The notes below the pieces were generated by a model. That model was not told the DNA's origin. It did no database searches and saw only the letters and a list, made by a program, of their open reading frames with translations. From positions 1-64,000 of the forward strand of contig CANRBC010000003.1 in the NCBI GenBank assembly GCA_947628755.1: a stretch of 64,000 bases of DNA. Direction: 5' to 3'. The translations under genes and the position numbers were made by a program. Source of the stretch: an uncultured Clostridia bacterium (lineage in GTDB: Bacteria; Bacillota; Clostridia; Lachnospirales; CAG-274). Shown here in pieces: positions 1-64,000 of this stretch (the stretch's first letter is position 1; each line of letters starts with the position of its first letter).

Positions 1-57
1 CCTGTGAGGAGTTATTTGTTTTTTTGTAGTAAAAAATGCCGTATTTATGCGGCTTAT

Positions 58-74
58 GGCGTTTCGCAAACGCC
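58..74. other. Hairpin at the left window edge
   Basis: A perfect 7-bp stem (GGCGTTT / AAACGCC, loop CGC) is followed by TAAAAAT. A smaller GCCG/CGGC hairpin precedes it at 38-53. These could end an upstream gene that lies outside the window, or belong to the leader of the response regulator that starts at 110. No gene is visible in 1-109. Confidence 0.4.
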
Positions 75-109
75 TAAAAATATTATAAAAAGTGAAAGGA
101 GCAGAAAAA

Positions 110-778
110 GTGGCAAAAATACTTATTGTTGATGATGAGCCCGATATTCGTGCTCTTATTTGCAGATATGCAAAACACGAGGGATATGATACGGCAGAAG
201 CCTCCGACGGTCTTGAGGCTGTTCTGATGTGCCGCAATGAAGATTTTGACGTTATAATAATGGACGCCATGATGCCTGAGCTGGATGGATTTTCAGCCTG
301 TAAAAAAATACGGGAAACAAAGGATATTCCCGTTATAATGCTTTCGGCAAGAGGCGAGGAATACGATAAGCTGTTTGGCTTTGAAACAGGCGCAGACGAT
401 TATGTTGTAAAGCCGTTTTCACCAAGAGAGCTTATGGCTCGCATAAAGGTTGTGATAAGCCGTCACAGCAAGGCAGAAACAAATGTAATAAAGGCAGGCG
501 GTATTGAAATAGATACGCTCGGAAGAGTTGTTTGCATAGACGGAAAAAGGACAGAGCTTACTGCAAAGGAATACGAGCTTTTGTTGTATCTTATAAAGAA
601 TACCGGAATAGTCCTTACAAGAGAGCAGATAATGGAAGCTGTATGGGGTTATGAATATTACTCTGCCGACCGCACAGTCGATTGGCATATAAAACAGCTT
701 CGTTCACATATAGGAAAATGTCGGAACAATATAGTTACGGTTCGGGGAGTGGGATATAAATTTGAGAGCAAAGAGTAA
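110..778 (+). CDS. OmpR-family response regulator
   Basis: This is a DNA-binding response regulator, phosphorylated by the histidine kinase encoded just downstream. The N-terminal receiver domain (about residues 1-115) shows the acidic DDE cluster, the phospho-acceptor Asp in IIMDAMMPELDG and the Lys of VVKPF. The C-terminal winged helix (about 125-222) has the typical TAKEYELLLYL, REQIMEAVWGYEY and VRGVGYKFE segments. The GTG at 110 is preferred over an in-frame GTG at 92, because AAAGGAG (95-101) sits 8 nt before it and the receiver fold starts immediately. The 3' end overlaps the kinase gene by 17 nt, so the pair is translationally coupled. The stimulus cannot be deduced. Confidence 0.92.
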   Translation: MAKILIVDDEPDIRALICRYAKHEGYDTAEASDGLEAVLMCRNEDFDVIIMDAMMPELDGFSACKKIRETKDIPVIMLSARGEEYDKLFGFETGADDYVVKPFSPRELMARIKVVISRHSKAETNVIKAGGIEIDTLGRVVCIDGKRTELTAKEYELLLYLIKNTGIVLTREQIMEAVWGYEYYSADRTVDWHIKQLRSHIGKCRNNIVTVRGVGYKFESKE

Positions 779-2192
779 GCCAATATGCTTTAAATTATGG
801 ACGTATTTTACAATATTTGCAATAGTGATACTGGCTGTCCTGTGGCTTTTGCAGACAGTATTTATGGAAGGCTTTTATGATGTGATGCAAAAGGAGCATA
901 TCAAAAAAATTGCAAACAATATATGTAATGCAGGAGAAAATACAGAGCTTGCAATAGATACTGCCGCAGCGGAGAATTCAATACTTGTCCTTTTGACCGA
1001 TACAGACGGAAATATTCTTTACAGCGCAGATGAATACAGTCCCTCATACAATAAAAAAAATTATGACTATACGGAACACGGAGAGCATAACAATCCATAC
1101 AGGACGGAGCATTCTGAGCAAACATACCGTCATTTGCCTGAACATTATTATGATTTTATTGAAAGGCTTGGGGATAAGGAAAGTATATCATACACTTTAG
1201 AACATAATAATAAAAGTGATACTCTTATATACGGACAAAGGCTGGATGACAGTAGGATTTTGTACATTAATACGCCCATAGGCGCTATAAACTCCGCCGT
1301 ATCTATAATACAGCTTCAACTTTTGGCTGTAACCGTACTTGCCCTGCTCTTCGGATTTCTTATAGCAATATTTATTTCAAAGAAATTTTCAAAGCCCATT
1401 TCTCAACTGTCGGAGCAATCGCTTAAAATGGCAGACGGAGACTTTGATATTATCTTTAATCATGGCTTTTGTGCCGAAACCGACAAACTTGCCGACTCCT
1501 TGACATACGCCGCAAATAAGCTCTCGGAGACCGATAAGCTGCGCAGAGAGCTTCTTGCCAATGTTTCTCACGACCTGCGCACTCCACTTACAATGATAAA
1601 AGGCTATGCGGAGCTTATACGCGATATGGATAAAGAGGGAAGCTCAAATAATGACGCAGAAATAATAATAAGAGAAGCCGACAGATTGTCATTGCTTGTA
1701 AATGACATTTTGTATTATTCAAAGCTCCGTTCCGGCGCAGTAAAAATTGAATTTGAAAAAATAAATATAAGCTCTTTGGCAGAAGCCGTGACGAAACAAT
1801 TTTTTGAAATATGCAGAACAGGTAACATAAATATCATAAGAGCAATCGAACCCGACAAGTATGTTTTTGCAAATGAAAAACTCATACAGCAGGTGTTCTA
1901 CAATCTTATATCAAACGCTGTTGCCCATACAAAAAAAGACGGAAGCATATATGTTTCCGTGGTCGAAGGAAATGGTATCATAAGAACGGAAATACGTGAT
2001 AACGGCAGCGGCATCAATCCCCAAGAGCTGCCCCATATATGGGATAGATATTTTACCTCCAAAAAAGGCGGTACAAACGGCTTGGGACTGGCAATAGTCA
2101 AGGAAATACTTGTTGCCCACGATTCACACTTTGGCGTTGAAAGCAAAGAGGGAAGCGGAAGTACATTCTGGTTTGAATTAAAAAAGAATTAA
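762..2192 (+). CDS. Two-component sensor histidine kinase
   Basis: This membrane-bound sensor kinase is the partner of the overlapping response regulator. Two transmembrane helices (about residues 12-34 and 181-206) flank an extracytoplasmic sensor region of about 145 residues that is rich in His, Tyr and Glu around 100-130. A HAMP linker (about 207-258) follows, then the HisKA dimerisation helix with the phospho-acceptor in ANVSHDLRTPLTM (His270), then an ATP-binding domain with the N box (NLISNAVAHT), G1 (DNGSGI) and G2 (GLGLAI). The likely start is TTG at 762, preceded by GGGGAG; no upstream in-frame ATG gives a better signal. The 476-residue length is ordinary for the family. No ligand can be inferred. 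Confidence 0.9.
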   Translation: MRAKSKPICFKLWTYFTIFAIVILAVLWLLQTVFMEGFYDVMQKEHIKKIANNICNAGENTELAIDTAAAENSILVLLTDTDGNILYSADEYSPSYNKKNYDYTEHGEHNNPYRTEHSEQTYRHLPEHYYDFIERLGDKESISYTLEHNNKSDTLIYGQRLDDSRILYINTPIGAINSAVSIIQLQLLAVTVLALLFGFLIAIFISKKFSKPISQLSEQSLKMADGDFDIIFNHGFCAETDKLADSLTYAANKLSETDKLRRELLANVSHDLRTPLTMIKGYAELIRDMDKEGSSNNDAEIIIREADRLSLLVNDILYYSKLRSGAVKIEFEKINISSLAEAVTKQFFEICRTGNINIIRAIEPDKYVFANEKLIQQVFYNLISNAVAHTKKDGSIYVSVVEGNGIIRTEIRDNGSGINPQELPHIWDRYFTSKKGGTNGLGLAIVKEILVAHDSHFGVESKEGSGSTFWFELKKN

Positions 2193-2201
2193 AGCAAAAT
2201 A

Positions 2202-2235
2202 AAAAGGGAGTAAGGTCTTAGCTTTACTCCCTTTT
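2202..2235 (+). terminator. Rho-independent terminator of the first two-component operon
   Basis: A perfect 12-bp stem (AAAAGGGAGTAA / TTACTCCCTTTT) with a 10-nt loop starts 9 nt after the kinase stop codon. Because it is flanked by A and T runs it could also act on the converging operon. Confidence 0.85.
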
Positions 2236-2258
2236 GCGTGTCGATAAAATCGACACGC
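2236..2258. repeat. 23-bp palindrome, copy 1
   Basis: GCGTGTCGAT-AAA-ATCGACACGC is a perfect 10-bp inverted repeat immediately after the terminator. The identical arms occur again at 42126-42148 with the loop read as TTT, that is, in the opposite orientation. Both copies lie next to terminator-like hairpins between genes. Confidence 0.8.
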
Positions 2259-2316
2259 CGACTTATGCTATGCTACAAACTCAATGCTAAAAATAAGCAA
2301 AAGAAAGCAACGATTC

Positions 2317-3714
2317 TTAATCCACATCGTTATCGAATATCACCTTAAACTCGCTGCCCTCTCCCTCAATGCTCTGTACCTTTATTTCGGCATTATGTCT
2401 GTCGGCAATAGTCTTTGCTATTGAAAGTCCAAGACCGTTGCCCTGTATCTCCTTATTTCTGGATTCATCGTTTCTGTAGAAGCGGTCGAATATTTTGTCA
2501 AGGGACTTCTTAGGTATGCCTATGCCCTTGTCGGCAACGGCAAAGTACGGTCTGCCCTCCTCTTTTCCCACAGAGAGCTTTATTTCGCATTTTTTGCCTC
2601 CGGAATATTTTATAGCATTGTCTATAAATATCCACATAAGCTGCTTTATAAGAGAGCTGTCGGCATATATATCCACATTTTCATCGGAAATCATACTAAT
2701 ATCCGTGTTTTCCGATGTTATTTCGACCTCCTTTTTTACTTCGTCTGCAATTTCCGTAAGGGATATTATCTTTTTATTTATGACATTCTTTCCCTGGGTA
2801 TCTCTTGCAAGATACAAAAGCTGTTGTATAAGCACACTCATGTGTTGGGTCTCGCTTTTTATGGAATCAATAGCCTCGTTGAGTATTTCCTTATCCTCCT
2901 TGCCCCACCTGTCTACCATATTTATATAGCCCTGTATAATGGCAATAGGCGTCTTAAGCTCGTGAGAGGCGTCCGATATGAATCTGTTTTCCTTATCAAA
3001 GGAAATCTGAAGTCTTTCTATCATATCGTTGAATGTAAGCACGAGGGTCTTTATTTCATCATCGGTATCGGGTACATCTATTCTCTGCGAAAGGTCGTAA
3101 AGACTTATATTTTCGGCAGTATCCGTTATCTGCTTTATGGGCTTGAGTATCTTTCCGCTTATATATTTGCCTATAATAACGGCTACAACTATGGCTATAA
3201 TATTGGATACCATAAACACAAGCATAAAAATATTAATTATTTTCTGCTCATGGTTGTATCTCCTCAGTATCAATATCTCGTAATCTATTCCGTTGCAGCT
3301 TACATCTCTCTGAGTATATATATACGGCTCTGCTCCTATATCGTTTCTGTAAAAGCCGCCCTCTCTTTTCTTGAATTCCTTGTCCATATCCGGAAAATCA
3401 AAGGGCTTTTTCATAGTGCCGAAAAGCATATCGGGGCGGTTTTTCTGCCTTACCATTACCTCTATATAGGGATTGTCGTTCAGCTCATTTATAGAGCGCA
3501 TACTTACATCGTTGCCCTCCTCTATATAGCTTTCTATTCTGTCTGCAAGCGCAGTTATCTCGCTTTTTGACACGCTGCGGTAGTAGTACCACATATTCCC
3601 TAGAAACACAAGGGAAATTATTATGAGCATAGCGGAGAATACTCCCGCATATATGGCAGTTATTTTTCTGCTTATAGTAAGTGAATTAAAAAAATCAGCT
3701 ATTTTGTTCCTCAT
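2317..3714 (-). CDS. Two-component sensor histidine kinase
   Basis: This is the sensor kinase of the second two-component system. Transmembrane helices lie near residues 20-42 and 160-183 and bound an extracellular domain of about 115 residues. HAMP (about 184-237), HisKA with DASHELKTPIAII (His251), and a HATPase domain with NAIKYS, DKGIGI and GLGLSI follow. ATG at 3714 is chosen over an in-frame TTG at 3723. The start overlaps the 3' end of the response-regulator gene by 20 nt, so the two are co-translated. The operon runs leftward and converges on the first two-component system. Overall architecture resembles ArlS/CssS-type kinases, but orthology cannot be assigned by eye. Confidence 0.9.
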   Translation of the reverse strand: MRNKIADFFNSLTISRKITAIYAGVFSAMLIIISLVFLGNMWYYYRSVSKSEITALADRIESYIEEGNDVSMRSINELNDNPYIEVMVRQKNRPDMLFGTMKKPFDFPDMDKEFKKREGGFYRNDIGAEPYIYTQRDVSCNGIDYEILILRRYNHEQKIINIFMLVFMVSNIIAIVVAVIIGKYISGKILKPIKQITDTAENISLYDLSQRIDVPDTDDEIKTLVLTFNDMIERLQISFDKENRFISDASHELKTPIAIIQGYINMVDRWGKEDKEILNEAIDSIKSETQHMSVLIQQLLYLARDTQGKNVINKKIISLTEIADEVKKEVEITSENTDISMISDENVDIYADSSLIKQLMWIFIDNAIKYSGGKKCEIKLSVGKEEGRPYFAVADKGIGIPKKSLDKIFDRFYRNDESRNKEIQGNGLGLSIAKTIADRHNAEIKVQSIEGEGSEFKVIFDNDVD

Positions 3715-4402
3715 CTTTCGCAAAATATCCTACACCTCTTATAGTATGTATAAACTTAACTCCGAATCTGTCGTCTATCTTTGTCCTAAGATACCTTATA
3801 TACACATCTACTATATTTGTTTCTCCAAAATAATCATAACCCCATACCTGATTTAGTATCTGTTCTCTTGTGATAACTATGTTCTTGTTTCTTATAAGAT
3901 ATGCCAGAAGGTCAAATTCCCTTTTGGTAAGCTCAATTTCCATATCATCAAAGGTCACGGTATGTCTTGAGGTATCCACAGTCAGATTTCTGAGAGTAAG
4001 TATGTCCTCTTCTCCGTTTGTCTTTTCCATATTCGTTCTTCTGAGAGCCGCCCTTATCCTCGCAAGAAGCTCTTCTATTACAAAGGGTTTTGTTATATAG
4101 TCGTCTGCGCCGCTGTCAAGCCCCGCGATTTTGTCCATAGTCTCGCCCTTTGCCGTTATCATAATAATGGGGATATCCGATTCCTTTCTTATTCTCCTGC
4201 ACACCTCAATGCCGTTAAGCTCCGGCAGCATAAGGTCAAGAAGCATTATATCCGGCGAGGTCTCGTAAAATTTCTCAATGGCTATCCTGCCGTTTTCCGC
4301 TATTACCACATCATAACCCTCATGCTTAAGCTCCAGCTCCATAAATCTGGCAAGCCTTGCTTCATCCTCTGTTATAAGAACCTTTATTGCTTTTTCGTCC
4401 AT
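3695..4402 (-). CDS. OmpR-family response regulator
   Basis: This transcriptional regulator is paired with the overlapping kinase at 2317-3714. The receiver domain (residues 6-120) carries EDE, the phospho-acceptor Asp in IMLLDLMLPELNG and Lys in ITKPFVIEEL. The winged helix (about 135-230) carries LTKREFDLLAYL, REQILNQVWGYDY and IRGVGYF. ATG at 4402 follows GAGGTGA at a good distance. It differs clearly from the regulator at 110-778, so the two systems are not a recent duplication. Target genes are unknown. Confidence 0.92.
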   Translation of the reverse strand: MDEKAIKVLITEDEARLARFMELELKHEGYDVVIAENGRIAIEKFYETSPDIMLLDLMLPELNGIEVCRRIRKESDIPIIMITAKGETMDKIAGLDSGADDYITKPFVIEELLARIRAALRRTNMEKTNGEEDILTLRNLTVDTSRHTVTFDDMEIELTKREFDLLAYLIRNKNIVITREQILNQVWGYDYFGETNIVDVYIRYLRTKIDDRFGVKFIHTIRGVGYFAKDEEQNS

Positions 4403-4424
4403 GTTTTCACCTCGCTATACAATA

Positions 4425-4449
4425 ATACGGATGATACCATCATCCGTAT
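4425..4449. terminator. Hairpin between cyclophilin and response regulator genes
   Basis: A perfect 11-bp stem (ATACGGATGAT / ATCATCCGTAT, loop ACC) lies 60 nt past the cyclophilin stop and 23 nt before the regulator start. Read on the minus strand it is followed by TATTATTG, a weak T tract. It could therefore be the terminator of the 6538-4509 operon or an operator for the regulator gene. Confidence 0.45.
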
Positions 4450-4508
4450 ATCATACTAAAATATTAACTTTAAAACACTATTAGCCAAAGATTAGAATTA
4501 CATTAAAA

Positions 4509-5027
4509 TCACAGGGTCTCCGGCTCCGGATAGTCTACGCCTCTTTTGTCTACGCTTACCTTTTTTATAACCACATCCATTATAGGTCTGTCCGAAAAGT
4601 CGGTCTTAACATGAGCTATGTCGTCTACAACATCCATACCCCTTGTCACTCTGCCGAATGCCGCATACTGTCCGTCAAGGTGAGGAGCATCCTTGTGCAT
4701 TATAAAGAACTGAGAGCCTGCGGAATCGGGATTCATGGCTCTTGCCATTGAAAGAACGCCTGCCGTGTGCTTAAGGTCATTTTTAAAGCCGTTCATGGCA
4801 AATTCGCCCTTTATGCTGTATCCCGGACCGCCCATGCCGTTGCCCTCGGGGCAGCCGCCCTGTATCATAAAGCCGGGTATTATTCTGTGAAATGTAAGTC
4901 CGTCATAAAAGCCGTGCTCTATAAGGCTTATAAAATTATTTACCGTATTTGGCGCAACCTCCGGATAAAGCTCGGCAACAATTTTTGCTCCGTCCTCAAA
5001 TTCAAATGTTACAATGGGATTTTCCAT
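4509..5027 (-). CDS. Cyclophilin-type peptidyl-prolyl cis-trans isomerase
   Basis: The product (172 residues) catalyses cis-trans isomerisation of Xaa-Pro bonds. The whole protein is a single cyclophilin domain, with the signature FHRIIPGFMIQGG (catalytic Arg), then GPGYSIKGEF, GVLSMARAMNPDSAGSQFFI and HLDGQYAAFGRV. It has no signal peptide, so it is cytoplasmic, of the small bacterial ppiB-like group. The start at ATG 5027 follows AAAAGGAGA. It is the last gene of a tight leftward operon with the phosphoesterase (14-nt gap) and the alarmone synthetase. Confidence 0.93.
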   Translation of the reverse strand: MENPIVTFEFEDGAKIVAELYPEVAPNTVNNFISLIEHGFYDGLTFHRIIPGFMIQGGCPEGNGMGGPGYSIKGEFAMNGFKNDLKHTAGVLSMARAMNPDSAGSQFFIMHKDAPHLDGQYAAFGRVTRGMDVVDDIAHVKTDFSDRPIMDVVIKKVSVDKRGVDYPEPETL

Positions 5028-5041
5028 ATTTTTATCTCCTT

Positions 5042-5737
5042 TTACATTATTTTAATAGGTCTGAATTTCAGATAATCCGCAGACACAAGGGTATAATCCG
5101 TGCCGTCTACGATACCGTGAAAACCGGTGTTATACTTATTTTCTCCATGTAAATGACCGTATATAACTCTTTTGATACCATATTTTTTGTATATTTCCAC
5201 AAAGTCGGAATTTTCCTTCTTATCGTTTGTAGGCGGAAAATGAGTAACGGCTATTATACTGTTGCTGTCATATCCCTTGTCAAAAGCCATTTTAAGAGAC
5301 CTTTCCAGTCTGCCTACTTCTCTTTTGTATATCTTATAGTCATGGTCGGTATAATATTCGTCCCGTGGACAGAGCCAGCCTCTTGTACCGCATATAGCGT
5401 AATCCTCATACGTAGCAAATGAATTCTTAACAAAAAGCATATCCTCGTACAGAGAATTGAGCCTTGATGTGGAATTCCAGAAATAATCGTGATTTCCGCA
5501 GAATAATATTTTCCTGCCCCTCAGAGAGTGTACAAAATCCAAGTCCGGCATAGCCTCTTCATAATTGCCGCCCCAGCTTATATCTCCGTTCACTATAACT
5601 GTATCCTCGTCGGATACAGTTTCATTCCAGTTGTGGTATATCTTGTCTGTATGCTCGAGCCACACATTGTCGAAAACCTCCATAGGCTTCGGCTTGAAGT
5701 GACTTAAATGCAAATCCGACATTGCAAACAATGACAT
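5042..5737 (-). CDS. Calcineurin-like metallophosphoesterase
   Basis: This is a 231-residue cytoplasmic metal-dependent phosphoesterase. The metal-binding signature is complete: DLHLSHF near the N-terminus, GDISWGG, GNHDY, the His of VTHFPP and the terminal GHLHGE. Substrate is unknown; close relatives are annotated only as serine/threonine phosphatase-like or phosphohydrolase. The gene is sandwiched between sasB (9-nt gap) and a cyclophilin gene (14-nt gap) on the same strand, so all three are almost certainly co-transcribed. ATG 5737 has a good GGAGA site. Confidence 0.88.
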   Translation of the reverse strand: MSLFAMSDLHLSHFKPKPMEVFDNVWLEHTDKIYHNWNETVSDEDTVIVNGDISWGGNYEEAMPDLDFVHSLRGRKILFCGNHDYFWNSTSRLNSLYEDMLFVKNSFATYEDYAICGTRGWLCPRDEYYTDHDYKIYKREVGRLERSLKMAFDKGYDSNSIIAVTHFPPTNDKKENSDFVEIYKKYGIKRVIYGHLHGENKYNTGFHGIVDGTDYTLVSADYLKFRPIKIM

Positions 5738-5746
5738 AAATATCTC

Positions 5747-6538
5747 CTAACTTAATCCAAGAAGTCTTTCAAGGTCCAAATTGAAATCATAGAGCTTGCT
5801 CATATTTCCCTCTTGGTAGAGCTTCATAAACTGATAGTTATACTCGTTCATCTGCTCAGCGCCTATTTTTATATAAACGGTGTGTATATTTTCTATTATC
5901 TTGTTTACGATAGTTTCTTTTTCGTTTATATATCTCTGGGATTCCTTTATCTCGTCCTTTATTTTATCCATTTCAAGATCCAGATTATAAGCGGCTTCCG
6001 CGCATATCTTAAGTCTTTCCTGTAAATTTTCGGGAATCTTGCCGTCAAACTTGTACTTAAGAGAATGCTCAATAGTCGCCCAGAAATTCATAGCCATGGT
6101 TCTTATCTGTATCTCGACCTTTATATTCTTTACCTGACCGTTGAATACAATGGGATAGCTTATAGTCATGTGATAGCTTCTGTAACCGCTTGACTTGGAA
6201 TTCTTGATATAATCCTCCTCCAAAAGGATTTTCATATCAATATCCTTTCTCTTGTGTATAAGCCCAACAACAGTTTCTATATCGTCTACAAATCGGCATA
6301 TTATTCTTATTCCCGCTATATCCTCCAGTATATCAAGGCTCTTGTCTACGGGAATATTTCTTCTGTTTGCCTTTTCTATAATACTGGATATCCTCTTTAC
6401 TCTGCCCTCTACCTGCTCAATAGGCGCCGCCATTTCAAGAGTTGTGAAATTTCTTTTCATTCCGTTGAATTTAACTACAAGCTCATTTACCGCCTGATGA
6501 AAGGGTAAAAGAGCCTTTTCCCAATCTTTGACTTCCAT
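5747..6538 (-). CDS. sasB: Small alarmone synthetase, (p)ppGpp synthase of the YjbM/RelQ type
   Basis: The protein makes pppGpp/ppGpp by pyrophosphate transfer from ATP to GTP or GDP and lacks the HD hydrolase, TGS and ACT domains of full-length Rel. It matches B. subtilis YjbM closely by recall: DWEKALLPFHQAVNEL at the N-terminus, DIAGIRIICRFVDDI, SGYRSYH, and EIQIRTMAMNFWATIEHSLKYK. After the synthetase domain (about 1-200) comes an extended charged C-terminal helix, so at 263 residues it is longer than YjbM (about 211). ATG 6538 is chosen over in-frame GTGs at 6550 and 6547, because homologues start with this segment. It is the first gene of the operon. Confidence 0.93.
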   Translation of the reverse strand: MEVKDWEKALLPFHQAVNELVVKFNGMKRNFTTLEMAAPIEQVEGRVKRISSIIEKANRRNIPVDKSLDILEDIAGIRIICRFVDDIETVVGLIHKRKDIDMKILLEEDYIKNSKSSGYRSYHMTISYPIVFNGQVKNIKVEIQIRTMAMNFWATIEHSLKYKFDGKIPENLQERLKICAEAAYNLDLEMDKIKDEIKESQRYINEKETIVNKIIENIHTVYIKIGAEQMNEYNYQFMKLYQEGNMSKLYDFNLDLERLLGLS

Positions 6539-6679
6539 TTTATTCACCACCGTTTATTATTTTACCATAAATTCGGTATTATTTCAATATAAGTAAGAAT
6601 TTCTTAATTAATAAAAATGTTTGTTTCCTCATCAATGTTATATATTTATTACAAATCTATTAAAAGGCGCTGTAACCCC

Positions 6680-6708
6680 TTGACAAAATTTGAATTTTTA
6701 TGTAAAAT
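6680..6708 (+). promoter_or_regulatory. Sigma-A promoter of the NlpC/P60 gene
   Basis: TTGACA (6680-6685), a 17-nt spacer and TAAAAT (6703-6708) form a near-consensus promoter. The predicted leader to the ATG at 6753 is about 38 nt. Confidence 0.8.
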
Positions 6709-6752
6709 ATATTGTAACAATTATGTAACAATTTTAGGAAAGGGTGTTGATT

Positions 6753-7934
6753 ATGGTAAAATTCAGATTATTGACAAGTACCATTATAGCAGCGTCTGTT
6801 GCTATGCTCTCGACATCTTCGGCTTTTGCATCAAATCTTGCAAGAATAACGGGTTCTTCCGTTAATCTGCGTTCATATAATTCCACCGAGGCACGTGTTG
6901 TAGGAACTGCCAATACAGGCGACACCGTCACAATACTTGCAAACGCTCACAACGGTTGGTTCAAGATAAATAAAAAAGGCGTAGGCGAGTCCTTTGTAAA
7001 TGCTCAGTTCATTTCCATTTATCAGACCGACGCCACCTGTATAGAGCAAAGCGTTAATGTGCGCTCAGAGCCTTCCACCTCCTCTTCCGTGCTTGGCGTT
7101 GCCAAAAAAGGACAAGTCTTTGTCACCACAGGCAAGTGCGGTGATTGGTATCAGATAAAATTCAACGGCAGCACAGGCTATATATACGGAGATTATATGC
7201 AGGGAAGTCTTTTGCAGTATCTGGCAAGCGTTCAGGTAGATACTCCTGCCAAGGCAACGGCATCCTCTTCTCCCATAACCGGCTCTACGGATAATGTATA
7301 TGCCGTAGTGGAAGCCACCTCTCTTAATATGAGAGCCGAGGCGGACGGAAATTCCACAGTGCTCAAGGCTCTTCCCGACGGCTATTTCCTTACGGTAAAC
7401 GGCTATAAGGACGGCTGGATAGAGGTAACTGACGATTCCGATACAAAAGGCTTTGTAAGGGCTGAATACATAGCGATAAAAAACGGCAAGAAGCCCTCTA
7501 ATGCAGCGACTACAGCCGTTATCACACCTATTGAATATCACAACAACGGTCCTGTACAGGCAGCCGATGTTATAGAATATTCCAAGCAGTTTATAGGCAC
7601 GCCTTATGTTTGGGGTGGTACAAGCCTTACCGCAGGAGTTGACTGCTCTGGCTTTGTATACAGCGTATACAATAACTTCGGCATTAAGCTCAACAGAACT
7701 TCAAGAGATATGTTTACACAGGGTACTCCTATTGAAAAGGAGGATCTTGCTCCCGCCGATTTAATTTTCTTTAACTCAGGCGGAGATTCAGCTATATCTC
7801 ACGTAGCAATGTACATAGGCGACGGAAAGTACATACATTCCACAAACGGCTCCGGCAACGGCGTTGTAATTTCAAGCCTTGACGATGCCTATTCCGTTAA
7901 AACTTATGTAGGCGCAAGACGTATATTGAATTAA
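6753..7934 (+). CDS. Secreted cell-wall hydrolase: three SH3b domains plus NlpC/P60
   Basis: This 393-residue protein probably cleaves peptide stems of peptidoglycan, as NlpC/P60 gamma-D-glutamyl endopeptidases do. A signal peptide (residues 1-27, ending SSAFAS) is followed by three bacterial SH3 domains (about 28-92, 95-152 and 180-242), each opening with a VNLRS/VNVRSEPS/LNMRAEADG-type segment. The NlpC/P60 domain (about 270-393) has catalytic Cys298 (GVDCSGF), His350 (AISHVAMYIG) and a third residue near His362. The ATG at 6753 follows AGGAAAGG by 9 nt and removes three residues from an in-frame GTG at 6744. It is monocistronic, with its own promoter and terminator. Confidence 0.92.
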   Translation: MVKFRLLTSTIIAASVAMLSTSSAFASNLARITGSSVNLRSYNSTEARVVGTANTGDTVTILANAHNGWFKINKKGVGESFVNAQFISIYQTDATCIEQSVNVRSEPSTSSSVLGVAKKGQVFVTTGKCGDWYQIKFNGSTGYIYGDYMQGSLLQYLASVQVDTPAKATASSSPITGSTDNVYAVVEATSLNMRAEADGNSTVLKALPDGYFLTVNGYKDGWIEVTDDSDTKGFVRAEYIAIKNGKKPSNAATTAVITPIEYHNNGPVQAADVIEYSKQFIGTPYVWGGTSLTAGVDCSGFVYSVYNNFGIKLNRTSRDMFTQGTPIEKEDLAPADLIFFNSGGDSAISHVAMYIGDGKYIHSTNGSGNGVVISSLDDAYSVKTYVGARRILN

Positions 7935-7948
7935 TATCAATATCAAAG

Positions 7949-8003
7949 AAGCTGTTGCATTATGACCTATGAAAAAGGTCATAATGCAACAGCTTTATTT
8001 TTT
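7949..8003 (+). terminator. Terminator hairpin of the conserved GCTGTYGCATTATGACC family, copy A
   Basis: A perfect 20-bp stem (7949-7968 with 7976-7995, loop ATGAAAA) is followed by a T-rich run. The same stem sequence recurs with small changes at 15493-15541, 30872-30914 and 35956-36006. A MITE-like repeat starts 18 nt further on. Confidence 0.9.
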
Positions 8004-8012
8004 TAGGGGTAA

Positions 8013-8417
8013 ATTTTTGTTTGTATGAGTATGACATTATTTTGATATTATAACGACCCTTCCACCATGCTTCGCATGGTCCCCCTCCCCTCCGACGCCC
8101 TTACGGGCTAGGGGAGGCTGGGGTTGTGGGGAGGGCGCATTGCAGCGGAAGAAGTTATCTGCCAAGCCGTAAGGCTTGCTTTTGCTGAAAGCAAAAGTGC
8201 TGAACTTCTCTGAAGGGGAAGCTCAGGAATACATTCTTCTCATTTCTTAGTTAGAAATAAAGTTAATTTTTCAACATTATTAAAGCCTTTGGGAAGCATA
8301 TACCTAAGGCGTCCCTTCAGAGAAGGGAAGCTGTCAGCCTCGGTTACAGCTAAGTGCAACGAATAGCTTAGAGCGGGGCTGACTGAAGGGTCGATAAACA
8401 ACTAACCTAAACAAAAA
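8013..8417 (+). repeat. MITE-like intergenic repeat, copy A (405 bp)
   Basis: The ends are ATTTTTGTTTG and CTAAACAAAAA, degenerate versions of the terminal inverted repeats seen perfectly in copies B and C. Inside are an outer pair CGACCCTTC / GAAGGGTCG, a block reading CCACCATGCTTCGCATGG, and CCCCTCCCCTCCGACGCCC facing GGGCTAGGGGAGGCTGGGG. There is also a block with TGTCAGCCTCGG and GCGGGGCTGACTGAAGGG. No protein-coding capacity is credible. This copy is longer than B and C because of an extra AT-rich segment at about 8230-8290. Confidence 0.8.
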
Positions 8418-8440
8418 CTTATCATAAAACCCCTTTAATA

Positions 8441-10081
8441 TCATACAGCAAATTTATTTTCAAGCACAACCTGTGCCACATTGAGCGCATGGTCGGATAC
8501 TCTTTCAAGATTGGTGAGAATATCCAAAAACAGCACTCCGGTCATAGGGTCGCATTGATTGTTTTCAAGCCTGTCTATATGCTTATTACGCAATGACTGC
8601 TCCAGTACGTCTACTCTTTCCTCTTCCTTTATTACCTTTTCCGCAGAAATAAGATTATTTTCCTCAAGGGAGCGAATAGCATTTCTTACACACTTCTGTG
8701 TTTCGTTGAACATATCGTCAAGCTCTGCCTTGGCAGAATCAGAAAATTCAAGTCCGTCATCTATCATAGACTGAGCAAACTCCGCAAGGTTCTCACAATG
8801 GTCGCCTATCCTCTCCATATCGTGTACCGTATGGAAAAGGCTTGTTATATATTTGTTCTGCTGAGTGGTTATATCCGTATTACACAGCTTTACAAGGTAT
8901 TGCGTTATAGCGCTTGTAAGGTTGTCTATTCTGTCCTCGCGTTCTATTATCTTTTCTATATTGTCGGTATTCATTGTGAGTATCGTATCACAAGCCAGCT
9001 TAAGATTCTTGCTAGACATTTCGCCAAGTCTTACTATTTCCTTTATACAGTTGGCAATAGCGATACCCGGAGTGTTAAGTATTCTGTCGTCAAGGTGTAT
9101 AACAGAGCCTTCCTCGTCCTCCTCCGTAGTTTTGCCCTTGCAGAGAAATTCCGCCATTCTTACAAGCACATTGGCAAAGGGGAACATAATAACGGCATTG
9201 CCAATATTAAAGCCTGAGTGTACTATACTTATCCACCACGGATTAATAAGGGAATCTGCCAAAACTCTGTTGCCAAGGAAGAATACAAAGGCAACTATGC
9301 TGAACAGTACGCTGCCTATTACATTAAAAAGAAGATGTATATATGCAGCGCCTCTTGCCGTCTTGGAAGCGCCTATACTGGACATAAGGGCGGTCACGCA
9401 AGTACCTATGTTCTGACCCATTATAATATATACCGCCGCATCCCATGTAACAAGACCGTTAGCGGCAAGAGCAATAAGTATACCATTTGATGCGGAGCTG
9501 CTCTGTATAACAGCAGTAACGCCTGCACCTACCATAAGTCCGAGTACAGGATTCTTGCCAAAGTTTCTGAAAAGCTCCTTAAAGCCGGAAAGAGTCTGCA
9601 GCGGCTCTACGCTGCCGCTCATAGTGTTTATTCCTATGAAAAGTATACCGAAGCCTATCAATATCTCGCCTATCTGCTGCATTTTGTTTTTCTTTGAAAA
9701 CAGCACCATAGCTGCGCCTATGAATACGGCTATGGGAGCGAGGGTCTCCGTCTTAAGCAAATTAGAGGAGGAAACCAGCCAGCTTGTGATGGTGGTACCA
9801 ATATTGGCGCCCATTATAATTCCTACAGACTGAGTAAGATTCATAAGTCCTGCGTTTACAAAACCTACGACCATAACGGTAGTGGCAGAGCTGCTCTGTA
9901 TAATAGCCGTTACCAATGCGCCTACAAGCACGCCTATTACGCGCTTTTGGGTAATCATCTCCAGAACCTTTTTAAGATTGCTGCCGGCAGCCTTCTGCAA
10001 GCCTGACGCCATAATGTGCATACCATATATAAAAAGTCCCAGACCTCCTGCAAAGGCAATAAGCATTGACCAATAGTCCAT
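8441..10081 (-). CDS. Na+/phosphate symporter family protein with PhoU-like C-terminus
   Basis: This is a 546-residue sodium-dependent phosphate transporter of the NptA/YqeW (PF02690) family. The membrane half contains two inverted Na/Pi repeats, each with the diagnostic QSSSA motif (TAIIQSSSATTVM and TAVIQSSSASNGI), plus GANIGTTITSW and GQNIGTCVTA. The soluble C-terminal half (about 345-546) is helical and PhoU-like (DRIDNLTSAITQYL, ERIGDHCENLAEF, NLERVSDHALNVA). ATG 10081 follows AGGAGG by 9 nt; an upstream in-frame start at 10126 would add 15 residues without a ribosome-binding site. It is monocistronic, flanked by MITE copy A and a divergent corA-like gene. Confidence 0.93.
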   Translation of the reverse strand: MDYWSMLIAFAGGLGLFIYGMHIMASGLQKAAGSNLKKVLEMITQKRVIGVLVGALVTAIIQSSSATTVMVVGFVNAGLMNLTQSVGIIMGANIGTTITSWLVSSSNLLKTETLAPIAVFIGAAMVLFSKKNKMQQIGEILIGFGILFIGINTMSGSVEPLQTLSGFKELFRNFGKNPVLGLMVGAGVTAVIQSSSASNGILIALAANGLVTWDAAVYIIMGQNIGTCVTALMSSIGASKTARGAAYIHLLFNVIGSVLFSIVAFVFFLGNRVLADSLINPWWISIVHSGFNIGNAVIMFPFANVLVRMAEFLCKGKTTEEDEEGSVIHLDDRILNTPGIAIANCIKEIVRLGEMSSKNLKLACDTILTMNTDNIEKIIEREDRIDNLTSAITQYLVKLCNTDITTQQNKYITSLFHTVHDMERIGDHCENLAEFAQSMIDDGLEFSDSAKAELDDMFNETQKCVRNAIRSLEENNLISAEKVIKEEERVDVLEQSLRNKHIDRLENNQCDPMTGVLFLDILTNLERVSDHALNVAQVVLENKFAV

Positions 10082-10271
10082 ACCTTTATTCCTCCTGTGT
10101 ATTTCAAATATATTCCAAACAGTCACTCAAAGATATATTAACACAAAGAATTCTATAAAACAAGATTAATTCAACTATTTTTTTCTGTTCTTTTACACAA
10201 TATTTCATTAAAAAATTTAGTGATTTTTTTGCTGAATTTTCCTTGACAGCATTATTTTTGCAATTTTACAC

Positions 10272-10304
10272 TTGACTTATAATCGCAAACTGTTAAGATA
10301 TAAT
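10272..10304 (+). promoter_or_regulatory. Possible promoter of the corA-like gene
   Basis: TTGACT (10272-10277) is followed by TAAGAT after 16 nt (10294-10299) or by a better TATAAT after 21 nt (10299-10304). The rest of the 200-bp intergenic stretch (10127-10329) is AT-rich and shows nothing else recognisable. Confidence 0.35.
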
Positions 10305-10329
10305 TATATCGCATAAAGGAGGTTTGCCC

Positions 10330-11226
10330 ATGACAGGACTGAAAATAGAAAATCAGAAGCTGATAAAGACAGACGAGGCTCTTTCAGCCGATAAAACAGA
10401 GCAAATAGTGCTGCTCAGTCCCGAGGAATTCAAGGACAGCAACCTTTTTGGAAATATTAGCGTTTCCAAGGGAAGGTATTCCCGCTTTGAGACCCATCCC
10501 GAATATGTATTTATATCTCTTGCCGTACCCGACAAGACAAATACGGGCTCTTTTACGCCGATTAGCTTTTTTATTATCAATAACAATATTATTTTTACAT
10601 CAAGCAAGGAATATACCGCCAATATCATTGACAGGATAATAAAGGGCTCTAACAGCGAAATGACTTTGAGCCGCTTTATATACTGCTTTTTATCACAGCT
10701 TATAGACAAGGATATGGCATTTATAGAAAAGCTCGAAAAAAAGCTGTCGGATACAGAGGAAATAGCCCTTAATACCAATGCCGACAATTTCAACAAGCTC
10801 ATAAGTATGCCAAAAAAATCCCTTATGATATTCTACAGATATTACAATCACCTTATGGATATAGGCGAGGGACTTTTTACGGTGGACTCGCTTTTCACGG
10901 AGAAGCACGAGGAGAAGCTGCTTGAGCTTTTTATAAACAAGGCAGAAAGGCTTAAAAACGAAATAAGCTATCTCCGTGAATACGTGCTTCAGATTCAGGA
11001 CATATATCAGACGCAGATAGCCGCAAGGCAAAACGATATTATGAAGGTGCTTACAATAGTCACCACCATAGTGCTTCCCCTTTCTCTTATTGCAGGCTGG
11101 TATGGTATGAATTTCAAATATATGCCGGAGCTTATGTGGAAATACGGCTATATTTATGTTATAATACTGAGTGCAGTTATAATAGTAATATCGCTTATCA
11201 TATTTAAAAAGAAAAAATACTTTTAA
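10330..11226 (+). CDS. CorA-family divalent metal ion transporter
   Basis: This inner-membrane channel-type transporter (298 residues) probably carries Mg2+. It has the family layout of a soluble N-terminal alpha/beta domain, a long helical region (about 110-235) and two C-terminal transmembrane helices. The hallmark GMN appears at the end of the first helix (AGWYGMNFKYMPEL), followed by a second helix and the basic tail KKKKYF. ATG 10330 is 7 nt after AAAGGAGG; an in-frame TTG at 10324 is less likely. It leads a rightward gene run with short gaps (13 nt to the next gene). Confidence 0.9.
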   Translation: MTGLKIENQKLIKTDEALSADKTEQIVLLSPEEFKDSNLFGNISVSKGRYSRFETHPEYVFISLAVPDKTNTGSFTPISFFIINNNIIFTSSKEYTANIIDRIIKGSNSEMTLSRFIYCFLSQLIDKDMAFIEKLEKKLSDTEEIALNTNADNFNKLISMPKKSLMIFYRYYNHLMDIGEGLFTVDSLFTEKHEEKLLELFINKAERLKNEISYLREYVLQIQDIYQTQIAARQNDIMKVLTIVTTIVLPLSLIAGWYGMNFKYMPELMWKYGYIYVIILSAVIIVISLIIFKKKKYF

Positions 11227-11239
11227 CTTCGGAGGAAAT

Positions 11240-12040
11240 ATGTTTTCAGCAGATTATCATATACACACAGGCTTTTCAATAGACAGCGACGCTCCAATGG
11301 AGGCTATGCTTTTATCGGCTATAAATAAGGGAATGAACGAGATAGCCTTTACAGACCATGTGGACTATGATTCAAAGTATTATCCCGAGCCCGACTACGA
11401 CAGCTATATGCCTGTATTTAACGAGCTTAAGGAAAAATACAAGGACGATATTAACATAGTATTCGGCGTTGAAATAGGTCTTGAAAATAAATGGGCGGAT
11501 AAAATAAACGCCCTTACGGCAAAATATCCCTTTGACTTTATAATAGGCTCGTCGCATTGTGTACTTACAAAGGACCTATACTTCGACCAAAAGGAATATT
11601 TCGGCGGCAGAACAAAAAAAGAGGCATACACAACATATTTTGATGAGCTTTACAAAAACATACAGACCTGCCATGACTTTTGCGTATACGGTCATATAGA
11701 TTTTGTAAGCCGATATGGTATGTACGAGGATAATTCACTTAATTACAGCGAGTATAAGGATATTACAGATAAATGTCTTATTGCGCTTATAGACAAGGGC
11801 AAGGGTATTGAAATAAATACCTCCGGTTTTCGCTACGGTATAAACGGCACTTATCCCTCAATGGATATACTCAAACGCTACAGAGAGCTTGGCGGCGAGA
11901 TAATAACGGCAGGCTCGGACAGCCATCGTCCCGAGGATACCGCCGACCACATAGACTACGCCTACGATATGATGAGAGCAGCTGGTTTCAGATATGTAAG
12001 CGTATTCAGAAACAGAAAGCCTGAATTTATTAAGTTGTGA
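11240..12040 (+). CDS. PHP-domain phosphoesterase, histidinol-phosphatase (HisJ) family
   Basis: This is a 266-residue metal-dependent hydrolase with the PHP fold. Metal ligands are visible as DYHIHTGFS at the N-terminus, FTDHVDYD, GVEIGLE, IGSSHCV, YGHIDFVSRYG and TAGSDSHRPED near the end. HisJ proteins dephosphorylate histidinol phosphate, but no other his gene is nearby, so the physiological substrate is open. A GGAGGAAAT site precedes ATG 11240. It lies 13 nt after the corA-like gene and 10 nt before rdgB, which implies co-transcription. Confidence 0.85.
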   Translation: MFSADYHIHTGFSIDSDAPMEAMLLSAINKGMNEIAFTDHVDYDSKYYPEPDYDSYMPVFNELKEKYKDDINIVFGVEIGLENKWADKINALTAKYPFDFIIGSSHCVLTKDLYFDQKEYFGGRTKKEAYTTYFDELYKNIQTCHDFCVYGHIDFVSRYGMYEDNSLNYSEYKDITDKCLIALIDKGKGIEINTSGFRYGINGTYPSMDILKRYRELGGEIITAGSDSHRPEDTADHIDYAYDMMRAAGFRYVSVFRNRKPEFIKL

Positions 12041-12050
12041 GAGGTATGGT

Positions 12051-12647
12051 ATGAAAAAAATTATATTTGCCACAAAAAATATGGATAAAATGAAAGAAAT
12101 AAGAGCCAAGCTCCCCGATTACAATGTTGTGAGTATGGAGGAGGCAGGTATCGATATTGACGTTGATGAAAACGGTCTTACATTTGAGGAAAATGCCGTT
12201 ATAAAGGCAGAGGCTATTATGAAGTTGTGCGGCGAGGTGGTAGTCGCCGACGATTCGGGACTGGAAATAGACTATCTCAACAAAGCTCCCGGGGTGCTTT
12301 CAGCCAGATTTCTGGGACACGATACCTCCTACGACTACAAAAATGCCAAAATTCTTGAAATGCTCAACGGCGTTCCCGATGAAAAAAGAACTGCCCGTTT
12401 CGTATGCGCCATGGCAGTAGCCTCTCCTCACGGCAAAACACAGGTCGTAAGGGGAACTATTGAGGGTATCATCGGTCACAGCGCCGACGGAAGCAACGGC
12501 TTTGGCTACGACCCTATATTCTATGTACCGGAGCTTGGAAAGACAACGGCGCAGCTCTCTATGGAGGAAAAAAATAAAATAAGCCACAGGGGCAAAGCTC
12601 TTGATATGGTAAGGAGGATACTGAATGAGGATACTTGTATTGAGTGA
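12051..12647 (+). CDS. rdgB: RdgB/HAM1 non-canonical purine NTP pyrophosphatase
   Basis: This house-cleaning enzyme (198 residues) hydrolyses dITP, ITP and XTP to the monophosphate and keeps deaminated purines out of nucleic acids. Signature segments are FATKNMDKMKEI, TFEENAVIKAEA, VADDSGLEIDYLNKAPGVLSARF, the metal/phosphate region around VRGTIEG, and NGFGYDPIFYVPELGKT. Length and order match the family. It overlaps the following phosphodiesterase gene by 23 nt; that pairing is common in Firmicutes. Confidence 0.95.
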   Translation: MKKIIFATKNMDKMKEIRAKLPDYNVVSMEEAGIDIDVDENGLTFEENAVIKAEAIMKLCGEVVVADDSGLEIDYLNKAPGVLSARFLGHDTSYDYKNAKILEMLNGVPDEKRTARFVCAMAVASPHGKTQVVRGTIEGIIGHSADGSNGFGYDPIFYVPELGKTTAQLSMEEKNKISHRGKALDMVRRILNEDTCIE

Positions 12648-13113
12648 TACTCACAGAAGTCTGGGCAAGGTTTACTCCGTGCTTAAGGATATAAATGAAA
12701 AGATTGACGCCGTAATACACTGCGGAGATGTGGTAGATGATGTGTACAGGCTCAAGTCCATGTATCCCGATATGAAATTCTATAAGGTAAAGGGAAACTG
12801 CGATTACGGTTCATCAGAGCCGGAGGAGGAAATCTTTACAATAGAGGGCAAAAGGTTTCTTATAACCCACGGTCATAACTACAACGTGCATTGGAGTACG
12901 GACAGGCTTTATTACAGAGCTCTTGAGGTTGGAGCGGATATATGTATATACGGGCATACTCATATTCCCCTTATTGAGAACTGCGGAGGTATCATACTTA
13001 TGAACCCCGGCTCTCTTGCTCAGCCCAGAGGAGACAGCACATACAGCTATGGTATTGTCAAGGTAGAAAACGGCGTTATAACGCCTGCGATAGTAAAATA
13101 TAAACAGAGGTAG
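12625..13113 (+). CDS. YfcE/MJ0936-type metallophosphodiesterase
   Basis: This is a 162-residue calcineurin-like phosphodiesterase of the small YfcE group. All metal-binding motifs are present: LVLSDTHR, HCGDVVDD, GNCDYG, ITHGHNYN and IYGHTHIP, followed by the usual NPGSLAQPRGD. YfcE-type enzymes act on phosphodiesters in vitro, with unclear natural substrates. It starts inside the 3' end of rdgB (GAGGATACTGA then ATG) and ends 3 nt before tex, so translation of all three is coupled. Confidence 0.92.
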   Translation: MRILVLSDTHRSLGKVYSVLKDINEKIDAVIHCGDVVDDVYRLKSMYPDMKFYKVKGNCDYGSSEPEEEIFTIEGKRFLITHGHNYNVHWSTDRLYYRALEVGADICIYGHTHIPLIENCGGIILMNPGSLAQPRGDSTYSYGIVKVENGVITPAIVKYKQR

Positions 13114-13116
13114 AAA

Positions 13117-15258
13117 ATGGATATTATAAAAGCATTGGCAGACGAATTCAATATAAAGACGACTCAGGTAGAAAATACCGTCGCTCTTATAGACGAGGGA
13201 AACACAATTCCCTTTATAGCAAGATACAGAAAGGAAATGACAGGTTCTCTCGACGATGTGGTATTGAGAGAGCTTTTTGACAGACTTAATTATCTGAGAA
13301 ATCTGGAGGAAAGAAGAGAACAGGTAAGGAATCTTATTGCCGAGCAGGAGCAGCTTACCGACGAGATAAGTGCCGCTCTTGACAGAGCAGGGACTATTAC
13401 CGAAATAGACGATATATACAGACCCTACAGACCCAAGAGAAGAACAAGAGCAACTATAGCAAAGGAAAAGGGACTTGAGCCTTTGGCTGCGACTATACTT
13501 CTGCAGCTTATAGACACTCCCGTGGAAAAAGAAGCCGAAAAATTCATAGATTCCGAAAAGGAGGTAAATACCGTTGAGGATGCCATTACGGGAGCTATGG
13601 ATATAATAGCGGAGACCATTTCAGACAACGCAGAGTACAGAGCTATTATAAGAGGTCTGTCATTAAGCGGTACAGTTACCGTAAAGGCAGTTGACGAAAA
13701 CACAGAGTCCGTATACGAAATGTATTACGACTACAGCGAGCCTGTAAAGAAAATACCGGGACACAGAATACTTGCCATAAACAGAGGCGAAAAGGAAAAA
13801 TTTCTTTCTGTTAAAATAGAGCCTCCCGTTGAGGCTATATACAGAAAGCTCGAAAATAAAATAATAAAAGGAAATCCCTATACAGACGATATTTTAAAAG
13901 CTACAATAGACGACAGCTACAAGCGGCTTATTGCTCCCGCCATAGAGCGTGAAATCAGAAATGAGCTTACCGAAAAGGCAGAGGAAGCGGGAATAAAGGT
14001 ATTCGGCGAAAATCTTAAGCAGCTTTTGCTCCAGCCTCCCATTAAAGACAAGGTTGTGCTCGCTCTTGACCCGGGCTTCAGAACAGGCTGCAAGGTAGCG
14101 GTAGTAGACGGTATCGGCAAGGTTCTTGACACAGGGGTTATTTATCCCGTTCCTCCTCACAACAAGGTTGAACAGGCGGAAAAGATAATTCTTAATATGC
14201 TCAAAAAGCACGGCGTAGAAATCATTGCCATAGGCAATGGTACTGCTTCGAGGGAAACTGAGCTTTTTGTTGTGGCTCTTATTAAAAAGGAAAAGCTGGG
14301 TATAAGCTATATTATCGTAAACGAAGCAGGCGCTTCTGTGTATTCGGCATCAAAGCTGGGTTCTCAGGAATTCCCCGACTTCGATGTGGCTCTGAGAAGT
14401 GCCGTAAGTCTTGGCAGGAGATTGCAGGACCCTCTTGCGGAGCTTGTGAAAATAGAGCCAAAGAGTATTGGAGTAGGACAGTATCAGCACGATATGAACC
14501 AGAAAAGACTTGACGAAGCTCTGGGCGGCGTTGTGGAATACTGTGTAAACAGCGTAGGTGTAGACCTTAACACCGCTTCCCCTTCTCTTTTGTCCTATGT
14601 ATCCGGCATTAACAATACCATTGCCAAAAACGTACTGGCTTACAGAGAGGAAAACGGTAAGTTCAAAACACGCAAGGAGCTTTTAAAGGTGGCAAAGCTG
14701 GGACCAAAGGCTTATGAACAATGCGCAGGCTTTTTAAGGATAACCGACGGCGCAGAGCCTCTTGACAACACGGGAGTTCACCCTGAAAGCTATAAGGCGG
14801 CGCGACAGCTTATCGAAATATGCGGCTATACTCCTGACGATATAAAAAGCACAGGACTTAAGGATATAAGCTCTAAGGTAAAGGATAAAGGCAAAATGGC
14901 GGAACGCCTTGAAATAGGAATTCCTACACTTACGGATATTATTAAGGAGCTTGAAAAGCCCGGCAGAGACCCCAGAGATGAAATGCCCAAGCCTATACTC
15001 AAAAGCGATGTACTGACTATGGAGGATTTAAGAGAAGGCATGGTGCTTAAGGGTACTGTAAGGAATGTAATTGACTTCGGCGTATTTGTGGATATAGGCG
15101 TACACCAGGACGGTCTTGTCCATATTTCTCAGATATGCAACAAATTTATAAAGCATCCCCTTGAAGCAGTAAGCGTAGGCGATATAGTCAATGTCAAGGT
15201 GCTTGGCGTAGACCTAAAAAAACACAGAATATCACTGTCAATGAGAGACGTGGATTAA
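13117..15258 (+). CDS. tex: Tex-family RNA-binding transcription accessory protein
   Basis: Tex is a cytoplasmic nucleic-acid-binding protein related to eukaryotic Spt6. This copy is full length at 713 residues. In order: the N-terminal helical Tex domain with IPFIARYRKEMTG and DIYRPYRPKRRTRA; a YqgF/RNase-H-like domain (about 310-430, LALDPGFRTGCKVAVVDG, IGNGTASRETE); helix-hairpin-helix repeats with VNSVGVDLNTASPSLL and FKTRKELLKV; and a C-terminal S1 domain (about 640-710, LKGTVRNVIDFGVFVDIGV, GLVHISQI). It ends the operon that begins with the corA-like gene and is followed by a terminator. Confidence 0.96.
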   Translation: MDIIKALADEFNIKTTQVENTVALIDEGNTIPFIARYRKEMTGSLDDVVLRELFDRLNYLRNLEERREQVRNLIAEQEQLTDEISAALDRAGTITEIDDIYRPYRPKRRTRATIAKEKGLEPLAATILLQLIDTPVEKEAEKFIDSEKEVNTVEDAITGAMDIIAETISDNAEYRAIIRGLSLSGTVTVKAVDENTESVYEMYYDYSEPVKKIPGHRILAINRGEKEKFLSVKIEPPVEAIYRKLENKIIKGNPYTDDILKATIDDSYKRLIAPAIEREIRNELTEKAEEAGIKVFGENLKQLLLQPPIKDKVVLALDPGFRTGCKVAVVDGIGKVLDTGVIYPVPPHNKVEQAEKIILNMLKKHGVEIIAIGNGTASRETELFVVALIKKEKLGISYIIVNEAGASVYSASKLGSQEFPDFDVALRSAVSLGRRLQDPLAELVKIEPKSIGVGQYQHDMNQKRLDEALGGVVEYCVNSVGVDLNTASPSLLSYVSGINNTIAKNVLAYREENGKFKTRKELLKVAKLGPKAYEQCAGFLRITDGAEPLDNTGVHPESYKAARQLIEICGYTPDDIKSTGLKDISSKVKDKGKMAERLEIGIPTLTDIIKELEKPGRDPRDEMPKPILKSDVLTMEDLREGMVLKGTVRNVIDFGVFVDIGVHQDGLVHISQICNKFIKHPLEAVSVGDIVNVKVLGVDLKKHRISLSMRDVD

Positions 15259-15310
15259 TTTGTTATTTTCTATTGACAAATAATATAATTTTATATATAA
15301 TATTTTCATA

Positions 15311-15486
15311 CAAAGACGTTACGGCTAAAGCTGTGACGTCTTATTTTGTTTATTGAATAAATCTGTTTTGCGTTGGACAGATGCCCCTTTTTACTTAACA
15401 ACATTAAAACCTTGTAAATAAAACTCCTTCCTCTGTGCTTTTATTTATATGTTGTGTAATTAAACAAAAGAGCCGTAACGTCTTTG
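15311..15486. repeat. 16-bp perfect inverted repeat pair around a 144-bp spacer
   Basis: CAAAGACGTTACGGCT (15311-15326) is repeated exactly in inverted orientation as AGCCGTAACGTCTTTG (15471-15486). The left arm also forms the tex terminator with the adjacent AGCTGTGACGTCTT. The spacer is AT-rich and shows no gene. It could be a small inserted element or a duplicated terminator arm. Confidence 0.6.
15313..15347 (+). terminator. Terminator after tex
   Basis: A 14-bp stem (AAGACGTTACGGCT / AGCTGTGACGTCTT, two G-U pairs, 2-nt loop) is followed by ATTTTGTT. It begins 55 nt after the tex stop. Confidence 0.8.
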
Positions 15487-15492
15487 TAGAAT

Positions 15493-15545
15493 AAGCTGTC
15501 GCGTTATGACCTGTGAAGAAAAGGTCATAGTGCGACAGCTTTATT
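15493..15545 (+). terminator. Terminator hairpin family, copy B
   Basis: A 20-bp stem (15493-15512 with 15522-15541, two G-U/wobble positions) has nearly the same sequence as copy A at 7949, and ends in a T-rich TTTATTT. It sits 16 nt before the terminal repeat of MITE-like copy B, the same arrangement as copy A. Confidence 0.8.
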
Positions 15546-15556
15546 TGATTAAGGGG

Positions 15557-15893
15557 TAAATTTTTGTTTAGATTATTAGAGATTATTTTTTATTTTAAAA
15601 CGACCCTTCCACCATTTCTGCGTAATGCAAGCATTACTTGAAATGGTCCCCCTCCCCTCCGACGCCTGCAATAAAACATGTTGCGTTTTATCGCAAGGCT
15701 AGGGGAGGCTGGGGTATTGACGACAGCTCAGGTATTGTCTTTCAAAGTAAATAAGCGACTTTGGTAAGCGTATACCTAAGGCTCCCCTTACGAGAAGGGG
15801 AGCTGTCAGCCTCGGCTACAGCTAAGTGTTACGAATGGCTTAGAGCGGGGCTGACTGAAGGGTCGATAAACAACTCGCCTAAACAAAAATTTA
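15557..15893 (+). repeat. MITE-like intergenic repeat, copy B (337 bp)
   Basis: Perfect 15-bp terminal inverted repeats are present: TAAATTTTTGTTTAG (15557-15571) and CTAAACAAAAATTTA (15879-15893). The interior shares the same ordered blocks as copies A and C, including CCTAAGGCTCCCCTTACGAG and the GGGGCTGACTGAAGGGTCG end. A 71-codon open frame inside (15761-15976) is not a gene. The remaining 15894-16114 shows only AT-rich sequence. Confidence 0.85.
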
Positions 15894-16114
15894 TTGTAAC
15901 AGCCCTTTCGTTTCCAAAATTATATTTGTGCTTTTCTTTTTCAAGCTATTTTTTTATTCCTTATATGAACTTCTGACATAACGTTATTACCCTTTTCTTT
16001 ACAATCGATTTTAAATCATAAAACAGCAAATGCTCAAAAATACAATTAAATACATTATTGTATAAAAAAGAATTAAGTGCAGATACTAATTACAATTAAG
16101 TAAGGAGGAAGTTT

Positions 16115-17116
16115 ATGAAAAAGATACTGATTTTATTGATATCGACTTTATTCTTAACAGGCTGCTCCGTAACGGGAGGCAAAAAAATAGTCAGAATTTC
16201 TCACGGACAAAGCGAAACTCATCCCGACCACATAGGTCTGCTTGCCTTTGAAAAGCACATAGAGGACAGGCTTGGCGATAAATACGACGTACAAATATTC
16301 CCCAACGAGCTTCTGGGCGCAGCTGTAAAGGCTATTGAGCTTACGCAGACGGGAGCAATAGATTTTGTAGTATGCAGCACAAGTAATCTTGAGACCTTTG
16401 ACAATATATACGAAATTTTTTCAATGCCCTATCTATTTGACAGCGTAGAGGCTTACCACGCTACAATGGAAAATGACGAAATAACAAACGCTATTTACAA
16501 ATCCACTGAAAGCTCCGGCTTTGAGGCTGTGACCTGGTTTGAGGCGGGCACAAGAAATTTCTACGCTACAAAGCCCATTAACTCTCCCGAGGATTTAAAG
16601 GGAATGAAAATAAGAGTGCAGCAAAGTCCTGCTAATGTCAAAATGATGAGCGCCTTTGGCGCGGCTGCCGCTCCCATGTCCTTTGGAGAGGTATATACAG
16701 CAATTCAGCAGCACGTAATAGACGGCGCAGAAAACAACGAGCTTGCCCTTACAAACAACAAGCACGGTGAGGTTGCAAAATACTATGTATACGACAGGCA
16801 TCAGATGGTACCCGATATGCTTGTGGGCAATCTGAATTTTCTGAACAGCCTTACTCCCGAGGAAAGGCAGATATTTGACGAGGCTGCGGAAATATGCACT
16901 CAGACAGAGCGAGAAGCATGGGACAAGGAAATTGAGAATGCCAAGCAGCTGGCAATGAATATGGGCGTTACGTTCAGTGAAACGGACACCAACGCCTTTA
17001 AGGAAAAGGTCATAGGAGTACAGGAGGAGCTTATGGCAGGCAACGAAAAGCTCAGACCTATATTTGAAAAAATACAGGAAATAAACAAGGCGACGGGAGG
17101 TGCTCATAATGGATAA
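16115..17116 (+). CDS. dctP: TRAP transporter solute-binding lipoprotein (DctP type)
   Basis: This extracytoplasmic receptor (333 residues) captures an organic acid and hands it to the DctQM permease. A lipobox (FLTGCS, Cys17) indicates a membrane-anchored lipoprotein, as expected in a Gram-positive. The DctP domain covers the rest, with the conserved segments RNFYATKPINSPEDLKGMKI, IRVQQSP and YTAIQQHVIDGAENN; the Arg in KIRVQ is the family's carboxylate-binding residue. The adjacent hexuronate genes suggest glucuronate, galacturonate or an unsaturated uronate as ligand; that is inference from context. AGGAGGAAG precedes the ATG. Confidence 0.92.
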   Translation: MKKILILLISTLFLTGCSVTGGKKIVRISHGQSETHPDHIGLLAFEKHIEDRLGDKYDVQIFPNELLGAAVKAIELTQTGAIDFVVCSTSNLETFDNIYEIFSMPYLFDSVEAYHATMENDEITNAIYKSTESSGFEAVTWFEAGTRNFYATKPINSPEDLKGMKIRVQQSPANVKMMSAFGAAAAPMSFGEVYTAIQQHVIDGAENNELALTNNKHGEVAKYYVYDRHQMVPDMLVGNLNFLNSLTPEERQIFDEAAEICTQTEREAWDKEIENAKQLAMNMGVTFSETDTNAFKEKVIGVQEELMAGNEKLRPIFEKIQEINKATGGAHNG

Positions 17117-17585
17117 GGCAGTCAATATACTGAACAAGGTTCTGGAATTTGTATGTGTATTTATATTTGCCTTTATAACTATAATAGGCACTTATCAGAT
17201 AGTCACGCGATATGTATTCAATTCGCCCAGTACTGTTTCCGAGGAGCTTCTGACATATAGCTTTACATGGCTTGCCCTACTGAGCGCAGCTCTTGTATTC
17301 GGCAAAAAAGAGCATCTTGCCATGACATTTCTTTCAAGTAAATTTAAAGGCGGCACAGCTGTGGTATTCGGCATTATAACGGAGCTGCTTACCCTTGTGT
17401 TTGCGGCTATCGTGCTTATATACGGCGGTATGTCTATAACAAATCTTACAAGGACACAGGTAACGGCGTCCCTTGGCATAAAAATGTCCCTTGTATATAT
17501 GATAGTGCCGATATGCGGCATTATAATAATTTTCTACAATATAGCAAATATATACCGTATCATTAAGAACAGGGAGGTGAAATAA
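17109..17585 (+). CDS. dctQ: TRAP transporter small permease (DctQ type)
   Basis: This is a small integral membrane subunit (158 residues) with four transmembrane helices, near residues 14-36, 45-65, 84-106 and 122-145. The conserved ELLTYSFTWLALLSAALVFGKKEHLAM stretch (shown here only by its ends, about 43-69) is typical of DctQ. It bridges the binding protein and the large permease. ATG 17109 has GGGAGG 8 nt upstream and overlaps the dctP stop by 8 nt; the in-frame GTG at 17100 lies inside that site. The next start follows directly at 17586. Confidence 0.9.
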   Translation: MDKAVNILNKVLEFVCVFIFAFITIIGTYQIVTRYVFNSPSTVSEELLTYSFTWLALLSAALVFGKKEHLAMTFLSSKFKGGTAVVFGIITELLTLVFAAIVLIYGGMSITNLTRTQVTASLGIKMSLVYMIVPICGIIIIFYNIANIYRIIKNREVK

Positions 17586-18890
17586 ATGAATATTGCGCTT
17601 GTATGTGGACTTATAATAGCTGTCGTACTCCTTGTACTGCTTCTTATAGGCACGCCCATATCAACTGCCATTGGCATTTCCTCCATACTTGCAATACTGC
17701 CTGTTCTCGATACAAACGCCGCCTTTCTTACGGGAGCGCAGAGGACATTTTCGGGTATATCGGTATTTACCCTTATTGCAATACCCTTTTTTATACTGGC
17801 AGGAAATATTATGAACCGAGGCGGTATTGCCACAAGGCTTATTAACTTTGCAAAGGTAATAACAGGCACTATACCCGGCGCTCTCGCCCATACCAACGTA
17901 CTGGCAAATATGCTTTTCGGCGCAATATCCGGTTCAGGCGTTGCCTCTGCTTCGGCTATGGGTACTATAATAGGTCCTATTGAGGAAAAGGAGGGCTATG
18001 ACAAGAACTATTCCGCAGCGGTAAATATCGCCTCTGCACCTACGGGACTTCTTATACCGCCAAGCAATGTGCTTATTACATTTTCACTTGTAAGCGGCGG
18101 AACCTCCGTAGCGGCTCTTTTCATGGCAGGCTATATTCCCGGCATACTCTGGGGCTTTGCGTGTATGGCGGTAGCTTTTATAATAGCAAGCAAAAGAGGA
18201 TATAAAACTACCGACAGAATAAAGGGCTCCAAAGCCGTTACCACTCTGCTTGACGCCATACCCTCCCTTTTGCTTATAGTAATAGTAATAGGCGGTATCA
18301 TAAAGGGCATATTTACGGCAACAGAGGGTTCTGTTGTAGCCGTTGTATACAGTCTTATACTTTCTCTTTTCTTCTACAAAACAATAAAATTCAGCGAGCT
18401 GTATGAAATATTCAGAGCAAGCGCCGAAACTACGGGTATCATAGTGTTCTTAATAGGCGTATCCAGTATAATGGCGTGGGTAATGGCATTTACAGGCATA
18501 CCCTCCGCAATTTCGGCGGGACTTCTGGGCATAAGCAATAATCCCGTTGTAATACTTCTTATTATAAATATCGTGCTTTTGTTCGTAGGAACATTTATGG
18601 ATATAACACCTGCCATACTTATATTTACGCCTATATTTATGCCTGTGTGTACAGAGCTTGGCATGAGCCCCGTACAGTTCGGCATAATGCTTGTGCTGAA
18701 TCTCTGTATAGGCACAATAACTCCTCCTGTGGGAAATATACTTTTTGTAGGCGTAAGGGTGGCAAAGACAAAAATAGAGGAGGTCATAAAACCGCTTCTG
18801 CTATATTACGCAGTAATAATAGGAGTGCTTCTTCTTGTGACCTTTGTACCGGCAATATCCACATTTTTACCAAATTTAATGGGTTATTAG
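17586..18890 (+). CDS. dctM: TRAP transporter large permease (DctM type)
   Basis: This 434-residue membrane protein is the ion-driven transport channel of the TRAP system. It is almost wholly hydrophobic, with about 12 predicted helices. Family motifs include PFFILAGNIMNRGGIATRLI, GAISGSGVASASAMGT, PTGLLIPPSNVLI and, in the second half, GTFMDITPAILI and LCIGTITPPVGN. It starts immediately after dctQ behind GGAGGTGA, and ends 10 nt before the uronate dehydrogenase gene, so transporter and enzyme share a transcript. Confidence 0.95.
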   Translation: MNIALVCGLIIAVVLLVLLLIGTPISTAIGISSILAILPVLDTNAAFLTGAQRTFSGISVFTLIAIPFFILAGNIMNRGGIATRLINFAKVITGTIPGALAHTNVLANMLFGAISGSGVASASAMGTIIGPIEEKEGYDKNYSAAVNIASAPTGLLIPPSNVLITFSLVSGGTSVAALFMAGYIPGILWGFACMAVAFIIASKRGYKTTDRIKGSKAVTTLLDAIPSLLLIVIVIGGIIKGIFTATEGSVVAVVYSLILSLFFYKTIKFSELYEIFRASAETTGIIVFLIGVSSIMAWVMAFTGIPSAISAGLLGISNNPVVILLIINIVLLFVGTFMDITPAILIFTPIFMPVCTELGMSPVQFGIMLVLNLCIGTITPPVGNILFVGVRVAKTKIEEVIKPLLLYYAVIIGVLLLVTFVPAISTFLPNLMGY

Positions 18891-18900
18891 AGGTGATAAA

Positions 18901-20478
18901 ATGAAACTGAACAAGCAGGAATTAGGCAAAATAAAGAAATGGCAAAGGGCAGGCTTCAAGCTGCCCGAATACGATATAGACAAGGTAAGGCAGAAAACTC
19001 TTGAAGCTCCTCAATGGCTGCACATGGGCGCAGGAAATATATTCAGAGCCTTTCCCGCCCGTATATGCCAGGAGTTGCTGAACAAGGGAATTATGGATAC
19101 GGGCATAATCGCCGCCGAGGGCTACGACTATGAAATATGCGACAGAGTGCTTCAGCCCTATGACAATCTGACAGCCGCCGTGACGCTTAAAGCCGACGGC
19201 ACCATAGAAAAGGAAATTGTTGCAAGTATATGCGCCTGTGTAAGAGCCGACAAGCATTTCATAGAGGACTGGAATCTGCTGGAAAGAGTATTTAAAGCTC
19301 CCTCTCTTAAAATGGTATCTCTCACCATTACGGAAAAGGGTTACAGCGTTACGGACAATGTGGATATTGATTGCAGACCCGTTGACGCCAAAAGCTATAT
19401 AGGCAAGCTGGCATATCTGTGCTGGCTCAGATTTGCAGAGGGGCATCCTCTTACTCTTGTAAGCATGGATAACTGCTCTCATAACGGGGATATTCTTAAG
19501 GCTGCCCTTAAGGTATATGTAAACAGCTGGTGCGAAAAGGGTTATACAGACGGTAAATTTTCGGATTATATGGAGAACAGCGTAAGCTATCCCTGTACTA
19601 TGATAGACAAAATAACCCCAAGACCCTCCGAGGGAGTACAGGAGCTTCTGGAGGAGGCGGGACTTGAGGATACAGACACAATAGTCACCTCCAAAAACAC
19701 ATACGCAGCGCCCTTTGTAAATGCCGAGGAGGCGGAGTATCTCATAATAGAGGACAATTTCAAAAACGGTAAACTGCCTCTTGACAAGGCAGGCGTTATA
19801 TATACAAACAGAGAGACCGTAGACAAGGTGGAAAAAATGAAGGTATGCACCTGCCTTAATCCTCTGCATACAGCTCTTGCCCTATTCGGCTGTATACTCG
19901 GCTATGACAGAATATCCGAGGAAATGGAGGATACAGACCTTGTAAAGCTAATAAAGGGCGTAGGCTACAGAGAGGGACTGCCTGTTGTGACAGACCCAAA
20001 GATTATTTCGCCAAAGGAATTTATTGATGAGGTAATAAATACAAGGCTTCCCAATCCCTTTATAGAGGATATACCTCAGAGAATAGCCTGCGACACCTCT
20101 CAGAAGGTAGGAGTGCGCTTTGGCGAGACAATAAAGGCTTACGCCGCTTCACAGGGACTTAACGTAAAAGAGCTTGAATATATACCCATAGTTATAGCAG
20201 GCTGGTGCAGATACCTTATGGCAGTAGACGATTTAGGCAACAGCTTTGAACCAAGTCCCGACCCTCTGCTCAGGGAGCTTACGGATATTATGAAGGAGGT
20301 CAAGCCAGGGGATAATACCAACGCCGTAAAAGCCGTAAGCAAAATAATATCAAGAGCAGATATTTTCGGCGTGGATTTGTACAGCGTAGGTCTGGGAGAA
20401 AAGATAGAAAAGTATTTCTGCGATATGAACAAGGGCATAGGAGCGGTAAGGAACGTTTTGGAAAGAATAGGCGAATAA
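18901..20478 (+). CDS. uxuB: Mannitol dehydrogenase-family oxidoreductase, probable fructuronate reductase
   Basis: This NAD-dependent polyol/hexuronate dehydrogenase has 525 residues, slightly longer than E. coli UxuB (486). The N-terminal Rossmann part has WLHMGAGNIFRAFPARI and the family segment VSMDNCSHNGDILKAA. The catalytic domain shows VSYPCTMIDKITPRPSE (with the catalytic Lys) and CTCLNPLHTALALFG. In the uronate pathway this enzyme interconverts D-fructuronate and D-mannonate; tagaturonate reductase activity (UxaB-like) cannot be excluded by eye. It follows dctM by 10 nt and so sits in an uptake-plus-catabolism operon. The symbol rests on family and context. Confidence 0.8.
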   Translation: MKLNKQELGKIKKWQRAGFKLPEYDIDKVRQKTLEAPQWLHMGAGNIFRAFPARICQELLNKGIMDTGIIAAEGYDYEICDRVLQPYDNLTAAVTLKADGTIEKEIVASICACVRADKHFIEDWNLLERVFKAPSLKMVSLTITEKGYSVTDNVDIDCRPVDAKSYIGKLAYLCWLRFAEGHPLTLVSMDNCSHNGDILKAALKVYVNSWCEKGYTDGKFSDYMENSVSYPCTMIDKITPRPSEGVQELLEEAGLEDTDTIVTSKNTYAAPFVNAEEAEYLIIEDNFKNGKLPLDKAGVIYTNRETVDKVEKMKVCTCLNPLHTALALFGCILGYDRISEEMEDTDLVKLIKGVGYREGLPVVTDPKIISPKEFIDEVINTRLPNPFIEDIPQRIACDTSQKVGVRFGETIKAYAASQGLNVKELEYIPIVIAGWCRYLMAVDDLGNSFEPSPDPLLRELTDIMKEVKPGDNTNAVKAVSKIISRADIFGVDLYSVGLGEKIEKYFCDMNKGIGAVRNVLERIGE

Positions 20479-20549
20479 AAATACCTCCTCATTTGATATA
20501 AATCCATTGAAAAATTTGACTTAGAGTTCTCCTCTTTATTGCAAAAAAT

Positions 20550-20598
20550 AAGCCGAGGTAGAATTTGAGGTATCGCCTCAAGTCATGCCTCGGCTTTT
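20550..20598. terminator. Bidirectional terminator between uxuB-like gene and kduI
   Basis: The outer stem is AAGCCGAGG (20550-20558) with CCTCGGCTT (20588-20596), followed by TT; the inner stem is TTGAGG / CCTCAA. A preceding run of A (minus-strand T) lets it serve both converging operons. The rest of 20479-20649 shows nothing else. Confidence 0.75.
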
Positions 20599-20649
20599 AG
20601 ATTACAGAGCTTTCAGACAGTCTGAAAACGTCTTTTTTATATGTTTTAA

Positions 20650-21519
20650 TTATTTAAGCTCGCCTGTCTTTAAGAAGTCCTGATCGTCGTAGTCCTTGTT
20701 CTCGCCAACCATACCCCATATAAACGTATATGCCTTAGTGCCTACGCCGCTGTGAATAGACCAGCTTGGAGAAATAACGGCTGATTCGTTTTTCATAACG
20801 ATGTGTCTTGTTTCGTCGGGCTTGCCCATCATGTGGAATACAACATTGTCGTCGTCCATATCGAAGTAGAGATATACCTCCATACGTCTTTCATGAGTAT
20901 GGCATGGCATAGTATTCCAGTTAGAGCCTGCATCCAGCTTTGTAAGACCCATAGCAAGCTGACAGCTGCCGTATTCAACGCCGTCTCTCTGAGAAAGTCT
21001 TGCAAATACCTCGTCGTGTATATACTGATTTATAGTTCTCTTGTTGCAGTCCTCAAGTGAGCCTAAAGGCTTGTGATTAGCGTCGTCGTAGGTAATAAGT
21101 ACCGTAGGATATGTTCTGTGAGCCGTACCTGAATTGGTGTAGAACTTAGGCGGATTTGCAGGGTCTTTAGCCGCAAAGGAGATTTCCTTTGTACCCATAC
21201 CAACATAAATTGCGTCGCCGTTGTTTACCTCATATTCCTTACCGTCAACTGTAACTATACCGTCGCCGCCGATATTAATAGAGCCGAGCTCTCTTCTCTG
21301 AAGGAAATACTCTGCCGCAAGCTCCTTGCTGCCCTCTAATTTAATAGGCTCTGTGGTGGGAGTGATGCCGCCGAATATTATCCTGTCGTTATGACTGTAT
21401 ACCAGCTTAGCCTCGCCCGGAACGAATACGTTCTCAACAAGGAAATGCTCTCTCAGCTGACTTGTGGTGTAGTGCTTAACATCATCAAAATGATTTGAAT
21501 ATCTGACTTCTAATTTCAT
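20650..21519 (-). CDS. kduI: 5-dehydro-4-deoxy-D-glucuronate isomerase
   Basis: KduI converts 5-keto-4-deoxyuronate, derived from unsaturated uronates released by pectate or glycosaminoglycan lyases, to 3-deoxy-D-glycero-2,5-hexodiulosonate. This copy has 289 residues, the usual length. The zinc site is visible as CHTHERRMEVY (two His and Glu) and SIHSGVG (third His); the C-terminus GENKDYDDQDFL is typical. ATG 21519 is chosen over ATG 21525, because GGAGGT directly abuts the latter and is correctly spaced for the former. It is the second gene of the kdgK-kduI unit. Confidence 0.95.
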   Translation of the reverse strand: MKLEVRYSNHFDDVKHYTTSQLREHFLVENVFVPGEAKLVYSHNDRIIFGGITPTTEPIKLEGSKELAAEYFLQRRELGSINIGGDGIVTVDGKEYEVNNGDAIYVGMGTKEISFAAKDPANPPKFYTNSGTAHRTYPTVLITYDDANHKPLGSLEDCNKRTINQYIHDEVFARLSQRDGVEYGSCQLAMGLTKLDAGSNWNTMPCHTHERRMEVYLYFDMDDDNVVFHMMGKPDETRHIVMKNESAVISPSWSIHSGVGTKAYTFIWGMVGENKDYDDQDFLKTGELK

Positions 21520-21544
21520 TATCATACCTCCGTGATATTTTAAA

Positions 21545-21571
21545 GAGCTGAGAGCCTAAAGCTCTCAGCTC
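21545..21571. other. Intercistronic hairpin before kduI
   Basis: A perfect 11-bp stem, GAGCTGAGAGC / GCTCTCAGCTC with loop CTAAA, lies 26 nt upstream of the kduI start. It could stabilise or attenuate the kduI part of the message; there is no convincing T tract on either strand. Confidence 0.6.
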
Positions 21572-21693
21572 AAAAAGATTTACAATATAAATTTAGCGGT
21601 CTGTTTTCCTCGCTGAGACCTTGCTTTCCGTGCGTCGCCTTATGTCTGCGACATAACCCTTTGGCACGCCGCAAGGGCTCGGAAGAACATAAC

Positions 21694-21726
21694 GTAAAAT
21701 AAATTTACGGTGTAAATTTATTTTAC
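21694..21726. other. Hairpin directly after the kdgK stop
   Basis: A perfect 15-bp AT-rich stem, GTAAAATAAATTTAC / GTAAATTTATTTTAC with a 3-nt loop, abuts the kdgK stop codon. A related TTACAATATAAATTTA occurs at 21575-21591. The intervening 100 bp (21597-21690) is GC-richer than its surroundings and non-coding, perhaps an old insertion. Confidence 0.6.
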
Positions 21727-22749
21727 CTATCTCTGAACTCTGCCTGAACCGTCGCAGGACTCAACCTCAGCTCTTGTAACAAGGTTGAAGTCGCCGGGGA
21801 TAGTGTGCTTAAGAGCAGATGCGGAAACTGCAAACTCAAGAGCAGCCTTCATATCCTTGCCGTCCATAAGACCACAGATAAGACCACCTGCAAAGGAGTC
21901 GCCGCCGCCAACTCTGTCTACTATGGGATTGATGTCGTATCTTGTTGAACGATAGAACTCTCTTGTCTTGCCGTCCATTATACAAGCTGACCAACCGTTG
22001 TGAGAAGCAGAGAAGGACTCTCTTAATGAAGAAATAACATACTTGAAGCCGAACTTGTCGCACATCTGATTGAAAATGTCAACATAGCCTGCCATTTCAA
22101 GCTCGCCGCTTGTAACGTCTGTATTGCCAGGCTTGAAGCCGAGAACCTTTTCAGCGTCCTCTTCGTTGCCGATACATACGTCAACATACTGCATAAGGTT
22201 AGTCATAACCTTCTGAGCCTTTTCTGATGACCATAATTTCTTTCTGAAGTTAAGGTCACAGGAAACAGTAACGCCCTTAGCCTTAGCAGCCTTACAAGCA
22301 GCCTCTGTTACCTCTGCAGCTATATCTGAAACAGCGGGAGTGATTCCTGTAAAGTGGAACCAGTCAGCGCCCTCGAAAATAGCGTCGAAGTCGAACTTAT
22401 CAGCAGTAGCTGTAGCGATAGAGGAATGTGCTCTGTCGTATACTACGTTAGAAGCTCTCATAGAAGCGCCTGTCTCAAGATAGTAGATACCAAGTCTTTC
22501 GCCGCACTTAGCAATGTGCTTAGTCTCAACGCCGTACTTTCTTAAAGCTGCGATAGCGCACTCGCCGATAGGATTGTCGGGAACAGCAGTAACGAATTCT
22601 GCATCATGACCGTAATTAGATAAAGATACAGCTACGTTAGCCTCGCCGCCACCGTAGTTAATATCAAACTTTGTTGCCTGAATAAATCTTTCATTGCCGG
22701 GAGTAGATAATCTTAACATGATCTCGCCCATTGTAACTATTTTGCCCAT
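21727..22749 (-). CDS. kdgK: 2-keto-3-deoxygluconate kinase, PfkB family
   Basis: This sugar kinase (340 residues) phosphorylates 2-keto-3-deoxy-D-gluconate to KDPG, the convergence point of the two hexuronate branches represented here (UxuB-like and KduI). The PfkB signatures are GGGEANVAVSLSNYGHDAEFV near the N-terminus and VDRVGGGDSFAGGLICGLM near the C-terminus, the latter holding the catalytic Asp with GGGD in place of the commoner GAGD. DLNFRKKLW in the middle is typical of KdgK. It has its own strong promoter. No KDPG aldolase (kdgA) is in the window, so the last pathway step must be encoded elsewhere. Confidence 0.9.
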   Translation of the reverse strand: MGKIVTMGEIMLRLSTPGNERFIQATKFDINYGGGEANVAVSLSNYGHDAEFVTAVPDNPIGECAIAALRKYGVETKHIAKCGERLGIYYLETGASMRASNVVYDRAHSSIATATADKFDFDAIFEGADWFHFTGITPAVSDIAAEVTEAACKAAKAKGVTVSCDLNFRKKLWSSEKAQKVMTNLMQYVDVCIGNEEDAEKVLGFKPGNTDVTSGELEMAGYVDIFNQMCDKFGFKYVISSLRESFSASHNGWSACIMDGKTREFYRSTRYDINPIVDRVGGGDSFAGGLICGLMDGKDMKAALEFAVSASALKHTIPGDFNLVTRAEVESCDGSGRVQR

Positions 22750-22783
22750 TGGAAAATTCCTCCTTTTAAATATAAATTGTCTT

Positions 22784-22801
22784 GCTATGCTTGTACATAG
22801 C
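22784..22801. promoter_or_regulatory. Possible operator in the kdgK leader
   Basis: GCTATG-CTTGTA-CATAGC is a perfect 6-bp inverted repeat just downstream of the -10 element, around +5 of the transcript. That is a typical location for a repressor site, such as a KdgR-like regulator; no regulator gene is adjacent. Confidence 0.4.
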
Positions 22802-22811
22802 TTCTGTTATA

Positions 22812-22840
22812 ATTATAACATAAAAAATTTTCCATAGCAA
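22812..22840 (-). promoter_or_regulatory. Promoter of kdgK-kduI
   Basis: On the minus strand, TTGCTA (22840-22835), a 17-nt spacer and TATAAT (22817-22812) with an extended TG motif give a strong sigma-A promoter, with a start site near 22805. Confidence 0.8.
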
Positions 22841-22894
22841 CACTATATTTCATAAATTTTACAAAAATATTAGCATCAGATTACAGGGCTTTGG

Positions 22895-23758
22895 CTATTC
22901 TGTCGTATAAATTTTGTTTTCAGCATCGGGATATGTGAAAACATAGCTTTCGTCCACGTTATTGTTGCCATTTGGCGCAACAGGGTCTACCGGAACTACA
23001 TTTACGGTGGACATATCCTTCTCCTGCTGTACTTCGGGTATCTCAGGCACAGAGTCTATGTCCTGTTCCTGCTGTATTTCGGAGCTTTCGGATTCAGAAT
23101 CTCTGTGCCATTCCGCCGTAGGTCCGTCTTCTCCGGATATTGTTACATTATCAGGGTCGGGAGCATAATTTTGCTTATATCCCTTGTAGGTTATAAGGGA
23201 CTGGCTGTTGTTGAGCTTTATAAGTCTGTCCTCGTCTGCAGGATTTACATGAAGCTCCGCTTCTATTTCAGTTCCCCTGTTATAGTCGTATATTTTTCTT
23301 TCCTTTATGTCCCGAAGGATCTCTCTGAAATTTTCAAAGTCATCGTTGCGGTAGTTCTGGTCATAATGTAACCATGAAAGAGAATTTACGGGATGCTCGG
23401 AAATATAGAGCATATCATCGTTCCATATATAATACTCGTTATCGATTTCAAGCTGAAATCTGCTGTAATCCGAGGTATGGGATACAAGCGCGTGTATTTC
23501 TCCCTGAGGCACATTCTCATCGGGTATTATTTCCATGGGAGAGGAATTTATCCTCATATTTTCTTCGTTGTAGTATACAGGCTTGTCTTCGGGCAGCTTT
23601 ACCGTTATTGTATCTGTTGTAAGCTCATTATCAGGGTATTTCCTGCCCTCGTATTCAAAGCTCTGCACCTCTGCAAATATTACTCCGCCGCCTATACCGC
23701 AGAGCAAAAGACCTACGCCGAACATTATGCCTATTGTCATCAAAAATTTATGCTTCAT
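22895..23758 (-). CDS. Membrane-anchored DUF4097-like protein
   Basis: The function of this 287-residue protein is unknown. One N-terminal transmembrane anchor (about residues 6-28) is followed by an extracytoplasmic region predicted to be beta-rich (about 30-200). The tail (215-287) is acidic, low in complexity and rich in E, S, Q and P. Position after PadR and HAAS genes, with an 11-nt overlap, matches the common Firmicutes trio in which the third gene is a DUF4097 (putative adhesin/beta-helix) protein. The sequence itself is too diverged to be sure, and the last part lacks the usual repeated GDVxI-like segments. Confidence 0.6.
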   Translation of the reverse strand: MKHKFLMTIGIMFGVGLLLCGIGGGVIFAEVQSFEYEGRKYPDNELTTDTITVKLPEDKPVYYNEENMRINSSPMEIIPDENVPQGEIHALVSHTSDYSRFQLEIDNEYYIWNDDMLYISEHPVNSLSWLHYDQNYRNDDFENFREILRDIKERKIYDYNRGTEIEAELHVNPADEDRLIKLNNSQSLITYKGYKQNYAPDPDNVTISGEDGPTAEWHRDSESESSEIQQEQDIDSVPEIPEVQQEKDMSTVNVVPVDPVAPNGNNNVDESYVFTYPDAENKIYTTE

Positions 23759-24749
23759 AAACGCTCTCCTCCTTTTTGCCGAATTTTGTAAAATACACCA
23801 GCTTTACTATAAAAGCAAACACGGCTATGGCGCACAAATCAAAGCCCAGTGTACATATTGCAAGTCCCCATGCAGGATAGCCTGTAAAAGCAGCGACAAG
23901 AAGCACGCCGAACCCTACTATTGCAAAAAACATCATAAATGCGTAGGGTAAAAGGGTAAAGAAAACGCCTATTCTTATGCACAGCATAACTATTCTGAAC
24001 AAAAATCCCATAAAATCATAGTCTGCAAGGCTCTTATGCTCCTTCCTTGGCTTTGTTTCTTCCGCTTTGACATTATTTTCTTCACTTACTGCAGTTTCAT
24101 TTACAACCTTTTCGCTCTCCACGATATTGCTCTCCACTTTATTGCCTCCTTTTTTAATTATTTTGAATACGGAATCCCTTATGTATGCGACAACAAGCGT
24201 CACAGCTACGCAAAAGCCCGTTACCGCATATATAAATCTTATCAATATCCATAGATATTTTCCTACGGGAATACCCAGTATATGAGGGAACATATCTCTC
24301 AGGAATATCATTCCCAGATGATTGACGATAAAATATCCCAGTCCGTATACGAAAAATATTATTACAAAAATAATAAGTCCCTTTAAGAACAGCGCAAACA
24401 GAGTTGATAATTTGTTGCTCAGAATAAAGCCTGTGCTTTCATTTATAAATGCCTTTATTTTATTAAATGTTTTTCTGAATATGCCTACCCCGTTATTTAT
24501 AGCCTTTCCCGCTATTTTGCTGTCTATATGGCTTTTTCTGTAATTCGGGTCTACATTATAGGCGCTAAGTATGTCGTCTACAAAGCTCTCTATATCGCCG
24601 AAGTCCTTTATTGCCTCCTCCTCGCTTTTTCCGGACTGTATTTTCATATCTATGTGCTGTGAATACTCGCTTTTGATATCCTCCCTTTCCTTTTCATTCA
24701 GTACGGAAAGTCTTTTGTCCAGATATTTAAAAAATTCGTTTTTAGTCAT
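23748..24749 (-). CDS. HAAS/DUF1700-domain membrane protein
   Basis: The N-terminal HAAS domain (about residues 1-75, [37 protein letters not shown]) is the PadR-associated helical signalling domain. Several transmembrane helices (about 105-180 and 240-320) and an acidic linker with poly-Glu/Lys character near 195-230 follow. Such proteins are encoded with PadR regulators and are thought to act in envelope-stress sensing. ATG 24749 is chosen, since the in-frame GTG at 24761 touches the ribosome-binding site. The start overlaps the padR stop by 8 nt (ATGACTAA). Confidence 0.85.
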
Positions 24750-25068
24750 TTTTATTTTCACTCTCCTTTATAAATTCCTCTACCCTCTTGTAAAAATCCT
24801 CCCATTCCTTTTGCAGATTGTCCTTATAGACCTTGCCTGCCAGAGTGAGATGATAATACTTACGAGGAGGACCTTCCGTAGATTCCTTAAGATAGGTTTC
24901 AAAATAATGCTCGTTTGTAAGACGCTTGAGCAAGGGATATATAGTTCCCTCGTTTACATCTATTATTTTGGAAACCTCGGAAACAAGCTCATAGCCGTAC
25001 ATATCCCTTCCCGTTACCGATATTAACACAATAAGCTCAAGAACACCTTTTTTAAACTGCGTATTCAA
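24742..25068 (-). CDS. PadR-family transcriptional regulator
   Basis: This is a 108-residue winged-helix repressor that probably controls its own operon. It has the PadR core: [41 protein letters not shown] and [14 protein letters not shown]. The TTG at 25068 is preferred to the upstream GTG at 25077. AGGTGA then lies about 6 nt upstream, and most PadR proteins of this group start with MNTQFKKG. The divergent intergenic region to htrA (25078-25355) is very AT-rich and no clear operator could be picked out. Confidence 0.9.
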
Positions 25069-25355
25069 ATATGTCACCTGCCCTTCTCATATACGTTTAC
25101 TCCAATTTCATAATATCACCACTACTATGTTTTGTCAAGTACCAAAAAAATTATAGTATTATAAAAATCAATAATACTAAATACTCCCATTTTTTACAAT
25201 TATTAAATAATTATTATGTATAGATTAAGCAATAATGAAATATAAATTAAACGCTGATTAAAAATATATGCCGTATACATTGTTTACATTTTATTAACAC
25301 TTTTATTTTAAAATGTGGTAAAATGAATTTAGATAAAAATGAAGGAGGTTTTTGT

Positions 25356-26729
25356 ATGTTGGATAATGAAAACAAGAATTTCGACGAAGCCGACGGTGTT
25401 GTGTCAGAATCAAGCGCCGAAGCTAAAGAAGATAATTTTACAGACATAAGAGAATACTCAGCCGACGAACATATCGACTTGGTTGAGGAAAACGCAGCTC
25501 ACGAGGAAAGCGCCTATACGCCTGCTCCCGAAGAAAAGCCCGTAAAGAAAAAATACAGCTATAAGAAAAGCATAGCCGTAGGTCTTGCAGGCGTTATACT
25601 GGGCGGCGCTTCAATGGGTTATTGCCTTGGCGTGGGACTTAACGCTTCCTCTGCCCTTACACATTCTGTTGAAAATATAATAAACGGCGATTTTTCATTT
25701 GACAATATTAATGAAGAAACCGAGGCAGAGCCAGTTGCAGGAGGAGATCTTGCTCCCTCCGGCAGCAGTATTGCCGAAACCGTAAAGTCCGTTGAGAATT
25801 CCGTTGTAAACATAAATATAACGGCACAGGTAACAGGAGGCTGGTTCGGTCAGACCTACGAAAGCGAAGGCTCAGGCTCAGGCATAATATATAAGGTAGA
25901 CGGCGACAAGGTATATATAGTTACCAATAATCACGTTGTAGAGGACGCTACGACCGTGTCCATATCCGTTACGGGCAACGAACAGGTAAACGCCAAGCTG
26001 GTAGGCAAAGACGCAACATCAGACCTTGCAGTCATATATGTAAGCAAGGCAGACCTTGAAAAGGCAGGCATTACCGGTATTAAAGCGGCTGTTTTCGGAA
26101 ATTCCGACAATATGCAGGTAGGCGAGAACGTAATTGCCATAGGCAACGCTCTCGGCAGAGGCAAGACCGCTACACTTGGTATAATAAGCGCAGCCAACAA
26201 GACTATAAATATAGACGGCAAAAAGCTTACAATGCTCCAGACGGACGCCGCAATCAATCCGGGCAACAGCGGCGGCGCTCTTGTCAATACCAACGGCGAG
26301 GTCATAGGCATCAACACAGCCAAATACTCAAGCTATGACAACAGCGTTGAAGGCACAGGCTACGCTATACCCGTATCCACAGCCAAAGAGGTTATAAATT
26401 CACTTGTGGAAAAGGGTACTGTGGATAAGCCTTATCTGGGAATTTCAGGCTATACCATAGACGAGAATTTCCAAAGAATATACGGTATCAATGAAAAAGG
26501 TATATTTATAGGCAAGGTAGAAAGCAATTCTGCCGCAGAAAAGGCAGGCCTGCAGATAAGCGATATAATTACGGCAATCGACGGTACTCCCGTTACCACA
26601 ATAGAAGAATTGTCCGCTCAGATAAGCAAACACAAATCAGGCGACCAGATAACGCTTACCATTCTGAGAAATATCGATAATGAAATGACCGTTAAGGCGA
26701 CCCTGACAAATCTCAACGAACAGTTCTAA
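25356..26729 (+). CDS. HtrA/DegP-type membrane-anchored serine protease with PDZ domain
   Basis: This 457-residue protease probably degrades misfolded envelope proteins. An acidic cytoplasmic N-terminus (about 1-65) precedes one transmembrane helix (about 68-92). The trypsin-like domain (about 140-335) has His in VTNNHVVED, Asp in TSDLAVIYV and Ser in NPGNSGGALV. One PDZ domain (about 350-445, KPYLGISGYTI, AAEKAGLQISDIITAIDG) closes the protein. ATG 25356 follows AAGGAGG by 7 nt; the in-frame ATG at 25323 lies upstream of that site. It forms a tandem with the next gene, 12 nt apart. Confidence 0.94.
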   Translation: MLDNENKNFDEADGVVSESSAEAKEDNFTDIREYSADEHIDLVEENAAHEESAYTPAPEEKPVKKKYSYKKSIAVGLAGVILGGASMGYCLGVGLNASSALTHSVENIINGDFSFDNINEETEAEPVAGGDLAPSGSSIAETVKSVENSVVNINITAQVTGGWFGQTYESEGSGSGIIYKVDGDKVYIVTNNHVVEDATTVSISVTGNEQVNAKLVGKDATSDLAVIYVSKADLEKAGITGIKAAVFGNSDNMQVGENVIAIGNALGRGKTATLGIISAANKTINIDGKKLTMLQTDAAINPGNSGGALVNTNGEVIGINTAKYSSYDNSVEGTGYAIPVSTAKEVINSLVEKGTVDKPYLGISGYTIDENFQRIYGINEKGIFIGKVESNSAAEKAGLQISDIITAIDGTPVTTIEELSAQISKHKSGDQITLTILRNIDNEMTVKATLTNLNEQF

Positions 26730-26741
26730 GGAGGAATGTAT

Positions 26742-27890
26742 ATGAAAAAGCATTATTTAAGAAATGCTGTTTTAACAGTAGTATGCTGCGGCGTAATAGG
26801 CTTTTCGGCAGGAGTTGCCATTCCCGCCGTAGGCTATGTGATAGATAAAAAGCAGGATATACAAATTACGGAAAAGAATGCAGACAATATTTCAACGGAC
26901 ACAGACGGAAATATAACGGCTACAATGGACGAATCCTCAGCCAATACCGTAAATATAATAAAGCAGGTTAAGCCGTCAATCGCTTGCATTACCTCTCTTA
27001 CACAGGGTACTGATTTCTTCAATCAGATATACCAGAGCGAGGGCGCAGGCTCAGGTATTGTTTTCTATAAGGACAGCGAATACGCTTATATAGCTACCAA
27101 CAATCACGTTATTTCAGGGGCAAACAGCGTAAGCATATCTCTTAGCGAATGTGACCTTGTTTCCGCTTCCCTTGTAGGCAAGGACGCCAATGCCGACCTT
27201 GCCGTAATAAAGGTATCCCTTAATGACTTAAAGGCAGCCGGCATAACCAACGTTCCCGTTGCTCAGTTCGGCGATTCTGACGCCATGGAGGTCGGCGAAA
27301 CCGTAATAGCCATAGGCAACGCTCTTGGTCAGGGAAATACAGCTACAAGAGGTATATTAAGCTCACAGACCAAGGATGTGAACATACAGGGCAGAAAGCT
27401 CACTGTCATTCAGACTGACGCAGCTATTAACCCCGGCAACAGCGGCGGCGCTCTTGTAAACAGCAAGGGTCAGATAATCGGTATAAACACAGCCAAAATT
27501 TCAATGAGCAAGGTTGAGGGCATAGGATACAGTATAGCTTCAAATGTTGCAAAGCCTATTATAGAACAGCTTATGAACAATACCGACGCTCCTGCTCTCG
27601 GCGTATATATCACAAGTATTTCAGCCGATATGGCAAAGCAGTACGGACTTCCCCAGGCAGGCGTTATGATACAGGAAATCATACCGGGCGGAAGCGCAGA
27701 AGGCGCAGGACTTCAGGCAGGCGACCTTATCACCAGCTTCAACAATCAGCCTATATTTACAACAGACCAGCTTACAACAGCAGTCAAGGCTTGTAAGGTA
27801 GACCAGACCGTTCCGACAAAGATAATAAGAAACGGCAAGGAAATGAACGTCAGCGTAAAAATGCTCAAGAGCTCAAGCACAGGATTCTGA
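26742..27890 (+). CDS. Second HtrA/DegP-type serine protease
   Basis: This is a 382-residue paralogue of the preceding gene with a short N-terminus. The signal anchor (about residues 7-28) follows almost directly. The protease domain carries ATNNHVIS, NADLAVIKV and NPGNSGGALVNSKGQIIG, and the PDZ domain (about 280-375) carries APALGVYITSI and GAGLQAGDLITSFNNQ. All catalytic residues are intact. ATG 26742 is chosen over ATG 26736, which lies 1 nt from AAGGAGG. The two proteases differ in sequence outside the active-site regions, consistent with an old duplication and different clients. Confidence 0.93.
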   Translation: MKKHYLRNAVLTVVCCGVIGFSAGVAIPAVGYVIDKKQDIQITEKNADNISTDTDGNITATMDESSANTVNIIKQVKPSIACITSLTQGTDFFNQIYQSEGAGSGIVFYKDSEYAYIATNNHVISGANSVSISLSECDLVSASLVGKDANADLAVIKVSLNDLKAAGITNVPVAQFGDSDAMEVGETVIAIGNALGQGNTATRGILSSQTKDVNIQGRKLTVIQTDAAINPGNSGGALVNSKGQIIGINTAKISMSKVEGIGYSIASNVAKPIIEQLMNNTDAPALGVYITSISADMAKQYGLPQAGVMIQEIIPGGSAEGAGLQAGDLITSFNNQPIFTTDQLTTAVKACKVDQTVPTKIIRNGKEMNVSVKMLKSSSTGF

Positions 27891-27900
27891 TAAATAAATA

Positions 27901-27935
27901 AATATCCCCCGGCAAAGCCGGGGGATATTTATTTT
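27901..27935 (+). terminator. Terminator after the htrA pair
   Basis: A perfect 13-bp stem (AATATCCCCCGGC / GCCGGGGGATATT, loop AAA) followed by TATTTTA starts 10 nt after the stop codon. Confidence 0.9.
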
Positions 27936-27971
27936 ACAAGTATACATATTTTATTCTTTGATTGGACAAAA

Positions 27972-28370
27972 TTATGCCCTTGCTTCGCTTTGGTATTCCT
28001 TTAAGAATTCCTCTATTGCCGTTATGTAAGAGCCGCTTTTGTTTTTCTCCTTTTTGACAAGGCAGCCAAGTATACCCTTAAGGTCAATTTCTCTGTTGTT
28101 GTAACGGAATACCTCTTTGGTCTGCATGGCAATATATTCATTGAGCGAAATGCCGGGAACATAAAGCCTGCACGGAACCTTAACAACTCGTATAGTGCCG
28201 ACAACACGTATATAACCCTTGTTTATCAGCTTCTTTATAACAGGGTGCATTGAATTTTCGGCGATAGTCTCTGTCTTGGCATATATTTCCGAGGTCTGCA
28301 TAGGTTTATCGCTGTTCCAAAGCACCCTCATTATTTCGTATTCCTTATCCGTCAATCCCTTTTTTACCAT
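27972..28370 (-). CDS. BlaI/MecI-type winged-helix transcriptional regulator
   Basis: The protein (132 residues) has the penicillinase-repressor fold. LTDKEYEIMRVLWNSDKPMQ opens the winged helix, and ENSMHPVIKKLINKGYIRVVG holds the recognition helix. The C-terminal half (70-132) is lysine-rich and would provide dimerisation. No BlaR/MecR sensor or beta-lactamase is adjacent, so target and signal are unknown. GGAGGT lies 7 nt before ATG 28370. It is isolated between the htrA terminator and the divergent rpsB promoter. Confidence 0.8.
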   Translation of the reverse strand: MVKKGLTDKEYEIMRVLWNSDKPMQTSEIYAKTETIAENSMHPVIKKLINKGYIRVVGTIRVVKVPCRLYVPGISLNEYIAMQTKEVFRYNNREIDLKGILGCLVKKEKNKSGSYITAIEEFLKEYQSEARA

Positions 28371-28530
28371 AAAATTACCTCCACAATATATTATACATCG
28401 TATATAGCTTATTATAATTTTATTATGTAATTAAAAAAATGTCAATATTTTATTTAAAAACTATATAATCATCCTATAAATTATAAATATATAAATGTTT
28501 ATCCCTGTTCATAAAAATTTGATAAAGCAC

Positions 28531-28559
28531 TTGCATAATGAAAAATTATATGATATAAT
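28531..28559 (+). promoter_or_regulatory. Promoter of rpsB-tsf
   Basis: TTGCAT (28531-28536), a 17-nt spacer and TATAAT (28554-28559) with extended TG-A motif predict a start near 28566 and a leader of about 108 nt. Confidence 0.85.
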
Positions 28560-28580
28560 ATCAAATGTTGCAAAAACACA

Positions 28581-28655
28581 TATGGATTGATTTGGTAAGA
28601 AGGGTGGCACAGGTACTGTGTTTCTTGTCGTAGATCCATAGAGGCAAAACCAAAT
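28581..28655 (+). promoter_or_regulatory. Pseudoknotted leader of rpsB
   Basis: Stem A pairs TATGGAT (28581-28587) with ATCCATA (28634-28640). Inside it, ATTTGGT (28590-28596) pairs with ACCAAAT (28649-28655) outside stem A, giving an H-type pseudoknot that ends 5 nt before the GGAGG at 28661. Nested stems AAGAA/TTCTT (28597-28601 with 28622-28626) and CACAG/CTGTG (28608-28612 with 28616-28620) fill the loop. The layout fits translational autoregulation by S2, as known for r-protein leaders in other phyla. Confidence 0.7.
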
Positions 28656-28673
28656 TTTAAGGAGGACGAAATA

Positions 28674-29417
28674 ATGGGTGTTATTTCAATGAAGCAGTTA
28701 CTTGAAGCAGGCGTTCACTTCGGTCATCAGACAAGAAGATGGAACCCTAAAATGGCAGAGTATATCTTTGCCGAGAGAAACGGTATCTATATCATAGACC
28801 TTCAGAAGACTGTAAAGAAGGTAGAGGAGGCATACAAGGCTGTTGCAGATATAGTTGCAGACGGCGGCGAGGTGCTTTTCGTAGGTACTAAGAAGCAGGC
28901 TCAGGACTCTATTAAGGAAGAGGCTCAGAGATGCGGTATGTATTATGTAAACGAAAGATGGTTAGGCGGTATGCTTACCAATTTCGCTACGGTAAAGACA
29001 AGAATTAAGAGACTTAAAGAGCTTGACGCCATGATTGAAGACGGCACAATGGACTTACTTCCCAAGAAGGAAGTTGCCAAGCTGATGCACGAAAAGGAAA
29101 AGCTGGACAAAAACATTGGCGGTATCAAGGAAATGACAAGAATTCCCGACTGTCTTTTCATAGTTGACCCAAGAAAAGAAAAGATTGCAGTACAGGAGGC
29201 TCACAACCTGGATATACCTATCGTAGCAATAGTAGATACCAACTGTGACCCCGAAGAGGTTGATTATGTTATACCGGGCAACGATGATGCTATAAGAGCC
29301 GTAAAGCTGATTGCAGGCAGAATCGCAGACGCTGTTATCGAATCTAAGCAGGGTGAGCAGAACGCTCCTGCAGAGGAAGAGGCAGAAGAAGTCGTTGAAG
29401 AAATAACAGAGGAATAA
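28674..29417 (+). CDS. rpsB: 30S ribosomal protein S2
   Basis: This is a component of the small ribosomal subunit, 247 residues. Diagnostic segments include [57 protein letters not shown] and [12 protein letters not shown], followed by [20 protein letters not shown]. The last 25 residues form an acidic Glu-rich tail, common in Clostridia. GGAGG (28661-28665) is 8 nt from the ATG. tsf follows on the same transcript after an internal hairpin. Confidence 0.98.
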
Positions 29418-29431
29418 TATTTGAAACGATC

Positions 29432-29464
29432 AGGCTTTAGCCACAAGGCTGAAGCCTTTCTTTT
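29432..29464 (+). terminator. Attenuator-like hairpin between rpsB and tsf
   Basis: An 11-bp stem (AGGCTTTAGCC / GGCTGAAGCCT with G-U, loop ACAA) followed by TTCTTTT. Partial termination here would set the rpsB to tsf ratio; no second promoter is obvious before tsf. Confidence 0.7.
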
Positions 29465-29496
29465 AACAATACTTATATGATTAGGAGGAAACGAAT

Positions 29497-30429
29497 ATGG
29501 CTGTTACAGCTGCTATGATTAAGGAATTAAGAGAATTAACAGGTGTAGGCATGAGCGCCTGCAAGAACGCTCTTGTTGAGACTGACGGTAATATCGAGGA
29601 GGCTATTGAGGTCTTAAGAAAGCAGGGTCTTGCAAATGCCGCTAAGAAGGCAGGCAGAATCGCTGCCGAGGGTATAAGCTACGCTTATATTACAGAGGAT
29701 AATTCAGTAGGCGCTGTTGTAGAGGTAAACAGTGAGACTGACTTCGTTGCAAAGAATGATTTGTTCAAGACATTTGTTAATAACGTAGCCGTTCAGGTAT
29801 CCAAGTCAGATGCCAAGGATGTTGAGGGCTTATTTGCCGAGAAATGGGTAGAGGACGAAAGCAAGACTGTCAAGGAGGCTTTGACAGAGAAGATTTCCGT
29901 TATCGGCGAGAACCTTAATATCAGAAGATTTGCAAAGGTAGTAAACGACGGCAGCAGCTATCTTGTATCTTATATCCATGCAGGCGGTAAGATAGCCGTT
30001 CTTGTGGAAATGGATACAGCGTCAAAGGATGACGCCGTATTTACAGCAGGCAAGAATATCGCTATGCAGATAGCTTCAATGAACCCCAAGTTTGTTGCTA
30101 CAAGCGACGTTCCCGAGGATTTCATTGCTCATGAGAAGGAAGTTCTTATGGAGCAGGCTAAGAACGACCCCAAAAATGCCAGCAAGCCCGAAAATATTCT
30201 TGAAAAAATGCTTATTGGCAAGTTAAATAAGGAATTAAAGGACTTCTGCCTCTTAGAGCAGGAATATGTTTTAGGCGATAAGATATCCGTAGGTCAGTAT
30301 CTTAAGGAGGTTTCAAAGGAAATCGGTACAGATGTTACCGTTAAGAGCTTTATAAGATTTGAAACAGGCGAGGGTATCGAAAAGAAAAATGAAAACTTTG
30401 CCGAGGAAGTAGCAAAAGCAATGCAGTAA
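29497..30429 (+). CDS. tsf: Translation elongation factor Ts
   Basis: This is the guanine-nucleotide exchange factor for EF-Tu, 310 residues. The N-terminal UBA-like domain shows IKELRELTGVGMSACKNAL and the conserved exchange core NSETDFVAKND follows. IAMQIASMNPKF and the C-terminal subdomain complete the usual architecture. A GGAGG site precedes the ATG. It lies 79 nt after rpsB, the conserved bacterial order. Confidence 0.98.
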   Translation: MAVTAAMIKELRELTGVGMSACKNALVETDGNIEEAIEVLRKQGLANAAKKAGRIAAEGISYAYITEDNSVGAVVEVNSETDFVAKNDLFKTFVNNVAVQVSKSDAKDVEGLFAEKWVEDESKTVKEALTEKISVIGENLNIRRFAKVVNDGSSYLVSYIHAGGKIAVLVEMDTASKDDAVFTAGKNIAMQIASMNPKFVATSDVPEDFIAHEKEVLMEQAKNDPKNASKPENILEKMLIGKLNKELKDFCLLEQEYVLGDKISVGQYLKEVSKEIGTDVTVKSFIRFETGEGIEKKNENFAEEVAKAMQ

Positions 30430-30452
30430 AAACTATTATAATGAACTTTTGT

Positions 30453-30480
30453 AAAAGGGAGTCTGATGACTCCCTTTTTT
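30453..30480 (+). terminator. Terminator of rpsB-tsf
   Basis: A perfect 11-bp stem (AAAAGGGAGTC / GACTCCCTTTT, loop TGAT) ends in a run of T, 23 nt after the tsf stop. Confidence 0.9.
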
Positions 30481-30568
30481 ACTTTTGGTAAGGTCACCCT
30501 CTCACCAGTCACACTCAAAAATATATTGATTTAAGGTTTATACGTGATTGATGTAGCTGTTGAGTTGG

Positions 30569-30850
30569 ATTTTTGTTTAGGTGAATATCGACCCTTCAGA
30601 CAGCCACGCTCTAAGCCATTCGTTATACTTAGCGGTAGCCGAGGCTGACAGCTCCCCTTCTCGTAAGGGGAGCCTTATGTATACGCTTGCCAAAGTCGCT
30701 TATTTACTTTGAAAGACGATACCTGAACTGTCGCCATAACCCCAGCCTCCCCTAGCCCGTAAGGGCGTCGGAGGGGAGGGGGACCATGCGAAGCATGGTG
30801 GAAGGGTCGTTATAATACCAAAATAATGTCATACTCACCTAAACAAAAAT
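30569..30850 (-). repeat. MITE-like intergenic repeat, copy C (282 bp)
   Basis: Perfect 16-bp terminal inverted repeats: ATTTTTGTTTAGGTGA (30569-30584) and TCACCTAAACAAAAAT (30835-30850). The inner blocks are the same as in copies A and B but inverted. CGACCCTTC lies next to the left end; GAAGGGTCG and CCATGCGAAGCATGG lie near the right end. This is the best-preserved and shortest copy. Confidence 0.88.
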
Positions 30851-30865
30851 TCAGTCATAAATCAA

Positions 30866-30920
30866 ATAAAGCTGTCGCATTAAAACTTTTTTCTCACGGA
30901 GCATAACGCGACAGTTCCTT
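30866..30920 (-). terminator. Terminator hairpin family, copy C
   Basis: CTGTCGC (30872-30878) pairs with GCGACAG (30908-30914), and on the minus strand the hairpin is followed by TTTATTTGATT, as in copies A and B. It keeps the same orientation and distance relative to MITE copy C as the other copies do. Confidence 0.65.
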
Positions 30921-30965
30921 TTTCACGTCAAGATTCAACAGTTCAACTTTTATCAAATACCAAAA

Positions 30966-30989
30966 CGGGCGACAGTCACCCATCGCCCG
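30966..30989 (-). terminator. Terminator of the cohesin gene
   Basis: CGGGCGA (30966-30972) pairs with TCGCCCG (30983-30989); on the minus strand it is followed by TTTTGGT, 28 nt past the stop of the cohesin gene. Confidence 0.75.
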
Positions 30990-31016
30990 AATTAGGAATA
31001 AATCTATGAAATTCTA

Positions 31017-32345
31017 TTATGCGCTGAAAATCGCGGTCTTAGTATTGGCGTCCCAGTCTACCTTAACTCCGAGAGCAGTACCTAATGCTCTGAATGGTAT
31101 ATACATTCTGCCGTCTTTTATTTCAGCCTTTACGCCGTTATCCATTGTTACAGGCTTACCGTCTATTATCATAGCATTGCTGCCTGCGGTAAATGAAACA
31201 GTCTTGCCCTTTGCCTTTACGGTAGCTGTCTTTGTAGCTGCGTCCCAGCCTATTATTGAGCTTGTATCTGCATTGTCAACACTTTCTCCGCTTATGGCAA
31301 TAGCTGCAAAACGCAGAGGAATAAGTGTAGAGCTTGATTCCGTCTGTATGTATGGCGCAGCGTCTACGGTAAACTTGTCACTTCCAACGGAGATAATATT
31401 GCTTCCTATGGAAACTCTTACCTCTTTAGATATAACATTATCCTCTTTTGTGGTCTTTGTTTCGGTTTCAGTGGTTTTTTCGTCCTTATTTAAAATATCT
31501 TTTATTAAGGACTTGTCGGATTTAGCCACCGTTGTTGTTTCTGTTGTTGCCTCGGTAGTTGTAACGGTAGTCTTATGTCTTATTGTACCGCCACCACCAC
31601 CGCCACCGCCGGAGGAGGTAGTTTTTCTTGTGGTAGTTTCTGATGATGTTTCAATAACAGCAGCTGTCGTACCCTCGCTTTGAGATTCTGTTGTAACAAC
31701 AGGCGCTTGTGTTGTCGCTTGTGTTACGGGAGCTTTTGTTGTCATTTGTGTTGTGGGAGCTTTCGTCGTCGCCTGTGTAGTAGGCGCTTTTGTAGTTGCC
31801 TGCGTTGTAGGCTGTGTTGTTGTTTCCGTAGTTGTAGTGGTGTTAGTGGTTGTGGTAACTGTTGTCTGCGCAGGGTCTTTTGTTCCTGTAACACTACCGT
31901 TTACCATATCTGCAGGAACGTCATTTTCATCAAAATTGAGCAAGGATATAAGTCTTGGCTCAACTGTATAAGTGCCTTCCTTAAGTATTTTGAATTTAAG
32001 CGTATATATGTTTTCATTATTTGAATATACAGTAGCCGCACCCCATGTAAATTTGACCATATCATCTGCGGGATCTCTGTCAACAACAAAGGCTGACATA
32101 GATAATAAAGTATTTATTTCATAGCCTGTGTATTCCAAAGCAGTTTGATCATAGTGATTTTCTATTTCTATAAAGGATACGCCGGAATTGTTGCTTATAT
32201 CCACCTTTATTTCAACCGTTTCACCTACCTTACCGCTTACATTCGATGCAGTAAATGTGACCTTATTATCCGCCGCAAATACAGATATACTGCATATCAG
32301 CACTAATGATAATATTAATGCCGTTGTTTTTTTCAATAAATTCAT
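31017..32345 (-). CDS. Secreted cohesin-domain protein with Thr-rich linker and copper-amine-oxidase-like domain
   Basis: This 442-residue extracellular protein may be a minimal scaffoldin or cell-surface anchor. A signal peptide (1-24) is followed by a cohesin-like beta-sandwich (about 27-155) showing VSGKVGETVEIKVDISN, YDQTALEYTGYE, VKFTWG, LKFKI and the closing VNGSVTG. A long low-complexity linker (about 158-305) contains repeated TTQATTKAP units and an 8-Gly run. The C-terminal module (about 309-442) has two copper-amine-oxidase N-domain-like repeats (LIPLRFAAIA..., YIPFRALGTALG), which in Clostridia usually bind the cell wall. It follows the dockerin gene by 37 nt. No catalytic module is present. 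Confidence 0.8.
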   Translation of the reverse strand: MNLLKKTTALILSLVLICSISVFAADNKVTFTASNVSGKVGETVEIKVDISNNSGVSFIEIENHYDQTALEYTGYEINTLLSMSAFVVDRDPADDMVKFTWGAATVYSNNENIYTLKFKILKEGTYTVEPRLISLLNFDENDVPADMVNGSVTGTKDPAQTTVTTTTNTTTTTETTTQPTTQATTKAPTTQATTKAPTTQMTTKAPVTQATTQAPVVTTESQSEGTTAAVIETSSETTTRKTTSSGGGGGGGGTIRHKTTVTTTEATTETTTVAKSDKSLIKDILNKDEKTTETETKTTKEDNVISKEVRVSIGSNIISVGSDKFTVDAAPYIQTESSSTLIPLRFAAIAISGESVDNADTSSIIGWDAATKTATVKAKGKTVSFTAGSNAMIIDGKPVTMDNGVKAEIKDGRMYIPFRALGTALGVKVDWDANTKTAIFSA

Positions 32346-32382
32346 AATATTTTCCTCCTTTTTAGTTATTTATATATAAAAT

Positions 32383-34185
32383 TTATTGTAAAACCACATC
32401 ATAGCCTGCTATATATTTCAATAACCTCAAGCTGTCCTTTGAGTCTACGATACCGTCGCCATTTACATCAGCTGCTATGCTGTCAATTTCAACATTATGA
32501 CCTGCTATATGTTTAAGAAGCCTTAAACTGTCCTTTGAGTCGATAACTCCGTCGTTGTTTACATCACCCTTTTGATATACGGGTATGTCATAGGATACCT
32601 TCCAGCCGTGTTCTTTAGCCCATGTGTCGGCGTAGGAGTCTTTTTCTACATAGAATATAAGATTATTTTCGTCACAACCAGCAAATGCTGAGCTGCCAAA
32701 TTCTCCAACTTCTATTGATGTCACACTAGCCGGTATTACTATTCCTGTAAGAGCTTTACAATATTCAAAAGCGCAATTTTTAATAGATGTTACAGTGTCT
32801 GAAATTGTTACATTTTTAAGAAAAGTACAGTTTTCAAATGCAGCAACTTCAATAGATAAAACACCTCTTGGCACATTATAATTTTTTAAACCACCTGGGG
32901 CAGCTATCAGTTTCGTTTTGTTTTTATTGAATAAAACTCCTTGTTCTGAGGAATAAGCTGTATTATTAGCATCAACATTTATACTCTTTAAATTACTACA
33001 GGTGCCAAAGCTTTGACAAAGTACATTTATTGCATTAGAAGGAATTGTAATACTTTCGATATATATATTTCCATTAAAAGCAGCATAATCTATTGTTTTC
33101 ACGGAAAAAGGCACACTATAGCTTTGAATGTTTTTTCCGGGTGGAAAAGCTATAAGCTCCGTTTTGTTTTTATTAAATAGAACACCATCTTCATCGGCAT
33201 AATACATATTATTTTTATCTACTTTGATTTCTTTCAAATTGCCTGTTAATTCCGTTACATATTGCCCTTCACTATAATCATAATAAGTGTACTGCCAATC
33301 AAAGCTGAATTCATCTATCGAATTAACATATTGTGGAATAGTTATGCTATTCAATGCTGACCCTGAAAAAGCAAAGCTTTCTATTTTTTCAAGGCTATCG
33401 GGGAATACAATATTATATAGAGATGAGCATCCCTCAAACGATCTACCTCCTATTTCCTTAAGTCCGTCGGGTAAAACTACATTTGAAAGGCTTGAACAAC
33501 CTTCAAACGTACTATTTAAATGAGTTATACCCCTTGGAACTACTATACTTTTTAAATTAGTACAACCTGAAAAAGTAACCCATAAATCGTCTGTCATTTC
33601 CTTTGGCATATCTATACTCTTAAGGTTTGTACAGTTTAAAAAACATCCCCAACCCATGTATGTAACGCTGTCAGGTATTGAAATCGATTCAAGGCTTAAA
33701 CACTCTGCAAAACAAAATTCATCCAATATGGTAACACTGTTTGGCAGTACCACTTTTCTTAGATGTAAACAACTTCTAAAAGCTGATTTACCTATGTATC
33801 TTACTTTTTCTCCATATATATACATGGGAATATCAACATTCATTACCAGCTTATCGGCAGATACAACTGTACCGGAGTTCATATCAAAATAAATATCACC
33901 TCCGCCTACGGCATATGTAACAACATAAGATGCATTTAAATCGACAACATCGTTATCCGAAATACCTGTTAGATCGTCAATGGTTGCTTTTGTTTCTACA
34001 TCCGAAACAGCTTCTTCCTTATTTATATTCTCCTCCATTTCTAATGCAGAATCGGAAATGACTGTATCTGTTAGAGTTATCTCCGCTGAGATTTTTTCCG
34101 ACATTACGCCGGCATAGCTTACGCTTAGACTCGACATCATCATAGCAAACGCCACTATTGATGCCACAGTTCTTTTTAATTTCAT
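32383..34185 (-). CDS. Secreted BspA-type leucine-rich-repeat protein with type I dockerin
   Basis: A 600-residue extracellular protein. The signal peptide (about 1-25) is followed by LRR_5/BspA repeats (about 95-530) recognisable as IGKSAFRSCLHLRKVVLP, SITIPSNAINVL and similar FxxCxxLxxIxIPxSVxxI units; such repeats bind host or bacterial surface proteins. The last 60 residues form a dockerin with two calcium loops, GDVNNDGVIDSKDSLRLLKH and ADVNGDGIVDSKDSLRLLKY. The dockerin would bind a cohesin; one is encoded by the next gene. A TAAGGAGG site precedes ATG 34185. Confidence 0.9.
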   Translation of the reverse strand: MKLKRTVASIVAFAMMMSSLSVSYAGVMSEKISAEITLTDTVISDSALEMEENINKEEAVSDVETKATIDDLTGISDNDVVDLNASYVVTYAVGGGDIYFDMNSGTVVSADKLVMNVDIPMYIYGEKVRYIGKSAFRSCLHLRKVVLPNSVTILDEFCFAECLSLESISIPDSVTYMGWGCFLNCTNLKSIDMPKEMTDDLWVTFSGCTNLKSIVVPRGITHLNSTFEGCSSLSNVVLPDGLKEIGGRSFEGCSSLYNIVFPDSLEKIESFAFSGSALNSITIPQYVNSIDEFSFDWQYTYYDYSEGQYVTELTGNLKEIKVDKNNMYYADEDGVLFNKNKTELIAFPPGKNIQSYSVPFSVKTIDYAAFNGNIYIESITIPSNAINVLCQSFGTCSNLKSINVDANNTAYSSEQGVLFNKNKTKLIAAPGGLKNYNVPRGVLSIEVAAFENCTFLKNVTISDTVTSIKNCAFEYCKALTGIVIPASVTSIEVGEFGSSAFAGCDENNLIFYVEKDSYADTWAKEHGWKVSYDIPVYQKGDVNNDGVIDSKDSLRLLKHIAGHNVEIDSIAADVNGDGIVDSKDSLRLLKYIAGYDVVLQ

Positions 34186-34211
34186 TATAATTCCTCCTTA
34201 TTTGTATTTAT

Positions 34212-34835
34212 TTAAATTGCAACAGCAATTTTATTGTTTTCTATTGCTAAAATTCCTTTTTTGTCTATTATGTATATAATTTGAAGTAATGACTCTAATT
34301 TAACAATGATTCTTGCAGTCATTTTTTTATTTTCATCATTCTCTTTAATATTTTTATCCTCAAAAATAATCATTTTCTCACCTGATGAATTAATTTTTAA
34401 TATATAATTTCCATGGGCTAAACAGTTTCTTATATGCTTTAAAAAACATAAAAAACATTCCAAATATCCATTTTTAGGAATTTTATTATAGGATTTTAAA
34501 ACACCACGTTCTCCTTCATAATTTTTTGATTTTGAATAGGTAAGCCCTAAGACGCCAAAATAATCAGATGCGTTTTTATTCACATCATCTATAAAAATAA
34601 AGTATTTTTTGTCTTTTAAATTAATTACCTTTTGTAATTCAGATTTTAATCCTTTTTGATTAAATAAATTATTATCCCAGCCGTAATCTTTAAAATTTTT
34701 GCTCTTATTGCATTGATTATTTCTCATTGCATATGTAACAAAAAATGAATACAAAATATAGTACTCTTCGATAGTCAACATATAATCATCTTCTATGTCT
34801 TTAATTATTGAGTTTTTTCTCGTTTCATCTCCCAT
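34212..34835 (-). CDS. Uncharacterised protein with a HEPN-like RNxxxH motif
   Basis: This is a 207-residue cytoplasmic protein of unknown function. Near residue 140 it carries KHIRNCLAHGNYIL. The RNxxxH signature inside a helical context is the hallmark of HEPN domains, many of which are RNases in toxin or defence systems. The rest is Lys/Asn/Ile-rich and predicted helical. ATG 34835 (GAAGGA 9 nt upstream) is preferred over the far upstream ATG 34958, whose extra 41 residues would be encoded by a palindrome array. No partner antitoxin is adjacent; the next upstream gene is a serine recombinase. The base composition is more AT-rich than the surrounding genes, suggesting transfer. Confidence 0.55.
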   Translation of the reverse strand: MGDETRKNSIIKDIEDDYMLTIEEYYILYSFFVTYAMRNNQCNKSKNFKDYGWDNNLFNQKGLKSELQKVINLKDKKYFIFIDDVNKNASDYFGVLGLTYSKSKNYEGERGVLKSYNKIPKNGYLECFLCFLKHIRNCLAHGNYILKINSSGEKMIIFEDKNIKENDENKKMTARIIVKLESLLQIIYIIDKKGILAIENNKIAVAI

Positions 34836-34884
34836 AAATTCAATTCCTTCTTTTATATTGTATATATTGCCTCTTTTGAGAAAA

Positions 34885-35070
34885 TCCGAAAAGGTACACT
34901 TTTCCGATTCGGGAAATTTTCGGAAAAATGTGCAAAAAATGTGTGAAAATACTTGCATATTTAGTGGATTTATGGTAAAATGTGTATAAATTTAGGTAGG
35001 GATAAAAAAATCGGAAAAGTGTACTTTTCCGATTTTTTTACGTTTTCGGAAAGGGACTTTTCCGATTTTT
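34885..35070. repeat. Array of TCGGAAAAGT/ACTTTTCCGA palindromes
   Basis: Three related palindromes are spaced within 185 bp. The first, imperfect, is at 34885-34907. The second is a perfect 16-bp stem (35005-35020 with 35023-35038, 2-nt loop, flanked by A and T runs). The third, TCGGAAAG/CTTTTCCGA, is at 35046-35065. Half copies TTTTCGGAAA (about 34917) and CTTTTCCGATTTTT (about 35190) bracket the array. A plus-strand promoter-like pair TTGCAT / TAAAAT with 17-nt spacing lies inside (34953-34981). Confidence 0.75.
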
Positions 35071-35108
35071 TCCGTTTTTTTCGTCAGAACTTAAATATCT
35101 GTATACAA

Positions 35109-35150
35109 AACAAGAGGCGCAGCATTAACATAAACGCGACGCCTCTTGTT
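35109..35150 (-). terminator. Terminator of the recombinase gene
   Basis: AACAAGAGGCG (35109-35119) pairs with CGCCTCTTGTT (35140-35150); on the minus strand the stem ends in GTTTTG. It lies 53 nt after the recombinase stop. Confidence 0.75.
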
Positions 35151-35202
35151 TCATTGTAGTTAAATTTTTCAGTTTTGTTATCAATAAGAGCTTTTCCGAT
35201 TT

Positions 35203-35808
35203 TTATTTTTGGCGGACAGCAGTTTCATAGCGTTTGGATTTATCGAAAAATGTAGAAGCAGGCAAATCACATTCCTTGGCAGCGGCTTTTAATGAAAGCT
35301 CCTTGTTTCGCCATCTCTTGTGAACGTCGTAGAAATTTTCCGGCGTAGGCGATTCCGGTCTGCCGAATTTTACGCCCTTTGCAAGAGCTGCAGCTATGCC
35401 CTCCGCCTGCCTTTGCTTTATATTGTCCCTTTCGTTTTCAGCCACAAAGCTAAGCACTTGCAGCACAATATCGCTTAAGAACGTTCCCATAAGGTCCTTT
35501 CCCCGTCTTGTGTCCAGTATAGGCATATCTATTACCATAATATCCGCCCTTTTTTCTTTAGTGATATATCTCCATTGCTCTATTATTTCCTCGTAATTCC
35601 TGCCCAGTCTGTCTATGCTCTTTATTATAAGTAAATCGTCTTCCTTTATCTTTTTTATCAGCCTTAAATACTGCTCTCTTTTGAAATCCTTTCCGCTTTG
35701 TTTGTCCATATAAATATTTCTAAAGGGTACTTTGTACTCCTGCATAGCTATAAGCTGCCTGTCCTCATTTTGTTCTTTTGTTGAAACTCTTATATAGCCG
35801 TATATCAT
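35203..35808 (-). CDS. Serine recombinase, resolvase/invertase family
   Basis: This is a 201-residue small serine recombinase of the Tn3 resolvase/Pin type. The catalytic domain (about 1-135) begins MIYGYIRVSTKEQNEDRQL, which contains the nucleophilic Ser. DRLGRNYEEIIEQW and FVAENERDNIKQRQAEGI follow. The C-terminal helix-turn-helix (about 150-195) reads LSLKAAAKECDLPASTFF. ATG 35808 is preferred over GTG 35817. It could resolve a transposon or invert DNA; no partner transposase or invertible segment was recognised, but a palindrome array and a HEPN-like gene follow it. Confidence 0.9.
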   Translation of the reverse strand: MIYGYIRVSTKEQNEDRQLIAMQEYKVPFRNIYMDKQSGKDFKREQYLRLIKKIKEDDLLIIKSIDRLGRNYEEIIEQWRYITKEKRADIMVIDMPILDTRRGKDLMGTFLSDIVLQVLSFVAENERDNIKQRQAEGIAAALAKGVKFGRPESPTPENFYDVHKRWRNKELSLKAAAKECDLPASTFFDKSKRYETAVRQK

Positions 35809-35955
35809 AATTATCACCCCATTACATATATAACATATTTAGTGTGACAATGTATGACAAAATATAAGCCTGTAAATTTATGCACAATAATAAGGCTGTT
35901 GAGATGAATTTGGGTTTAAAGAATAATGCCTGTCTCTCCATCCACCCAAATAAAA

Positions 35956-36006
35956 AACGCTGTCCCATTATGACCTTTTGTTCACTAATCATAACACGAC
36001 AGCGTT
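35956..36006 (-). terminator. Terminator of the aminotransferase gene; hairpin family copy D
   Basis: AACGCTGTC (35956-35964) pairs with GACAGCGTT (35998-36006), with inner ATTATGA/TCATAA pairing; the minus strand continues GCGTTTTTTA. It is related to the hairpins beside the three MITE-like repeats but has no full MITE next to it. The stretch 35818-35955 otherwise shows only AT-rich sequence and a possible decayed repeat end near 35905. Confidence 0.8.
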
Positions 36007-36011
36007 ATTGC

Positions 36012-37205
36012 TTAAAAATTCTGTTTTACAAATTTTTCTATTCTGTTAGCGCCCTCTACAATATCTCTCATAGAGGTAGCATAAGAAATCCTTATATAAT
36101 TCTTTACGCCAAAGGCGTCTGAGGGCACAACGGCTACGCCATAGCTATTCATAAGCACATCGGCAACATCTCTGCTGTCGTTAAGAAGCGTTCCTCTTAC
36201 GCTATTGCCCAACAGCTTGGACACGTCTACAAAGAGATAAAAAGCGCCCTTTGGAAGTATAGAGCTAAGAAGCGGTATGTCGGATATTCTCTGAGCAATA
36301 AAATCTCTTCTGTGCTGAAATTCCTTAAGCATATTTATCATTTCGCCCTTATCGCCCGTAAGTGCTTCAAGAGCCGCCGCCTGAGCAACGGAATTGATAT
36401 TTGAGGTGGAGTTGGACTGTATATTGGCAATAGCCTTGGCTAATTCCCTATCCGAAGCGGTGTAGCCTACTCTCCAGCCTGTCATGGAAAAGCTCTTTGA
36501 AAGTCCGTCTACAACAATAGTCCTTTTCTTAATATCCTCTCCCAGAGAGGCTATGCTTATATGCTTAAGATGTCTGCTGTATATAAGTCTTTTGTAAATC
36601 TCGTCGGATATTACGAATATATCCTTCTCTACTGCAAAATCCGCAATTTCCTTTAGCTCGGCTTCGGAATATACCGCCCCTGTGGGATTGTTGGGACTGT
36701 TTATAATAAGAGCCTTTGTTTTGGGCGTATACGCCTTTTCAAGCTCTGCCCTCGTTACCTTAAATATATTCTGCTTTCTCGTCTGAACTATAACGGGAAC
36801 GCCGTATACCATATTTATAATGTCTATGTAGCTGTTCCAGTAAGGAGCAGGGACTATTATCTCGTCGCCCGGGTCTGTTATTGCGGAAAGAGCATTCTTT
36901 ATAGCGTGCTTGCTGCCGTTGGATATGACTATATCCTCGGGAGCATATTCAAGCCCTTCTGTCTTAAGCTCCTCTGCCACAGCCTTTCTCAGTTCGTATA
37001 TTCCCTCATAGGGTGTGTACTTTGTAAAATTGTCGTTTATTGCCCTTATGGCAGCTTCCTTTATATTTTCAGGCGTATTGAAATCAGGCTCTCCTGCGCT
37101 GAAATTGATTATATCAACGCCCTCTGCCTTTCTCCTGTTGGCTTCGGCGGATATAGACAGCGTTGAGGACGGTCTTATTCCCGACGCCATAGCTGATAGC
37201 TTCAT
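36012..37205 (-). CDS. Class I/II pyridoxal-phosphate aminotransferase, aspartate aminotransferase-like
   Basis: This is a 397-residue cytoplasmic aminotransferase of the thermophilic AspC (Igamma) group. Recognisable segments are SISAEANRRKAEGVDIINFS, GEPDFNTPENI, NSPNNPTGAVYSE, SDEIYKRLIY and the PLP-lysine motif GLSKSFSMTGWRVGY (Lys about 236). The last stretch YIRISYATSMRDI holds the substrate-binding Arg. Likely reaction: aspartate plus 2-oxoglutarate to oxaloacetate plus glutamate, though aromatic or alanine specificity cannot be excluded. It is monocistronic, with its terminator directly after the stop. Confidence 0.92.
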   Translation of the reverse strand: MKLSAMASGIRPSSTLSISAEANRRKAEGVDIINFSAGEPDFNTPENIKEAAIRAINDNFTKYTPYEGIYELRKAVAEELKTEGLEYAPEDIVISNGSKHAIKNALSAITDPGDEIIVPAPYWNSYIDIINMVYGVPVIVQTRKQNIFKVTRAELEKAYTPKTKALIINSPNNPTGAVYSEAELKEIADFAVEKDIFVISDEIYKRLIYSRHLKHISIASLGEDIKKRTIVVDGLSKSFSMTGWRVGYTASDRELAKAIANIQSNSTSNINSVAQAAALEALTGDKGEMINMLKEFQHRRDFIAQRISDIPLLSSILPKGAFYLFVDVSKLLGNSVRGTLLNDSRDVADVLMNSYGVAVVPSDAFGVKNYIRISYATSMRDIVEGANRIEKFVKQNF

Positions 37206-37287
37206 ACAAACACCCCTTTCCCTATGTGGTATATTTAGATTTTACACCAAACTACAATTTTTTTCAAGTAAAATAAGAAATAAGTTT

Positions 37288-38184
37288 TTACCATTGATGG
37301 AAGTCAAGCATATTAGTATAAAACATCTTATCGGCAATATCCGCGCCCCATACGCTCTTTACTCTGTCGTAGAGTATATAAAGGCGGCTTACATCTCCTA
37401 TATCCTCGGGACATATACCTATTCCGTCAAAGTCGCAGCCTATGGCAATATTGTTTTCTCCCATTATGTTCATAATATGAGCTATATGCCGCAGTATATT
37501 GTCTGTACTGCCCTTTTCTCCGTCTACAAAAGGCGGATAGAGATTAACTCCCACAATACATTTTCTTTCGCTCATAGCTTTTAATTGACTGTCAGTGAGA
37601 TTTCTAGGGTGATTGCACACGCTTTTTGCATTTGAATGTGTAGCAATAAATGGTCTTTGAGAAATATTGCATACGTCCCAGAAGCCCCTTTCATTGAGAT
37701 GCGACACGTCTATAAGCATATCCAAGGCATTCATTTCCCTTACGACCGCCTTTCCGAAATCCTTAAGTCCCTTATCTATACCCGTCATAGCTCCATAGCC
37801 TATTTCATTTTCATTATTCCATGTAAGGGTCATGAGCCTTACACCTCTCCCGCTGAAATATCGGAGCTTATCCAAATCCCCCTCTATGGCTTCTCCGCCC
37901 TCTATGGAAAGTATGGCTCTTATTTTGTTTTCGTCATTAAAATTATCTGTAATATATTTACCGTATTTATTCTTCTGCTCTTCAAAAAAATCCATAGCCT
38001 TTATTGTATTTTCATAGGCGTTTTTAATATATGGCTCATCAAGCCATATTGCAAATATCTGCACGACCCTACCGCATGCAAGAAGCCTCTCAAGGTCTAT
38101 ATGCAAATCGTTTTTGTAAAGCTCCTTTTTCTCGGACAAAGCCTTTGTAAGTGTGTCACAATGACAGTCAAAAAAATTCAGCAT
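37288..38184 (-). CDS. Membrane dipeptidase-like peptidase, family M19
   Basis: This is a 298-residue zinc dipeptidase of the renal dipeptidase family. FDCHCDTLTKAL gives the first metal His/Asp. SIEGGEAIEGD gives the bridging acidic residue. LIDVSHLNERGFWDV and FIATHSNAKSVCNHPRNL hold the His ligands, and IGCDFDGIGICPEDI closes the active site. It lacks a signal peptide, so it is probably cytoplasmic. ATG 38184 is preferred over GTG 38193, which is too close to AAAGG. It cleaves dipeptides, often with relaxed or D-amino-acid specificity. Confidence 0.9.
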   Translation of the reverse strand: MLNFFDCHCDTLTKALSEKKELYKNDLHIDLERLLACGRVVQIFAIWLDEPYIKNAYENTIKAMDFFEEQKNKYGKYITDNFNDENKIRAILSIEGGEAIEGDLDKLRYFSGRGVRLMTLTWNNENEIGYGAMTGIDKGLKDFGKAVVREMNALDMLIDVSHLNERGFWDVCNISQRPFIATHSNAKSVCNHPRNLTDSQLKAMSERKCIVGVNLYPPFVDGEKGSTDNILRHIAHIMNIMGENNIAIGCDFDGIGICPEDIGDVSRLYILYDRVKSVWGADIADKMFYTNMLDFHQW

Positions 38185-38253
38185 AAAAAACACATACCTT
38201 TCTTGTATAAATTAATACATCACGACACAAAATAAATTTGGGAGGTGATATAT

Positions 38254-38412
38254 ATGTCAGCAAATCATTCAATAAAGTGCAGAGTAAACTCATGCAAGTA
38301 CCACGACCGTAGTGCAGAATACTGTACTCTTACAGATATAGTAGTGGGCAAGGACTGCGACTGCGCAAAGGACTGCTGCGAAACAGAGTGCTTATCCTTT
38401 GAATATATGTAA
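38254..38412 (+). CDS. Small DUF1540 cysteine-rich protein
   Basis: The gene encodes 52 residues with eight or more Cys arranged as IKCRVNSCKYH, AEYCTLTDIVVG and DCDCAKDCCETECLSF. This is the DUF1540 pattern, usually interpreted as a small metal-binding protein abundant in sporulating Clostridia. GGGAGGTGAT precedes the ATG by 6 nt. It stands alone between the divergent dipeptidase gene and ispD. Function is unknown. Confidence 0.85.
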   Translation: MSANHSIKCRVNSCKYHDRSAEYCTLTDIVVGKDCDCAKDCCETECLSFEYM

Positions 38413-38426
38413 TGTCCTGCCAAAGA

Positions 38427-38450
38427 GTTATATTGCATACGCAATATAAC
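38427..38450. other. Hairpin after the DUF1540 gene
   Basis: A perfect 10-bp stem, GTTATATTGC / GCAATATAAC with loop ATAC, lies 14 nt past the stop. It has no T tract, so it may be an mRNA 3'-end stabiliser rather than a terminator. Confidence 0.5.
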
Positions 38451-38471
38451 CCCTACATATTAAGTATACTC

Positions 38472-38500
38472 TTGCAAGATTATAACTTCAATGGTAAAAT
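38472..38500 (+). promoter_or_regulatory. Promoter of ispD
   Basis: TTGCAA (38472-38477), 17 nt, TAAAAT (38495-38500), leaving a leader of only about 15 nt before the ATG. Confidence 0.65.
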
Positions 38501-38520
38501 CATTGTAAGAGGTGGTAAAA

Positions 38521-39207
38521 ATGAAAAATTCCGTAATAATAGCTGCGTCCGGCACGGGCAAAAGAATGAAAAGCGCCGTTGCCAAGCAGTACATAGAGCT
38601 TAAGGGCAGACCCGTGCTGAGCTATACCCTGGAAGCCTTTGACAAAAGCAGCCATATAGACGAAATAATAATAGTGTGCGGAGGCAACGACATAGAGTAT
38701 GTAAAGCACAAAATCGTTGAAAAATACGGCTTTGGCAAGGTAAAGGCTGTTGTCGGAGGCGGAAAAGAAAGACAGGACTCGGTTTACAACGGTCTTAAGG
38801 CTGTGTCCGAGGACTGCGACATTGTGCTTATTCACGACGGTGTGCGCCCCTTTATAGAGGACAAATATATTGCCGAGCTTATAAAATCGGCATACGAGTG
38901 CGGCGGCTGCGTAATGGGAGTAAGAGTAAAGGATACTATTAAGGTATGCGACGAAATAGGCAATATTACCGACACGCCCGAAAGGAGTACGCTTTGGGCG
39001 GCACAGACTCCTCAATGCTTTAAATACGACGTTATAATGAAGGCATACAAAAGCGCCTTTGCAGAGGGCTATTACGGTACGGACGATTCAATGCTTGCCG
39101 AGAGAACAGGCGTCAGAATAAAAATGGTGGAAGGCAGCTACAACAATATAAAACTGACTACTCCCGAAGACCTTGACTTGGGAGAAAAAATACTGGAGAA
39201 AAGATAA
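38521..39207 (+). CDS. ispD: 2-C-methyl-D-erythritol 4-phosphate cytidylyltransferase
   Basis: This is the third enzyme of the MEP isoprenoid pathway, joining MEP and CTP to CDP-ME. It has 228 residues, the normal length. The CTP-binding N-terminus reads IIAASGTGKRMKSAVAKQYI, followed by GGGKERQDSVYNGL, LIHDGVRPFIED and IKLTTPEDLDLGEK at the end. ATG 38521 is preferred to an in-frame GTG at 38512. The next gene starts 1 nt after the stop. No other MEP gene is nearby. Confidence 0.95.
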   Translation: MKNSVIIAASGTGKRMKSAVAKQYIELKGRPVLSYTLEAFDKSSHIDEIIIVCGGNDIEYVKHKIVEKYGFGKVKAVVGGGKERQDSVYNGLKAVSEDCDIVLIHDGVRPFIEDKYIAELIKSAYECGGCVMGVRVKDTIKVCDEIGNITDTPERSTLWAAQTPQCFKYDVIMKAYKSAFAEGYYGTDDSMLAERTGVRIKMVEGSYNNIKLTTPEDLDLGEKILEKR

Positions 39208-39208
39208 T

Positions 39209-41875
39209 ATGGCATTTAAACTTGATTTCAGCGAAAAAATCGATGATATAAATTCAACTGCATATATGTATGAGCATTCCTGCGGCGGAAAACTCGTGTA
39301 TATAGAAAACGACGACGAGGAAAGAGTGTTTTCAATAGCCTTCAGAACACTGCCTTATGACAGCAAGGGAACTGCTCATATTGTGGAGCATAGCGTTTTA
39401 TGCGGTTCTGAGCATTACAACCTTAAAGACCCGTTCAACATACTGGACAAGGGCTCTATACACACATATCTTAACGCTATGACCTATTCCGACAGAACCA
39501 TATACCCTGTCGCAGGCACAAACGAAAAGGATTTTAAGGCAATGCTCAGAGTGTACTGCGACGCAGTTTTCAATCCGCTTATGTATAAGAACAAGGGTAT
39601 TTTTCTGCAGGAGGGTTGGCATAGCGACGGCAAAGAATTAAACGGCGTTGTTTTAAACGAAATGAAAGGCGTATATTCCGACAGCCAAGTGGTGCTTGAC
39701 GAAGCCGTTGCGGAGCAGGTGTATAAAAATACTCCCTACTGCTATGACTCCGGAGGCAATCCGAAGTATATTACAGATTTGACCTATGAAGAATTTCTGG
39801 AGTTTCACAAAAAAAATTATCATCCCTCCAACGCCGTAATGTATCTTTACGGAAAGCTGGATATAGAAGAATATATGAATATTCTTGACAGCGAATTCCT
39901 GTATAAATACGAATACAGGCAAAGCGGCTTTGATACCGATATTAAGGCGGAGGACTGTCCCGATATTACAGTATATCACCCCTCCCCGTCGGGCAATATA
40001 ATGACTGCCCTTTTCGATACGGGAAATGTAAACGACTTTGCAAAATGCCTTATGCTGGATATTTTCTGCGATTTTATGTTCAACAGCGAGGGCGCTTATA
40101 TAAAAGAAAAGCTCAGACCTCTTGGCAGCAGAATAAGCGCTGATTTTAACGACAGCGCTTATCTTACAAATTTAAGCGTGACCATAGAGGGCAGCGAGGA
40201 AACGGAGCTTGGCAAATTCAAAAAGGCTCTTAACGAAGCCTTTAAAAATGCGGAGATAGACGAATATAAGCTGAAGGGAATAATAAACAGCTATAAATTC
40301 TATTTTAAGGAGGAGGATTTCGGCTATAAGCCAAAGGGTCTTTTTTACTGTACTCTTCTTATGAGGAGCTTTATATACGGCAATTATACCTTTGAGCCCA
40401 TAAAAATCAACAGTCTTTTCAAAGCCGTTGAAAATATGAATGTCAAAGAGCTTATATGCAAATATTTTGCAGACAAGGGAACATACGGAATACTGATAAA
40501 TGCGGAAAATGAGAAGACAAGCTGTGATGTTCCCCCTGCCAATAACGAGGCTCTTTTGGAATACCGCGCAACGGAGGATACTGCCGACGAGATTGCGAAA
40601 ATAAATATTTCCGACGTTGATGAAATAAGCAAAAAGCCTTTTGACTTCAAATTTGAAGCCGATAAAAATATATTTATACCCTGCAAGGGAAGCGATGTTG
40701 TATATATAGATATTCTTTTCGATACCTCTATGCTTAAAAAAGAGGAGCTGCCTGCCCTCGGCGTATTGCAGGCTGTTGCGGATATATATAACAAGGAATA
40801 TTCAAACGATATTGATTACTATATGGGAGGCTTTGACCTTGTATGCCGTACCGTAACGGACAAAAACGGATACAGACCCTATTTGCAGATAAAAATAAAG
40901 GCTCTCAGAGAAAATATTTTAAAGGCAATCGATATATTTTATAAAATAATATCAATAAAATATTCCGATATTTCCAGAACAGACGAGCTTATAAAAGAAC
41001 ACAGACAATCCCTTAAGAACAGATATATTACTTCGGGACAGATAAGAGCCTACTCCAAAGCTCTTTCAGCATTGTTTGCCGAAAGCTCCTATATAGAAAA
41101 CACAATAGGTTTTGAGCTGTACAAATATGTTTCTATTACAGACAGCGAAAAAATATGCCACGATTTAAACAGCGTTACCCAAAAGGTATTTACCGATTCT
41201 GCTGTTTACGCTCTTACCTGTGATGAAAAGGATAAAAACACCATTTCCGCGTATATTGAGAAAATAATAGGCGCTTTGCCCCACAGAGAATACGAAAAGG
41301 CGGATATAGCGCTGAATATCCAAGAAAGCATCGCAGTTGAAACCAATGTCAACTTTAACGCCGCTGCAATGCCTATAAGCTACGATTCCGGCGTATACAG
41401 AGTTGTTCAGCAGATAATAACACGGGAATATATATGGGATAAAATACGTCTTGAAGGCGGCGCATACGGCGGAGGCTGCCGATTTACAGATAACAACAAA
41501 TGCTATATGTACAGCTACAGAGACCCTCAGCTTGCGCATACCTACGATATTTTCAGAAATACAGGACAATATCTACAGAACAAAAAAACTCAAAAGGAAA
41601 TAAACAGATTTATACTGGGCGCCGTAAACGAGGCGGATATGCCTGTTAAAAACAATATGCTGAATTCTATGGCAATAAGACGAAGTATGCTGAATATAAC
41701 TTATGAAAAATTAGAAAAAAGACGAGAGGAGCTGCTTTCCGCAAAGCCTGAGGATATTGTAAAAGCAGGCGAGGAAATAGAAAATGCAGCTAAAAATATG
41801 GCATTTTGTACCGTAGGCATAAGAGCCGATATAGAAAGCAATATCGAATTGCTAAAAAATATGACGACAATGTAA
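39209..41875 (+). CDS. Insulinase-family metallopeptidase (M16), presequence-protease-like
   Basis: This is a large intracellular zinc peptidase, 888 residues, of the M16C group (Cym1/PreP-like). The inverted zinc motif HIVEH is in GTAHIVEHSVLCGSEHY, and the distal Glu lies in VVLNEMKGVYSD. The first half holds the catalytic pair of domains and the second half the inactive pair, ending with REYIWDKIRLEGGAYGGGC, which provides the substrate-binding Arg/Tyr type residues. Such enzymes degrade short peptides inside a closed chamber. The start ATG 39209 follows GGAGAAAAG. It is co-transcribed with ispD. Confidence 0.92.
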   Translation: MAFKLDFSEKIDDINSTAYMYEHSCGGKLVYIENDDEERVFSIAFRTLPYDSKGTAHIVEHSVLCGSEHYNLKDPFNILDKGSIHTYLNAMTYSDRTIYPVAGTNEKDFKAMLRVYCDAVFNPLMYKNKGIFLQEGWHSDGKELNGVVLNEMKGVYSDSQVVLDEAVAEQVYKNTPYCYDSGGNPKYITDLTYEEFLEFHKKNYHPSNAVMYLYGKLDIEEYMNILDSEFLYKYEYRQSGFDTDIKAEDCPDITVYHPSPSGNIMTALFDTGNVNDFAKCLMLDIFCDFMFNSEGAYIKEKLRPLGSRISADFNDSAYLTNLSVTIEGSEETELGKFKKALNEAFKNAEIDEYKLKGIINSYKFYFKEEDFGYKPKGLFYCTLLMRSFIYGNYTFEPIKINSLFKAVENMNVKELICKYFADKGTYGILINAENEKTSCDVPPANNEALLEYRATEDTADEIAKINISDVDEISKKPFDFKFEADKNIFIPCKGSDVVYIDILFDTSMLKKEELPALGVLQAVADIYNKEYSNDIDYYMGGFDLVCRTVTDKNGYRPYLQIKIKALRENILKAIDIFYKIISIKYSDISRTDELIKEHRQSLKNRYITSGQIRAYSKALSALFAESSYIENTIGFELYKYVSITDSEKICHDLNSVTQKVFTDSAVYALTCDEKDKNTISAYIEKIIGALPHREYEKADIALNIQESIAVETNVNFNAAAMPISYDSGVYRVVQQIITREYIWDKIRLEGGAYGGGCRFTDNNKCYMYSYRDPQLAHTYDIFRNTGQYLQNKKTQKEINRFILGAVNEADMPVKNNMLNSMAIRRSMLNITYEKLEKRREELLSAKPEDIVKAGEEIENAAKNMAFCTVGIRADIESNIELLKNMTTM

Positions 41876-41878
41876 AAA

Positions 41879-41906
41879 GGAATGAACAGAATCATCTGTT
41901 CATTCC
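41879..41906 (+). terminator. Terminator of ispD-M16 operon
   Basis: A perfect 12-bp stem, GGAATGAACAGA / TCTGTTCATTCC with loop ATCA, starts 3 nt after the stop codon. The same hairpin sequence is repeated at 42153-42178. Confidence 0.7.
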
Positions 41907-41997
41907 TCAGACTGTCGAAAAAACATCATTTTGATAGGAAATATGAATTTCAAGTAAAGAATAGTTTGCAAAAAAGCGTCGCAGACTTTAATCCGCA

Positions 41998-42178
41998 GGA
42001 GGAATTCACTTCCTCCGAGGACAGGAACTTTTCTGTAATTTAGGCATTTATGCCTAAATTGCGGGAAACACGGCTGGTTCCTTCCTTAGATATCTGAAAG
42101 AAATGCCAATAAGCATTTCTTTCAAGCGTGTCGATTTTATCGACACGCTAAAGAATGAACAGAATCATCTGTTCATTC
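41998..42178. repeat. Cluster of five consecutive perfect hairpins
   Basis: In order: GGAGGAA/TTCCTCC (41998-42016), AATTTAGGCA/TGCCTAAATT (42037-42060), GAAAGAAATGC/GCATTTCTTTC (42096-42123), GCGTGTCGAT/ATCGACACGC (42126-42148, second copy of the palindrome at 2236) and GAATGAACAGA/TCTGTTCATTC (42153-42178, second copy of the M16 terminator). AGGAAC and GTTCCT also bracket the second one. No reading frame fits; the stretch is a structured intergenic region between the M16 terminator and the 3' end of tRNA-Thr. Confidence 0.75.
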
Positions 42179-42184
42179 CCTTAA

Positions 42185-42257
42185 AGCTGCTAACGGGAGT
42201 CGGACCCGTGACCTCAGCACTACCAATGCTGCGCTCTACCTCCTGAGCTATAGCAGC
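42185..42257 (-). tRNA. tRNA-Thr (anticodon GGU)
   Basis: A full cloverleaf can be folded: acceptor GCTGCTA/TAGCAGC, D arm TAGCTCAGGAGGTAGAGC, anticodon arm CAGCA-TTGGTAG-TGCTG with anticodon GGT, variable AGGTC and T arm ACGGGTCCGACTCCCGT. The discriminator is T and CCA is not encoded. It reads ACC/ACU codons. Confidence 0.95.
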
Positions 42258-42393
42258 AGATACAACAATAATAATATACTAGAAAGAAAGCCATTTGTCA
42301 ATACATTTTTAAATTAATAAACATAAATTTATTCCGAAAAATATCATATTGATAAATATTCCTTATTAATATTGTTAAATTTAAACAATCACC

Positions 42394-42422
42394 TTTACTT
42401 TAATAAGAATTTGTATTATAAT
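42394..42422 (+). promoter_or_regulatory. Promoter of the small HTH gene
   Basis: TTTACT (42394-42399), 17 nt, TATAAT (42417-42422). The rest of 42258-42393 is AT-rich with nothing recognisable. Confidence 0.6.
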
Positions 42423-42453
42423 GACTATATAATTTCATAGCGGAAGTGGTATT

Positions 42454-42711
42454 ATGGATTTGGGAGACTATTTATTACAATACAAAAACGAACACAATAT
42501 TGGCAATCAGAAGCTAGCTGAAACCCTTAATATAAGCAAGATAACACTTCTCAGAATACTCAATAAGGAAGTGCTGCCAAACGTAAAGACCTGTATGAAA
42601 ATATCAAAGGGTATAGGCTTGAGCTTCAGAGAAATTATTGAGCTGAGGGATAATTATACGGATAAGTGTTTATATAAGCCTTCAAGAAGACCGCAGTCTA
42701 AGCTATTATAA
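42454..42711 (+). CDS. Small XRE-like helix-turn-helix protein
   Basis: The protein has 85 residues and a single helix-turn-helix domain (about 5-62: LLQYKNEHNIGNQKLAETLN, ISKITLLRILNKEV, CMKISKGIGLSFREII) followed by a basic tail ending PSRRPQSKLL. It is probably a DNA-binding regulator, with unknown target. It has its own promoter, and a terminator-like hairpin lies 130 nt downstream. It may be chromosomal, or the leftmost gene of the accessory region. Confidence 0.7.
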   Translation: MDLGDYLLQYKNEHNIGNQKLAETLNISKITLLRILNKEVLPNVKTCMKISKGIGLSFREIIELRDNYTDKCLYKPSRRPQSKLL

Positions 42712-42841
42712 TGTCTGCCATCAAACAACAGGGCATATTTTTACATAACACATTTATAACTATCCTTTATTTATTAGCTTTTCCTGTTTGAGGGGTATTT
42801 TGCGCTTTTTTACCGTATTTTTGGGCACATCGAAATAAGAA

Positions 42842-42873
42842 AAAGCCTGCAAACTATTATGTTTACAGGCTTT
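42842..42873 (+). terminator. Terminator after the small HTH gene
   Basis: AAAGCCTGCAAAC pairs with GTTTACAGGCTTT (12 of 13), loop TATTAT-type, followed by TCTAG. The stretch 42712-43014 otherwise holds only this and the next hairpin. Confidence 0.6.
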
Positions 42874-42951
42874 CTAGTAGCGAAGATATGAATTGCTTTG
42901 ATAACACTACGGAATATAAATATGATAAAAATAAACCTATTAATTAGTGGG

Positions 42952-42976
42952 CTGGTACGTATGTACCAGTTTTTTT
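42952..42976 (+). terminator. Terminator upstream of the transglutaminase gene
   Basis: CTGGTAC / GTACCAG with loop GTAT, followed by seven T, ends 39 nt before the next ATG. With no gene immediately before it, it may be an attenuator in the leader of the following gene. Confidence 0.7.
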
Positions 42977-43014
42977 ATTGAAAAAACAAGGAGATTAGAA
43001 AGGAGCTATGGGCA

Positions 43015-43770
43015 ATGAAGAAATTAACAGCATTCTTTGTAACAATAATCACAATGGCAGCTATGACAGCAGTAGCAGCTTACGCAGAAAGTTTTGAGGA
43101 CAAAATTATAACGAGTGTACAGGCTCATCAGACAACTATAGATATAAGTAAATATAATATGAATCCAACTGAAGCCCTTAATAATGTATTGGAGCTTAAA
43201 AACACAGCTCCTGAATTATGGGCAATTGATGAAAAAATCAATCTTAAAGGGGATACTAAAAAAGCATATCAGATTATAGTTACTTATGATTATTCCGAAA
43301 AGGAAATATCTGATATTGAAAAGAAAATGAATAAGACTATTGCTGAGGCAATAGAAATGGTAGATAAATCTGCCAGTATTTATGAACAAGCTAAAGCTGT
43401 TTACAAATATATGCTTGATGCTTATGATTATGACTATTCTCTTACAAAACATAAGGAATATGAACTGTTTGAAACAGGCAGCGGTGTATGTTCTGCTTAC
43501 TCCCTTGCCTTTAAGGATATAATGCAGGAGCTTGGTATACCCTGCAAAGCTGTTGTAAGCAAAGAAATGAAGCATCAGTGGAACGTAATTGAGATAAATG
43601 GTAAATGGTATAATGTAGATGCTTCTTATGGCGATATGTATAGGACAGGCTCTGATGATTACAGTGCCTTTTGTAAATCAGATTTCTTCTTTCAGCTTCT
43701 GGGCTTCTATGGTGGTCACATAGAGGGAAACACATATTGCACCGACAGAGGTTATGACTATGACATTTGA
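43015..43770 (+). CDS. Secreted transglutaminase-like cysteine peptidase
   Basis: This is a 251-residue exported protein. A signal peptide (about 1-24, ending AAYAES) is followed by an alpha/beta region and a transglutaminase-like domain (about 120-235). Its catalytic triad is visible: Cys in TGSGVCSAYSLAFK, His in KEMKHQWNVIEI and Asp in WYNVDASYGD. Family members act as proteases, peptide N-glycanase-like enzymes or crosslinkers; no substrate is evident. AAAGGAG is 9 nt upstream. Its 3' end overlaps the next gene by 11 nt, which ties it to the accessory operon that follows. Confidence 0.85.
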   Translation: MKKLTAFFVTIITMAAMTAVAAYAESFEDKIITSVQAHQTTIDISKYNMNPTEALNNVLELKNTAPELWAIDEKINLKGDTKKAYQIIVTYDYSEKEISDIEKKMNKTIAEAIEMVDKSASIYEQAKAVYKYMLDAYDYDYSLTKHKEYELFETGSGVCSAYSLAFKDIMQELGIPCKAVVSKEMKHQWNVIEINGKWYNVDASYGDMYRTGSDDYSAFCKSDFFFQLLGFYGGHIEGNTYCTDRGYDYDI

Positions 43771-44317
43771 TAGTAATGTATTGCGAAAAATAAAGAAAAT
43801 AAAGGCTCTTGCGGAAAAAGGTATTGGGGGAGAAAAAGAAACCGCAATAAAAATGTATCATAGCCTAATGAAAAAATATAATCTTTCGGAAACAGAAATT
43901 GCAGAAGAGATTATTACAGAACATTGGTTTAAATATGATGGCACAAAAGTAAAGGAAACTTTATTACTGGATATATTCTACACGGTAACAGGAGATAATA
44001 ACTATATTACTTATATTGATAGGCGAAAGAGATTTGACCTTGGTATTAAATGTACTCAAGCTGAAGCGATGCAGATTGAATTTTTATTTAATTATTATTC
44101 CGAAAAATTGGATGAGGAATTAAAAGCCTTTATGTTAGCTTTCAGGTGGGCTAATAATTTGATGCCTGATAAGACAACTCGATGTTACACAGAAAATCCA
44201 GAAAAAAGACTTACAGATGAAGAAGAAAAGCTATGTAAAAAAGCAGATAATATATCTTATTTTTTAAATCATAATGCACGACCCTATGGCGCAATAGAAA
44301 AAAGAAAGGAGAAATAA
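43760..44317 (+). CDS. DUF2786-domain protein
   Basis: The protein has 185 residues. The N-terminal about 40 residues (LRKIKKIKALAEKGIGGEKE, TAIKMYHSLMKKYNLSETEI) match the DUF2786 helical domain found in phage and plasmid proteins; the rest is helical and of unknown role. ATG 43760 is preferred to ATG 43754, because AGAGG then has normal spacing. It ends 1 nt before the next gene, so it is part of an operon leading into parA. Confidence 0.7.
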   Translation: MTFDSNVLRKIKKIKALAEKGIGGEKETAIKMYHSLMKKYNLSETEIAEEIITEHWFKYDGTKVKETLLLDIFYTVTGDNNYITYIDRRKRFDLGIKCTQAEAMQIEFLFNYYSEKLDEELKAFMLAFRWANNLMPDKTTRCYTENPEKRLTDEEEKLCKKADNISYFLNHNARPYGAIEKRKEK

Positions 44318-44318
44318 G

Positions 44319-45038
44319 ATGAAAAATATTGATTTAGGCGAAACCATAGCTCAAAGAATAGGAGCTTTGGCACGAGAAAAAGGCGAGAGCGTAGATTTTG
44401 CCGCAGAAAACATCAGCAAACAAAATAAGTTATTACTTAAACCTGTTGACGCTATAATGCACGGATTATTTTACTATTCGGTAAATAATTATAATAAGAA
44501 CAGTATTAAAGGCGCAAGAAACATTATTAAAGATTTAACGCCTGCAACAACTATCGTAGTTATGCAAGCTATAGCTGATTACTTCGATACAACGGTTGAT
44601 AATATTATAAGTCAGCCGCAAAGCGAAAACAGATATTACACTTGGAACACAGAAGATAAAAAATATCAAGGCAAAGAGCATTTAACTTATGCTGAATGTT
44701 TCAATGAAGCAACAACCACGTTAATAAAAGAAAATTACAAATCTATTTTTATAGAAGAGTATGAATATCTTGATGTGAAACAAATATTATCTGAAATAAT
44801 TGATTATTATGATTTTTTATTAATCCTTGAACATATTGAAAAGAAAATACAGATAGATTATGAAGCAGATTGGTATATAAATGAAACGCGCAACCATATC
44901 AATAGCAATGCATTAAATGGATTGTATTCAGCTTTGTTAGATGTAATTGTAAAATTTTTAAGAAAAAACAATAATATGCCTAAAATAAAAAGAATAATAA
45001 GCGTAAAAGAAATCACAATTGGAGGAAAAGAAAAATGA
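44319..45038 (+). CDS. Hypothetical protein upstream of parA
   Basis: I do not recognise this 239-residue protein. The stretch at about 70-98 (LTPATTIVVMQAIADYFDTT, VDNI) resembles the second half of an XRE-type helix-turn-helix domain, so a DNA-binding role is possible. The remainder is helical with many Asp, Glu, Asn and Tyr. It overlaps parA by 4 nt (ATGA), indicating translational coupling to the partition genes. Confidence 0.6.
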   Translation: MKNIDLGETIAQRIGALAREKGESVDFAAENISKQNKLLLKPVDAIMHGLFYYSVNNYNKNSIKGARNIIKDLTPATTIVVMQAIADYFDTTVDNIISQPQSENRYYTWNTEDKKYQGKEHLTYAECFNEATTTLIKENYKSIFIEEYEYLDVKQILSEIIDYYDFLLILEHIEKKIQIDYEADWYINETRNHINSNALNGLYSALLDVIVKFLRKNNNMPKIKRIISVKEITIGGKEK

Positions 45039-45817
45039 AAAAGGTAATAGCTATAGCAAACCAAAAGGGCGGCGTTGGTAAAACTACCACAGCAATAAAT
45101 TTAGGAGCTTACTTAACTCAGATTGGATATAAGGTTTTGTTAATAGACGCTGACCCGCAGGGAAGTCTTACGACAGCTTTAGGTTGGTGTGCTGATAATT
45201 TACATAATACTTTAACTGACCTAATGGCAAATGTTATTAATCATCAGCCAGAAACAAAGTTTGAAGTCCTTCATCATAAGGAGGGTGTAGATTTAATTCC
45301 TTCAAACATCGAATTGTCGGGGATAGAATTAACTCTTGTTGGCGTAATGAGCAGAGAAACTGTTTTAAAAAGAGTAATTCAAAAATTTAAATCAGACTAT
45401 GACTTTATAATAATTGATTGTCAGCCATCTCTTGGTCTTTTGACAATTAACAGTCTTGTCGCTGCCGATGGCGTTATCGTTCCATCTAAAGCTGATGAAA
45501 CAAATATAGCAGGAGTTAAATCATTTTTAACAACTGTTCAAATGATTAAAGAAAGCTGCTTAAATGAAAACCTTAATGTAATAGGTATATTAATCACAAT
45601 GATTAATGCTCAGTGTAATTATCCAAAACATATTATGGAAAAATATAAAGAGTTGCCAATATTCACGGCAAAAATACCGCTAAGTATCAGAGCAGCGGAA
45701 TGTTGCAGTAAAGGTTGTAGTATATTTTTGCACGATAATAAGTGTAAGGTTGCCGGAGCTTATGTAAACTTTACAGAAGAATTTTTAAGGAGGATCTATA
45801 ATGGTGCACGGATATAG
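45035..45817 (+). CDS. parA: ParA-family partition ATPase
   Basis: This is a 260-residue Walker-type ATPase for plasmid or element segregation. The deviant Walker A reads NQKGGVGKTTTAINLGAYL (with the signature Lys), the A' motif LLIDADPQGSLTTALGW, and the B motif FIIIDCQPSLGLL. It lacks the N-terminal helix-turn-helix of type Ia ParA and is therefore Soj-like. GGAGG lies 9 nt upstream. It overlaps parB by 17 nt. Confidence 0.93.
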   Translation: MKKVIAIANQKGGVGKTTTAINLGAYLTQIGYKVLLIDADPQGSLTTALGWCADNLHNTLTDLMANVINHQPETKFEVLHHKEGVDLIPSNIELSGIELTLVGVMSRETVLKRVIQKFKSDYDFIIIDCQPSLGLLTINSLVAADGVIVPSKADETNIAGVKSFLTTVQMIKESCLNENLNVIGILITMINAQCNYPKHIMEKYKELPIFTAKIPLSIRAAECCSKGCSIFLHDNKCKVAGAYVNFTEEFLRRIYNGARI

Positions 45818-46661
45818 TAGCTTCTTCAACGGAGCAAAAAATAATAACAATTCCATAACTATACTAAACTTGTCAGAACTAACAAAGTTCGAAAACCATC
45901 CATTTAAGGTAACAGCCGATTCAACAATGCAGGAACTAGTGGACAGCATTGAGAAAAATGGAATATTAAATCCTATTCTTGTTCGTCCCGTTGGTAATAG
46001 CTATGAAATAATATCAGGGCATAGACGTGTGTTTGCAGCACAAGAGCTTAAATTGAAAGAAGCACCTTGTATTATTAAAGAAATGTCTGATGATGATGCA
46101 GTAATTGAAATGGTAGATAGTAATATTTATCGGTCGACTATACTGCCTAGCGAAAAAGCGTGGGCGTATAAAATGAAATATGACGCTCTGAAGCATCAAG
46201 GAAAAAAAGGAATACATACTGCCGAAGAAATTGGCAAAGACTTTGGCGATTGTGGACGACAAGTACAAAGATATATAAAACTTACAGCATTAATACCTGA
46301 ACTGTTGCAAGAAATAGATGCTGTCCCTGATAAAAGACTTATGGTTGGCGTAGCTCTTGCAAACTTATCACAGGATGAACAGAAAATTTTGTATAAATTT
46401 TTAGATGATGAAAATAAATTTCCATCACTTAAGCAAGCTACTATCATTCAACAAATGAGTGTGCAAAAAACATTTTCTGTTGACGTTCTTTCAGAGATTT
46501 TTTCAGAAGCTACGAAATCTAAGAATGAAAATTACAAAATTACACTTGAAGAAAAAATTTTAAAAAAATTTTTTTCAGGTAAAAGTAAAAAAGAAATTGA
46601 GCAAGAACTTATGGAAATTGTTACCGAACATTTCAAAAAAATTGGCAACACTCTTTACTAA
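45801..46661 (+). CDS. parB: ParB/Spo0J-family partition protein
   Basis: This is a 286-residue ParB-type centromere-binding protein, in an operon with parA. The N-terminal domain (about 25-115) has STMQELVDSIEKNGILNPIL, VRPVGNSYEIISGHRRVFAA with the GHRR CTP-binding motif, and EMVDSNIYRSTILPSEKAWA. A helix-turn-helix region follows (about 125-170), and the C-terminal part is lysine-rich. It is followed by a terminator and a hairpin cluster that may contain its binding site. Confidence 0.92.
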   Translation: MVHGYSSFFNGAKNNNNSITILNLSELTKFENHPFKVTADSTMQELVDSIEKNGILNPILVRPVGNSYEIISGHRRVFAAQELKLKEAPCIIKEMSDDDAVIEMVDSNIYRSTILPSEKAWAYKMKYDALKHQGKKGIHTAEEIGKDFGDCGRQVQRYIKLTALIPELLQEIDAVPDKRLMVGVALANLSQDEQKILYKFLDDENKFPSLKQATIIQQMSVQKTFSVDVLSEIFSEATKSKNENYKITLEEKILKKFFSGKSKKEIEQELMEIVTEHFKKIGNTLY

Positions 46662-46670
46662 AAACATTCA

Positions 46671-46731
46671 GCCTCGAAAGAGGCAAGTGGGTAAGGCGGA
46701 TTCTCCGCCCTACCCGCCCTACGGGGTTTTT
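46671..46731 (+). terminator. Terminator cluster after parB
   Basis: Three adjacent hairpins: GCCTC-GAAA-GAGGC (46671-46684, GNRA loop), GGGTA..GGCGGA-TTC-TCCGCC..TACCC (46689-46715) and CCC-TAC-GGGG followed by five T (46717-46731). The last is a classic terminator; the middle one is unusually GC-rich for the element. Confidence 0.75.
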
Positions 46732-46736
46732 AGAAA

Positions 46737-46796
46737 CTAGCAAGCATTGGTTATGACTGACAAAACAGCCATAACCGCTTGCTAGGGAAATTCCCT
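46737..46796. other. Long bulged palindrome, candidate oriT or partition site
   Basis: CTAGCAAGC (46737-46745) pairs with GCTTGCTAG (46777-46785), and GGTTATG (46749-46755) with CATAACC (46770-46776); a 3-nt bulge (ATT) and a 14-nt loop complete the hairpin. A second palindrome, GGGAAATTCCC, follows at 46786-46796. It lies 56 nt before mobC, the usual place of an origin of transfer, and directly after parB, the usual place of a parS site. Confidence 0.5.
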
Positions 46797-46852
46797 AATA
46801 CCCTTATTTTAATTTTTTTGATTTAATATAATTTTTAAACGGAGATGATTAA

Positions 46853-47224
46853 ATGCCTAAAGGGAAAAATTATAACAAACTTCCGAGAAATTTTAGAATC
46901 TTTGCGCGATTGAATTCCATTGAAGAGGAAATCTTAAGAAAAAAAATGAGTGCAGCAGGCTACACTAGTCGCTCTGGATTTTTAAGGAGTTTAATTTTAT
47001 ATAAAAAAATTTATCACATTGATACTGTTCCGCTTCGTCAAGAGTTGAACAACATAGATGTCGGTCTTGCACGAATCGGAAATAACATAAATCAGATTGC
47101 ACGGCGTGTCAATGCTACGCAGAAAATTTATTCAGACGATATAGTTGAGATAAAAAATCAACTTGACAGTCTGAATGAAGTTATGGGTCAGGTATTCAAA
47201 AAACTTGAACAGCTTGGAATATAA
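46853..47224 (+). CDS. mobC: MobC-family relaxosome accessory protein
   Basis: The protein has 123 residues. The N-terminal ribbon-helix-helix-like half (RIFARLNSIEEEILRKKMSA, AGYTSRSGFLRSLIL) is followed by the MobC motif GLARIGNNINQIARRVNATQ, which in mobilization systems helps the relaxase open DNA at oriT. GGAGATG is 9 nt upstream. It is the first gene after the candidate oriT; the relaxase gene lies 2.3 kb downstream, separated by cargo genes. Confidence 0.88.
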   Translation: MPKGKNYNKLPRNFRIFARLNSIEEEILRKKMSAAGYTSRSGFLRSLILYKKIYHIDTVPLRQELNNIDVGLARIGNNINQIARRVNATQKIYSDDIVEIKNQLDSLNEVMGQVFKKLEQLGI

Positions 47225-47244
47225 ACAAAAGGAGAAAAAATATA

Positions 47245-47412
47245 ATGAGAAAGACTGCACCTATATTGGATGAGAAAATTGCAAGAAATTGTTACGATAG
47301 CAATGATGAAAATACAACTGCGTGGGACGATACGTACAGAAACTTAATGCTTAAATGTGCCAACATCAATGCCGTCCTCGGTCAGATTTACAGACGAGGA
47401 GTACGGCTGTAA
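47245..47412 (+). CDS. Small hypothetical protein (55 aa)
   Basis: A short reading frame with a strong AAAGGAG site, 20 nt after mobC, encoding 55 residues with LDEKIARNCYDSNDENTTAW in the first half and LKCANINAVLGQIYRRGVRL at the end. I recognise no family. Similar small proteins are common between mobC and relaxase genes in such elements. Confidence 0.6.
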   Translation: MRKTAPILDEKIARNCYDSNDENTTAWDDTYRNLMLKCANINAVLGQIYRRGVRL

Positions 47413-47445
47413 TGTTGATTATATTTTTAGGAAAGAGGTACAACT

Positions 47446-47691
47446 ATGTGGATAAAAGATTTGGACGGAAATTTATTAAATTTGAATAATTCAATTTTAA
47501 TTCGATTGGTATCGAATATGAGATATGAAATAGAAGTGTTAATGCAAAATGGAGGAATATATACACTGTATAGTTCGTCATTAAAAGTAAAGGTTCAAAC
47601 TGTAAAAATAGAACTTGAAAAATTATTAAGGAGTAATGAATGTCCAAGTTTTATAGAATTAAATGAAATACTCACATTATGTGGATGGTAG
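47446..47691 (+). CDS. Hypothetical protein (81 aa)
   Basis: This is an 81-residue protein with a good AAAGAGG site. The first 50 residues are predicted beta-rich (MWIKDLDGNLLNLNNSILI, RYEIEVLMQNGGIYTLYSSS). The pattern resembles small phage or ICE-encoded proteins that describe a value or locus, but no function can be given. Confidence 0.6.
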   Translation: MWIKDLDGNLLNLNNSILIRLVSNMRYEIEVLMQNGGIYTLYSSSLKVKVQTVKIELEKLLRSNECPSFIELNEILTLCGW

Positions 47692-47737
47692 GGAGAATAA
47701 ACGATGTTGGAGATTTATAAAAGGAGGTTTATTAAAA

Positions 47738-47995
47738 ATGATAAATACTAGAATTGAATGGTGAGACAGCACTTGGAATCCTGTAACAGGCTGCCGCCAC
47801 TGGTGCGAGTATTGTTACGCACGGAGGATAGCGGAGAGATTTCGCCCGTTTGATTTGCCACACATTACAGAGGTCGGAGTATTAAAAGGCATTAATGAGC
47901 TGGCTGCACCGATAATCACAGAATGCAAAGACGGAAAAGAGAGAATATGCGCAGAGAGCTTCCGTGGGAGGTATAAGAGTGTCAGAAAAAATTAA
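47738..47995 (+). pseudogene. Broken phage Gp37/Gp68-like (DUF5131) gene
   Basis: After AAGGAGG and ATG the frame reads MINTRIEW, a TGA stop (47762-47764), then DSTWNPVTGCRHWCEYCYAR and RIAERFRPFDLPH on to a TAA at 47993. IEWxDxTWNPVTGC with a CxxxxCxxC cluster is the start of the DUF5131 radical-SAM-like phage protein family, normally about 250 residues. Here the stop replaces the residue after IEW, and the gene is cut to 85 codons, running into the next gene. Confidence 0.8.
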
Positions 47996-48170
47996 ACCTT
48001 GCCCTTTCTGTGGCAGCGATGAAGTAAATCTTATGATTGATAGACCTAATAATTTGTTTAGTAATTGTTATAAGGTTATATGCTTTGGTTGTCAAGCAAC
48101 TTCGGCGTTGAAGGAGACTGGAGGAATGGCAATTGAAGCGTGGAACAGGAGGAAAGAAAATGACAAATAA
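47979..48170 (+). CDS. Lar-like zinc-ribbon protein (restriction alleviation family)
   Basis: This is a 63-residue protein with KPCPFCGSDEVNL and VICFGCQATSALKE followed by IEAWNRRKEN. That matches the Lar family of small phage zinc-ribbon proteins, named for alleviation of restriction in Rac prophage. The GTG at 47979 lies 8 nt after GGGAGG, inside the 3' end of the DUF5131 remnant. It overlaps the next gene by 11 nt. The anti-restriction role is known for the named member and only inferred here. Confidence 0.75.
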   Translation: MSEKIKPCPFCGSDEVNLMIDRPNNLFSNCYKVICFGCQATSALKETGGMAIEAWNRRKENDK

Positions 48171-48540
48171 TTTTAACGACACAAAATATTATTTGCGAAA
48201 AAGAGGAGAAATGTGCAACGCTGTAGATTGCGACCAATGCCCTTTATCGGAGATTAATAATGGAAAAAAGTTGGGGTGTGACCAATATGAGGAGAGATTC
48301 CCCGAGGAGGCTATTGCCAAGGTTAAGGCATGGCATGAAAAAAAATATAAGAAATATACATATCGGGATGATTTTTTTAGTAAATTTCCTAATGCCAAAA
48401 GAGATACAGAAGGTAATCCTATGGATAGCGTTACTTCGGAAACAATACCCGCTTGCAGCCTTTACCCCGAAATAAAAGATAAGTGTACAGAATGCAGCGA
48501 CTGTGAGATTTGCTGGGATATGAAAAAGGAGCGAGAATAA
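48160..48540 (+). CDS. Cysteine-rich hypothetical cargo protein
   Basis: The protein has 126 residues and two Cys clusters: GEMCNAVDCDQCPLSEINNG near the N-terminus and CSLYPEIKDKCTECSDCEIC near the C-terminus. It probably binds metal. The first half resembles short phage-type zinc-ribbon proteins seen beside Lar-like genes; no function is known. GGAGG lies 8 nt before ATG 48160. It shares one base with the next start (TAATG), so the two are coupled. Confidence 0.65.
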   Translation: MTNNFNDTKYYLRKRGEMCNAVDCDQCPLSEINNGKKLGCDQYEERFPEEAIAKVKAWHEKKYKKYTYRDDFFSKFPNAKRDTEGNPMDSVTSETIPACSLYPEIKDKCTECSDCEICWDMKKERE

Positions 48541-49064
48541 TGACTGAAATAATAGAATATTGTTCAAACTGCAACCGTGAGGTTGATATGATATGGGACA
48601 TAGAAAGGGACGGGTATAAAGCATATTGCCCGCACTGCGGAGAGCTGCTGATGTTGTGTTCTGAATGTCCACACAGGCATGAGGGCGATGTTACAGCCGC
48701 CTGCGATTTTGACGGCGAAAGTGATGGTTGCAGATTTAATGAAAACAATTTAGAACATAAAAGTGATGTCCTTGAAATTATTATACACTATGGATTTTCT
48801 GCACAGCTTGACCAACTTACTGAGGAATGCGCAGAGCTCATACAAGCTATAAATAAACATAAGAGAGCCTGTGGAAATGGACAGCCTGTACAAATAAACA
48901 AATTAAAAGCTTTAACAAATGTTTTAGAAGAGATTGCAGATGTTGAAGTAGTAATAGACCAGTTAAAAGCCTATACGCCTGACAATACAATAATAATCAA
49001 CGATATTAAGGAAAAAAAGATACAAAGGCAGCTTAACAGAATAAAGGAGGAAACGAAAGAATAA
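48540..49064 (+). CDS. Zinc-ribbon plus MazG-like nucleotide pyrophosphohydrolase
   Basis: This is a 174-residue fusion. The N-terminal part (about 1-65) has paired cysteines (YCSNCNREV, YCPHCGELLMLCSECPHR). The C-terminal part (about 75-165) shows the MazG helical pattern LDQLTEECAELIQAINKHKR and VLEEIADVEVVIDQL, giving the EExxE and ExxD metal ligands. MazG-like enzymes hydrolyse (d)NTPs and are frequent in phages and mobile elements. It overlaps both neighbours by 1 nt. Confidence 0.8.
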   Translation: MTEIIEYCSNCNREVDMIWDIERDGYKAYCPHCGELLMLCSECPHRHEGDVTAACDFDGESDGCRFNENNLEHKSDVLEIIIHYGFSAQLDQLTEECAELIQAINKHKRACGNGQPVQINKLKALTNVLEEIADVEVVIDQLKAYTPDNTIIINDIKEKKIQRQLNRIKEETKE

Positions 49065-49465
49065 TGAGGGAAATACTATCTAGGGCGAAAAGTACGGAAA
49101 AAATGATAAAACCCATAGGCGATTGGGTATATGGGTTTTACGTCTGTATGAACGGCAAATATAAGATTTATAATAAAGATTTCCCGATGGAAGGTTGGAG
49201 TAACTGTCGTGTAGACCCCGAAACTGTCGGGCAGTACATAGGAAAGCTTGATATGAGTGAAAATCAAATTTTTGAAGGCGATATATTATACGCTTTTATG
49301 GCATACGGAACGGAAATCGGAAAAGTTGTATATAACATAGAAGCAGCGGGATATTATTTAGAAACTGACGAAGGGCTTATTGGTTTTGACGAATTAAAAA
49401 GCTCAGATATTGTGATTGTAGGAAACATATACGACAACCCAAATTTATTGGAGGTGAAAGAATGA
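49064..49465 (+). CDS. YopX-family protein
   Basis: This is a 133-residue protein of the YopX family of phage and ICE proteins. The key segment is VDPETVGQYIGKLDMSENQI followed by FEGDILYAF, then a beta-rich C-terminal half ending IVGNIYDNPNLL. Function is unknown. It begins on the last base of the preceding stop (TAATG). The relaxase gene follows after 52 nt containing a fresh AAGGAGG site. Confidence 0.8.
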   Translation: MREILSRAKSTEKMIKPIGDWVYGFYVCMNGKYKIYNKDFPMEGWSNCRVDPETVGQYIGKLDMSENQIFEGDILYAFMAYGTEIGKVVYNIEAAGYYLETDEGLIGFDELKSSDIVIVGNIYDNPNLLEVKE

Positions 49466-49517
49466 GCATATTTAATATTTAGGAAGGGAACATTAGAACG
49501 TAGGAAGGAGGAATAAT

Positions 49518-50969
49518 ATGGCAACGACGAAAATAATAAATATAATTGCTCATCCACAAAGAGCTGTGGACTATATTTGCAATCCTAAAAAGACAGACGA
49601 GCAAACTCTTATCTATACACAAGGCTGCAATATTCACAATATAAACTATACCTTTGACCGTATGCAAAGAAATGTATACGAAAATAAAGACATAACAATG
49701 ATATGGAAAGGCAACAAGGCTTATCATTTGATACAGTCTTTTAAGCCAGGGGAAGTTGATAAAGAAACAGCTCATAAAATCGGACAGGAGTGGGCTGATA
49801 AAATACTGGAAGGAAAATACAGCTATGTTCTTTCAACTCACGTTGACAAAGGTCATATACATAATCACATTATATTCTGCTCCGCTGACAATATGGGCAA
49901 GGGACGGTACAATAGCTGCACAAAAGAAAGACACCGAAGAGAGCGGTTGAATGACGAATTGTGTAAACAATATGGTTTGTCTGTTGTATCTGTTAAAAGC
50001 CGTGGTGGTCTAACCTATAATCAATGGGAAGAAAGTAAAAAAGGCTTTAACTGGTATAAAAAGATAAGAAGTGACATTGATGCTTGTATTAATATCGCTC
50101 AAAGTTACGATGATTTTATTGCACTGATGAAAGACAGAGATTATGTAATAAACGACAACAGAAAATATATTACCTTCAAGCCCAAAGATAAGGAAAGACC
50201 TGTCAGGGGCAAGGCTGAAACTCTTGGAGAAAAATATACAAGAGAAGCTATTAAGGAGCGTATCAACGAGAGAACATTATCTTCTATGTTCAGCAAATCC
50301 GCGCAAAGCCAGACTTACAAACGCAAGCCTAAATCTATATCCGCAGATGATATTATCAAAAACAGAAAGCCATCTATTATAGACTTAAAAAGAGAGGATA
50401 TACAGGCTTCTGTCGGTTTGACGAAATGGGCACGGAAACATAACCTGAATAATGCCAACGACCTTTTGAATATGGCTCGCTCTATGGGCTATACATCAAT
50501 GCAGGCTGTTACCGTAAGAGTGCGTAACACTGATGAGCGCATTAAAGAACTAAAAGACCATAATGATAAGATAGAGCAAAAAATTATAAGTAACAGAGTG
50601 GCAATAGGATATTTGAGGGATTATATTGACCTCAAAAAATATGATGAGGCTTATAAAAGAGCTGCGGACCCTGAGATATACTTTGAAAGATTTGATAGTC
50701 AGTTAATGCTGTTTGATGAAGCAGAAAGCTATCTCAAATCAGTAGGATTAACAAACATAGATAAAAATACACTTATAGAACTGCAAAACAATATAGCTAC
50801 ACTGGAAGCACAGCAAAAGGCTAATATTGATGAAATAAAGCGCATTAATGATAATATAAAGGATACAAGATATATACAAGAACAATGGGAGCTTTTTGAA
50901 AGCAGTAGCAGAATGGATAATATAGAGCAAGCTGTTAAAAATGCAAATAAGGATTTAAAACTTGATTAA
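49518..50969 (+). CDS. Relaxase/mobilization nuclease, MOBP type
   Basis: This 483-residue DNA relaxase nicks oriT and pilots the single strand during conjugative transfer. The N-terminal domain (about 1-200) contains the metal-binding HxxxxHxHN-type motif in STHVDKGHIHNHIIFCSADN. The catalytic Tyr is probably one of those near the N-terminus (for example AVDYICNPKKT). The C-terminal 250 residues are charged and coiled-coil-like. A plasmid-style partner MobC is encoded upstream. AAGGAGG precedes the ATG. Confidence 0.92.
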   Translation: MATTKIINIIAHPQRAVDYICNPKKTDEQTLIYTQGCNIHNINYTFDRMQRNVYENKDITMIWKGNKAYHLIQSFKPGEVDKETAHKIGQEWADKILEGKYSYVLSTHVDKGHIHNHIIFCSADNMGKGRYNSCTKERHRRERLNDELCKQYGLSVVSVKSRGGLTYNQWEESKKGFNWYKKIRSDIDACINIAQSYDDFIALMKDRDYVINDNRKYITFKPKDKERPVRGKAETLGEKYTREAIKERINERTLSSMFSKSAQSQTYKRKPKSISADDIIKNRKPSIIDLKREDIQASVGLTKWARKHNLNNANDLLNMARSMGYTSMQAVTVRVRNTDERIKELKDHNDKIEQKIISNRVAIGYLRDYIDLKKYDEAYKRAADPEIYFERFDSQLMLFDEAESYLKSVGLTNIDKNTLIELQNNIATLEAQQKANIDEIKRINDNIKDTRYIQEQWELFESSSRMDNIEQAVKNANKDLKLD

Positions 50970-50972
50970 CAT

Positions 50973-51001
50973 TTGACACGCCGTTCAACGGGTGGTATGA
51001 T
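50973..51001 (+). promoter_or_regulatory. Promoter with built-in operator for the small HTH gene
   Basis: TTGACA (50973-50978), 17 nt, TATGAT (50996-51001). The spacer contains the perfect inverted repeat CCGTT-C-AACGG (50981-50991), an ideal place for repressor binding, possibly by the HTH protein itself. Confidence 0.75.
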
Positions 51002-51034
51002 ATATTTATAATTTCATAAGAAAGGATTAATATT

Positions 51035-51223
51035 ATGAATTTTAATACAATAAAAGAAGCAAGAGAATATGTAGGCATATCACAGCGAAGGATGAGCGAT
51101 TTACTTGGTATTCCGGTAAGGACAATAGAAAACTGGGATAGTGGCAGCAGGCAACCTACGGAATGGGTCAAAAACCTTGTTATAGATAAACTTATAGAGC
51201 TAAAAAATAAAGGTGTAATTTAG
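51035..51223 (+). CDS. Small helix-turn-helix protein (62 aa)
   Basis: A one-domain DNA-binding protein with TIKEAREYVGISQRRMSDLL and GIPVRTIENWDSGSRQPTEW, an XRE/antitoxin-like fold with the recognition helix at VRTIENW. Given the operator in its own promoter, autorepression is likely. It sits directly upstream of the toxin-like RNA locus and may also influence it; that is only positional. Confidence 0.75.
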   Translation: MNFNTIKEAREYVGISQRRMSDLLGIPVRTIENWDSGSRQPTEWVKNLVIDKLIELKNKGVI

Positions 51224-51233
51224 CACAAAATAT

Positions 51234-51262
51234 TTGTTTTTTTCTGCTTTTTGTGTTATACT
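51234..51262 (+). promoter_or_regulatory. Promoter of the small-peptide mRNA
   Basis: TTGTTT (51234-51239), 17 nt, TATACT (51257-51262) with extended TG-T motif; start predicted near 51269, giving a 53-nt leader before the peptide gene. Confidence 0.75.
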
Positions 51263-51282
51263 AATATTGGCACTTTGCTAAG

Positions 51283-51320
51283 GGTGGTTAGTCGAGCTTC
51301 CTGTAAAGGAGGTGAGGCTC
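51283..51320 (+). promoter_or_regulatory. Leader elements: long-range pairing arm and SD-sequestering hairpin
   Basis: GGTGGTTAGTCG (51283-51294) is exactly complementary to CGACTAACCACC at 51481-51492 in the same RNA, a 5'-3' long-distance stem. Immediately after it, CTTCCT (51297-51302) pairs with the Shine-Dalgarno AGGAGG (51307-51312) through loop GTAA, with outer GAG/CTC pairs. Full-length RNA would thus be translationally locked. Confidence 0.7.
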
Positions 51321-51321
51321 T

Positions 51322-51441
51322 ATGAATGGATATGAACTTTTTTATATTGTTTGTACTTTAAGATACTATGTATCAAAAGTTCATTCTTATATAAGATATA
51401 TATTTATACATAGAAAAAACCGCCCATCTAGTAGCAAATAG
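51322..51441 (+). CDS. 39-aa peptide, candidate type I toxin
   Basis: A short frame behind AAAGGAGGTGAG encodes 39 residues: MNGYELFYIVCTLRYYVSKV, then HSYIRYIFIHRKNRPSSSK. The first two thirds are hydrophobic/aromatic and the tail is basic and polar, a composition seen in membrane-active toxins of type I systems. The opening MxxYExL recalls putative holin-like toxins, but that is weak. The gene has its own promoter, a locked leader and a convergent antisense promoter. It lies between the HTH gene and the minus-strand operon of the mobile element. Confidence 0.55.
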   Translation: MNGYELFYIVCTLRYYVSKVHSYIRYIFIHRKNRPSSSK

Positions 51442-51452
51442 GAGGCGGTTTT
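51416..51452. terminator. Bidirectional terminator overlapping the peptide stop codon
   Basis: AAAACCGCC (51416-51424) pairs with GGCGGTTTT (51444-51452). Both strands end in T runs, so it can stop the antisense RNA and, less efficiently, the peptide mRNA. Confidence 0.75.
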
Positions 51453-51510
51453 AACTTTTGGGCATTTGCCTATAACCCGCCGACTAACCACCTTTAAAGT
51501 GGGGTGTCGG

Positions 51511-51540
51511 AGGGAGTGAGTATAAATCTCACTCCCTTTT
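51511..51540 (+). terminator. Distal terminator of the peptide mRNA
   Basis: GGGAGTGAG (51512-51520) pairs with CTCACTCCC (51528-51536), loop TATAAAT, then four T. An mRNA ending here includes the long-range pairing arm at 51481-51492. Confidence 0.8.
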
Positions 51541-51547
51541 CACTTAT

Positions 51548-51576
51548 ATTATAGCATTTCGCATATCAAAAAGCAA
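51548..51576 (-). promoter_or_regulatory. Promoter of the antisense RNA
   Basis: On the minus strand, TTGCTT (51576-51571), 17 nt, TATAAT (51553-51548). The -35 overlaps a hairpin (AAAAGCA-AGT-TGCTTTT type, about 51568-51586) that probably terminates the leftward operon ending at 51636. A GTGACAA/TTGTCAC hairpin lies at 51611-51625. Confidence 0.7.
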
Positions 51577-51635
51577 GTGCTTTTTTATAATATAATTTGC
51601 CCTATACATTGTGACAAGTTGTCACGAAGTTTGTA

Positions 51636-51926
51636 TTAAATTTCCATTGACTTGTCTTTTGCTTTTGGCTGCTGTGTTGTTTCTGCTGCAAGTTTTTTCT
51701 CTGCCTTTGCAACAAGATTTTTAAGACTATTTGAAACGCCTTCACGCTCAGTTTGTGACAAATTGTCAATGGGCGGCTCCAAAATATAGCCCTCCTCTTT
51801 TACCCTTGTTTTTAAAATATCTAAATTATTCTCATAAGCAATAGTTTGTTCGGGATTTTGATTTCTATATAGTCTGTAGGCATCCATTTGAGGTACATAC
51901 TCCACATTTACTTTTGTATTTTTCAT
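51636..51926 (-). CDS. Small hypothetical protein with the shared C-terminal motif
   Basis: This is a 96-residue protein. The first 60 residues (VEYVPQMDAYRLYRNQNPEQ) form a small alpha/beta unit of unknown function. The last 30 contain NSLKNLVAKAEKKLAAETTQ and end in AKDKSMEI. The same tail closes the other three minus-strand proteins of this cluster. GGAG is well placed before ATG 51926. It is the last gene of the leftward operon, 22 nt after the ArdC-like gene. Confidence 0.75.
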   Translation of the reverse strand: MKNTKVNVEYVPQMDAYRLYRNQNPEQTIAYENNLDILKTRVKEEGYILEPPIDNLSQTEREGVSNSLKNLVAKAEKKLAAETTQQPKAKDKSMEI

Positions 51927-51948
51927 TGTATATCACTCCTTTTTTATA

Positions 51949-53472
51949 TTATATACTCAACTGTTCAGGCTTCTTTTGCTCGCCTGCTAAAACTTGTTTT
52001 GCGTTTTCAACAAGGAAATTCAAGCTATTGCTTTTTATCTCCTTAACGCCTTGCTCCTTAAGTTTTTTTATCGTTTCTCTATGCCGTACCATAGTAAAAT
52101 TGTCTATATCAGGATATGCATACAATTTTACTTCATCCATACTTAACTTGCTCTCGGAAAAACCGAGCCTTAATTGACACATCTGTGCAGCATTAAAATC
52201 ATTGTTTGCGACAAACTTAATTTCATCTAATGATAGTCTATCCTCAATGGCATTTACAATTTCAAACATTTTTGTCCAATCAAATGACGCAGACACAAGT
52301 ATCTGTATTTCTTTAGGTGTTGCACCTAAATCAATAGCTCGATTTATTTGTTCCATTTCTCTTGATGTAAGGTCTGGATTTTTTATGGTTGCAAGCTGAT
52401 ACGGTGTTGTCTTCGGATTTTTATATGCTTTAATAATTTCTTGCATCTGCTCTCCGCTAAAGCTGCCTAAAAAGGTCTTTAGCTGTCTGCGGGTAATTCC
52501 TTCATTTAAAGCAGCAATAGCACCTATCATTGCTCCCGCATCATATTGTGGCTTTGCAAAAACAGCTATATCCTGAGCAGATATACCATTTTCAAAAGCT
52601 GTTTTGATTTGATATAGCTGCTGTATATTAAATTTACCGGTAGCAACAATTTCATCATAATCTTTCACTTTATTTTCGCTTATGTTAATTTCGTTATCAA
52701 TTTTTTTCAAGATATAGTTTGTTTTTGACTTTACAAACTTAGCATAAGATAAAGTGTCAAATTTGTTAAAATCAGTTGACATTGCTGTTAAATCGCCATT
52801 AAATGGTAAATCAAGCGCCTTAGATATTACATAATTAACCGAACAACGTGCAAAATCACTACGTATTGGCTTATCATCAATTTTCTCAAGGTAATTATTG
52901 AGTAATGTTTGCGTAATATCAGTCAGATCTGTGTTGCCTTCTGAGATTATTTTGGACATAGAATTATCTCCGAGAAGTTTATTAACAGCAGACGAAAGTA
53001 TATCTAAGTCTGCTTTTATTGATTTTTCCTCAACTGCCGATATATTAGGGTGTATCACTTGAGAAATATCAAAAACCTTGCCTATGTTATAGTAACCTCG
53101 TTTATTCTCTTTTTCTATAGTAAGTGGCATACCTTTTTCATTGACAAACACAGTATAATCTTTATCAAGTACAGCCTGTTCTGTCGTTATTTTATTAACG
53201 CAATATACATACAAACTGACAGCCTTAGAACCTCTTGCAACCTGACCACCATATACATTTTGCCAATCTTCGTAATTGGTGAGAAAAGAGGCTTTAGGGC
53301 ATTGCTCTCGAATTAAAATATTATTTTTAAAGCTGTAATTATATAAATCAGCAAATGAATCTAAAAGTTCTTTCCACTGATAAACAGAAGAAATATCTTT
53401 AATTTTTTCTGCCGCCTTGTCGTACATTTCATTAAGAAAAGACAATCCATTATTTTTTTCTTTATCAGCCAT
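51949..53472 (-). CDS. ArdC-N-like protein with ~30-residue helical repeats and shared C-terminal motif
   Basis: This protein has 507 residues. The N-terminal domain (about 25-140) resembles the ArdC/LtrC ssDNA-binding module: YSFKNNILIREQCPKASFLT, YEDWQNVYGGQVARGSKAVS, VFDISQVI. The middle (about 275-470) consists of six to seven repeats of about 30 residues with the pattern 'F-x-x-x-Q-M-x-x-I-x-x-G-(6)-L-x-x-D-E-I-x-x-x-A-x-P', for example NNDFNAAQMCQLRLGFSESK. The tail is NSLNFLVENAKQVLAGEQKK followed by PEQLSI. No HExxH zincin motif is present, unlike the larger neighbour. ATG 53472 has GAGGAGGG upstream; the IS110 element is inserted just 5' of that site. Confidence 0.75.
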   Translation of the reverse strand: MADKEKNNGLSFLNEMYDKAAEKIKDISSVYQWKELLDSFADLYNYSFKNNILIREQCPKASFLTNYEDWQNVYGGQVARGSKAVSLYVYCVNKITTEQAVLDKDYTVFVNEKGMPLTIEKENKRGYYNIGKVFDISQVIHPNISAVEEKSIKADLDILSSAVNKLLGDNSMSKIISEGNTDLTDITQTLLNNYLEKIDDKPIRSDFARCSVNYVISKALDLPFNGDLTAMSTDFNKFDTLSYAKFVKSKTNYILKKIDNEINISENKVKDYDEIVATGKFNIQQLYQIKTAFENGISAQDIAVFAKPQYDAGAMIGAIAALNEGITRRQLKTFLGSFSGEQMQEIIKAYKNPKTTPYQLATIKNPDLTSREMEQINRAIDLGATPKEIQILVSASFDWTKMFEIVNAIEDRLSLDEIKFVANNDFNAAQMCQLRLGFSESKLSMDEVKLYAYPDIDNFTMVRHRETIKKLKEQGVKEIKSNSLNFLVENAKQVLAGEQKKPEQLSI

Positions 53473-53546
53473 ACTATTATCCCTCCTCGTATTATATAGT
53501 TATAGTGTTTAAAGCCCTTAATCAGGACTTATGTTATAATGTATAA

Positions 53547-53706
53547 GATACTGTGGATCAGTGAATTCCTCCTACCACATGATGGTTTAATATAAGGCTC
53601 TGACCACAGTCTCTTTGTACACTTGTTAATTAGTTAGATACCGCATGACGGTTTATTTAGAACGAGGTTACAATCGCAAGGAGTACCTGTGGCTCTAAAC
53701 AGTATC
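53547..53706 (+). ncRNA. Bridge RNA of the IS110 element
   Basis: An extended -10 (TGT-TATAAT, 53532-53540) predicts a start near 53547. The target-binding loop has base stem ACTGTGG-A-TCAG (53550-53561) with CTGACCACAGT (53600-53610), apical hairpin ACCA-CATGA-TGGT (53574-53586), left guide 53562-53573 and right guide 53587-53599. The donor-binding loop has base stem GTAC-A-CTTG (53617-53625) with CAAG-GA-GTAC (53677-53686) and apical hairpin ACCG-CATGA-CGGT (53640-53652). The A-T to G-C change between the two apical stems preserves pairing. Confidence 0.82.
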
Positions 53707-53733
53707 AAATTTATTTTAAAGGAGTTTTTCTGT

Positions 53734-54903
53734 ATGATTTTTGTAGGTATCGATGTTGCTAAGAATAAGCATGACTGCTTTATTATCAATTCTGACGGTG
53801 AAATCCTTTCTGATGTATTCACCATAGAAAACAACAAAGTGGGTTTTGATAAGCTCTATGAGAAAATTACTTCCGTTGCTGTTGATTTGTCCAATATAAA
53901 AGTAGGACTTGAGGCTACGGGACATTACAGCTATAACATTCTGGAGTATCTTCTCAATAAGGGTTTATCTGCGTATGTTATCAACCCACTACATACTAAT
54001 CTTTACAGAAAAAGTCTAAGCCTTAGAAAGACGAAAACCGATAAGGTAGACGCTCGCACTATTGCTATGATGTTAATGTCTGATGTAGACCTTAAGTCCT
54101 ACTCAGATACATTATACCACAACCAAGAGCTAAAGTCACTAACTCGTTATCGTTTTGATAAAGTTTCTGAACGTGCCAAGCTTAAGCAGTCTGTTTCAAG
54201 ACTTGTTACCATACTCTTCCCTGAGCTTGAAAAGCTTGTTTCAACTATCCATTCAGCTTCGGTATATGCTTTGCTTTGCGAATTTCCCGGTGCTTCTCTT
54301 ATTGCCAATGCCAATATCACAAGGCTTTCAAACTTATTGATAAAGGCTTCAAAGGGAAGACATACTAAAGACTTTGCTTTGAATGTAAAAGAAGCTGCCA
54401 TAAACTCAATAGGCTCATCTATGCCTGCAAAATCTCTTGAGTTAAAGCATACCATAAAGCTTATACAAGAACTTAATAACGAAATAGATGAAATAGAAGC
54501 CGAAATATTTAATATCATGAATGAGATCGATTCTCCTATTTTAAGCATCCCCGGTATCAACTACCGTATGGGAGCAATGATACTTGCTGAAATCGGTGAT
54601 TTCAACAGATTTGATTCTCCCGATAAGATACTTGCTTATGCAGGTCTTTCTCCATCCACTTACCAATCGGGACAACTTATGTCCTCTCATTCAAAAATGG
54701 AGAAAAGAGGTTCCAGATACCTGCGGTATGCCATCTTTAATGCTGCAAAATATGTTTGCATATGGGATCCTACCTTTGCCGCTTATCTTGCCAAAAAACG
54801 TGCCGAAGGTAAGCATTATAATGTTGCCATATCTCATGCAGCCAAAAAGCTTGTAAGAGTTATTTTTCATCTTGTAAAAACAGGTGAGCTTTATGCAAAA
54901 TAA
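53734..54903 (+). CDS. IS110-family transposase (DEDD recombinase)
   Basis: This is a 389-residue RNA-guided recombinase. The N-terminal RuvC-like DEDD domain (about 1-160) shows FVGIDVAKNKHD, LEATGHYSYNI and KTDKVDARTIAMML, supplying the Asp/Glu/Asp residues. The C-terminal Transposase_20 domain (about 260-350) shows LSIPGINYRMGAMILAEIGD, YAGLSPSTYQSG and KRGSRYLRYAIF, with the catalytic Ser of this fold probably within the SPSTYQSG region. ATG 53734 follows AAAGGAG; an earlier in-frame ATG at 53689 lies inside the bridge RNA. The frame is intact, so the element may be active. Confidence 0.95.
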   Translation: MIFVGIDVAKNKHDCFIINSDGEILSDVFTIENNKVGFDKLYEKITSVAVDLSNIKVGLEATGHYSYNILEYLLNKGLSAYVINPLHTNLYRKSLSLRKTKTDKVDARTIAMMLMSDVDLKSYSDTLYHNQELKSLTRYRFDKVSERAKLKQSVSRLVTILFPELEKLVSTIHSASVYALLCEFPGASLIANANITRLSNLLIKASKGRHTKDFALNVKEAAINSIGSSMPAKSLELKHTIKLIQELNNEIDEIEAEIFNIMNEIDSPILSIPGINYRMGAMILAEIGDFNRFDSPDKILAYAGLSPSTYQSGQLMSSHSKMEKRGSRYLRYAIFNAAKYVCIWDPTFAAYLAKKRAEGKHYNVAISHAAKKLVRVIFHLVKTGELYAK

Positions 54904-54929
54904 CCGTTAATTTTTAAACTCCTTCTTTC

Positions 54930-54952
54930 GAGCACCTTTTGATGCTCTTTTT
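54930..54952 (+). terminator. Terminator of the transposase gene
   Basis: GAGCA / TGCTC with an 8-nt loop, followed by TTTTTG, 27 nt after the stop codon. Confidence 0.65.
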
Positions 54953-55051
54953 GTCATGCAGTTTTCAATGTTCTTTTGATTTAAAATATTTTTTTTGGAT
55001 TTTAATGATTTTGTCTTGACTTTTAATAGTTAGTCTTATATTCTATATAAA

Positions 55052-55084
55052 AGTAGGGAGATATAAACATCTCCCCGCTTTTGA
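55052..55084 (-). terminator. Terminator of the pentapeptide-repeat gene
   Basis: GGGAGAT (55056-55062) pairs with ATCTCCC (55069-55075); the minus strand continues TACTTTT. It lies outside the IS, 14 nt past the stop of the upstream gene, so the ArdC-like gene beyond may need its own promoter. Confidence 0.7.
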
Positions 55085-55089
55085 TAATA

Positions 55090-57840
55090 TTAAAGTTCTA
55101 TATCTCTATCTTTCGTTTTTGACTGCTGTGTGGCTTCCTCAACAAGTTTTGTTTCAGCCTTTGCTACAATGGATTTAAAACTGTTTGTTTCCCGCTCCGG
55201 TTCATTACTTTTGAATTCGCTACCCATTAATATGGACAACACATTATCTTTATTACCTTTGGAACAAATAGTCATAACATTAAGCTGGTCGGGAGCTACA
55301 ATACACTCATTTAAATTAACTCCGTCAAAGGTTGACATTAAAAAATCATTTGTTTCAAAAATGCAATTATTAAATGTACAATTTTTTAATTGTGCTTCAT
55401 AAAATGTACATCCATGGAATGCAACATTAATAAAAGTAACATTATCCAAATTCGCATTTGATAAATTAGTTGAATCAAACAAATTACCATCGAAAACACA
55501 ATCTTTAATATGTGCATTTTCTAAATTCTTAAGGACAACTGAATCTTTAAATTTGCAATTTGTAATTTTAGCACCTTCCAAATAAAATAATAAGCGAGGA
55601 AGTGTAATAGCTGACTGTTCTTTAAGCATATCATCAAATATTACATCATTTATTGCACGATTTTTTAAATTGATAATAGCTTTTTCATCCTCTTGAATGG
55701 GTATTAATAAGTCGTTATATATTTCTTGAGTAATGACTTTGTTTGTGACAACTTGTCGTAAAGTTTCATCATTAGGTTCTGTCGGCAGATTATTAATTAT
55801 GCCATCAAAATTATTGTCATTTTGCTCAATACTGTCTTCAACAGATTTTAAGCTATCAAGATGTTTTTTCCAATCTGTTATTTCAACACCAAAAATGCCG
55901 CTAAATGATTCTATTTCCGACCTTGTATTCACCATTCCTTCCGTGTTATCCTCGTATAAACGATATATAGGACACAAATCCTTATCAAATAATTCAAGAG
56001 CTTTATCTTTTTTAAGCGGAATAAGATGATTATCTGTGTATCCATATTCGTCCCGATCTTTAATAGTTATCGTATTATCCGGCAAATTATTAAGAATATA
56101 CGCAAATTCTATATCATTTGTTACATCTTTAAATCCTAAGTCATCTACATAATAAAATGTTTCTTTATTGTCTTCTTTTTCAATGGCAATAATGTCCGAT
56201 ACAGATAAGCTATGTCCCTTAAAATCTTCAGGTCGATATAAGTTAAATTTATCGTACAATTTTTCAAGAACATCTACTATATCACTATTGCCGGCTTCAA
56301 TACTGTCAGAATATACTTCCTTATAATTTTTTAGGTTAACATTTTTTCCTACTTTTTTTACAAAATTATATGAAGCAAACCTAAGATTGCGATCATCTGA
56401 ATCTAATTGATAAATTTTGTAGTTAATTACGGTTGAAGTATGTATATTATTAATTATACTTTCAGCAGAATCTACCAGATTATCGAATGTCATTACCCTT
56501 AAATCATTATTCATTGTTTCCAAAGTATCATAAGTCCTTTGATGTATTAACTTGTCAGCCGAATACACATTGATATTGAAATTAAGAAGGTCAGCGCTTA
56601 TCTGTATAGGCAATACATTATTATTTGAAGTTTCAATTTCTGTAAAGGCTAAATCTACCTTTCTTAAGTCACTAAAATCCACTGCTCCCAGATGTTCAAC
56701 AGCAGCATATTTTGTAATATAATCTTTTGCCGTTTCTAACATTACATTATTTATTTTATCCATTTCGTTAATTATTTCTTTGAGCATGGTCTTTGACTGT
56801 TTAGTAATTAACTCCATTGATTGCATTAATTCCTTCACATTTTTATCTTGGCTCCAAGATGCTATATATTCAAATGACGCAGCAGAAGTATCTAATCCTA
56901 ACGACTTTCCTACAACGTAAGCTATACTTTCCGCTTGAATTTCTTTAGTTGATTTATCAGAGCCGTCCTTATGTAGAAAGGCATGAGCCTCTTCATGTAT
57001 CAAAACATCAAGCATCTGTAATTGAGAAATACCTGAATTAATAAATATTTCATTATCTTTAATGCTATAATATCCTACTGAATCATTCGCTAAATCAGCA
57101 CTGTAATTTATTGGACACGGAGATATGGCTTCGATTGCTTTTCTTAAAACATCAAAATTCTCAACATCTGCCGTTAAATTATTACCTAATTTAGGCAATT
57201 CAGCTCCATTTGTCTGCGAAACATCAAATACAGGTACAGTCGTAAAACCAACAATTGTTTTCTTAACTCTACCGGTTTCCTCTTGTATAGGAAGACCATT
57301 TTCACCGAGTATTATTTCCCCTGTGACAGGATCTTTTTTGTTAATTAGCACTTTTTCACTTTTTAAGAGTGGGGCATAAATCATTATTGCCTTTTCTCCT
57401 TTATTTATATACCGATTGTATTTGTTTTTCCAATCAGCAGCTGACGTTATAATTGTTGATTCAGGTCGCTGCATAAGTATCAGCAACACATTTCTGGGCG
57501 AATAATTATTAAATGTTGTCATTAAATCCAAATATTGCATATATTTTTCGCTTGTGAAAAATTCTTTACAACCTTTTTCGAGCAACTCTGTTGCTTGCTT
57601 AATTTTTTCCTGCTGTCTGTTCTGCTTAGAAAACGCCTTCCCGCCGTCAGAAATAAAGTTAAATAATTTCAGTATGTGATGTTCGGGAATATTAAAATCA
57701 TCATAAAAGGTCTTAATGTATTCCGATGCCATATCTAAACGATATTTCATACTTTTTATTTCGGGATTCTTTGCAACGCCATCTAAAAAATTATTAATTA
57801 CAATGTCATTCTCAGGTGTTATTTGTTTATTTTGCATCAT
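55090..57840 (-). CDS. Multidomain ArdC / zincin / YodL / pentapeptide-repeat protein
   Basis: This is a 916-residue polyvalent protein of the LtrC/ArdC type. In order: helical N-terminus; ArdC-N ssDNA-binding-like domain (about 90-210; NYSPRNVLLILMQRPESTII, GEKAIMIYAPLL, VFDVSQTNG); zincin metallopeptidase with DVLIHEEAHAFLH (residues 278-290) and the third ligand region IQAESIAYVVG; YodL-like domain (about 470-570); a DUF4316-like stretch (about 590-665); and pentapeptide repeats (about 755-850; ANLDNVTFINVAFHGCTFYE, AQLKNCTFNNCIFE). The end carries the shared tail NSFKSIVAKAETKLVEEATQ with KDRDIEL. Such proteins are thought to be sent into the recipient to protect incoming DNA. AAGGAGG overlaps a hairpin just upstream. 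Confidence 0.82.
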   Translation of the reverse strand: MMQNKQITPENDIVINNFLDGVAKNPEIKSMKYRLDMASEYIKTFYDDFNIPEHHILKLFNFISDGGKAFSKQNRQQEKIKQATELLEKGCKEFFTSEKYMQYLDLMTTFNNYSPRNVLLILMQRPESTIITSAADWKNKYNRYINKGEKAIMIYAPLLKSEKVLINKKDPVTGEIILGENGLPIQEETGRVKKTIVGFTTVPVFDVSQTNGAELPKLGNNLTADVENFDVLRKAIEAISPCPINYSADLANDSVGYYSIKDNEIFINSGISQLQMLDVLIHEEAHAFLHKDGSDKSTKEIQAESIAYVVGKSLGLDTSAASFEYIASWSQDKNVKELMQSMELITKQSKTMLKEIINEMDKINNVMLETAKDYITKYAAVEHLGAVDFSDLRKVDLAFTEIETSNNNVLPIQISADLLNFNINVYSADKLIHQRTYDTLETMNNDLRVMTFDNLVDSAESIINNIHTSTVINYKIYQLDSDDRNLRFASYNFVKKVGKNVNLKNYKEVYSDSIEAGNSDIVDVLEKLYDKFNLYRPEDFKGHSLSVSDIIAIEKEDNKETFYYVDDLGFKDVTNDIEFAYILNNLPDNTITIKDRDEYGYTDNHLIPLKKDKALELFDKDLCPIYRLYEDNTEGMVNTRSEIESFSGIFGVEITDWKKHLDSLKSVEDSIEQNDNNFDGIINNLPTEPNDETLRQVVTNKVITQEIYNDLLIPIQEDEKAIINLKNRAINDVIFDDMLKEQSAITLPRLLFYLEGAKITNCKFKDSVVLKNLENAHIKDCVFDGNLFDSTNLSNANLDNVTFINVAFHGCTFYEAQLKNCTFNNCIFETNDFLMSTFDGVNLNECIVAPDQLNVMTICSKGNKDNVLSILMGSEFKSNEPERETNSFKSIVAKAETKLVEEATQQSKTKDRDIEL

Positions 57841-57853
57841 AAAACCTCCTTAA

Positions 57854-57881
57854 AACAGGGTAGCAAAATGGCTACCCTGTT
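57854..57881 (-). terminator. Hairpin between the helicase and pentapeptide-repeat genes
   Basis: A perfect 11-bp stem, AACAGGGTAGC / GCTACCCTGTT with loop AAAATG; on the minus strand it is followed by TTTTAAGGAGG. It lies directly after one stop and before the next ribosome-binding site, so it acts as attenuator or spacer inside the operon. Confidence 0.65.
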
Positions 57882-57883
57882 AA

Positions 57884-60800
57884 TTATTCTATTTCATCTT
57901 GTTTTTTTGTTGTTTGATTTGATATGTTTTCCGATGAAGCAGATTGAGAAATTAACTTTTCCTCGGCATTTGCTACAAGATTCTTTAGGCTATTCGGCTC
58001 TTGTTCAATTTCAGCCTTGTCTTTAATATTTTCACCTATAATTTTATTGTCATTTTTTTCTTTTGCGGGAGTGTTAATTAAATCCTCTACTTCCAATAAT
58101 CTCTTTTGCGCAGCTTTTAATTCATCTTCATGCGCAAATGGTTTTTGGATTTCCAATGCTATTGTCTTAAGCTGCTGTTCATAAGATTTTACAGATGTGT
58201 TTATTTTTTCAAGCTGCTGTTGTAAAGACTTTAATAAATTAGATAACTTAATAGCATTGCCCTGAGCAGAATCACTTAATTCAAGAGAATATTGTTTATG
58301 CCCTGTTAAAATAAGATATTTACTATGAGATACAATCTCATACGATACGCTAAGTGCAAATCCACAATATTCACCAATTTTTTCATCAATGAGAGCAGTA
58401 TCTGACTTACTAAATACGTTAAGAATTGCTGTTTGTGCATCTAAAGATTTTGTATATAATTTACCCTTGACAGACATTGTAAAATTATTTTCGGAAAAAT
58501 TATTATTAAATAAATCTATATCTTTAGCTACAGCTTCCGCCATTGATTTATATTTTGTAATTTTATTAGGTAAATCAATATAAAGAGCATTTTCAAAGCT
58601 ATACATCTGCTTATTATACATAGATTTTTGCATAGACAAACGACTTATCTTAATATCTAAATCCATCTTTTCTTTAATTAATGGATTACCCGTTGCGAGT
58701 GCTTTAACTTCTGCATAGCTGAGTGTTGTTTCATCTATATCCTCTGCAACTCTTATAGGGCTTTTTGAAGTCATAATCTGACTAATAAATTTTTGTTTAT
58801 TTTCTATGAGCTGCCAACTGTAGCTGTCAAAAGTGCCTTCCGTCACATATCGAAATATATGTACCTTTTTGTGCATATTTCCTTGTCTTAGTATACGCCC
58901 CTCCTGTTGCTCAATGTCTGACGGTCGCCACGGTACATCAAGATGATGCAAGCCAATTAACCTGTCTTGGACATTTGTTCCTGCACCCATCTTAGATGTG
59001 GAGCCAAGAAGAAAACGTACATTTCCTGAGCGCACTTTTGCAAAAAGTTCCTTTTTCTGAGTTTCAGTATTCGCATCGTGAATAAAAGCTATTTCATTTT
59101 CTGGGACACCCTTTGAAATTAATTTTTCTTTTACTGCATTATATATGCTAAACTCTCCTGATTTCTTAGGGGTAGAAATATCGCAGAAAATAAGCTGAGT
59201 AGATTTAGTATTATCATATTTTTTATAAAGAGAATAAGCGTTTTCAACGCATCTGTCTACTTTACTATTTGGAGAAGCAGCAAAAGTAGGGTCATACAAT
59301 CTTTGATCAAGAGCGATTTTTCTGCCGTCACTCGTTATTTTAAGCATATTATCTTCTGAACTATCAATACCACCGCTCCTCACCTTTTCAGCCCTTTCTG
59401 CCAGAGATGCTATGAGTTCTTTTTGTAACGCAGTTGGTGCTATAACCTCATTGTGGTATTCTGCCTCCGGTACGGGTAAATTAAGTGTATCTTTAGGTTT
59501 AATATCTGCGCATTCTTTAAACATGGACATTAACTCAGGCAAGTTATAAAATTTGGAAAACCTTGTTTTTGTTTGATAACCGGAGCCTTCAGGTTTTAAC
59601 TCAACAGAATTGATTGTTTCTCCAAAAGTGGATGCCCACGCATCAAAATGAATTAATCCTCTCTCCTGCAGAGAATTATATTGCAAATATTTCATATTGG
59701 TATACATTTCCGTCATACTATTACTAATCGGCGTACCGGTTGCAAAAACTATGCCCTTTCCCCCTGTGATTTCATCAATATACCTGCATTTCTGAAACAT
59801 ATCTGTGGACTTTTTCGCATCAGTCGAAGAAATTCCCGCAACATTCGTCATTTTTGTGTAAAGGAATAAATTCTTATAATTATGACTCTCGTCCACATAC
59901 AATCGGTCTACACCCAATTCTTCAAATGTAACAACATCGTCTTTTTTACTGTCAAGCAAATTTTGTAATTTATTAAGCAATCCCTTCTTGGAACGTTCAA
60001 GATTTTTTACAGACGGTGTTTTGCCCTCTGCTGCACTAAGTAATGATATAGCATCTGTAATATCATCAATTTCTTTTTGTAAATACATCTGCTGACGCTC
60101 CATAGAAATGGGTATCTTTTCAAACTGACTATGTCCTATAATTACAGCATCCCAATTACCTGTTGCGATTTTAGAACAAAACTTCTTTCTGTTCAAAGGT
60201 TCAAAATCTTTTTTTGTAGAAACTAAAATGTTTGCAGCAGGATATAAATGCATAAATTCAGAAGCCCATTGTTCTGTCAAATGATTTGGCACAACAAACA
60301 GCGGTTTTTCACACAACCCAAGTCTTTTGCTTTCCATGGCAGAAGCCGCCATTTCATAAGTTTTTCCTGCGCCAACTGCGTGAGCAAGTAAAGTATTATC
60401 ACCAAAAAGTGTATGCGCAACTGCGTTAAGCTGGTGTGGCTGTAAACTAATTTCAGGATTCATTCCTTCAAAATTCAAAAAAGACCCATCATATTCACGC
60501 GGTCTAATACAATTAAATTTTTCATTATATAAAGTGCAAAGATTTTCACGTCTTTCTATGTCGCTGAATATCCAGTCCTTAAATGTATCTTTTAATTCCT
60601 GTTGCTTTAAACTTGCTTCTTTTGTGGCTTCTTTATTCGTAATATATTTTCCACTATCATCCTTATCACGTATAACAACAGACTTTAAATTAAGAGATTG
60701 CTCAAGAATTTCAAGTGCATTCATTCGATTAGTACCATATTTTTTATTAATCAGCACATTGTCATAAATAAGCCACGCTTTATTTTTTTCTGTAATATTC

Positions 60801-63800
60801 CATTCTGCTGTTTGAGGAGTAAAAATCACTTTATGGTCATTATTAGCTTGTAAAACTTCCGTCATAAACTGACGTATATATTCTGGTGGTATCCACGTTG
60901 CTCCAAGCCTTACATCAATTTCATCTGCTGTTAAATCAACAGGCTGCACTTTTTTAAGAGCATCTACATTAGCCTGATATTTAATATCAAGTTCTGCAAA
61001 TTTTTCAGCTATAGCAAGTTTATGTCTTACATTTCCTGATAAATACTCATCATTGGTTTCCCATTTTTCAGTTTCAGGATTTAAAAAAATAATATCTTTA
61101 CTGCGTTCTATTATGTCATCTACAGTTGTATTATCACATAATGCAGCCATATAATTTAAGTCTACTCTACCATAAACAGCCATACTGACGGATAATGCCT
61201 CAACAGGAGTATCTACTCTGTCAATCGGTCTATAACTATTTATAGTTCGTTTTGTAAACATATCGGCTTTACCGATATATTGCCCTTCTGAGTCAAAGTT
61301 TTCAAGCGAACAAAGCAATGGATAACTACTGTCTTCAAACATCGCCAAACGGTTGCCCCTTGAATTAAGGTACCCGTATTTTTCAACATAGGCATCATAA
61401 ATTTTATTAAGTCTTTTTTGCCTATCTTTAACAATATCATCAGAAACATTTCTTAATTGCAAATCTATTAACTCTCTGGTTAAATCTCTGATTTCTATCA
61501 TTCCTTTAATACGCTCAGTTTTAGCGGCAGAAAAGTCGGTTTTCTGCATAATGGAATTATTGCGGTAATATATATCTTCATTTACAATAGTATAACTATA
61601 ATTGCGTATATTCGGGTCTGCTGCAATGGTTTGTGTATCAAGTTCTTCATCAACTGAAAGTTCAATTTCAGAAATGCTTCCTCTAATATTATGTATAGCA
61701 GAAATTAATTTTTCCTCAAAAGATGATGTATCATCTAAAATACATTCTGCCGTCTGACCAAATTGTCCGCTCACTTCTCGCATTTCACCAATAATCATAT
61801 CGGAATTATTAATAAAGTATTTATTAATTTTGATACCATTATTATTTGTACCCAACGATACCCAATCAGGCATATCTTCTATTGTAAAATCACGCTGTAC
61901 CTCTCTTTTTTGAAAAAATAAAATATCACTTGTAACTTCCGTGCCCGCATTAGCTTTAAAAGCTAAAGTCGGTAATCTTATAGCCCCTAATAAATCAGCT
62001 CTTGCAGCATAATACTCTCTTGCATTTGAATTGGCTTTATCCATAGTGCCTTTAGACGTAATAACAGCTACTATTCCACCTGCTCTGACCTTATCTATTG
62101 ATTTTGCAATAAAATAATCGTGTATCTTAAATTTGTGTTTATTATAGTCTTTATCATAAACAGCATAATCTCCAAATGGCACATTACCTATGACAACATC
62201 AAATGTATTGTCGCTAAATCCCGTCTTTTCAAAGCCAGTGATTTGAATATTTGCTGACGGATATAGCTTCCGTGCTAATCTTCCGGAAATATCATCAAGC
62301 TCTACGCCATAAATTTTACTATTGCGCATTTCCGGTGGCATAACGCCAAAAAAATTACCGATACCCATTGACGGTTCTAATATATTTCCTGATTTAAAGC
62401 CTAAATTATTAAGAGCTGTATATATAGCTTTAATAATAGTAGGCGAAGTATAGTGTGCATTATTAACCGACGCTCTTGCGCTTGAATATTCCTCAGGAGT
62501 AAGCAAATCATTAAGTTCATTAAATTCATTTGACCAGGAAGCATTATTTTTATCAAAAACTTGTGAAAGACCACCCCAGCCTACATATCTTGATAATATT
62601 TCTTGCTCTTTGTTGGTAGGAATCTTATCGTCTGCTTCAAGTTTCTTTAATAAACTAATAGCTGCAATATTTGCCTTATATTTTGCTTTTGCACCGCCTA
62701 TACCTAAATCGTTATCTGTAATAACGAATCCTTCTGTAGTATTAATGACATTATCAATAACGCCATCAATGGCAGAAACATCAAATGGTTTATCATCAAA
62801 ATAATATTCTTTTGTCGCAACGTAGCCTGACTGGGTCAAAAATTCGGTTACACGAGCAAATTCTTTGTAATCGTCGGTGGTAAAAATACCTTTATTTAGA
62901 GCCTCTTCCTGTGTAAGCACACTTCCTTCACTTCTGATGTAACCAAAAACCTTTTCATTATCGGAAACATAGAGTAAAGAATTGTCCGAATTGTCATAAT
63001 TTCCTTTATTATCATAATTTTTCTCATTGCCAACATATACTTTGTCGTTTACAATAAAGCATATTACACCGTCATAACGGCTATAAGAAGCAGCTTGCAC
63101 TTGCACATCATTTTGATGGTTCCGTTGTTTCTCTAAATAAGCATTATACTCTGCTATTTTAACGGCAGCAGCTTCTGTAATAATTTCAGTAATTTCACGT
63201 TCCTCTATAGATAAAATAGACTTATCTACAATATGAAATTCATTATTGTGAGAATACAATCTAAGACTTGTTCCATTGATTGCACCATTTGTTTCAAGTA
63301 CAATTCTATAATCTTTTTTTGCATAGTGTAAATCAAGATTTTCTGATAATCTATCAATAAGAGCATCGTTTCTTGTAATAGGAATAGTTGCATATATTTC
63401 GCCATCATTTAAAGATAATGCAAAACTGATATTTTCCATTTCAAATTTATCTCTTGAAAGCATTTCGTCCGAACTCAGAGCTGCAATATCAACAGTCTTT
63501 CCGTCAGACATAAGACTAACTTCAGGAAAATCTGTTGCTTCAACAGATAAAACGGTTTCCGTAGCCTGTTGTGTGATTTCAGAAGAAATTGTTTTAGGGT
63601 ACTTGACTTCTGCCATAGTATATGGTATACTATCATTGAAGCAGATAAATGTTTCCTCTTGGGGCAATTGTAGCCCTAAAGACTGAAGCATTTTGTCTGC
63701 TTTTTCTATGTTTACAGCAATTAAATTTTCTAATAAAAGCTGATTTTCTAAATAGTTTACCATATTGTTTCTTCCGTAAACACTTGTTATACGATTAACA

Positions 63801-64000
63801 TATTGTCTTGCAAAAGCAGTTTCTATATCTAGTGCAATCATTATTTCTCTGTTTTTCTTGTCTTTAAGTTCTGTAATTGCAATCACAGAGCCTTCGTGTC
63901 CACCTTTAAGAATCATAACAGGATTTCTTAACTGGGACGGTATCTGAGACATAATATCAATGTCAAGTCCGTGACCGTGATAACGTTCGGTTGGTTCTGC
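57884..64000 (-). CDS. Giant DNA methylase / SNF2-type helicase fusion, 5' end outside window
   Basis: The open frame continues past the window edge with no stop, so at least 2038 residues are encoded; residues below count from the Met at 63952. An N-terminal polyvalent-protein-like domain (about 1-100) is followed by an N6-adenine methylase domain with motif I LEPSMGIGNFFG (525) and motif IV NVPF (590, in place of NPPF/NPPY). Then comes an SF2/SNF2 helicase with Walker A AHAVGAGKT (1190), VDESH (1353), FATGTPISNS (1403) and QQEGRILRQGN (1682). A coiled coil (about 1905-1960) and the shared tail NSLKNLVANAEEKLISQ (1987) end it. It probably modifies and remodels element DNA during transfer. 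Confidence 0.88.
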   Translation of the reverse strand, partial: AEPTERYHGHGLDIDIMSQIPSQLRNPVMILKGGHEGSVIAITELKDKKNREIMIALDIETAFARQYVNRITSVYGRNNMVNYLENQLLLENLIAVNIEKADKMLQSLGLQLPQEETFICFNDSIPYTMAEVKYPKTISSEITQQATETVLSVEATDFPEVSLMSDGKTVDIAALSSDEMLSRDKFEMENISFALSLNDGEIYATIPITRNDALIDRLSENLDLHYAKKDYRIVLETNGAINGTSLRLYSHNNEFHIVDKSILSIEEREITEIITEAAAVKIAEYNAYLEKQRNHQNDVQVQAASYSRYDGVICFIVNDKVYVGNEKNYDNKGNYDNSDNSLLYVSDNEKVFGYIRSEGSVLTQEEALNKGIFTTDDYKEFARVTEFLTQSGYVATKEYYFDDKPFDVSAIDGVIDNVINTTEGFVITDNDLGIGGAKAKYKANIAAISLLKKLEADDKIPTNKEQEILSRYVGWGGLSQVFDKNNASWSNEFNELNDLLTPEEYSSARASVNNAHYTSPTIIKAIYTALNNLGFKSGNILEPSMGIGNFFGVMPPEMRNSKIYGVELDDISGRLARKLYPSANIQITGFEKTGFSDNTFDVVIGNVPFGDYAVYDKDYNKHKFKIHDYFIAKSIDKVRAGGIVAVITSKGTMDKANSNAREYYAARADLLGAIRLPTLAFKANAGTEVTSDILFFQKREVQRDFTIEDMPDWVSLGTNNNGIKINKYFINNSDMIIGEMREVSGQFGQTAECILDDTSSFEEKLISAIHNIRGSISEIELSVDEELDTQTIAADPNIRNYSYTIVNEDIYYRNNSIMQKTDFSAAKTERIKGMIEIRDLTRELIDLQLRNVSDDIVKDRQKRLNKIYDAYVEKYGYLNSRGNRLAMFEDSSYPLLCSLENFDSEGQYIGKADMFTKRTINSYRPIDRVDTPVEALSVSMAVYGRVDLNYMAALCDNTTVDDIIERSKDIIFLNPETEKWETNDEYLSGNVRHKLAIAEKFAELDIKYQANVDALKKVQPVDLTADEIDVRLGATWIPPEYIRQFMTEVLQANNDHKVIFTPQTAEWNITEKNKAWLIYDNVLINKKYGTNRMNALEILEQSLNLKSVVIRDKDDSGKYITNKEATKEASLKQQELKDTFKDWIFSDIERRENLCTLYNEKFNCIRPREYDGSFLNFEGMNPEISLQPHQLNAVAHTLFGDNTLLAHAVGAGKTYEMAASAMESKRLGLCEKPLFVVPNHLTEQWASEFMHLYPAANILVSTKKDFEPLNRKKFCSKIATGNWDAVIIGHSQFEKIPISMERQQMYLQKEIDDITDAISLLSAAEGKTPSVKNLERSKKGLLNKLQNLLDSKKDDVVTFEELGVDRLYVDESHNYKNLFLYTKMTNVAGISSTDAKKSTDMFQKCRYIDEITGGKGIVFATGTPISNSMTEMYTNMKYLQYNSLQERGLIHFDAWASTFGETINSVELKPEGSGYQTKTRFSKFYNLPELMSMFKECADIKPKDTLNLPVPEAEYHNEVIAPTALQKELIASLAERAEKVRSGGIDSSEDNMLKITSDGRKIALDQRLYDPTFAASPNSKVDRCVENAYSLYKKYDNTKSTQLIFCDISTPKKSGEFSIYNAVKEKLISKGVPENEIAFIHDANTETQKKELFAKVRSGNVRFLLGSTSKMGAGTNVQDRLIGLHHLDVPWRPSDIEQQEGRILRQGNMHKKVHIFRYVTEGTFDSYSWQLIENKQKFISQIMTSKSPIRVAEDIDETTLSYAEVKALATGNPLIKEKMDLDIKISRLSMQKSMYNKQMYSFENALYIDLPNKITKYKSMAEAVAKDIDLFNNNFSENNFTMSVKGKLYTKSLDAQTAILNVFSKSDTALIDEKIGEYCGFALSVSYEIVSHSKYLILTGHKQYSLELSDSAQGNAIKLSNLLKSLQQQLEKINTSVKSYEQQLKTIALEIQKPFAHEDELKAAQKRLLEVEDLINTPAKEKNDNKIIGENIKDKAEIEQEPNSLKNLVANAEEKLISQSASSENISNQTTKKQDEIE

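Follow-up and report, generated by a model that had tools for sequence, protein, structure and literature searches.

The coupling of cohesins to dockerins is mainly known as the glue of enzyme complexes, and non-cellulosomal cohesin and dockerin modules occur in Clostridium perfringens on NagJ and other glycoside hydrolases. A single type I cohesin joined to a PF07833 CAO-like wall-anchoring domain has been described in OlpC of C. thermocellum and in ScaG of A. cellulolyticus and C. clariflavum (PMC3413522; PMC4582956; PMC11557425). Binding to secondary cell wall polymers has been reported for the CAO-like PF07833 domain of OlpC (PMC4582956), and proteins of the OlpC/ScaG type are classed as non-SLH anchoring scaffoldins (PMC11557425). 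Leucine-rich repeat (LRR) modules are also found on dockerin proteins, with 28 counted in Ruminococcus flavefaciens FD-1 (PMC2930009). The invertons of gut bacteria, for example the Mpi-controlled loci of Bacteroides, combine inverted repeats around a promoter with a nearby invertase and a downstream surface gene (PMC11892184). PF07833 non-SLH anchors, LRR-dockerin proteins and invertible promoters at gut surface genes are thus all known already (PMC2930009; PMC11892184).

Here we describe a locus in which these elements occur side by side. It lies in a window of 64,000 nucleotides, the whole stretch of DNA analyzed, from a 2.5 Mb genome (51 contigs, 98% complete) of an uncultured Clostridia family. 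The close named relatives of this genome are mostly gut assemblies with isolate names starting "Lapin" (rabbit), with others from the rumen and other animals. On the minus strand, an LRR-dockerin gene (32383-34185) is followed, after a gap of 37 nt (32346-32382), by a cohesin-stalk gene (31017-32345), and both open reading frames begin like a signal peptide and have a ribosome site of the AGGAGG type. The initial annotation had described two adjacent secreted genes 37 nt apart, and this arrangement holds. We consider it likely that the locus as a whole represents a two-component, wall-anchored LRR display system with an invertible promoter.

The upstream gene encodes a secreted BspA-type LRR protein of 600 aa with a C-terminal dockerin. 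Pfam detects LRR_5 repeats (5e-65) and, at residues 539-592, Dockerin_1 (PF00404, 9.7e-13), in agreement with the BspA-repeat protein with a terminal type I dockerin that had been proposed. The structural model (mean pLDDT 82) finds its best fold matches in the gut LRR surface proteins 4gt6 and 4fs7, and LRR_5 repeats together with an LRR fold characterize a BspA-type LRR surface protein. The dockerin itself (32410..32571, minus strand; PF00404, 52.5 bits) has the tandem F-hand repeats and D-x-N-x-D Ca2+ ligands of type I. Both of its Ca2+ loops are intact (DVNNDGVIDSKD and DVNGDGIVDSKD), its two repeats are near-identical (SKDSLRLLKHIAG and SKDSLRLLKYIAG), and the Ca2+-ligand Asp positions are invariant across 11 partner dockerins.

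The downstream gene encodes a secreted cohesin-stalk anchor protein of 442 aa, identified by its open reading frame, Pfam and a structural model. Its N-terminal cohesin (31887..32258, minus strand) scores 51.5 bits against PF00963 in the genome search (cut-off 24.1) and 1.7e-13 when the N-terminus is scanned alone; a Pfam scan of the whole 442-aa protein misses this domain, which reflects the scan rather than absence, and the N-terminus was scanned separately. AlphaFold2, run with 16 relatives, predicts the cohesin confidently, and the best Foldseek matches of residues 25-159 are solved type I cohesins. Comparison by VIA gave Z scores of 17.7 to 6kgd (rmsd 1.9, 130 aligned residues) and 17.2 to 1aoh, whereas type II cohesins score lower (Z ~12). 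The single cohesin-like domain of the initial annotation is thus confirmed in the predicted structure as a type I cohesin. It is followed by a linker, first Thr-rich and then Gly-rich, that is predicted to be disordered (31431..31874, minus strand; pLDDT <50 for most of residues 159-305). The C-terminal stalk (31020..31430, minus strand), previously described as a cell-wall-binding-like module, matches PF07833 (Cu_amine_oxidN1, 5.6e-23) and is a probable cell wall anchor on the basis of this match and its conservation in relatives. A PDB sequence search with the stalk returned no relative; the stalk was not taken up as a new fold, as the fold search spanned the cohesin only. Mean column identity is 71% for the stalks of 11 relatives vs. 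29% for the cohesins. A cohesin and PF07833 in one secreted protein is the combination that defines a non-SLH anchoring scaffoldin. By analogy with OlpC, the C-terminal stalk would attach the protein to the cell wall, and the Thr-rich linker would hold the cohesin outward.

The pair is not confined to this genome. Across the 48-genome family and the named relatives, in which contigs were searched with a stalk alignment, the order LRR-dockerin followed by cohesin-Thr-stalk is repeated in many genomes amid differing flanking genes. In a non-redundant set of genes whose C-terminal stalk is complete and whose upstream neighbor can be read, a dockerin gene lies directly upstream of 16/17 cohesin-stalk genes vs. 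1/64 cohesin-less stalk genes (Fisher p 8.5e-15), and on this contingency test a chance neighborhood of the two genes was rejected. The gap between them is 7-37 nt in 15 of these 16 cases. The sole cohesin-stalk gene without an adjacent dockerin (L080) has a dockerin gene ~3.5 kb downstream. LRR_5 is present in the immediate partner in 16 of 17 pairs; the exceptional partner (L100) has Bsp-like repeats, with a second LRR-dockerin gene just upstream. At some loci (L060, L068, L069, L102, and L105) an additional cohesin is present on the LRR-dockerin partner, so that chains could form.

The two proteins also appear to have changed together. Cohesin and dockerin distances correlate over 17 pairs (Mantel r 0.425, p 2e-4) and over the 13 non-redundant pairs (r 0.384, p 0.0012), whereas cohesin and stalk distances show no such correlation (r -0.13, p 0.86) even though the two domains share a polypeptide. 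Such a pattern is better explained by matched couplings than by linkage alone. Co-divergence of linked genes does not require that their products bind; the stalk control speaks against this simpler account, although the pairs are few and a conserved stalk carries less signal. Additionally, at least seven proteins free of cohesin and dockerin, six from relatives and one of 1995 aa from the same genome as the window, are covalent fusions of LRR_5 and PF07833, and one cohesin-like protein has three terminal SLH domains in place of the stalk. These covalent proteins, together with the exchange of SLH for stalk, suggest that cohesin-dockerin coupling substitutes for direct fusion of an LRR head to a wall anchor. 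It could still be argued that the neighbors are not binding partners, that each binds something else and that their linkage is incidental to a shared promoter, since expression from one operon across a 37-nt gap is enough to keep two genes together. However, the excess of linked genes (16/17 vs. 1/64), the specificity of the co-divergence and the covalent fusions joining the same two ends make this highly improbable. We favor direct binding, in which the secreted LRR protein would dock its C-terminal type I dockerin onto the cohesin in a Ca2+-dependent manner, as the fold, the Ca2+ loops, the linkage and the co-divergence all indicate. Judged from these sequences, the purpose of the pair is very probably to hold the repeat protein at the cell surface.

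Whether that surface is separate from polysaccharide breakdown is less clear. Extending the initial annotation from the locus to further modules, a genome search found six single cohesins, each in its own place and its own open frame, and 16 dockerin matches. Two marks of a cellulosome are missing: there is no multi-cohesin primary scaffoldin among the six cohesins of this 98% complete genome, and no glycoside hydrolase among the dockerin proteins found genome-wide, which are otherwise lyases and a pectinesterase-like protein only. Dockerins elsewhere in the genome occur on CBM77 pectate lyases, the pectinesterase-like protein and PelZ-like lyases, and two similar PelZ-like lyases combine dockerin and LRR_5 in one chain (L018:1974-5477 and L024:3517-7008). 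The initial claim that no glycoside hydrolase is involved is therefore right for the locus and for dockerin-bearing genes throughout the genome, but it passes over the dockerin-bearing pectate lyases, PelZ-like lyases and pectinesterase-like protein elsewhere. Likewise, its reading of adhesion rather than polysaccharide breakdown agrees with a partner that is an LRR protein and not an enzyme, but sits less well with dockerin-bearing pectinases in the same genome, and the pair is not clearly separate from polysaccharide breakdown. With such pectinases and LRR_5 lyases present, plant polymers are an equally possible ligand of the LRR. The LRR surface would be the working end of the system, most likely as an adhesin for host or plant material.

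The same enzymes raise the possibility that the anchor serves as a general docking post in a small complex that degrades pectin, in which the LRR-dockerin protein is one of several ligands and binds plant fiber while pectate lyases share the cohesin. Anchors of the OlpC/ScaG type are indeed bound by dockerin-bearing enzymes in C. clariflavum and C. thermocellum (PMC4582956; 4dh2 complex), and the pectate lyases, LRR_5 PelZ-like lyases and pectinesterase-like protein of this genome would supply the ligands. The window dockerin is 41% identical to the best-scoring other dockerin of its own genome, that of a pectate lyase, and cross-binding with it is therefore possible. However, identity to the dockerin of the sister-species pair is 64%, a difference that favors private pairing without proving it. 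The immediate partner is moreover an LRR protein in 16/17 cassettes, Pfam matched enzyme families in the immediate partners of none of the 17, and cohesin and dockerin co-diverge pair by pair. We regard a shared docking post as unlikely, albeit worth keeping in view, and prefer a dedicated pair.

Other cohesin and dockerin loci of the genome were noted in passing. One cluster (L016:3359-12138, contig C11) encodes a dockerin-bearing CBM77 pectate lyase, a second CBM77 pectate lyase that has a cohesin within its chain and matches dockerin weakly, and a small dockerin protein; it is possibly a mini pectin-degrading complex. In two paralogous loci in mobile-element-like surroundings (L015:7865-17518 on G000 contig C3, beyond the window, and L019:3690-9957 on contig C6), the gene for a giant protein carrying SLH domains, dockerins and Big_3 repeats is immediately preceded by that for a small secreted cohesin protein, which makes a cohesin-dockerin pair of opposite polarity. 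A gene for a 186-aa tyrosine-type integrase lies directly upstream of a dockerin-bearing beta-helix protein (L023:4617-7099, contig C2), resembling the pair loci L068 and L070. Within the window itself, positions 55090-63952 hold genes of integrative-element type, among them those for a YodL/ArdC-like protein with pentapeptide repeats and a 2022-aa MuF-C/methylase/helicase protein.

Besides the family-wide conservation of the pair, the initial annotation overlooked a recombinase and candidate invertible-promoter module upstream. The recombinase is a serine recombinase of 204 aa and a candidate DNA invertase (35203..35817, minus strand; Resolvase 9.8e-27), for which the closest NCBIfam model is the master DNA invertase Mpi (7.3e-16, below the model cut-off). 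Between it and an ORF of 207 aa lie two inverted recombination-like sites, one gene-proximal (34881..34909) and one distal (35009..35037), the latter a perfect palindrome around a 2-nt center. They enclose ~100 nt that include an extended -10 promoter-like sequence, TTGCAT-17-TAAAAT with TGG before the -10 (34953..34981, plus strand), which faces away from the operon (OFF). The -35 of this promoter is weak, for which reason it is absent from the consensus promoter scan; it was assigned by homology to conserved promoters elsewhere. The locus thus has the inverted repeats flanking a promoter and the nearby invertase candidate of an inverton. The 207-aa ORF (34212..34835, minus strand), with a weak HEPN match, separates the switch from the LRR-dockerin gene, and in the sister species G001 and G003 its place is taken by unrelated ORFs. 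In G003 the recombinase-proximal region and the sites are ~97% identical to those of the window; homology ends at the gene-proximal site and the genes beyond differ.

Similar modules recur across the family. Within 1050 nt upstream, inverted sites with a near-consensus promoter were found at 6/14 pair LRR-dockerin genes and 3/11 LRR-stalk genes vs. 7/465 controls (p 4.5e-9), some of the seven control ORFs being neighbors of the same switches. At two pair loci, tyrosine-type integrase genes replace the serine recombinases. Elsewhere, two loci have a similar SLH-type surface gene downstream: one (L017 ~8593, G000 C11) has two sites and a promoter segment, while the other (L224 ~5332, G003 C14) has one site only, and its switch appears to have been lost or not yet gained.

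Evidence that such switches invert comes from a giant surface gene that is 84% identical between the source genome (G000) and G003. Its homologous upstream spacer is inverted end to end, with an alignment score of 80 reversed vs. 21 forward for G000-G003 and 98 vs. 17 for G001-G003, while G000 and G001 share the same orientation (95 vs. 24); shuffled maxima are <=40. The promoter segment is accordingly opposite in G003 (L222, C36) relative to G000 (L196, C5) and G001 (L223, C15), and the recombinase adjoining the G003 switch is 78% identical to that of the window. In the source genome, the switch copies on contigs C5 and C6 have the promoter directed toward the gene. At the pair locus of G001, contig C5 on the side of the LRR-dockerin gene and contig C4 on that of the recombinase stop exactly at the inner ends of the sites and the spacer is missing, which we infer is expected of a mixed population. 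The window's own locus was found in the OFF orientation only, in G000 and G003.

Several imperfect palindromes beside a small serine recombinase would also be compatible with a Tn3-like res site, and the upstream palindromes might accordingly be resolvase res sites, terminators or operators of an operon that is not phase variable. The promoter is OFF in all pair loci scored and the window recombinase matches the Mpi model weakly, as such a reading would allow. Against it stand the inversion, at an orthologous surface gene, of a homologous spacer flanked by similar sites and beside a 78%-identical recombinase, the promoters directed toward the gene on C5 and C6, and the G001 contig breaks exactly at both sites. 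We therefore think a static operon improbable. As switches of this family point one way in the source genome and the other way in a sister species, at a surface gene 84% identical between them, the pair is probably phase variable and OFF in the assembly. By homology with these switches, the adjacent serine recombinase would invert the ~100-bp promoter ahead of the operon and make display phase variable.

A broader generalization, to which we would give an even chance, is that the family carries phase-variable "split adhesins," in each of which the wall anchor stays nearly constant, the cohesin-dockerin coupling diverges fast and the LRR head varies. These would interconvert over evolution with one-piece LRR-stalk adhesins, use dedicated serine or tyrosine invertases as on/off switches, and be naturally orthogonal pair by pair, with two pairs coexisting in G003. 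Overall, the cohesin and dockerin here resemble a plug and socket dedicated to a surface LRR protein, kept as a gene pair across the family, and fiber-binding machinery may have been reused for adhesion. The ~17 natural pairs are a ready panel for the study of specificity and orthogonality, and the pair could help in the search for the gut ligands of BspA-type LRR proteins.

In the open-access papers searched, we found no dedicated and recurrent pair of LRR-dockerin and cohesin-stalk genes that co-diverge and follow a probable invertible promoter, and the inverton study mentions neither dockerins nor leucine-rich repeats (PMC11892184). Like the Mpi invertons of Bacteroides, the window switch has inverted repeats, a promoter, a nearby invertase candidate and a downstream surface gene, but it is clostridial and would control a cohesin-dockerin surface pair. 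The LRR-dockerin protein resembles those of R. flavefaciens FD-1 in being secreted and in combining LRR with dockerin; however, the latter are part of a 222-dockerin cellulosome, whereas that of the window appears to be the dedicated partner of an anchor encoded next to it. Pairing of cohesin and dockerin outside cellulosomes is shared with C. perfringens, and the C. perfringens cohesins 2jh2 and 2vo8 are structural matches of the window cohesin, but the C. perfringens modules link secreted enzymes together while the window pair would link an LRR protein to the wall. Finally, the anchor shares with OlpC and ScaG a single type I cohesin and PF07833. It differs from them in its reversed order, with the cohesin first and the stalk last, in its long Thr linker, in the lack of a cellulosome, and in its fixed upstream LRR-dockerin partner gene, through which it would carry an LRR protein instead of an enzyme.
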